DNA of 39,302 nt. It comes from Aquificota bacterium (GTDB lineage: Bacteria; Aquificota; Aquificia; Aquificales; Aquificaceae). Positions 1 to 39,302 of this stretch are shown here, one piece after another; the stretch's first letter is position 1; each line of letters starts with the position of its first letter. A program made the translations under genes and the position numbers. The DNA lies in assembly GCA_030950545.1 (NCBI GenBank), contig JAUZRJ010000111.1:1-39302 (forward strand). The letters are read 5' to 3'. The notes below the pieces were generated by a model. It was not told the origin of the DNA, ran no database searches, and was given only the letters and a program-made list of their open reading frames with translations.

Positions 1-801
1 GTGAACTGCTCTGCTATACCAGAAAATCTCTTTGAGGCTGAACTTTTCGGTTATGAGAAAGGGGCTTTTACAGGCGCTTCCTCATCCAGAGCAGGCCTTA
101 TCGAAAAAGCGAACCACGGGATACTTTTCCTTGACGAAATAGGAGATATGCCCATAGTAATGCAGCCAAAGATTTTGAGGGTTTTACAGGAGAAGAAAGT
201 CAGAAGGCTTGGTAGCAATCAGGAAATACAGGTTAACTTCAGACTTATATGTGCTACCAACAGAGATCTAAGGAAGCTCATAAGTGAAGGAAAATTCAGA
301 GAAGACTTATACTACAGAATATCTACGATACATATACATCTTCCTCCTCTCAGGGAGAGGAAGGAAGACATTCCCGAGCTTGTAAATTGTATCATCAGAA
401 AAGTCTCGAAGGATTGTGGTAAAACCATAAAAGGTTATACTGAAGGGTTTATAAAAAAAATAATGAACTATCCATGGCCTGGAAATGTACGTGAACTTGA
501 GAATGTTTTGTTAAAAGCGGTGGCACTGAGCAGCAGTGGTATTCTCAGAGAAGAAGACCTCAAGCTAAACTATGAAGAAGAAAACACAACAGGGGACTTT
601 GAAACTTATATACGAAGAGAGGTAAGGAAACTCATTAAGGAAAGTCCAGGTAATGTATACCATAAATTGATTAATATGATTTCAAAAATTATTGTAGAAG
701 AAGGGATAAAAGAAGCTGGTTATAATCAACTGCTTGCATCTAAACTTCTCGGCATAAACAGATTAACTTTAAGAAAAAAACTCAAAGATAGTCTAGGATA
801 A
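1..801 (+). CDS. Sigma-54-dependent transcriptional activator (NtrC family), 5'-truncated by window edge: AAA+ domain plus Fis-type HTH
   Basis: GAFTGA motif ([17 protein letters not shown]), Walker B-like [24 protein letters not shown]-terminal [19 protein letters not shown]; Walker A lies outside the window. Confidence 0.93.
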
Positions 802-3349
802 AATCCTTTAGCTCAGTAAAGTCCAGAGGGGGTGCGAAGTAATATCCCTGACCTTCATCGCAGCTGAGGTCGATAAGTAAGTTTAGATGATCCTCAGTCT
901 CTATACCCTCCGCCAGAGAAACCGCACCTATGGAGTGGGATAAGTCCACAACAGCCTTTACAACTGCTCTCGCTCTATCACTTTCCACCATTGCGGAGAT
1001 GAAAGATCTGTCTATCTTTATCTTGTCCACATCGAACTCTATCAGGTAGTTCATCGAAGAGTATCCGGTCCCGAAGTCGTCTATTGCGACCTTTATGCCT
1101 ATTTCTCTCATAGTCCTCAGTATGGCTTTGGTCCTCTCTGGGTCCTCCATGGCTGTTGTCTCGGTTATCTCGACCACGAAGTTCTCGGGTTTGACCCTGT
1201 AGGCGTCAAGGAGGTCTCGTATTTTTTCGGTCAGGCCTTCCTCGAGGAACTGCTTGGTTGAGAAGTTCACCGCAACGAAAAGGTCCTCAAACCCAAGGGA
1301 GTGGATCCGGGACAGGTCCCTCACAGCCCTTGCGAGAACGCAGTATCCCAGGTCTATTATCTGTCCAGTGTCTTCCGCTATCTGGATAAACCTAGAGGGT
1401 GGGAGGAGTCCGAGGTCCGGGTGGTCCCACCTCACGAGGGCCTCAAAACCGACCAGCTTTTTATCCTTCAGCCTGAAGACAGGCTGATAGAACACCCTTA
1501 TCTGGTCCTTCATAACCGCGTCTTTCAGACCTTCCCTGAGAACAACTATCTCCTTAAGCTCCTTCTCCGCCTCCTTTGAAAACACGACCACGGTGTTAGG
1601 GCCCGTATCCCTCGCCCTGGATAGGGCTATCTCCGCCTTCCTGATCAGGTCCTGGGGATCGCTTCCGTCCCTCGGAAACAGCGCCACACCCATATAGGCG
1701 TCCACCCTGACCCGGGTGCCGTTAACGGAGAAAGGGTCCTGGAAGACAGACCTCACCTTATCCAAGGCCCTGCTCAGACCCCTCATGTCCTTTATGCCGA
1801 GGAGGGCTACCCCGAACTTGTCCGCAAAGAACCTGCTCACCAGGTCTCCCTGTCTGAGACGGGAGGTGAGCCTGTTTCCGAGAACCTTCAGCACCTTGTC
1901 ACCAGCTTCAGGTCCGTAGAGTGTGTTTATCCTGCTGAAGTCCGCGATGTCCACAAGCAGGATACCCGCCATCTCCCCTCTCCTCTGTGAGAAGCTTAGG
2001 ACCTCCCTGAGTTTCTCGACGAACAGGCTCCTGTTGGGAAGGCCTGTTAGCATGTCGTAGTAGGTCGCCTTGAGGATCCTCTCCTCAAACCTCTTCCTGT
2101 CGGTTATGTCCCTTTCGCTCACGACCGCCCCTTCAAGACCTATCTCCTGCCAGTTCTCCGGCAGGAATATGTTTGCTTCCACCCACTTGTAATCACCTGT
2201 TTTTGTCCTCACCCTGAACTCCGCTGTCCTCGGCTTTCCCGGGTAGCTGAAGACCAGGTTCTTCAACCTCTCGACCATGTCCCTGTCCTCCGGGTGGACG
2301 AACTCTGAGAAGTGCCTTCCCACAACCTCCTCGGGTTCCCAGCCGAAGATCTTAAGGGACGAGGGGCTTTTGTACCTTATACCCCCTTCCCTGTCCATTA
2401 TGGCAACCACATCGTGAGAGTGGGTGAGGATAAGCTCGAGCTTGGCTTTCTCCTCCCTCAGCTTCTTTTCCAGCTCCCTCTCCCTGGTCACGTCCACGCC
2501 TACTCCGAGACCCGCATACCCGTCTTCCAGCCTTATGGTGGTTGCGTAAACTTTGAGTAACCTGTAGCTTCCATCTTTGGTCGTCACCGGGACGTCGAGG
2601 TACTCCACGGGTTCCATCCACCCTTTTATCCTCTTCCTGACGTTCTCCCTTATCATCTCCCTGAAATCGGGATGGACCAGGTCCCAGAGGTTCACCTTCC
2701 TGATCTCATCGGGAGAAAACCCGAGAAGCTCTATCGCATAGGGGTTGGCGTAGATAATCTTCTCCCTGTATATGAATATGAGAACGGGTGCGTTCTCCGC
2801 TATCAGCCTGAAGATCCGCCTCTCTCTCTTCAGCTCCTCCGACAGGCGGTCCTTTTCCAGATACTCCGATATCGCAACCGCCACTGCCTTCAGGAACTCA
2901 ACCTCTTCCTCAAAGAACTCCCTGCGGGAGCGTGAGTAAACCGTCAGGACACCCCACAGCCTGCCGAGATGCTGAACGGGAACCGCCATCAGGCTCTTTA
3001 TACCGTAACGGGTCACAACGTCCCTTTCCGAGAACCTGCCCTCAGAACCGAGGTCTTCGGACCTCACAGGTTTTCCCGTCCTTGAGCAGTAGTGGGCGTG
3101 GGTGTTGCCCTTCAGGGTCCTTCTCCCGACCGCCCCTCCCCTCCACCCGAACCCTCCTACCAGGAGGAACCTGTCTCCCTCAGGGTCGTACCGGAAGACA
3201 CCGCACATGTCAACGTCAAGGGCCCTGACGACCTTTTTGCCTATGAAGCGGAGGAAGTTCCTGAAATCCCTGAACCTGAGGAAGCTCCTGAGCAGGTCTA
3301 CAGAAGCGGTCTCCAGCTTCCTCAGCCTGTCCTCCGGGATTCTGGCCAT
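782..3349 (-). CDS. GAF-PAS-PAS-GGDEF-EAL protein; GGDEF motif degenerate, EAL motifs intact (probable c-di-GMP phosphodiesterase)
   Basis: [25 protein letters not shown] in place of [57 protein letters not shown]. Confidence 0.93.
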
Positions 3350-3383
3350 ACGGTATTCATTTTAATATTTTCTTAGCCCGGTT

Positions 3384-4463
3384 TTATAAACCCTTCAGCT
3401 CCCTCAGGATCTCGAACTGCCTCTCCATGACGTAGTCGCTCACAACGTCCTCCTGTTTGAGGTCCAGGTCGTACTGGATGCCCACCCTGAACACCCCGTC
3501 CCTCCTGATAACGTAGCGGACCTGTCCCGGGGTGTCCACTTCCCCCTTGGGCAGTCTGAACCTGACCCTAACCGCATCCCCCTCCTTCAGGTCGTCCGGG
3601 TCGTTCACGTACACACCCACGCCCCCGACCGAGACGTCCGCCATGGAGCCTGTAGCCTTCCACCCGTCCTTTTCCAGGAAAACGGGTACAGGGTCCTCAG
3701 GGACAACGCGGACGAACCTCCTCCTCTCCTGAGGCAGATCCGCAAGCCCAAGCACCTTCAGCCTCGCCCTTTCCGACCTGGGGTCTACCTCCTCCACCCT
3801 GACACCCACAGCCCCCGGAAGGTCCCTGACCCTGAGGTAAAGACTCTCTCCCTCCCTGAAGATGTTTAGATCGCACCTCTCAACGGTCAGGTCCCGCTGA
3901 CCCACCTCCACGACCTTTGTCCTGCAGACTACGGGAACCTCCTTGTAGTAGGTGAGGACGTCCACCTCCTCCGCATTCCTGATCAGGTCCATCAGGCCAG
4001 TTACGTCCTCCACAGGCTCTTCCTTTTTCTCCCCCGCCTTCTCCCTTAGCTCCCTCAGGTATCTGCTGTACGCGGTTTCCACCGAACCCATGATCAGGTC
4101 TATGAGATCCAGGAGGTCCTTCACTTTCCTGTGATCGCCTCCCCGTTCCACCGTGTAGTCCACATAGTCGCCGATGAGCCTGAGCAGGCTCTTTGTGAGC
4201 GGACCTCTGATGTCCACCCCGTGGGAGGCTAAGGAGTAAAACAGGTCAGAAACCTCCTCACGGAAATCCGACCTGAAGGAGAATATCACCGAGTAGACCT
4301 TCCTGATCAGAACCCTGAGGGTCTGTGTGTTCATGGGACCGGACCTTTCACTTCCTAGGAAGCTCAGGAAGTTATCCACAAACCTCTCCTTATAGCTGTT
4401 GAAGAACTCCCTCTCCCGGCTGATCCTCCCGAGCAGATCCTCTACTCCGCCCCTCCTGTCCAC
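3384..4463 (-). CDS. PilZ-domain protein with helical N-terminal region
   Basis: C-terminal [11 protein letters not shown] (RxxxR) and DVSVGGVGV (D/NxSxxG) PilZ signature; GTG start. Confidence 0.82.
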
Positions 4464-4489
4464 GATCGTATTGTAAACTCTATACTGGT

Positions 4490-5173
4490 ATGCTGGTAGC
4501 CCTGACCGGAGCGGGTATATCCGCGGAGAGCGGTGTTCCCACCTTCAGGGGTGAGGAGGGGCTCTGGAAAAGATACGACCCGTCCAGATTAGCCACACCC
4601 GAGGCCTTCCAGAGGGACCCGAAGACCGTCTGGGAGTGGTACGCCTGGAGAAGGGAGGTGATAGCCAAGGCGGAACCCAACGAAGCCCACAGGACACTTG
4701 CGGACCTCGAAAGGGAAAAGGGGCTCTGGGTCATAACCCAGAACGTGGACGGGCTTCACCAGAGAGCTGGCTCGAAAAAGGTTATAGAGCTTCACGGGAA
4801 CATATGGAGGGTCAGGTGTCTCTCCTGCGGTGCGAGGTTTTACGACAGGAGGGTTCCCCTAAAGGAGATACCGCCGAGGTGTGGTAAGTGCGGTGGGCTT
4901 CTTAGACCCGACGTTGTGTGGTTCGGGGAACCGCTCCCGGAGGACGCCCTGAGGAAGGCTTATGACCTCTCCGCAAGGGCGGAGGTCTTCTTAGTCATAG
5001 GGACGTCCGCGACCGTTTATCCCGCAGCGGAGCTTCCCCTGATCGCCAAGAGAAGCGGAGCAAAGGTCATAGAGATAAACCCCGAGGAGACCCCGTTAAC
5101 ACCCTTTGCGGACCTGTCAATCAGGAAAGGTGCGTCCGAGGGGCTCAGGGAGGTGGTCGGGGACCTTATTTAG
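4490..5173 (+). CDS. cobB: NAD-dependent protein deacylase, Sir2 family (class III-like)
   Basis: [29 protein letters not shown], four-Cys zinc site, [23 protein letters not shown] matches the YxxR motif of SIRT5-like deacylases. Confidence 0.93.
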
Positions 5174-5193
5174 CGGAGTTCTATACTATATAA

Positions 5194-6750
5194 GTGATGA
5201 CCAGAGAGGTTAAGCTCGGCCTTTTCGTTCTGATAACTGCCGTTTCCTTCGCCTTTTTAGTTCTTACCTTCGGTGAGATCCCGATCCTCGGGAAGGACAC
5301 GAAGAGCTACACAGCCAGTTTTGAGGACGTGGGCGGTCTCTCGGTAGGTGCGGAGGTGAGAGTCGCAGGTGTCAGGTCAGGAAGGGTAAAGGACCTTTTC
5401 CTCGAGGACGGCAGGGTTAGGGTGGTGTTTGAGGTGGACAGGGAGGTGAAGATCTACAGGGATGCAAGGGCTTACATAGGAACCCTGGGTCTGATGGGCG
5501 ACAGGTACCTGGGGATTATACCCGGAACACCCGTGGCGGGAGAGCTTGAGGAGGGAGAGGAGGTGAAGGCTACCGAGGCGGTTGCGGACACGGACAGGCT
5601 TGTCAGGGAGCTGACCAGAACCGCGGAGGGCTTCAGGGAGGTGGCGGAGAGCCTGAGGGAAGTCCTGGAGGAAAACAGGAGGAGCTTGAGGGAAGTCCTC
5701 AACAACCTGAGGGACCTGACGGAGGTCCTGAAGGAGGTCACGGAGGAAAACAGGGAAAACCTCAGGAGGCTCATAGACCAGATGGCCCAGCTCACCGAAA
5801 ACCTGAACAGAACCCTTCCCGAGACGCTGGCCTCGGTGGAGAGGCTCGCGGACCGGATCTCAGGGATCGCGGACGAGAACAGGGAGGACATAAGGAGGAT
5901 CGTTGCAAACCTGAGGGACATGTCCGAGGACCTCCCCCGCCTCGTTGAGAACCTGAACACCCTTTCCGAGAACCTGGCGGTTGTTGTTGAAGAGAACAGG
6001 GAGGATATCAGGAGGTCTGTCAGGAACCTGGCAGGGATAACCGAAAGGCTCAGGGAAAGCTCCCGCAGAATAGACAGGATACTCGCCAAGATAGAAAGGG
6101 GAGAGGGTACCATAGGAAAGCTCGTTCACGACGAAGAGCTCTACAGGAGCGTCACCAAGGGGGCAAGGCTCTTCGGGGAGGCGGGTGAGGTTATAACGAA
6201 CACAAGCCTGTACCTTGGCTTCGGAGGGGAAGCCTACAGCGGGGGTGATTCCAAGGGCTACGTCTCCTTAAGGATCCAGCCCGAAAGGAGCACCTACTAC
6301 CTTCTGGAGATAGTAGGTGACTCGAGGGGAAGGGTTTACACGGAGCAGATAGTCGGAGGCCAGGAGATAGTGAAGAAGGAGTTCAAGCCCGAGTTTACCC
6401 TCCAGATAGCCAAGAACTTCTTCCTCTGGGGTGAGAGGTACATCACCCTGAGGGCGGGTCTGAAGGAATCAACGGGAGGCGTGGGCCTTGACTTTGTCCC
6501 GTCACCCAGGATGAGGATCTACACCGACGTGTGGGACGTCGGCAGGAAGGACAGGCCCGGAGAGGAGAACCTGAAACCGCTCCTCCAGATCGGACTCCAG
6601 CTCAGGCTGAGAGGTCCCTTCTACACGCGGTTCGGAGGGGATGATCTCCTCAACGACAGGCTGAGGGGTGTTTTTATAGGTGCGGGGCTCGAGTTTTCCG
6701 AGGACAACCTGAAGTACCTTCTCGGCGGTCTGGGTTTACCCCTTCCCTGA
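5194..6750 (+). CDS. MCE/MlaD-family lipid transport protein with long helical repeat and beta-rich C-terminus
   Basis: N-terminal TM then MCE domain (TASFEDVGGLSVGAEVRVAGVRSGRVKDL, LMGDRYLGIIPG); repeated EENRE(D/N)(I/L)RR; start GTG 5194 or ATG 5197. Confidence 0.9.
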   Translation: MMTREVKLGLFVLITAVSFAFLVLTFGEIPILGKDTKSYTASFEDVGGLSVGAEVRVAGVRSGRVKDLFLEDGRVRVVFEVDREVKIYRDARAYIGTLGLMGDRYLGIIPGTPVAGELEEGEEVKATEAVADTDRLVRELTRTAEGFREVAESLREVLEENRRSLREVLNNLRDLTEVLKEVTEENRENLRRLIDQMAQLTENLNRTLPETLASVERLADRISGIADENREDIRRIVANLRDMSEDLPRLVENLNTLSENLAVVVEENREDIRRSVRNLAGITERLRESSRRIDRILAKIERGEGTIGKLVHDEELYRSVTKGARLFGEAGEVITNTSLYLGFGGEAYSGGDSKGYVSLRIQPERSTYYLLEIVGDSRGRVYTEQIVGGQEIVKKEFKPEFTLQIAKNFFLWGERYITLRAGLKESTGGVGLDFVPSPRMRIYTDVWDVGRKDRPGEENLKPLLQIGLQLRLRGPFYTRFGGDDLLNDRLRGVFIGAGLEFSEDNLKYLLGGLGLPLP

Positions 6751-6773
6751 AATTTTATATTAATTTATTAGGT

Positions 6774-7856
6774 ATGTTCGGCGACCAGATACGGAACCTT
6801 TACAGGATAAACCTGAACTTAAAACAGGGTGAACCGCTTTTAGTTTTCACCGACGACGAGAAGGACTATCTGGTCGGTCTTATAGACGAGTTCGTAGAGG
6901 TGGGGAGGGAGTTCACAGAGGATGTCAGGAGTCTGGTCTACCCCTCACTGAAGGTTCACGGGACCGAACCTCCTGAGGACCTCTGGAGGATCACCTTCGG
7001 GGACAGGGCGATAGACGAGCTTGTGGAGAGGGGTCTGTTCGAGAGGATCCTCGAGAAGGACAAGTATCCCGTGGATGAGGTCGTGAAGATCCTGAAAGGT
7101 CTCTCCGAGAACGTACCGAAGGTAGTCGTCGCCTTCCCCTACTTCTCGACAACCCACACCTTCTACAGGAAGGTCCTGACGGACCACTTCGGTGTGAGAT
7201 ACGCGTCGATGCCCCTGTTTGACCCCTCCATGTTCCTGACGTCGATGAACGTAGACTGGGACTACGTTGCCAGGCTCAGCACCGACATAGCGGACCTGCT
7301 GACCGAGGGTGAGTGGGTCCACGTCAGATCCGAGCACGGGACCGATATAGAGTTCTCGATAAAGGGCAGGAAGGGCATAGCGGACACGGGCCTGTTCCAC
7401 AGACCCGGAGACTTCGGGAATTTGCCCGCGGGGGAGGCGTTCGTGGCTCCCGTTGAGACCGAAGCCTACGGCAGGCTCGTCATACTCTACGCACCCGACA
7501 GACAACTCGAAAGACCCCTCACCTTCAAGTTCAGGGACGGAGGTGTTGAGGACATAGAAGGTTTTGAAGAGTACAGAAACTTCATAGAGGACATATTCAA
7601 GAAGATGCCCTCCGCAAGATTTATAGCGGAGTTCGGTGTGGGGACCAACCCCAAGGCTTCAAGACCGGACAACCTCCTCGAGGCGGAGAAGATCTTGGGC
7701 ACTGTCCACATAGCCATAGGGGACAACCACACCTTCGGAGGCACCAACAGGGTGGGTTTCCACACCGACTACGTTGTGTTTAAACCGACAGTTCTTGTAG
7801 GAGGAAGAGGATGGGAAAAAGAACTGCTTCTGAAAGGAAAACTCCAGAAGATATAA
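6774..7856 (+). CDS. Aminopeptidase, M29/AmpS-like family
   Basis: LPAGEAFVAPVETEAYGRLV, AEFGVGTNPKA, GTVHIAIGDNHTFGGTNRVGFHTDYV typical of thermophilic aminopeptidases. Confidence 0.78.
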   Translation: MFGDQIRNLYRINLNLKQGEPLLVFTDDEKDYLVGLIDEFVEVGREFTEDVRSLVYPSLKVHGTEPPEDLWRITFGDRAIDELVERGLFERILEKDKYPVDEVVKILKGLSENVPKVVVAFPYFSTTHTFYRKVLTDHFGVRYASMPLFDPSMFLTSMNVDWDYVARLSTDIADLLTEGEWVHVRSEHGTDIEFSIKGRKGIADTGLFHRPGDFGNLPAGEAFVAPVETEAYGRLVILYAPDRQLERPLTFKFRDGGVEDIEGFEEYRNFIEDIFKKMPSARFIAEFGVGTNPKASRPDNLLEAEKILGTVHIAIGDNHTFGGTNRVGFHTDYVVFKPTVLVGGRGWEKELLLKGKLQKI

Positions 7857-8533
7857 AGCTGGAGTTCATAAGGAAGGTCCACCTCTTTGAGGACCTGGGG
7901 ACCGAAGAGCTCAAAGAGGCGGTCAGGTACATGACCTTAAAGAACTACACCAAGAACGATTACCTCTTCTTTGAGGAGGACGCGGAGCCGGGTATATTCA
8001 TCCTCGTTGAGGGCCTCGTCAAGCTCCTCAAGGAGACCCAAGACGGGAAGACAATAATAGTGAGGCTCGTCTTCCCCGGAGACGTCTTCGGGTGGATAGA
8101 GTGGGGTAAAAACGCACCCAAAAACACCTACACCGCCATGGCTGTTCTCAACTCCACCGTTCTCTACATATCAAACAGGGACTTCATAAATTTAGCTATA
8201 AAGTATCCCGCAATAGCCATAAAGATGACCTGTGACGCGACCGCCAACCTGCTACAGACCTATGAGATCCTGAAAAGCATAGCCTCCGGAAGAGTGGAGG
8301 AGAGGATAGCGAAGGTCATACTCGAGCTCGCGGACAGGATAGGCGTGAAGAAGGACGGGAGCATAGTGATAAGGTTACCCCTCACGAGGCAGGACATAGC
8401 GGAGATGACAGGGACGACCGTGGAGACCGCCATAAGGGTCATGAGCAGGTGGAAGAAGCAGGGCATAATAAACACGGAGAGGGGTTACATAGAGATCATC
8501 AACAGGAGGGAGCTGGAGAAGTTGCTGGTGTAA
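7811..8533 (+). CDS. Crp/Fnr-family transcriptional regulator
   Basis: cNMP-binding-like N-terminus (FEDLGTEEL, GIFILVEGLVKLL, VFPGDVFGW) and C-terminal HTH (PLTRQDIAEMTGTTVETAIRVMSRWKKQGII). Confidence 0.92.
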   Translation: MGKRTASERKTPEDIKLEFIRKVHLFEDLGTEELKEAVRYMTLKNYTKNDYLFFEEDAEPGIFILVEGLVKLLKETQDGKTIIVRLVFPGDVFGWIEWGKNAPKNTYTAMAVLNSTVLYISNRDFINLAIKYPAIAIKMTCDATANLLQTYEILKSIASGRVEERIAKVILELADRIGVKKDGSIVIRLPLTRQDIAEMTGTTVETAIRVMSRWKKQGIINTERGYIEIINRRELEKLLV

Positions 8534-8544
8534 AATAGAGAGGC

Positions 8545-8936
8545 ATGAAGAAACACGGGAGCGTCCTGATCCTGTCCGCTCTCCTCTCCGCGGGCATGTC
8601 CGAACCGGGAAGGGTGCCGGACGAGATGATAGACCTCCCTGTGGTGGTTGTGGACTCGGAGGGTGTGGAGCACAGGCTCAGGGGTCTCGTCTGCGAAGGG
8701 GAGTCAAGCCTCGAACTCAGGAAAGGCACGCTCAGGTACAGGATACCCTTAAGGTCGGTGGATAGGATCGAGGTCCTCGAGGCGGACGATCCCGTAAAGG
8801 TCAAGGTGCGGATGAGGAGCGGAAGGGAGGACATATTTGAAGCGGAAAGGGGAACGAGGTGCTCTTCGGAGTCCGACACAGGATCCGTTACCTTCTATAT
8901 AGATGAGGTGAGAACTATACGGATAGGGGTGAAGAG

Positions 8937-8940
<4 letters not shown>
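8545..8940 (+). CDS. Hypothetical exported protein, 131 aa
   Basis: ORF with signal-like N-terminus (MKKHGSVLILSALLSAGMS); overlaps ctpA start by 4 nt (ATGA). Confidence 0.7.
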
Positions 8941-11509
<2,569 letters not shown>

Positions 11510-11513
<4 letters not shown>

Positions 11514-13078
11514 CCGGATACCATGTGGATCAGTTCCTCAGCTCCCCTGATGGTCGTCTCGGTGGTTGCCCCCATCAGGCGGGCGACCTCCCTGACCTTC
11601 TCCTCCGGTGTGAGTTTCCTCACCTCTATGTAGGGTATGTCTCCTATGAACTTCTTCTCGGTCAGGAAGTTGACGTCGCCCGCTGCACACACAGGGGCGG
11701 AGTGGGTTATGGCTATCACCTGCATGTTTCTCGACACCTTCCTCAGCATCCTCGCTAACCTCAGGGAGGTCTCACCACTTATACCCGCATCCACCTCATC
11801 GAAGATGTAGGTCTCCGCGGGCGGGAGTATCAGGGAGAGGGCGAGGAAGAGCCTGGTGAGCTCACCCCCGGAGGCGACCTCGTTCAGGGGTTTCGGGTCC
11901 TCTCCGTGGGCGGAGAAGAGGAAGATCACCCTGTCCGAACCTGTCCTTCCTGGACGGGTCCTTTCCAGCTTGACCTTGAGGACCGCCCTATCCAGGTTGA
12001 GATCTTTCAGTATATCCCTTACGGACCTCTCCATCCTGCCCGCTGTCCTCTTCCTCTCCTCAGACAGCAGGTCACACAGGTCGGAGAGCCTCTTCTCTAG
12101 ATCCCTCACCTCCTCCTCCAGGTCCTCAACCCTCAGATCCAGGTCCTGCAGGTCTCTGAGCTCCCTTCTCAGATCCTCGGTCTCCCTGAAGATCTCCCCG
12201 TAGGGTTTCCCGTACTTTCTCTCTATTCTCTGGATCCTGAAGAGGATCTCGTTCACCCTGTCCACCTCCTCGGGCGAGACTTCCTCTATCCTGTCCCTCA
12301 AGATCTCCACAACCTCACCCAAGGTGTCCTTTACACCCGAAAGGGTGTCGATAACTCCGCCCAGGTCTCCCGCAACCTCCTCCGCCCTGAACAGTACCTT
12401 GAGGGCTTCGGAGACCCTGTCGAAGGCGGAACCTTCCGCGTCGTAAAGGTTCCGTACAGCCTCCCTGAGGAGCCTGTTTATCCTCTCCCTGTGCTTTAAA
12501 ACCTCAGCCCTCTCCCTCAGATCCTGAACCTCCTCCGGAGACAGGCCCACCTCCTCGATCTCCCTGATCCTGTACTCGAGGTAGTCCCTCCTCTGGAGTA
12601 CCTCCTCCCTCCTGGACAGGATCTTCTGAAGGGTGTTCTTCCTTGACGTGAGGTCCCTGTAAACCTCCTCCACCTTACGTCTTAGATCCTCGATGCCACC
12701 GAACCTGTCTATCAGGTCCCTCTGGTAGTCCTCCCTGAGGACCTTTATGAACTCGTTCTGACCCTGTAGCGATATCCTCTCCTCCAGGATCTTTCTCACG
12801 GTTTTCGCTGTCGTTCCCCTTCCGTTTATAAAGTACCTGTTCCTTCCGCCTCTGACCTCACGTCTCAGGATGTGCTCCTCGTCTCCCGAAACCAGCTCTA
12901 TCTCAACCGCGGTTCCGTCCGGGTAGTCTCCCTGCCTTCCCATAACAAAGCCTATGGCGGACAGGGTCATCGACTTCCCTGTTCCCGTCTCGCCGGATAT
13001 CACGTTGAGGCCCTCTGAAAACTCTATCTCCGTGTCCCTTATGAGAAGGAAGTTCTCTATCCTGACCGTTCTCAGCAT
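11510..13078 (-). CDS. recN: DNA repair protein RecN
   Basis: ISGETGTGKSMTLSAIGFVMGRQ, coiled-coil middle, ASGGELTRLFLALSLI, FDEVDAGISG. Confidence 0.94.
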
Positions 13079-13132
13079 GGATCAATTAATATCGGCGGTT
13101 CGGGTCCGTCCTTCAACGTGTAAATTTTTCCT

Positions 13133-14536
13133 ATGAAGGTCTTCCTTGTCCTCCTTCTGGTGATCTCCTGTGAGGTTAGGAGGGACTACCCCGAGATCTC
13201 CAAGATAAGCTGGGAGAGGGTCTGGGAAAGGGCTCTTGAGAAGGCTTCCGCGGAAGGCAAGCCTGTTTTCATCTACTTTTACGCGGTGTGGTGTAGCTGG
13301 TGCAGGGAGTATGAAGAGGTCCTCGAAAGAAAGAAGGTCAGGGAGCTTCTTGAGGAGAACTTCGTTCCCCTGCTTCTTGACTCGGACAGGGACAGGGCCC
13401 TTTTCCTGAAGTTCGGGGGAAGGGGAACACCCTTTACGGTGATCCTGAACAAAGGCGGTGATCCGGTCGTGGCCTTCCACGGTGCTGTCGGAGAGGAGGA
13501 TCTTCTTGAGATACTCGGTCTTGTCATAAGGGAGAAGACAGGATTCACAGCGGTAAAAGAGGGTGTTCAACTCAGGGATTTGGGCGGGAAGACCTACAGG
13601 AGGCTCCTCGAGGGCTTCCTGCGTGATCTGGAGGTCAGGTTCGACCCTGTCCTGGGTGGCTTCTCCTCACCTTCGGAAGGAGGGGCCCTCTTCAAGTGGC
13701 CGACACCTATAACCTACACCTTCTTACTGAGGAAGGGTCTTCTTGAGGAAGAGGTTCTCTTCTCAATAGACAAGGACATAGAGTTTCTCTTTGATGAGTT
13801 TGACGGCGGTTTTTTTAACTTCTACGACAGGACGAGGGCCTTTGACTTCCACTTCGAAACCTCCAAGTCCCTGAGGGTGAACGGAGAGATGATTCTGGCC
13901 CTGACGGAGGCTTTCAGGAAGACAGGTGAGGAGAGGTATTTAAGGTACGCACTCAGGACCTTCCGCTATCTCGAGAAGTTCCTCCTGCACGGAGGTTCGG
14001 GTTGCTATCTGAACGCCCAGGTCTCGGATCCCGAGTACTACAACCTCCCGCCCGAGGAGAGGAGAAGGAGGAAACCACCGCCTCCAGACACAGCGGTCAT
14101 AGTTGAGGACAACGCCAGGACGGTCGTTGCCCTCCTTAATCTTTACAGGGTAACAGGAGAGAAATCGATCCTCAGGAGGGCGGAGAGGTGTCTTGAGTAC
14201 ATGGTGGACGGTCTTCTCCTGGACAGCAAGATATACAGGTTCTACGACACGAGAACGGGAAAAAGGGGAACCCCGAACTTCGGCAGGGACGTTGCCTTCC
14301 TCTCCCTCGCACTTCTTGAATCGGGAAAGAAGGAAAAGGCCCTTGAGGTGGCGGACTTAGAAGCGGAACACGACTGGGTTTCCCTTTCGGTCCTCGCCTA
14401 CGTTCTCGCGAGATCGGGCGAAAAGAACAGGGCGGTGGAGATCTTAAGGTATGTTAGGGTAGATCCGAACTACCAGAACCCGGACGATATGGTCTTCCTC
14501 CTAATGGCTCTTGAGCTCTTGATTGAAAGGGGCTGA
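13133..14536 (+). CDS. Lipoprotein thioredoxin-fold protein fused to YyaL-like alpha-hairpin (six-hairpin glycosidase-like) domain
   Basis: Signal peptide with lipobox-like LVISC, VFIYFYAVWCSWCREYE (CxxC), then helical repeats related to DUF255/YyaL proteins. Confidence 0.8.
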   Translation: MKVFLVLLLVISCEVRRDYPEISKISWERVWERALEKASAEGKPVFIYFYAVWCSWCREYEEVLERKKVRELLEENFVPLLLDSDRDRALFLKFGGRGTPFTVILNKGGDPVVAFHGAVGEEDLLEILGLVIREKTGFTAVKEGVQLRDLGGKTYRRLLEGFLRDLEVRFDPVLGGFSSPSEGGALFKWPTPITYTFLLRKGLLEEEVLFSIDKDIEFLFDEFDGGFFNFYDRTRAFDFHFETSKSLRVNGEMILALTEAFRKTGEERYLRYALRTFRYLEKFLLHGGSGCYLNAQVSDPEYYNLPPEERRRRKPPPPDTAVIVEDNARTVVALLNLYRVTGEKSILRRAERCLEYMVDGLLLDSKIYRFYDTRTGKRGTPNFGRDVAFLSLALLESGKKEKALEVADLEAEHDWVSLSVLAYVLARSGEKNRAVEILRYVRVDPNYQNPDDMVFLLMALELLIERG

Positions 14537-14558
14537 AATTAGCTTATTATAAAAACCC

Positions 14559-16148
14559 ATGGAGAAGGTCTTCATCTACGACACAACCCTGAGAGACGGG
14601 TCTCAGGCGGAGGGGGTGAACTTCTCCATAGAGGACAAGGTCAGGATAGCGGAGAAGCTGGACGACTTCGGCATAGACTACATAGAGGGCGGGTGGCCGT
14701 ACGCAAACCCCAAGGACAACCTCTTCTTCCAGAAGATAAAGAGGATCAGGTTCAGGCACGCAAAACCTGTGGCCTTCGGGTCAACCAGGAAGCCCGGGGT
14801 GAAGGTTTCCGAGGACAAGCAGGTGGAATCCCTGATAAGGGCGGAGACCCCTGTTATAACCATATTCGGTAAGAGCTGGGACCTCCATGTGAAGGAGGCC
14901 CTCAGGACGTCCCTCGGTGAGAACCTCAGCATGGTTTACGAGACGGTAGAGTTCCTGAAGAGGTACGCGGACGAGGTGATCTTCGACGCGGAACACTTCT
15001 TCGACGGATACATCTCAAACCCCGATTACGCTATGGCGGTCCTTGAAGCAGCTGTAAAGGGAGGGGCGGACTGGATAGTTCTGTGCGACACCAACGGGGG
15101 CAGGCTTCCCCACGAGGTCAGGGAGATAACGGAAAAGGTCAGAGCCAGATTTCCTGACGCCAGGATAGGCATCCACGCCCACAACGATTCGGAAACCGCG
15201 GTCGCCAACTCGATAATGGCGGTCATAGCGGGTGCGAGGCAGGTACACGGGACGATAAACGGCATAGGGGAGAGGACAGGAAACGCTAACCTCTGCTCCA
15301 TAATACCGAATCTCCAGATAAAGCTTGGTTTTGAAGTCGTTCCCGAAGAGAACCTCAGGAGGCTGACCGAGATCGCCCATTTCGTGGCGGAGCTTTCCAA
15401 CATGCCACTTCCCAGAAACATGCCCTACGTGGGTGAGAGCGCCTTCGCCCATAAAGGGGGTGTCCACGCCTCCGCTGTCATGAAGAGAACGGAAACCTAC
15501 GAACACATAGACCCGGAGATGGTAGGGAACAGAAGGAAGATAACGGTTTCGGACCTTGCGGGCAGGAGCAACCTCCTCTACAAGCTGAGAGAGTTCGGTA
15601 TAGAGGTGGACGAGAGATCCCCGGAGCTCTTGAAACTCGTGGAGAAGATAAAGGAGCTTGAGAAGGAAGGCTACCACTTCGAGGCTGCGGAGGCTTCGCT
15701 TGAGCTCCTCTGCAAGAGGCACTTCGGCCTTGTGAAGGACTACTTTGACTTTGAGGCCTACAGGATCCTCATAGCTAAAAGGAGCATGGACGAGACACCG
15801 ATCTCCGAGGCGACGGTCAGACTATCCGTAGAGGGGGTCAGGGAGCACACCGCCGCTCTTGGGAACGGTCCTGTAAACGCTCTGGACAGAGCTCTCAGGA
15901 AGGCCCTTGAGGAGTTCTACCCTAACCTGAAGGAGATGCAACTCATAGACTACAAGGTCAGGATCATAAACGAGTCCGCAGGGACCTCCGCAAAGGTGAG
16001 GGTCCTGATAGAGTCAACGGACGGGAAGAGGAAGTGGGGAACGGTCGGTGTCTCCGAAAACGTCATAGAGGCGTCCTGGATAGCCCTCACGGACGCGATC
16101 GTCTATAAACTCATGAAGGACGAGGAGGATTCCCTGCTAAGCTCCTGA
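14559..16148 (+). CDS. cimA: (R)-citramalate synthase
   Basis: [55 protein letters not shown]; long LeuA-type C-terminal dimer domain. Confidence 0.93.
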
Positions 16149-16755
16149 TCCTCTCCATCACGTCCTCCGCAACAGATCTGTAGGACCTCAGGTTATCCTT
16201 TTCCCTGTAGACCTTAGGCTTTCCTATGAACACTCTTATAAGATGGCCGGGTTTCGGGACCCTAGACCCTTTTGGCAGTACCCTGTCCGTCCCGTCTATG
16301 TAAACGGGGACAACAGGAGACCCTGTCCTGACCGCCAGAAAGCCAACACCCGACTTCGGCCTTAAGAACTCTCCCGGACCAGCCCTCGTCCCTTCGGGAA
16401 ATATACAGACGCTACAGCCCTCTTCGAGCAGTTCCCTTACCCTCTCGAGGGTTTCGAGGTCTCCTGATCCCCTCTTTACGGGTATAGCCCTCATATGCCT
16501 TAAGATGAAGCCCAGGGGCGGTTTGAACAGTTCCTCCTTGGCTACGAAGAAAAGGGGTTCCGGAAAGACCGAGTTCAGAACAGGCGGGTCCAGGTGACTC
16601 CTGTGGTTGGACGCTACTATGTATCCTCCCTTTTCGGGAACGTTCTCAAGACCGTAGACCTTTACACGCAGGAACGCCCTGAAAAGGGGTTTAGCTACGG
16701 GACAGAGGGGCTTGAGGAGGTATCTCTCCGGAAAGGTCGAGGGACATCCCATCAC
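16111..16755 (-). CDS. plsC: 1-acyl-sn-glycerol-3-phosphate acyltransferase
   Basis: [13 protein letters not shown] (HxxxxD) and [10 protein letters not shown]. Confidence 0.92.
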
Positions 16756-18680
16756 TCCCTAGACTCGACCTTCTTCCTGAGCATCGCCACGAACTCGTCA
16801 ACCGTCATCGAACCCAGACTGCCCTCCTTCTTTCCCCTTACCGATATGGTTCCCGACTCCGCCTCCTTATCGCCCACCACAACCACGTAGGGTATCTTCA
16901 TAAGCTCCGCGTCCCTTATCTTGGCTCCGAGCCTTTCCTCCCTGTCGTCTATCTCCACCCTGAAACCCGCCCTCTCGAGCTCCGAGAAGACCTTCTTCGC
17001 GTACTCAAGGTGCCTGTCCGCTATCGGGAGGACCCTGACCTGTGTGGGCGAGAGCCACAGAGGTAGCAGGCCACCGTAGTGTTCGAGGAGTACACCCGTG
17101 AACCTCTCTATGGAGCCGAGGATCGCCCTGTGGATCATGTACGGTCTGTGTTTTCTGTTGTCGGGACCTATGTACGTCATGTCAAACCGCTCGGGGAGGT
17201 TGAAGTCAAACTGTATTGTGGAACACTGCCACAGCCTCCCCAGGGCGTCCTTTATCTTCACGTCTATCTTCGGCCCGTAGAAGGCTCCTCCGCCCTCGTC
17301 CACCTCGTAGCTGTAGCCCAGGTCCTCTATAGCCTTCCTCAGAGCGTTCTGGGACCTCTCCCACTGGTCATCGGTTCCTATGGCGTACTCAGGTCTGGTG
17401 GAGAGATATATCCTGAAGTCATCAAAGCCGAAGTCCTTGAGCATGGAAAGGGCGAGGTCCAGAGTGTCCTTTATGACCTCATCCACCTGGTCGGGTGTAC
17501 ATATTATGTGGGCGTCGTCCTGGGTAAATCCCCTTACCCTCATCAGGCCGTGAAGCACACCCGACATCTCGTACCTGTACACGGTTCCCAGCTCCGCTAT
17601 CTTGAAAGGAAGGTCCCTGTAGCTTCTTACCTTGCTCTTGTAGATCGCTATGTGGAAGGGACAGTTCATCGGCTTTACGAAGTAACCCTCCCCTTCCATC
17701 TCCATCTCGGGGAACATGTTCTCCCTGTAATACTCCAGATGCCCGCTTCTCTCCCAGAGCTTTGACCTGCCTACGTGCGGTGTGTAAACCAGCTGGTAGC
17801 CCCTCTTTATGTGTTCCTCCTTCCAGTAGTCCTCCAGTATCCTCCTGTAGGTAGCTCCCCTGGGAAGCCATATGACGAGACCGGGACCGACGTCGTCGTC
17901 TATGAGGAAGAACTCCAGATCCTTCCCGAGCTTCCTGTGGTCCCTTTTCTTAGCCTCCTCGTAAAATCTCAGCCTCTCCCGAAGCTCCTCCTCCCTCCAG
18001 AAGGCTATACCGTATATCCTCGTGAGCTGGGGCTGATCGGACCTCCCCAGCCAGTAAGCTCCCGATACGGACGTTAGCTTGAAGGCCCCGGCTCTTCCCG
18101 TTGAAGGCAGGTGAGGACCCTTACAGAGGTCCACAAAGTCCCCCTGCTGGTAGACGGATATCACCTCGTCGGGCGGTATCCTGTTTATGATGTCTATCTT
18201 GTAGCGCTCCTTGAGACCCTCGAAGAGCCTGATGGCCTCCTCCCTGCTCAGCTCCTTCCTCAGTATGGGGTAGTCCCTTCTGATTATCTCCCTCATCTTC
18301 TCCTCTATCCTGGGAAGGTCCTCCTCGGTGATCCTCTGACCCTCAACCTCAACGTCGTAGTAAAAACCTTCCTCGGTCGTGGGTCCGACCCCTAAGTGGA
18401 CCTTTTCGGTCCCGTATAACTCCTTGAGTGCCTGGGCCATTATGTGGGCAAGGGAGTGCCTCATTATCTCAAGGCTCTCCGGGTCTCCCTCGAAGACGGG
18501 TTTCAGCTCACCTCCTTCCCTTAAAGGTGTCTGTAAGTCCAGGATCTCACCGCCCATCCTGACTCCTATGGCACCCTCCACACCAGCCCTTTTAAGGACT
18601 TCCCCCACAGGAGTTCCCCTGTCGACCTCCACCGCCTTCCCATCTATGAAAACCCTGATCTTCTCTCCCATGGCCCTCAT
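16752..18680 (-). CDS. thrS: Threonyl-tRNA synthetase
   Basis: TGS domain, PMNCPFHIAIYKS, RGFTQDDAHIIC, FYGPKIDVKIKDALGR, HRAILGSIERF; ATG at 18671 is an alternative start. Confidence 0.97.
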   Translation of the reverse strand: MRAMGEKIRVFIDGKAVEVDRGTPVGEVLKRAGVEGAIGVRMGGEILDLQTPLREGGELKPVFEGDPESLEIMRHSLAHIMAQALKELYGTEKVHLGVGPTTEEGFYYDVEVEGQRITEEDLPRIEEKMREIIRRDYPILRKELSREEAIRLFEGLKERYKIDIINRIPPDEVISVYQQGDFVDLCKGPHLPSTGRAGAFKLTSVSGAYWLGRSDQPQLTRIYGIAFWREEELRERLRFYEEAKKRDHRKLGKDLEFFLIDDDVGPGLVIWLPRGATYRRILEDYWKEEHIKRGYQLVYTPHVGRSKLWERSGHLEYYRENMFPEMEMEGEGYFVKPMNCPFHIAIYKSKVRSYRDLPFKIAELGTVYRYEMSGVLHGLMRVRGFTQDDAHIICTPDQVDEVIKDTLDLALSMLKDFGFDDFRIYLSTRPEYAIGTDDQWERSQNALRKAIEDLGYSYEVDEGGGAFYGPKIDVKIKDALGRLWQCSTIQFDFNLPERFDMTYIGPDNRKHRPYMIHRAILGSIERFTGVLLEHYGGLLPLWLSPTQVRVLPIADRHLEYAKKVFSELERAGFRVEIDDREERLGAKIRDAELMKIPYVVVVGDKEAESGTISVRGKKEGSLGSMTVDEFVAMLRKKVESRE

Positions 18681-18733
18681 ATTTTACTAATTTATCGCCC
18701 GTCCGATAATTTATAGTAGGAGGGGGCCTTAAG

Positions 18734-19645
18734 ATGGTGAAAGTTCTTGTTCTCCTCATACTGATACAGGGCCTTGCCCTTTCCCAGACGGTCATAAGGG
18801 CTCATGAGGGCGCGGTAAGAGCCATAGACATCGAGGGCAGTCTCCTCGTGACCGCAGGAGATGACGGTTTCATAAGGGTCTGGAACATAAAAAACATGAA
18901 GCAGATCCTGAAGATAAAGAGCCACAGGGGAAAGGTCCTCTCCGTCGCTATAAACAGGAGGGGTTTTATAGTCTCCTCGGGGGACGACGGGATAATAAGG
19001 GTTTGGAGGCTTCCCCAGGGGAAGCTGTTCAAGATACTGAGGGGCCATGAGGAGTTCGTCAGAACCCTCACCTTCTCCAAGTACGGGAGACTGATGGCAT
19101 CCGCTGACGACCTCTGGGAGATAATAGTCTGGGACGCGCTGAGCTGGAAGAAGATAAGAAAGCTCACAGGCCACACGGGCTGGATATACGCCCTCGCCTT
19201 CTCACCGAAGGGGAACCTGCTCGCCTCCGCCTCAAAGGACAACACGGTGAGGGTCTGGGATCTGGACAGGGGAACGGTGAAGGTGCTTGAGGGTCATAAG
19301 GATTACGTTTACGCGGTCGCCTTCTCACCCAAAGGTAGCCTGCTCGTCTCCGCAGGGAACGACCAGAGGATAATAGTCTGGAGGGTAAGGGACGGGAAGC
19401 TTCTTTACAGCTTCAGAGCACACGACGGGAGCATTTACGCCCTTGACTACTCGCCCGACGGGACTTTCGTTGCGAGCGGTGGGTACGACAGGAAGGTGAA
19501 GATCTGGAGCACCTCCGACTGGAGGCCCGTCGGGGTTTTCACAGGCCACAGGGGTCTCATAACAGCCCTCAGGTTTTCCGACGACGGGTCCGTTCTGGTC
19601 TCGGGGGATACTGAAGGCTACATAAGGATCTGGAAGCTCAGGTAA
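18734..19645 (+). CDS. Exported WD40-repeat seven-bladed beta-propeller protein
   Basis: Signal-peptide-like N-terminus; seven GH...(V/I)W units ending IRVWNI, IRVWRL, IIVWDA, VRVWDL, IIVWRV, VKIWST, IRIWKL. Confidence 0.93.
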   Translation: MVKVLVLLILIQGLALSQTVIRAHEGAVRAIDIEGSLLVTAGDDGFIRVWNIKNMKQILKIKSHRGKVLSVAINRRGFIVSSGDDGIIRVWRLPQGKLFKILRGHEEFVRTLTFSKYGRLMASADDLWEIIVWDALSWKKIRKLTGHTGWIYALAFSPKGNLLASASKDNTVRVWDLDRGTVKVLEGHKDYVYAVAFSPKGSLLVSAGNDQRIIVWRVRDGKLLYSFRAHDGSIYALDYSPDGTFVASGGYDRKVKIWSTSDWRPVGVFTGHRGLITALRFSDDGSVLVSGDTEGYIRIWKLR

Positions 19646-19656
19646 AATAGTCCCCC

Positions 19657-20103
19657 GTGAGGGCTGTTGTCCAGAGGGTCAAAAGGTCCTGGGTGAAGGT
19701 GGACGGGAAGACCGTGGGTGAGATAGGAAGGGGTCTAAATATACTCCTCGGGGTCGGGAAGGGAGACACCGAAGAGGACGCCAGAAAGCTGGCGAAGAAG
19801 ATAGCCAACCTGAGGATCTTCGAAGACGAGGGGGGTAAGTTTCAGCACTCCCTCCTCGACATAAAGGGAGAAGCCCTCATCGTCTCCCAGTTTACCCTTT
19901 ACGCCAACGTCAGGAAGGGAAGGAGACCGAGCTTCGAGGAGGCGGAGGAACCCGGGAGGGCGGAACACCTTTACAACAGGTTTGTTGAGGAGATGAAAGC
20001 CCTGGGTGTGGGTGTCCGGACGGGCGTCTTCGGTGCTATGATGGAGGTGTACATAGAGAACTGGGGTCCGGTTACCATAGTTCTGGACTCCTCGGAGCTG
20101 TGA
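19657..20103 (+). CDS. dtd: D-aminoacyl-tRNA deacylase
   Basis: MRAVVQRVKRSWVKVDG, VSQFTLYANVRKGRRPSF, VRTGVFGAMMEV; GTG start. Confidence 0.96.
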   Translation: MRAVVQRVKRSWVKVDGKTVGEIGRGLNILLGVGKGDTEEDARKLAKKIANLRIFEDEGGKFQHSLLDIKGEALIVSQFTLYANVRKGRRPSFEEAEEPGRAEHLYNRFVEEMKALGVGVRTGVFGAMMEVYIENWGPVTIVLDSSEL

Positions 20104-20121
20104 TGTAGATTTTAAGGTGGT

Positions 20122-20535
20122 ATGGAAGAGAAGAACAGAACCATTATGGAGTGTGTGGGTCCGTGTCTTCAGAAGATAAAGGAACACTCGGAGCTTAAGG
20201 AGATCTTCAGAAAGCTCTCGGAGGGAAAGGAGGAGTTCATAGAGGAGATCCTGAAGGAGAAGGTCGAGGACTACCAGAGTAAGATGGTTTCCTATCTTTC
20301 CGAACTGGTTGAGGAGATAAAGACGAAAAGGGAGATGGCGGAGAGCCTGAAAGGTCCCCAGAGGGAGGAGGTTCTCAAAGACCTGGACGACCTTGAGAAG
20401 GAGCTGTTCTGCTGTCTTGCGGAGGTCTTTGAGACGTATCACTTCTTCAGGACCCTTGAGGACCTCTCAGACCAGCATGTGGAACAGGCTCTGAACATAC
20501 CTGTGAGGCTCATCTACAGGCTGATACTGGCTTAG
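20122..20535 (+). CDS. Hypothetical helical protein, 137 aa
   Basis: Intact ORF between dtd and guaB; charged helical composition; CVGPC and FCC cysteines. Confidence 0.75.
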   Translation: MEEKNRTIMECVGPCLQKIKEHSELKEIFRKLSEGKEEFIEEILKEKVEDYQSKMVSYLSELVEEIKTKREMAESLKGPQREEVLKDLDDLEKELFCCLAEVFETYHFFRTLEDLSDQHVEQALNIPVRLIYRLILA

Positions 20536-22026
<1,491 letters not shown>

Positions 22027-22027
22027 G

Positions 22028-22519
22028 ATGGCATTCAGGGAGACGGACCTTCCGGGAGTCGGGAAGAGGTACACCCTCGAGCTGGAGGAGGGGGGTGAGC
22101 TGACACTTATAATCCACAACACGGGCAGGAGGGAGATCTACATAATAGAAGAAGAGGAGGAAGAGCCCACCTGCGTGATATCGCTCACGGAAGACGAGGC
22201 AAAGGAGCTCGGCTTCCTGCTTGCGGGAACAACCTACCAGCCCGTGGCTCCCGAGAAGATGGAGGTGATCCTGAAGGAGATGGTCATGGAGTGGGTGAAG
22301 GTTCAGGAGGGGGCGAACATATCGGGGAAGACCATAGCGGAATCCCAGATAAGGAAGAGGACGGGTGCCTCCATAGTCGCAATAATAAGGGGTGAGGACA
22401 TGATAGTGAGCCCTGACCCTTATAAAACCACCGTTCAGCCCGGGGATGTACTCGTTGTGGTGGGTACGAGACAGCACATAAAGAACTTTCTGGATTACTG
22501 CGGTAGGTGTTCCACCTGA
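22028..22519 (+). CDS. Cation/proton antiporter regulatory subunit with RCK_C (TrkA_C) domain, KhtT-like
   Basis: TrkA_C-like C-terminus (SGKTIAESQIRKRTGASIVAIIRGEDMIVSPDPYKTTVQPGDVLVVVGTRQHI); precedes an antiporter gene. Confidence 0.85.
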   Translation: MAFRETDLPGVGKRYTLELEEGGELTLIIHNTGRREIYIIEEEEEEPTCVISLTEDEAKELGFLLAGTTYQPVAPEKMEVILKEMVMEWVKVQEGANISGKTIAESQIRKRTGASIVAIIRGEDMIVSPDPYKTTVQPGDVLVVVGTRQHIKNFLDYCGRCST

Positions 22520-22523
22520 AGGT

Positions 22524-23729
22524 ATGGAGAGCTCCCACCTGATCGTTCAGATAACCCTCCTGTTCATACTCATGTTTGCCATCTCAAGGTTCCTGAAAAG
22601 GTTCGGCGTTCCCTCGATAATCTCCTTCCTGCTCGTAGGCTTCCTGGCCAAGGGATGGATCACCCACGAGAGCGGTGGCCTTCTGGAGATATTCAAGGAG
22701 GCGGGGATAATACTTCTGTTCTTCTTCCTCGGTCTTGAGTACTCCTTCGAAAGGCTGAAGGGTATGGTAAACATATGGAAGCCCGGTGTGATAGACCTGG
22801 CCTTTAACCTTATCCCCGTGTTCCTGATAGCCCTCGCCTTCGGCTTTGATCCCGTAACCGCCCTTATAATAGCTGGTGTTTTCTACCCTTCGAGCACCTC
22901 AATAGTGGCAAAGCTACTGATGGACTTCAGGAGACTCGCATCACCAGAGGCGGAACTGCTCATAGGTATCCTGATCTTTGAGGACCTCGTCTCGATAATC
23001 CTTATATCCGTCCTCACACCGATGGTGGAGGCGGGAGGTCTTGACATCATTCAGCTCCCCCTGAGCGCCCTTAAGATGGCTGTCGTCCTGTTTGCCTTCT
23101 ACATGCTTCACAGATTCGGGATACCGAGGATCCGGAGCTGGCTCGACAGGTCCTCGGAGGACGAGACCTTCGTGTTCTTCATGCTCGGGCTCCTTCTCCT
23201 CGTAGGGATCTCCTTTAAAGAGCTGGGTCTTTCAGAAGCTCTCGGTGCTTTCCTGCTCGGAGTCCTGGTGCCCGAGACGAGGGTCATGGAGAACATAGAA
23301 AGACACCTCTCCGCCTTCAAGGAGCTGTCAATAGGTGTTTTCTTCTTCTTCTTTGCCTACGAAAGCGATCTGAGCGTTCCCAGGGATCTGGGTCTCCTCA
23401 TGCTCCTCGCCCTCTTGGGCGTTGTCCTGAAGGTGGTGTCCACCTACCTAGGTGCCTGGGCCTTCGGACTCAGAAAAAAGGCAAGGCTCAGGGCTTCCCT
23501 TTCCTTCGTAGCGAGGGGTGAGTTCTCGGTGGTTATAGCGTCCCTTGAACCTTCGGTGAAGATCCTCTCTATACCCTTCATCTTCTTCACCGCGGTGGTC
23601 GGGAGCCTCCTGTTCGCTGTGGCTCCAAAGGTGGCGGACCTCATCTACCCTCCAAAGAGGAAAGGAAGATCAAGGTTCTCTCAAGCTCAGATCGTCTTTC
23701 CTCAGGGTCGTCCTCGGGGGAGACCCTGA
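22524..23729 (+). CDS. Kef/CPA2-type cation:proton antiporter, KhtU-like
   Basis: Multi-TM; FGVPSIISFLLVGFL, LGLEYSFERLKG, SSTSIVAKLLMD, LGLSEALGAFLLGVLV. Confidence 0.9.
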   Translation: MESSHLIVQITLLFILMFAISRFLKRFGVPSIISFLLVGFLAKGWITHESGGLLEIFKEAGIILLFFFLGLEYSFERLKGMVNIWKPGVIDLAFNLIPVFLIALAFGFDPVTALIIAGVFYPSSTSIVAKLLMDFRRLASPEAELLIGILIFEDLVSIILISVLTPMVEAGGLDIIQLPLSALKMAVVLFAFYMLHRFGIPRIRSWLDRSSEDETFVFFMLGLLLLVGISFKELGLSEALGAFLLGVLVPETRVMENIERHLSAFKELSIGVFFFFFAYESDLSVPRDLGLLMLLALLGVVLKVVSTYLGAWAFGLRKKARLRASLSFVARGEFSVVIASLEPSVKILSIPFIFFTAVVGSLLFAVAPKVADLIYPPKRKGRSRFSQAQIVFPQGRPRGRP

Positions 23730-24273
23730 TCTCATCACCCACTATGACCTCACCCTCGGTAAAGGGGTAGGGTATCAGGAACCTGTCCCAAGATCTCAGC
23801 TCCAGGAAACTTCTGAACCTCACAACCGCGGGAACTATCGGTGCTCCCGTTTTCTGGGCCAGGAATATCACACCTTTCTTAACTTTAAAGGGAGGTCCCT
23901 TCGGACCGTCCACCGTTATGGCTACGTTCTTCCCCTTCCTCAGAACGTCCATAAGCTTCAGTATCCCGGTCCTCCCCCCCTTTTCAGCCCTCCCTTCCTC
24001 CGTTGAACCCCTCACAACCTCAAAGCCGAGCCCTTTCAGTATCCTCGTCGCTATCTCACCGTCCGCAAATCTGCTTGCCATGGTGTATATGCCCCTGTCC
24101 ATGCCGAAGAGGGCGAGTCCGAGGGCGTGTCCGTGCCAGAGGGCGTAGATCTTACCCCTGTCTCTGGTGAAGTCGTAGCGTTTTCTCCACCTTATGGACC
24201 TCCCCAGGATCCTGACCAGAGGCACAAGGGCGGGCGTGAGGGTGAGAACGAGGCGGAACTTCAAACCTGTCAT
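23641..24273 (-). CDS. Lysophospholipid acyltransferase-like protein (DUF374)
   Basis: IYALWHGHALGLA, VRGSTEEGRAEKGGRTGILKLMD, ITVDGPKGPPFKVKKGVIFLAQKTGAPIVP. Confidence 0.87.
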   Translation of the reverse strand: MTGLKFRLVLTLTPALVPLVRILGRSIRWRKRYDFTRDRGKIYALWHGHALGLALFGMDRGIYTMASRFADGEIATRILKGLGFEVVRGSTEEGRAEKGGRTGILKLMDVLRKGKNVAITVDGPKGPPFKVKKGVIFLAQKTGAPIVPAVVRFRSFLELRSWDRFLIPYPFTEGEVIVGDEIRVSPEDDPEERRSELERTLIFLSSLEGR

Positions 24274-24311
24274 CTATAGTATTATTTAACTAAACCTTTG
24301 TGAGGTGGGTT

Positions 24312-24560
24312 ATGGAGGAGCAGAGGTATGTAGCGGTTCCCTTTGCGCTGGTTGGTTTCTTTGTCACCGATAGGGACGTTGAAGAGAGCATAAGGACCGA
24401 CGACACCCCAGAGGAGCTGGAGAAGCTCCAGGACCTTCTGGCCAGATTCCTCTTCAGGGAAGGGGTCCGGGTAGCCCTTTACCCTTCGGTTGTTCCTCCC
24501 GAACAGGCCCAGGAGGCAGCGGAGGAGCTTGAAAAGATCGTATTCGGAGAGGAGGAATGA
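24312..24560 (+). CDS. Hypothetical protein, 82 aa (GTG at 24300 gives a slightly longer form)
   Basis: Short ORF in apparent operon with dapB (4-nt ATGA overlap). Confidence 0.6.
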   Translation: MEEQRYVAVPFALVGFFVTDRDVEESIRTDDTPEELEKLQDLLARFLFREGVRVALYPSVVPPEQAQEAAEELEKIVFGEEE

Positions 24561-25351
24561 CGAGGATAGTGGTCTGCGGTGCCCTGGGAAGGATGGGAAG
24601 GAGGATCGTGGAGATAGCCTCCGAAGACCCCGAGGTGGAAGTCGCTGGAGGCGTTGAGCACCCTGACCGCATACTATCAAGGGATCTGGGGGAAGCCCTC
24701 GGGAGGGAAGACCTGAGAGGTGTCCCCTTGACCTCGAGCCTTGAGGAGGTTATAGGATCCTGCGATGTTATGGTGGAGTTCTCGGGAAACACGACCGCGG
24801 CGGTCTCCCACACCAGGATAGCTTCCCTGGAAGGGAAGGCGTCTGTGGTGGGAACCACGGGCTTCACCGAAGCGGAGCTCAGGGACATAGAGGAGTGCTC
24901 CCGAAAAGCTCCGGTCCTCGTGTCACCCAACATGAGCCTCGGTGTTAACCTCATGTTCAGGCTCGTGGAGATGGCGGGAAAGGTCCTGAAAGGCAGGGGG
25001 TTTGACGTTGAGATCGTTGAGGTCCACCACAGGTTCAAAAAGGACGCTCCGAGCGGAACCGCTGTCAGGATAGCGGATATAGTCAGGAAGGTCATGGGGA
25101 TCGAAAAGGTGGTCCACGGCAGGGAGGGCGTATCCACGAGGGGAACGGACGAGATAGGTGTTATGGCTGTGAGGGGAGGTGACGTTGTGGGGGACCACAC
25201 CGTTTACTTTCTGGGAACGGGTGAGAGGCTGGAGATAACTCACAGGGCTGGGTCCAGGGACACCTTCGCGAGGGGCGCGGTGGAGGCGGCCAAGTGGGTG
25301 AAGGATAAGGGCCCCGGACTTTACTCCATGTTCGACGTTCTGGGTCTATGA
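24557..25351 (+). CDS. dapB: 4-hydroxy-tetrahydrodipicolinate reductase
   Basis: VCGALGRMGRRIVE, VVGTTGFTEAEL, EVHHRFKKDAPSGTAVRIA. Confidence 0.97.
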   Translation: MTRIVVCGALGRMGRRIVEIASEDPEVEVAGGVEHPDRILSRDLGEALGREDLRGVPLTSSLEEVIGSCDVMVEFSGNTTAAVSHTRIASLEGKASVVGTTGFTEAELRDIEECSRKAPVLVSPNMSLGVNLMFRLVEMAGKVLKGRGFDVEIVEVHHRFKKDAPSGTAVRIADIVRKVMGIEKVVHGREGVSTRGTDEIGVMAVRGGDVVGDHTVYFLGTGERLEITHRAGSRDTFARGAVEAAKWVKDKGPGLYSMFDVLGL

Positions 25352-27612
25352 GGGAAAGGGACTTAGAGAAGCTGGAGTTTAACAGGGTAAAGGAGAAGCT
25401 CAAGGAGTTCGTACACTCCCCCGCCACAGAGGAGGTCGTGGACAGACTGAGACCCATGACCGACCCCGAAGAGGTGAAGAGGTCCATAGAGGTTTTCGAG
25501 AGCTTCAGGAAGGTCGGTGACCTCCCCTTTCATGAGTTCGGAGACATAAGGCCTTCCCTGGAAAAGTCCAAAATAGAAAACGCGGTCCTGAGCGTTGATG
25601 AGATCTTAGAGATCCTGAAAGTCCTCAAGCTGATCAGGGAGGTCAGGAAACATATCGGTAAAGTTTCCGAGGAGGACCCACCCCTGAGGGTTCTTTCCAG
25701 GAAGCTCCACCTGTTCTCCTCCCTTGAGAACCTGATAGAGGGGTGCATAGACAGAAGGGGGTTTGTGAAGGACGAGGCGAGCGAGGATCTTTTCCGCATA
25801 AGAAGGTCCATAAAGGACCTGGAGAGGGAGATAACGGAGAGGCTTGAGAGTCTTCTGAGGAGGCCCGACGCGGATAAGGTCTTTACCGACAGGATAATAA
25901 CCCTGAGGAATAACAGGTACGTGGTTCCCGTGAAAACCTCCCAGATGAAAAAGGTGTTCGGTATAGTCCACGGGACCTCTTCATCCGGCTACACCACCTA
26001 TGTTGAGCCCCACTTCGTTATCCAGCTAAACAACAAGCTAACAGAGCTGAAGGAAAAGGAAGAGGAGGAAGTCAGAAAGGTCCTCGCCAGGATAACAGCT
26101 TACGTGGGCGACTTCGCGGATAAGATCCTGGAGAGCTTCACCGCCTTACTTGAGGCGGACCTGCTGAACGCCAAGAGAAAGCTATCAGAGTCCTACGGGG
26201 GGGTATTTCCCGAGATAGGAGACTTCGTTGACCTCAGGGGTGTCAGACACCCCCTCCTTACCCTGATGAACCCGGACACCGTCCCCGTTGACATAAGGCT
26301 GAGGGAGACCAGAGGAGTGATCCTGACAGGACCCAATACGGGCGGTAAAACCGTAGCCCTGAAAACGCTCGGTCTCGTCACCCTCATGGTCCAGAGCGGG
26401 ATACCCGTTCCCTTAAAGGAGGGAAGCGTTATCAGGGTGTTCAGAAAGGTCTTTGTGGACATAGGGGACGAACAGAGCATAGACCAGAACCTGTCCACCT
26501 TCTCCTCCCACATGACCAACATGGCGGAGTTCTTCAGAGAGGTGGGCCCGGACACGCTCGTTCTCCTGGACGAGCTCGGGGCTGGCACGGACCCCTCTGA
26601 GGGGTCTGCCCTCGGCATCGGCATACTTGAGTTCTTAAAGGGTAAAGGCGCCTGGGTCTTCGCCAACACCCACCACACACCCGTGAAGATCTACGCGGTG
26701 AGGTCCGACTACTACACACCCGCAACCGTTCTCTTTGACCCGGACACTCTCAAGCCCCTTTACAGGATAGTCTACGGGTCCGTGGGTGAGAGCATGGCCC
26801 TCACCGTCGCGAGGAGGTGCGGTGTGCCGGAGGAGATCGTGAAGAACGCGGAGGAGAGAGTCGGGGGCGGGGAGGAGGAGTACAGGGAGGCTGTAAAGAG
26901 GCTTTCGGATCTCGCCAGGGACTACCAGAGGAAGCTTGAAGAGGTAGAGAAGCTTAAGGAAGACCTGAAAAGGGAGAGGGAGAGATACGAAAAGCTCTAC
27001 GAGGAGTACATGGAGTTCAAGAGAAGGGCCTGGAAGGAGGTGTACAGGGAGGCAAGGGGCTTCCTGAGGCGGATCTCGGAAGAGGCAAGGGAGGTTCTCA
27101 AGAGAGCCAAGAGCCTAAAAGAGGTGGAGGAGTTCGTAAGGAGACAGGAGAACCTGCTTAACCTCTTCAGAGGCGGTGAAGCTGACATTAAGGTGGGGGA
27201 CAGAGTTGAGGTCATGGGAAGGGAGGGCAAGGTGGTTGAGATAAAAGGGAACAAAGCGAGGGTTGTTTCCGGGAGCATGAAGATATGGGTGAGCCTGGAC
27301 CTGATCTCGAAGGCGGGGAACGTGAGACGGGAGGTCAAGGAGATCGCTAAGATAACACCCGTCAAAGGGGAGATAAACCTGATCGGTATGGACCCAGAGA
27401 CCGCTATCCTTGAGCTTGAGAGGTTCTTAGAAGAAGCCTACTCCGCAGGTCTCGGTAGCGTTAAGGTCATACACGGTATAGGAAAGGGAGTCCTGAAAAG
27501 GGCGGTCAGGGAGTTTCTCTCGAAGAACGAAAAGGTAAAGTTCTTCAGGGACGCCTATCCGAAGGAGGGCGGATCCGGTGTGACCGTCGTATTCCTCAAG
27601 GCCCCCGAGTGA
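25348..27612 (+). CDS. mutS2: Endonuclease MutS2 with C-terminal Smr domain
   Basis: ILTGPNTGGKTVALKTLGL, LLDELGAGTDPSEGSALG, C-terminal VKVIHGIGKGVLKRAVREFL (Smr). Confidence 0.95.
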   Translation: MRERDLEKLEFNRVKEKLKEFVHSPATEEVVDRLRPMTDPEEVKRSIEVFESFRKVGDLPFHEFGDIRPSLEKSKIENAVLSVDEILEILKVLKLIREVRKHIGKVSEEDPPLRVLSRKLHLFSSLENLIEGCIDRRGFVKDEASEDLFRIRRSIKDLEREITERLESLLRRPDADKVFTDRIITLRNNRYVVPVKTSQMKKVFGIVHGTSSSGYTTYVEPHFVIQLNNKLTELKEKEEEEVRKVLARITAYVGDFADKILESFTALLEADLLNAKRKLSESYGGVFPEIGDFVDLRGVRHPLLTLMNPDTVPVDIRLRETRGVILTGPNTGGKTVALKTLGLVTLMVQSGIPVPLKEGSVIRVFRKVFVDIGDEQSIDQNLSTFSSHMTNMAEFFREVGPDTLVLLDELGAGTDPSEGSALGIGILEFLKGKGAWVFANTHHTPVKIYAVRSDYYTPATVLFDPDTLKPLYRIVYGSVGESMALTVARRCGVPEEIVKNAEERVGGGEEEYREAVKRLSDLARDYQRKLEEVEKLKEDLKRERERYEKLYEEYMEFKRRAWKEVYREARGFLRRISEEAREVLKRAKSLKEVEEFVRRQENLLNLFRGGEADIKVGDRVEVMGREGKVVEIKGNKARVVSGSMKIWVSLDLISKAGNVRREVKEIAKITPVKGEINLIGMDPETAILELERFLEEAYSAGLGSVKVIHGIGKGVLKRAVREFLSKNEKVKFFRDAYPKEGGSGVTVVFLKAPE

Positions 27613-28219
27613 GGACCAGCTTTCTCTCCAGCTTACCCTGCCACAGGTTTATACCGAAGGAGATCATCTTCTCGAGGTCCTCCTCCGTCTCCACGTTCTT
27701 CAGTATGACCTGGGATCTTGGAGAGACCTTCTTTATCTCCTCAAAGGCCCAGAGGACAAAGTCAAACCTGTCCTCGGATGCGGACAGGTCTATCTTGACG
27801 TACGCGGGCTGGAGGACCTCTATCCTCTCTATCCTCGACCCTTCCTTTCCGTAATCGTCTACCGATAGGAGAACGTCCCTATCTTGGGCAAACTTCTTTA
27901 TCCTCCTGAGTATGTCAGGGCTCACCACATCCTTCTGTATCTCAAGAACCAGGTTCTTCCTGACAAACTGGACCACGTCGGTGGTGTACTTCACGAGTGT
28001 TGTGGGTTTTATGTTCACAAACACGAGACCCCTCTCAAGGTCCCCCTCCACTATCGCGCTCGCCCCGAGGAACTTGAAGAGGACCAGGTCAGTCTTCTCG
28101 TCAACACCCTTTTGGAGTATGTAGCTGTGGATGCCCAGATCTGGAAAGTACTCGTAGCCTATCCTCCTTCTCTCACCCGTGCCCGTCTCCAGGTATATAC
28201 CTTCCTTTCTTACTTCCAC
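27596..28219 (-). CDS. Stand-alone EAL-domain-like protein lacking several catalytic motifs
   Basis: VFVNIKPTTL, LVLEIQKD, LLSVDDYGKEGS, VKIDLS, NVETEEDLEKM, WQGKL align with the EAL motif series; predicted GTG start 28219, since the longer track ORF is antisense to the MBL-fold gene. Confidence 0.75.
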   Translation of the reverse strand: MEVRKEGIYLETGTGERRRIGYEYFPDLGIHSYILQKGVDEKTDLVLFKFLGASAIVEGDLERGLVFVNIKPTTLVKYTTDVVQFVRKNLVLEIQKDVVSPDILRRIKKFAQDRDVLLSVDDYGKEGSRIERIEVLQPAYVKIDLSASEDRFDFVLWAFEEIKKVSPRSQVILKNVETEEDLEKMISFGINLWQGKLERKLVLTRGP

Positions 28220-28255
28220 CCATAAAATTATGCAGGAAAAAGGTATATTAACTTT

Positions 28256-28894
28256 ATGAAAATGCTCCTCAAGGTTATACCCGTAGGTCCTCTGGATGTG
28301 AACTGCTCCATAGTAGCTGACCCGTCCACAGGAGAGGCAATAATCGTGGACCCGGGTGCGGAAGGGGAGAGGATAATAGAGGTCGCGAGGGAGTTCAGGG
28401 TAAAGGCTGTGGTCAACACCCACGGACACATAGACCATGTGGGTCAGGTCAGGAAGATAAAAGAGTTTTTCGACGTTCCCTTCTACCTTCACCCCGGGGA
28501 CATACCCCTGATAAGGGACGAGATCTGGCCCGGCTTTGCGACCTACATAAAGGCACAGGAGTGTCCCGAACCAGACGTCCTCCTCGAGGAAGGTATGGAG
28601 ATAAAGGTAGGCGGGATAACTCTGAGAGTCCTGCACACACCGGGACACACACCGGGTCTCTGCTGTCTTTACTCGGAGGAGGAAAAGGTTCTGATAGCGG
28701 GTGACCTCCTCTTTAAGGGGAGCGTCGGGAGGTGGGACCTTCCGGGCGGAGACAGAGAGAAGCTGAAGAAGTCCCTCGAGAGGATCTTCTCCGAGCTTCC
28801 CGACGATACGATCGTCGTTTGCGGACACTACGAGGAGACCACGATAGGCCACGAGAGGAGGTTCAACCCCTATCTCCACGGAGGTCTTCTGTGA
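28256..28894 (+). CDS. Metallo-beta-lactamase-fold hydrolase (glyoxalase II-like)
   Basis: NTHGHIDHVGQVRKI, LHTPGHTPGLCCLYSE, AGDLLFKGSVGRWDLPGGD, VVCGHYEETTIGHER. Confidence 0.93.
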   Translation: MKMLLKVIPVGPLDVNCSIVADPSTGEAIIVDPGAEGERIIEVAREFRVKAVVNTHGHIDHVGQVRKIKEFFDVPFYLHPGDIPLIRDEIWPGFATYIKAQECPEPDVLLEEGMEIKVGGITLRVLHTPGHTPGLCCLYSEEEKVLIAGDLLFKGSVGRWDLPGGDREKLKKSLERIFSELPDDTIVVCGHYEETTIGHERRFNPYLHGGLL

Positions 28895-29658
28895 ACGCGG
28901 TCGTAAGGGTCCAGAACCTCTGGAAGGAGATAGGAGGGAGGTGGATACTCAGAGACGTCTCCTTCGAGGTAATGGAGGGGGAGATATTCTCAATAATAGG
29001 GGCGAGCGGAAGCGGCAAGACGTCTATAACGAAGCACATAGTCGGTCTCTGGAAGCCCACAAAGGGAAAGGTTTACGTGTTCGGAAAGGACATGGAGAGC
29101 CTTTCCTCCGCAGAGATCGATGACCTGAGGAAGGACATAGGTTACGTATTCCAGGAGGGAGCCCTCTTCGACAGCCTGAGGGTGTGGGAGAACGTCGGGT
29201 TCTACTTCCTGGAGCACACGAACATGGACGAAAGAAGTGTCAGGGAGATAGCAAAGGAAAAGCTCAGGCTCGTGAACCTCGGGGAGGAGGTTCTCAACCT
29301 CATGCCTTCGGAACTCTCAGGTGGTATGAAGAAGAGGGTCTCAATAGCGAGGGCCATAGCTACCGACCCGAAGCTCATAATCTACGACGAGCCGACCTCG
29401 GGCCTAGATCCGATAACCAGCAGGGTGATAGACAGGCTCATCGTTGACCTGAGGGAGAGGACGAAGACGACCGCCATAGTGGTCACCCATGACATGATGA
29501 GCGCCTTCTCGATCTCAGACAGGATCCTCGTCCTCAGGAGGGGGGAGGTGGTGGACATCGGGACGCCCGAGGAGATCCTGAGGTCAAGGGACCCCTTCGT
29601 GAGGGAGTTCGTGAGCGAGGTCAGGGAGATCCTAGCTGGTCAGAACAAAGCCCTTTAG
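28891..29658 (+). CDS. ABC transporter ATP-binding protein, MlaF/Ttg2A-like
   Basis: IIGASGSGKTSITKHIVGLWKPTKG, ELSGGMKKRVSIARAIATDPKLIIYDEPTSGLDPITSRVID; GTG start 28891 overlaps the preceding stop (GTGA). Confidence 0.92.
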   Translation: MNAVVRVQNLWKEIGGRWILRDVSFEVMEGEIFSIIGASGSGKTSITKHIVGLWKPTKGKVYVFGKDMESLSSAEIDDLRKDIGYVFQEGALFDSLRVWENVGFYFLEHTNMDERSVREIAKEKLRLVNLGEEVLNLMPSELSGGMKKRVSIARAIATDPKLIIYDEPTSGLDPITSRVIDRLIVDLRERTKTTAIVVTHDMMSAFSISDRILVLRRGEVVDIGTPEEILRSRDPFVREFVSEVREILAGQNKAL

Positions 29659-30843
29659 GAACTCCCTTCTCATAACCGGGTAGTCGTTCTTTACACCCTT
29701 TGAGAGGAGAAACTGGAAGAGGTGGTTGCTCCCCGTGTAGAAGGAAACAGCGGACGCGGTAAGGTAGAGGTCCCACATCCTGACGAACTCCTCCCCGTAC
29801 ATGCTCCTCACGGTGTTTACCTTTTCCCAGAACCTCCTCCTCCACGCCTTCAGGGTCCTGTAGTAGTGGAGTCTCCAGTCGTCTATGTCTATGAGACAGA
29901 AGTCAAGACCTTCAAAGGCTGTTATTATCTCGGGAATGCTGGGAAGATAACCTCCCGGGAATATGTACTTTCTTATCCACCTGCTCTGCTTCTGGGGGTG
30001 AACCTTCCCTATGGTGTGGAGGAGGAAGAGCCCGCAGTCCTCAAGGACCGCGTCCACAGTTCTGAAGAAGGTCCTCATGTTATCTCTACCTACGTGCTCG
30101 AACATGCCTACCGAAACGACCTTGGTGAACTTTCTGCCAAGCCTGGGAAGGTCGACGTAGTGCATGAGGTAAACTTCCACCCTGTCCTCAAGACCCCTTC
30201 TCTTTATCTCCTCCCTCACATACCTGTACTGGTTCTCGGAAAGGGTTATCCCGACACTCCTCAGACCGAAGATCTCCGCACTCTCGAGTATTATGGAGCC
30301 CCAACCACAGCCTATGTCCAGAAGGGTGTCCTCCTCCGAGAGCTGGAGCTTCTCGTAAATAATCCTCCTCTTCTCCCTCTGGGCTTCGTCTATGTCCATG
30401 TCCGGTGATGAGAAGAACGCACAGGAGTATGTCATGGATGAGTCGAGCCACAGCCTGTAGAACTCATCCCCCAGGTCGTAGTGGTGCTGTACGTTTCTCT
30501 TCTCCTTGAAGACGTTCACCCTGCTGATCAGATTCGCAGCCTTGAACAGGAACAGGGAAAAACTACCCTTGCCTTCCACACTGTTCAGATACCTGCTCCC
30601 CGCTATCAGGACCTTTTCCAGATCACCTTCAACCTCTATCTCCCCCCTCATGTAACCCTCCCCGAACCCCATCTCAAGGTCCTTCAGGGTGTTCCTGAAC
30701 GCCTCCCGGGTTTTGAAGACCACCCTGTGGTCCACACCTCCTTCGGGTATGTCCCTCCCGTCGGGAAGCCTTATCCCTATGGTCTCCTCGGAGCAGGAGT
30801 TTATCTCCTCCAGGATCCTCGGGATAAGCTTTTCCTTTATCAC
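29632..30843 (-). CDS. cfa: Cyclopropane-fatty-acyl-phospholipid synthase family methyltransferase
   Basis: [68 protein letters not shown]. Confidence 0.93.
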
Positions 30844-30860
30844 GCTGTTCCCTCCCTTTT

Positions 30861-30935
30861 TGGAGCGGGCGACGGGACTCGAACCCGCGACCTCCTGCTT
30901 GGGAAGCAGGCGTTCTACCTCTGAACTACGCCCGC
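30861..30935 (-). tRNA. tRNA-Gly, anticodon CCC, CCA encoded
   Basis: Reverse strand GCGGGCG...TTCAGAGGTAGAA...CCTGC TTCCCAA GCAGG...GCGGGTTCGAGTCCCGT CGCCCGC T CCA; full cloverleaf pairing by eye. Confidence 0.96.
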
Positions 30936-30944
30936 TAAAGATTT

Positions 30945-30972
30945 ACTATACACGAAAAGGAACTCAAGTCAA
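30945..30972 (-). promoter_or_regulatory. Predicted sigma-70-type promoter for tRNA-Gly
   Basis: Reverse strand TTGACT (30972-30967), 16-bp spacer, TATAGT (30950-30945), 9 nt before the tRNA 5' end. Confidence 0.75.
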
Positions 30973-30976
30973 GGTG

Positions 30977-30985
30977 TGGTATAAT
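30977..30985 (+). promoter_or_regulatory. Predicted extended -10 promoter for the rplS operon
   Basis: TGGTATAAT (TGn plus TATAAT) upstream of rplS, with SD-like GAGGAGGAAACAGCC before ATG 31019. Confidence 0.65.
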
Positions 30986-31018
30986 TTTCGGTCCAAGACT
31001 CCCGAGGAGGAAACAGCC

Positions 31019-31480
31019 ATGAACAGCATAATGGAGAAGATAAGGAAGGTATACACACCTAAGAAGGACTACCCGAACTTCAAGGTGGGAGACACCATCA
31101 GGGTACACTACAGGATAAAGGAAGGAGACAGGGAGAGGATCCAGCCCTTCGAGGGTGTGGTTATCAGGATAAGGGGAGGCGGTCTGGACAAGACCTTCAC
31201 CGTGAGGCGTGAGTCTTACGGTGTCGGCATAGAGAGGACGTTTCCCTACTACAGCCCGAACATAGAGAAGATAGAAGTGGTCAAGATAGGTAAGGTAAGG
31301 AGGGCAAAGCTCTACTTCCTGAGGGAGCTGAGGGGCAAAGAGGCACAGAGAAAGATCAAGGAGATAAAGATATGGGACTACGAGGCTATGCAGAGGAGAA
31401 AGGAAGAGGAGAGGAGGAAAAGAGAGGAGGAGATGAAGGAGGTGGCGGAAGAAACAGGAGCCCAAGAAGAGGGTTCATGA
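31019..31480 (+). CDS. rplS: 50S ribosomal protein L19
   Basis: [96 protein letters not shown]. Confidence 0.97.
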
Positions 31481-32055
31481 CAGGTTTTGAGGAGAGGTTC
31501 TGGAGAGAGGGACTGCTTGTTGCGGGTGTGGACGAAGCTGGGAGGGGACCCCTGGCGGGGCCTGTTGTCGCCGCAGCTGTCATACTCCCGCCCGGAACCG
31601 AACCCTTTCTTAAGGGAGACTCCAAGGCCATGACCCCCGAAGAGAGAGAGGATGCCCTTGAGGAAATAAAGAAAAGGGCTTTAGCCATAGGGACCGGTGT
31701 CGTTGACAGCTCGGTGATAGACAGGGCGAACATACTCAGAGCGACCAAGATAGCTATGAAGAGGGCCCTTGAGGACCTCCGTGTGGAGTTCGATGTCGTC
31801 ATAACCGACCACGTTCTCCTTGAAGGCTACAACTGCCTCGCCCTCACGAGAGGCGACGAAAAAAGCATAAGCTGTGCCTGTGCGAGCGTTGTAGCGAAAG
31901 TTTTGAGGGACAGGATAATGGAGGTGTTTGGAAAGGTTTACCCGGGATACCTGTTTGAGAAGCACAAGGGCTACCCGACCCCCGAACACAGGAAGATCCT
32001 TAAGATCCTCGGACCCTCTGACATACACAGGAAGAGCTTTAAGCTTCTACTATGA
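31477..32055 (+). CDS. rnhB: Ribonuclease HII
   Basis: [61 protein letters not shown] overlap with rplS stop. Confidence 0.96.
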
Positions 32056-32927
32056 ACGTCCACGTTCCCGTTCTCCTGGAGGAGGCGACGGACCTCCTTA
32101 CGGGAAACAGGGGGAAGGTTTATCTTGACTGCACCCTGGGTGGAGGTGGTCACGCGAGGAGGATACTGGAGAAGGTCCCGGATTCGTACCTCATAGGCAT
32201 AGACCTGGACGAAGACGTCATAGAGGTCGCTGTGGGGAACCTGAAGGAGTTTGAGGGCAGGTTCTCCGTATACAAGGCGAACTTCAGAGACCTGGACCTG
32301 GTTCTCAGGGAGGAAGGTATAGAGAAGGTGGACGGGATCCTCTTTGACCTGGGTGTCTCCATGTTCCAGATAAAGAGCGAAAGGGGTTTCTCCTTCCAGA
32401 GGGACTCACCGCTGGACATGAGAATGGACAAGGACCAAAAGCTCACAGCCTACGATGTGGTGAACAGGTATCCCGAAGGGGAGCTGGAGAGGATACTCAG
32501 GGAATACGGGGAGGAGAGGCTGAGCGGTAGGATAGCAAGGGCCATAGTAAGGCGCAGGGAGAAGAAGCCCATAGAGACAACCGGGGAGCTTGTGGATGTG
32601 GTTCTCTCCGTTTATCCTGAAAGGCTCAAACACGGCAGGATACATCCCGCAACCAGAGTCTTCCAGGCGATCAGGATAGAGGTGAACAGAGAGCTTGAGA
32701 ACCTCAAGACCGCCCTCGAGAAGACGCCCGAACTCCTAAACCCGGGCGGGAGGATCGTTGTGATCAGCTTTCACTCACTCGAGGACAGGATAGTTAAGAG
32801 GTTTCTCAAAGAAAGGGCGGACGTTTTTAAGATACTCACCAAAAAACCCATAACGCCCTCCGACGAGGAGATAAGGGTGAACCCAGCCTCCAGAAGCGCT
32901 AAATTAAGAGCGGGGGAGAGGATATGA
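32052..32927 (+). CDS. rsmH: 16S rRNA (cytosine1402-N4)-methyltransferase
   Basis: [73 protein letters not shown]. Confidence 0.97.
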
Positions 32928-33217
32928 ACCCGTTCCTGATGGTCGCTGTCGGTGTACTCCTGTTTCTGGGAAATCTGCTTTACTCAGCCTACTCCCTGAA
33001 GGTGGTCAGGGAACACTCCCTTAAGCTGAACAGATACAAAACGCTCAAAGAGGAAAACCTGAAGCTGAAGGCGGACATAGAGAGACTCCTTAACATAAAA
33101 GACCTGGAGAGGTACGCGGTCAGAAGGGGATTCAGACCCTTCAGCTGGGAGGAGTTCGTGATCTACGTCCTCACAGAACCCTCAGGGAAAGGTCGGTCCA
33201 GGGAGAGGCGTAGATGA
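32924..33217 (+). CDS. FtsL-like small bitopic membrane protein
   Basis: Immediately after rsmH (ATGA overlap), N-terminal TM followed by coiled-coil; size and position of ftsL in dcw clusters. Confidence 0.65.
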
Positions 33218-33995
33218 TCGAACCCGAGGATATGTAGTCCACACCCTCAACCGCGTAGTCCCTGACATTCTCAAGGGTTATACCGCCCGAGACCTCCACC
33301 TCCGCCCTCCCCCTGACTATCCTTACCGCCTCCCTGACCTCCTCGGGGGAAAAGTTGTCGAGCATAACTATGTCAACACCCACCTCCAGGGCTTCCTCCA
33401 GCTCCAGAAGGTTCTCAACCTCCACCTCTACCCTGTAGGCGGGCCCAACCTTTTCCCTCACCCTCCTGACCGCTTCCGGGATGCCACCCGCCACCCTCTT
33501 GTGGTTATCCTTTATAAGAACCATATCGTAGAGAGCGAACCTGTGATTATAACCCCCGCCGACCCTGACCGCGTACTTCTCGAAGTACCTGTATCCCGGA
33601 GTCGTCTTTCTGGTGTCGAGTATCCTTATACCAGTTCCCTCGAGAGCTTTTACGAACCTTCTCGTGTTTGTCGCTATACCCGAGAGGCTCTGGAGTATGT
33701 TGAGGGTGAGCCTCTCCGCGGACAGTATCTCCTTAGCCCTCCCTTCAAGTTCCAAGACAACGTCTCCTTCCCTGAACTCCCCTCCTTCCTGAACCTTCGG
33801 ACGCACGTAGACACCTCCGACCATCAGAAACAGCTCCTGGACAAAGGGCAGACCCGCAAGGACTCCCCCCTCCTTCGCCACAACGACCGCCCTGATCGTT
33901 TCGTCGGAGCACACCGCCTCGGTGGTTATGTCTCCGGTCCCTACATCTTCCTCCAGGAACCTCTGGAGCTGTGCCCTAACGAAGAGCCTGTTCAT
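33171..33995 (-). CDS. nadC: Nicotinate-nucleotide pyrophosphorylase (carboxylating)
   Basis: EDVGTGDITTEAV, AERLTLNILQSLSGIAT, LDTRKTTPGYRYFEKYAVRVGGGYNHR, IMLDNFSPEEVREAV, VSGGITLENVRDYA; start MNRLFV at 33995, upstream alternative 34019. Confidence 0.95.
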   Translation of the reverse strand: MNRLFVRAQLQRFLEEDVGTGDITTEAVCSDETIRAVVVAKEGGVLAGLPFVQELFLMVGGVYVRPKVQEGGEFREGDVVLELEGRAKEILSAERLTLNILQSLSGIATNTRRFVKALEGTGIRILDTRKTTPGYRYFEKYAVRVGGGYNHRFALYDMVLIKDNHKRVAGGIPEAVRRVREKVGPAYRVEVEVENLLELEEALEVGVDIVMLDNFSPEEVREAVRIVRGRAEVEVSGGITLENVRDYAVEGVDYISSGSIIYASPWTDLSLRVL

Positions 33996-35268
33996 ACTTC
34001 CCCTTATGGCTCCAGACAAGATACACGGTAAGTATAACCCTCAGGTTCGTGATGAGGGCGAGGACTATGAAGAGGGCCTCTATCCAGCCGAGCAGGCAGA
34101 AGACCATCACGAGGAACACCCTCTCATCTCTCTTACCCACCAGATATCTCAAAGGCCTCACAGCCTCGTAGGCGTCCTCGCAGTATGAACCCCTGAACCT
34201 CTCGGTTGTGTAGCTCACCATTAGGGTTCCGAAGAGGGCGAGAAAAATCCAGGGCAGGAATCCCGCTCCGGGTCCAAGCCAGAGGGCCAGGGCGGAAAGG
34301 AAGGCAAAGTCCACGACCCTGTCCAGTATGGAGTCTATCCAACCGCCGAACCTGGTCGTCCTCAGGGAAGCCCTCGCTATCTCGCCGTCGACACCGTCCA
34401 GCATGGAGCTCACCTGGTAGATAAGCCCTCCCATCTGGGGTGAGAACAGAGCGATCAGGGCGGATACCAGACCTGTGATGAAAGTGGCCCAGGTTGCCTG
34501 CATGGGTGTTATCCTGTCCACAACCCTCTCCGAGATCCAGAGGGAGACCTTCCGGTTTATGAGTCTGGAGACCACGCCGTCTCCCACACCCTTCACCGAA
34601 GCCCTCACAAGCTCCTTCCTCGCCCTCTCCAGGTCCTCCCGTGTGTCCACATCGGTCCAGAACTCACCGGACACGAACGTACACCTTATCCTGCCCGCCT
34701 TCACTATGTCGCTCACGGTTACCTTCTCCCTTTCGGAAACGAGCTTCTCCGCCACCTTGAATACGCTCCTGGTCAGGATAAAAAACCCCGTATCGTAGCC
34801 GTTGAACTTCTCTATACCCTTTCCTATGTCCTTCACCCTCCCTTTCCCGCACAGAACGCGGGTCGCCTCGGTCCTGTCCACGTACAGGGCGAGGTCGTCC
34901 ACTATGAGGCCCTTCCCTTTAAGGGCTCTGGCTATGAAATCCTCGGAGTACACGTGGTCTCCCATGGTGAGTACGAACTCCCTGTCTGTGACGTGTTCCC
35001 TGGCGAGGTAGAGGGAGTATCCGTTCTCCCTCTCGGGTCTCTCGTTTACCACCAGCGTGTAGTCCGCTCCCTCCCTCCTCAAGAGGTCTTCTATCCTGTC
35101 CTTATTCTCAGGGTTCACGACGATCACAAACCTCTCGATGCGGTGTCTTCTCAACAGCTCAATGGTCCTAGACAGGATCTCCCTGCCCGCCACCCTGACA
35201 AGAGGTTTCGGTATGCTCGCGTTCATCCTGCTTCCCCTTCCCGCACACAGGATAACCGCGGTTCTCAT
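33976..35268 (-). CDS. Bifunctional IPC transferase/DIPP synthase (inositol-1-phosphate cytidylyltransferase plus CDP-alcohol phosphatidyltransferase)
   Basis: N-terminal nucleotidyltransferase MRTAVILCAGRGSRMNASIPKPLVRVAGREIL; C-terminal CDP-AP motif DGEIARASLRTTRFGGWIDSILD; start chosen for ATGA overlap with the upstream gene. Confidence 0.85.
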   Translation of the reverse strand: MRTAVILCAGRGSRMNASIPKPLVRVAGREILSRTIELLRRHRIERFVIVVNPENKDRIEDLLRREGADYTLVVNERPERENGYSLYLAREHVTDREFVLTMGDHVYSEDFIARALKGKGLIVDDLALYVDRTEATRVLCGKGRVKDIGKGIEKFNGYDTGFFILTRSVFKVAEKLVSEREKVTVSDIVKAGRIRCTFVSGEFWTDVDTREDLERARKELVRASVKGVGDGVVSRLINRKVSLWISERVVDRITPMQATWATFITGLVSALIALFSPQMGGLIYQVSSMLDGVDGEIARASLRTTRFGGWIDSILDRVVDFAFLSALALWLGPGAGFLPWIFLALFGTLMVSYTTERFRGSYCEDAYEAVRPLRYLVGKRDERVFLVMVFCLLGWIEALFIVLALITNLRVILTVYLVWSHKGKYEQALR

Positions 35269-35948
35269 CCCAGAACCTCCCTTACTCTTCTGAAAACACC
35301 CAGCCACTCATCCCACCTCAACCTGCCGGTCTGGGTGTTCTGCCTGCTCGGGTGGTAAGAGGTTATGAGCGTGTAGGGGAGTCCTCTGGGTGTGTAAAGT
35401 CTGCTGTGGCCGAACTTTATACCCTTAAGATCCGCATCGGGATAAAGCCTTCTGAGAGCCTTGAGGGTTCCGCTGAGGGCTACTGACCCGAGGCAGAGGA
35501 TAACCCTGAGGTTTTTCAGCGCTGTAAGCTCCTCTATGAGGTAAGGGTTGCAGTTTTCGATCTCCTCCGGTGTGGGCCTGTTCTCCGGTGGTACACACCT
35601 GACCACAGCGGTTATGTAAGCTCCCCTCAGTCTGAACCCGTCCTCCCTGTGGGTGGATGTGGGCTTGTTTGCGAAGCCCGTCTCGTAAAGGGCCCTCGCC
35701 AGCCACTCCCCGGACCCGTCGCCCGTGAACATCCTCCCGGTCCTGTTTCCCCCGTGAGCTGCGGGGGCAAGACCCACTATGAGTAGCTTTGCTTCGGGAT
35801 CGCCGAAGCCCGGAAGGGGTTTTGACCAGTAATCCCAGTTTCTGTATCTCCTGGGTTTTCTCTCCGCAACCTTTTTTCTGAACTCCACAAGACGCGGACA
35901 TCTTGAACAGCTTACTATCCTTTCTCCGAGGTCCCTTAGCACCTCCAC
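35265..35948 (-). CDS. Uracil-DNA glycosylase, family 5 (UDGb), Fe-S
   Basis: CSRCPRLVEFR, GLAPAAHGGNRTGRMFTGDGSG, SYHPSRQNTQTGRL; GTG start. Confidence 0.9.
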   Translation of the reverse strand: MEVLRDLGERIVSCSRCPRLVEFRKKVAERKPRRYRNWDYWSKPLPGFGDPEAKLLIVGLAPAAHGGNRTGRMFTGDGSGEWLARALYETGFANKPTSTHREDGFRLRGAYITAVVRCVPPENRPTPEEIENCNPYLIEELTALKNLRVILCLGSVALSGTLKALRRLYPDADLKGIKFGHSRLYTPRGLPYTLITSYHPSRQNTQTGRLRWDEWLGVFRRVREVLG

Positions 35949-35971
35949 AGCGGTAGATAATTATAAGGGTT

Positions 35972-36466
35972 ATGGGATACGTGGTGATAGGAAGGGTTCT
36001 GGACACCTTCGGCACCAAGGGAGAGCTCAAGGTCTTCCCTTACGCCCCTGAGGAAGTTTACGAGAACCTGAAAAGGGTGTATCTAAAGAGAAAGGGAGGA
36101 GACTACTTTTCCTTCGAGGTTGAGTGGGTGAGGAAGCACAGGGAGTTCTACCTCGTGAAGCTGAAGGGATACGACGACATAGGGTCCGCGGAGCAGTTCA
36201 GGAAGGCGACCCTCTTCCTTCCCGAGGAGGAGCTTCCCGAAAGGGGAGAGGACGAGTTCTACGCCTACGAGATCGTCGGTATGGAGGTGATCACCGACAG
36301 GGGCAGGGTCCTTGGCAGGGTCAAGAGGGTTGAGGACTACGGTGTTTACGACATGCTGATCCTGGAGGATGAGAAAACCTACATACCCTTTGTCGGAGAG
36401 ATAGTCCTGAAGGTGGACAGGGAAAAAAACAGAATAGAGGTTAAGGAGGACCTGATCGTGATTTAG
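35972..36466 (+). CDS. rimM: Ribosome maturation factor RimM
   Basis: [63 protein letters not shown]. Confidence 0.93.
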
Positions 36467-38742
36467 GCCCTCACACCCACCTCTTCTCTAAGCTCCCTCG
36501 CGGCATCCACCATGTTCTTCAGGGAGGGCCTCACCTCCTCCCACCTTCTCGTTTTGAGTCCGCAGTCGGGGTTTACCCAGAGGAGATCAACGGGCAGTAC
36601 CCTCATGGCTCTTCTGACCACCTCCTTTATCTCCTCCTTCGCGGGCACAGCGGGGGAGTGTATGTCGTAGACACCTATCCCGATCTGCCTGTCCCAGCTT
36701 TTGAACCTCTCGAAGGCGGATATTATCTCCCCTTTGCTCCTGGACGCCTCTATGGATATGACGTCAAAGTCCATCTGGTAGATGTACTCTATTATGTCGT
36801 TGAACTCGGAGTAGCACATGTGGGTGTGGATCTGGGTCTCGGGCTTAGCCCTTGAGCAGAGCCTGAAGGCCTTCACAGCCCAGTCGAAGTACTCTGGCCA
36901 GTCCCTCCTCTTTAAGGGAACCCCTTCCCTGAAGGCGGGCTCGTCTATCTGGATCACTTTTATACCCGCCCTCTCCAGGTCCTTTACCTCGTCGAGCAGG
37001 GCAAGAGCTATCTGGTAGGCTATCTCCCTCTTGGGGACATCTTCCCTGTAGTAGCTCCAGTTCAGGATCGTGACGGGTCCCGTTAGCATACCCTTCACCG
37101 GTTTATCGGTAAGGGACTGGGCGTAGGTTATCTCCTCCAGGGTCATAGGTCCTTTTCTCGAGACGTCACCGTATATGATCGGTGGTCTGTAGACCCTCGA
37201 GCCGTAAGACAGGACCCAGCCGTGCTTCGTGGTAGCTATTCCGTCCATCTTGAAGGCGAAGAACTCGACCATGTCGGTCCTTTCGAACTCACCGTGAACA
37301 AGGACGTCAAGGCCTATCTCCTCCTGAAAGGCTATGACTTCCTCTATCCGCTTCTTTATGAAGTCCCTGTACTCCTTCTCCGATATCTTCCCGGTCCTGT
37401 AGGCGGTTCTCATCTTCCTCACTTCCTCGGTCTGCGGAAAAGAACCTATGGTGGTCGTGGGGAGTATTGGAAGCCTCATGATCTCCTTCTGGATCCTCGC
37501 CCTTTCCTTATAGGGAAGTTCCCTTCTGAAGTCCTCCTCTTTCAGGGAGGTTATCCTCCTCCTCACCTCCGGGTTCTCGCCGAAAGGCACCTTAAGTACA
37601 CTCTCCAGCTTCTTTACCTCTTTTAGGGCCTCCTCGTTCCCGAGAAAGGCCTCCTTCAGGACCTTCAGTTCCTTAAGCTTCTCCTTTGCGAAGGAGAGCC
37701 TCTCTTTGAGCCCGTGGGGGAGGTCGTCTTCGGGTTCCACGGTGACGGGAAGGTGGTAAAGGGGACACGAGTTGGAGACCGATACGTTTTTTACCGCCTT
37801 TGAGAGGTCCTCAAGGACCTTAAGCTTTTCCTTCAGGTCAGCCCTCCAGGGCTGGCGCCCGTTTATGAGACCCGCTATGAGTTCCTTGTCCTCGGGGAAA
37901 CCGTACTTTCTTATGTTCTCCAGGTTCTCCCTGTTCGAGACGAGGTCAAGGTGGAGCCCGCTGACCGGAAGGGAGACGAACCTCCTGTAGTCGGAGACGC
38001 TGTCGTAGTAGGTGAAGACCGCTATGTAGAGCCCGGACCCTGAAAGCTCACGGTAGACTTCCTCGAGGAGGTCCCAGTGCCAGGGCTCCGTGTCCATCAC
38101 GAGGGCGGGCTCTTCAAGATGTACCCTCTCACAGCCCGCATCTTTGAGGGTCTTCAGGACCTCAAGGTATACGGGGGTGATCTTCGCCACAAGCCTCTCG
38201 AAGGTGTCCTTTTCCTCTATCCTCCCGATCTCGTAAAGGGGGAGGTCTCCCTCCTTTCTCCTGAGTGCCTTTGAAAGCCTCAGGAAGGTGAAAGGACCTA
38301 TGATGTGGGGAACGGTCAGGAAGCCCTTCTCCTTGAAAAAGCTGAAGTCTTCAAGTGGTTTGTTCACAAGGAGCCTAAAGTCCTCTCCCTCTATCTCGGG
38401 AACGAGGTAGTGGTAGTTGGTGTTGAACCACTTGGTCATCTCGAGGGCGTTTTTTCCCCTCGCCATCTCGAAGTAGGTCTCCATGCCCTTATATTCGCCG
38501 AACCTTGACGGCACACATCCCACCATGAGGGCTGTGTCGAGCATGAAGTCGTAGTAGGAAAGCTCGTTGGATGGTATGAGATCGACGAACTCGGAGTAAA
38601 GCCTCGCCCTCTGGAGGTTCAGGTCCCTCATTCCTGCGTGGAGCTCCTCCTCGGTGATCTTACCCTTCCAGAAGTCTTCAAGCAGTCTCTTGAACTCTCT
38701 CTTCTCCCCGAGCTTCGGGTATCCGAAAGCTATCGCCTTCAA
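36463..38742 (-). CDS. metE: Cobalamin-independent methionine synthase
   Basis: [27 protein letters not shown]-terminus; [72 protein letters not shown] start 38742 gives TTGA overlap. Confidence 0.95.
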
Positions 38743-39302
38743 TCTTTTTCCTCCTTTTTCCTTTCGCACCTGTCAAGGAGGTACTTCAGCCTTATGGGAG
38801 CTTCGGTGAGGGGTAGGGTTGAGTCGTATATCTCTCCCTTCACACCGCACTCCTTAAAGGCTTCGTACAGCATCCTGAGGCCCTTTTCCGCCTCTGGTCC
38901 GTTCCTCCTCACAACCCACACCCAGTTGGGGTCAAGCTTACCCTCCTTCTTCAGGTCCCTTATAGCGTTGGCGACACCCTCACCGAGTGTCACGTCTATC
39001 CTCGTGTTGTTTGCGGTTCCCCCGCACACGAGCACACCCCTTATGCCCGGCTTTGAGAGTATTATCCTGGTTATCTTGTACATCTTCTCCGCGGGCGGGT
39101 TCCCGCCTATGTCGGTGAAGTTGGCGGGCCTCAGACCTACCGCGTAGGTGGTCTCTATAGTGACAGTTGAACCTCCTCCCCCGAAGGTCATCATAGCTAT
39201 GTCTCCGTCCATCTCCACGTAAGACCCTGCCTTGCCCCTGTGGTCGTCCCTGTCTATCTCCGCCGCCGCCACTTCCCTTTCTGTGGGCGGTCTCTTGAGG
39301 GC
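38739..39302 (-). CDS. Citryl-CoA synthetase / ATP-citrate lyase / succinyl-CoA synthetase beta-type subunit, C-terminal part (truncated by window edge)
   Basis: [108 protein letters not shown]. Confidence 0.8.

Follow-up and report, generated by a model that had tools for sequence, protein, structure and literature searches.

A helical-stalked MlaD with a predicted C-terminal barrel in Aquificota, a probable transenvelope MlaEFD-type lipid transport protein

The MCE domains solved so far (those of MlaD, PqiB and Mce1) are hexameric rings. Escherichia coli MlaD, the MCE protein of the MlaFEDB system, is a chain of 183 aa without a long stalk or barrel, works with MlaE and MlaF, and depends on MlaC and MlaA. 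In the mycobacterial Mce1 complex (8fed), a heterohexamer, the MCE domain is combined with a long helix, the helices form a tube, and each subunit contributes one strand to a small barrel. E. coli PqiB is an MCE protein with a periplasm-spanning helical tunnel (PMC10665443). It has more than one MCE domain, is partnered by the outer-membrane lipoprotein PqiC and lacks a barrel.

The closest described system is that of Veillonella parvula, whose MlaD comprises a transmembrane domain (TMD), an MCE domain, a helix of ~150 aa and a ten-strand C-terminal barrel, and acts without MlaA and MlaC (Grasekamp et al. 2023; PMC10665443). In that work the TMD-MCE portion fractionated with the inner membrane and the barrel with the outer membrane, the ten-strand barrel was argued to be too narrow for a phospholipid, transport was argued to run from the outer to the inner membrane, and barrel-type MlaD was reported across diverse diderms, with a barrel predicted in ~10% of MlaD sequences; the full-length structure was not confidently modelled (PMC10665443). 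The main text of that paper names neither Aquificae nor Aquificota, although Aquificota may be included in its trees, and the literature searched yielded no experiments on Aquificota.

Here we describe an mlaD-like gene from an Aquificota bacterium of the family Aquificaceae, located in a window of 39,302 nucleotides (the whole stretch of DNA analysed, positions 1 to 39,302 of contig JAUZRJ010000111.1 in assembly GCA_030950545.1). We read its product as an elongated, transenvelope MlaEFD-type MlaD that would bridge both membranes, a reading to which we assign a probability of roughly 80%; its hexameric state, outer-membrane location and role in lipid transport are what we infer. Like Veillonella MlaEFD, the system combines a TMD, an MCE domain, a long helix and a predicted ten-strand barrel (the barrels being compared by published description) with encoded MlaE, MlaF and TamB and with absence of MlaA and MlaC. 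The initial annotation had pointed to the MCE-helix-barrel layout of Veillonella MlaD, which PMC10665443 confirms. It differs in its length (518 versus 419 aa), in its stalk (~170-175 versus ~150 residues), and in having scattered mla genes in place of a single operon, in a thermophile lineage where it is known from sequence and prediction. With E. coli MlaFEDB it shares the MCE domain and MlaE/MlaF-type partners, with PqiB the combination of MCE domain and helix, and with Mce1 the MCE domain followed by a long helix; unlike Mce1, each chain here is predicted to carry a full ten-strand barrel.

The open reading frame, its length and the peptides quoted from it in the initial annotation are as described there, and the start codon may be either GTG at 5194 or ATG at 5197. 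A transmembrane segment followed by a single MCE domain, also proposed earlier, is borne out by the AF2 model and by a PF02470 match of 74.2 bits against the curated Pfam cut-off of 25.1 (E 9.8e-21), and the protein is the only MCE protein in its source genome (1.53 Mb, 99.66% complete). The fold of the domain matches 5uw8_B, the E. coli MlaD core, with a target-normalised TM-score of 0.87, and the top PDB sequence match is 8fed_B (E 3.2e-16); among PDB entries the MCE-plus-helix part resembles Mce1 subunits and MlaD. Its nearest relatives, from Aquificaceae and Aquifex, are 53-80% identical over the full length. Two narrower family models were tried and membership was rejected because the scores lie under the curated cut-offs: TIGR04430, the proteobacterial MlaD equivalog (91 bits versus 135), and TIGR00996, mycobacterial Mce (131.9 versus 140.5 bits, just short).

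Table 1. Coordinates of the mlaD-like gene, its parts and the probable ATPase partner gene in the window
Feature	Position	Strand	Basis or remark
mlaD-like gene, 518 aa	5194..6750	+	TM, MCE domain, helical stalk and beta-barrel, in order
N-terminal TM helix, residues ~4-26	5203..5271	+	AF2 helix 4-26 (pLDDT ~50 there); hydrophobic KLGLFVLITAVSFAFLVLTFG
MCE/MlaD domain, residues 36-111	5299..5526	+	PF02470; fold match to E. coli MlaD core
Helical stalk, residues 129-302	5578..6099	+	ENR units, hydrophobic stripe; AF2 helices, low confidence
Stalk-barrel junction GEGTIGKLVHDEELYRS (GxGTxGKLxxDxxLY)	6100..6150	+	Near-invariant in alignment A1
Ten-strand beta-barrel (predicted), residues 338-502	6205..6699	+	Ends in GxxLxF (beta-signal-like)
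MlaF-like ABC ATPase, probable partner	28894..29658	+	Single-stretch matches to 7d06_B, 6z5u_K and 7ch8_I (MlaF chains), 188-190 bits; apart from mlaD

Downstream of mlaD lie a gene for an M29-like peptidase (PF02073 barely under the cut-off) and one for a Crp/Fnr-type regulator, in the window (6774-8533) and likewise at two related loci, L003 (6584-8355) and L012 (6591-8350); the genes 5' of mlaD differ among the three. In the window, the minus strand just upstream encodes a GGDEF/EAL-type protein that also contains GAF and PAS-like parts (782-3349) and a PilZ-like protein (3384-4463), both named by eye.

The initial annotation had described about 170 aa of helix after the MCE domain, with four related units, and both observations hold. 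The ENR units begin at exactly the positions it gave (5668, 5743, 5872 and 5989, i.e. residues 159, 184, 227 and 266), at uneven spacings of 25, 43 and 39 residues, on account of which we rejected a regular tandem repeat; what the units share is helical phase. Self-similarity of the stalk peaks at an ungapped score of 135, at a lag of 25, compared with a maximum of 58 in plain shuffles (n=300) and a 95% quantile of 106 in shuffles that keep the phase, 0/300 of which reach 135. Hydrophobicity has one sharp peak, at a period of 3.57 residues over residues 128-305, a strength reached by none of 1000 shuffles, and the period lies between 3.565 and 3.58 in 12/12 aligned Aquificota orthologues despite length differences of 4 and 11 residues. 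Plotted on a helical wheel, 58 residues fall within a 120-degree arc that includes no charged residue; the opposite side is 58-95% charged, and the phase drifts within ~45 degrees over 174 residues, which as a straight helix would extend ~26 nm. The full-length AF2 model places helices at residues 132-225, 233-239 and 247-301 with poor confidence (pLDDT about 40, below 50); given this and a pTM of 0.36, only domain boundaries were taken from that model. Pfam matches of the stalk (apolipoprotein, ATG17 and similar) fell under their cut-offs and were set aside as coiled-coil or amphipathic cross-matches. Among Aquificaceae, stalk length differences of 4, 7, 11, 14 and 43 residues, compared by hand, fit sums and differences of heptads and hendecads.

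The stripe is as required for a tube-lining helix, and helices bundled in some other number would show the same pattern. Stripe geometry alone cannot separate a narrow coil from a hexameric tube, which leaves room for an ordinary dimeric or trimeric coiled coil. On that view the protein would be a structural fibre across the envelope, to which the MCE domain is incidental. We regard such a fibre as the least probable of the readings considered here, since solved MCE domains are hexameric, Mce1 subunits, with their tube-forming helices, are among its nearest relatives of known structure, and MlaE and MlaF partners are encoded.

For the C-terminal part, a barrel had been put forward as an inference, with structure prediction as the proposed check. 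Strands run from residue 338 to 502 in the full-length AF2 chain, and residues 330-518 modelled as an isolated domain from a 13-row alignment yield ten long antiparallel strands predicted to form a barrel, with a mean pLDDT of 82 and a pTM of 0.75, together with a short hairpin that lengthens strands 3 and 4 (from the strand list) and a short C-terminal helix. A Foldseek search of this domain against the PDB returned first 8uzl, a designed ten-strand transmembrane barrel (E 3.6e-05), then OprF, OmpG, EspP and OmpA; most of the folds it matched are barrels, either from outer-membrane proteins or designed for the membrane. Alternation of hydrophobic and polar residues along the strands scores 2.87, against 1.48 +/- 0.33 in shuffles, with 0/5000 reaching the observed value. 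The prediction and these comparisons support the assignment of the domain as a ten-strand barrel of outer-membrane type. Its last strand ends in GxxPhixF, a motif that a Polyangiaceae relative also retains. The motif is similar to the signal that BAM recognises and may be a beta-signal; the junction core GxGTxG(K/R)L is present in that relative too.

Classic outer-membrane proteins end at their last strand. Here a short conserved helix (LKYLLGG) follows it, a feature that would suit a periplasmic lipid-binding or docking domain better than an outer-membrane barrel. We nevertheless hold a periplasmic domain to be very unlikely in view of the kinds of barrel that Foldseek returned, the strong strand alternation, the retention of the beta-signal-like last strand in the Polyangiaceae relative, and the recovery of the Veillonella counterpart in the outer membrane (PMC10665443). 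With a hydrophobic N-terminal helix at one end and the predicted barrel at the other, the protein is probably anchored in both membranes.

The partners expected of an MlaD are encoded in the same genome. MlaE is present as a single copy; it scores 267 bits, which exceeds the Pfam cut-off, and it also exceeds that of TIGR00056 (MlaE family). When the operonic MlaF of a relative was used as query, the MlaF-like ATPase of the window scored 239.5 bits and the next ATPase of the genome 110.3. Its gene is convergent with one for a cyclopropane-fatty-acid-synthase-like methyltransferase (29632-30843, minus strand; named by eye from motifs), also lipid-related. TamB and two Omp85 proteins are encoded as well; MlaA and MlaC were not found in the source genome. 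Although mlaD, mlaE and mlaF are dispersed here, they belong together in the phylum because they are directly adjacent, in the order mlaE-mlaF-mlaD, in two genomes (L054, L056) of another Aquificota family, f5, whose MlaE and MlaF are 48-52% and whose MlaD is 34-35% identical to the proteins of the source genome.

Across the phylum, the barrel was detected in 125 of 136 Aquificota genomes, usually once and within a frame of ~480-590 aa in which the MCE domain lies as well, and MlaA in 0 of 136. The barrel profile misses family f4, where loss was considered, but the MCE protein of genome G113 (L061, 452 aa) still has a beta-rich end with GxxVxF; judged by this sequence, its barrel looks diverged, not lost. 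The MCE-to-barrel distance is mostly 204-222 residues, with ~179 residues in the 479-aa proteins of genus g10 (G058-G061) and 192 in genus g19 (G094, G095). Some genomes (G001, G007, G029-G033, G098 and G104) encode an additional MCE protein of ~298-315 aa, a length that leaves no room for the barrel, and in one (G131:C2:205264-213935) two long mlaD copies with identical scores in both searches lie ~7.2 kb apart.

Since profile A3 includes the Polyangiaceae sequence, its match in that genome arises by construction, and the independent test is profile A4, which leaves out all non-Aquificota sequences. Within the phylum to which the Polyangiaceae relative belongs, A4 gave barrel matches in 89 of 141 genomes, and at three loci there (L043, L044 and L051) a TM segment, MCE-like part, helix, GxGTxGxLv and barrel were recognised by eye in one frame. 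Aquificota and the Polyangiaceae-containing phylum share a homologous barrel. The MCE-helix-barrel protein carries the signature LxLQPxxxKYY...DxRG, GLxESTGGxG and GxDDLLN...FxGxGLxF.

In the mechanism we propose, six copies would assemble with their MCE ring on an MlaE2F2 transporter at the inner membrane, by analogy with Veillonella, and the six helices would pack into a hydrophobic tube ~26 nm long. Six barrels, inserted by BAM, would anchor its distal end in the outer membrane, and the assembly would substitute for MlaA and MlaC. MlaF would power the sliding of phospholipid along this tube, and transfer would most likely be directed out of the outer membrane and into the inner one, as argued for Veillonella. 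The barrel would more likely be an anchor or docking piece than a lipid pore, because ten strands leave a lumen too narrow. The initial annotation had spoken of a possible one-protein lipid bridge: its layout stands and the partners MlaE and MlaF are encoded, but the protein is more aptly described as a probable homo-oligomer that acts jointly with them and would form part of such a bridge in the living cell.

The same narrowness, as argued for Veillonella (PMC10665443), could be taken to mean that the protein spans the envelope with its barrel in the outer membrane and yet serves mainly as a tether or ruler of periplasm width, with lipid carried by TamB-like proteins; the presence of TamB and the recurring MCE-to-barrel distance would agree with this. 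We think such a role unlikely. The source genome keeps the MlaE permease and the MlaF ATPase, whose genes are operonic with mlaD in relatives, an arrangement that fits transport, and the hydrophobic face of the stalk is continuous and uncharged.

Counting against the MlaEFD reading are the low stalk pLDDT, the scattered genes, and the TIGR04430 and TIGR00996 scores below cut-off. The kind of system is already known, and the Aquificota protein is a well-supported member of it. What is added is its phylum-wide presence in Aquificota without MlaA, a single well-defined barrel family common to two phyla, a conserved stalk phase, and the identification of scattered partners.

The transenvelope MlaEFD model is thus extended to a thermophilic phylum, where this minimal system appears to be the only such system. 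It is a good target for a full-length structure, given thermostable proteins, usually one MCE gene per genome and the compact mlaEFD operons of f5, and the barrel signature allows a direct sequence test of barrel ancestry. The chances seem to us evenly balanced that one homologous MCE-helix-barrel protein is the only Mla-type lipid bridge of the whole of Aquificota and is common to the Polyangiaceae-containing phylum, with stalk length tracking periplasm width; if so, MlaD would have inherited its barrel from ancient ancestors, as opposed to having gained it late and repeatedly.
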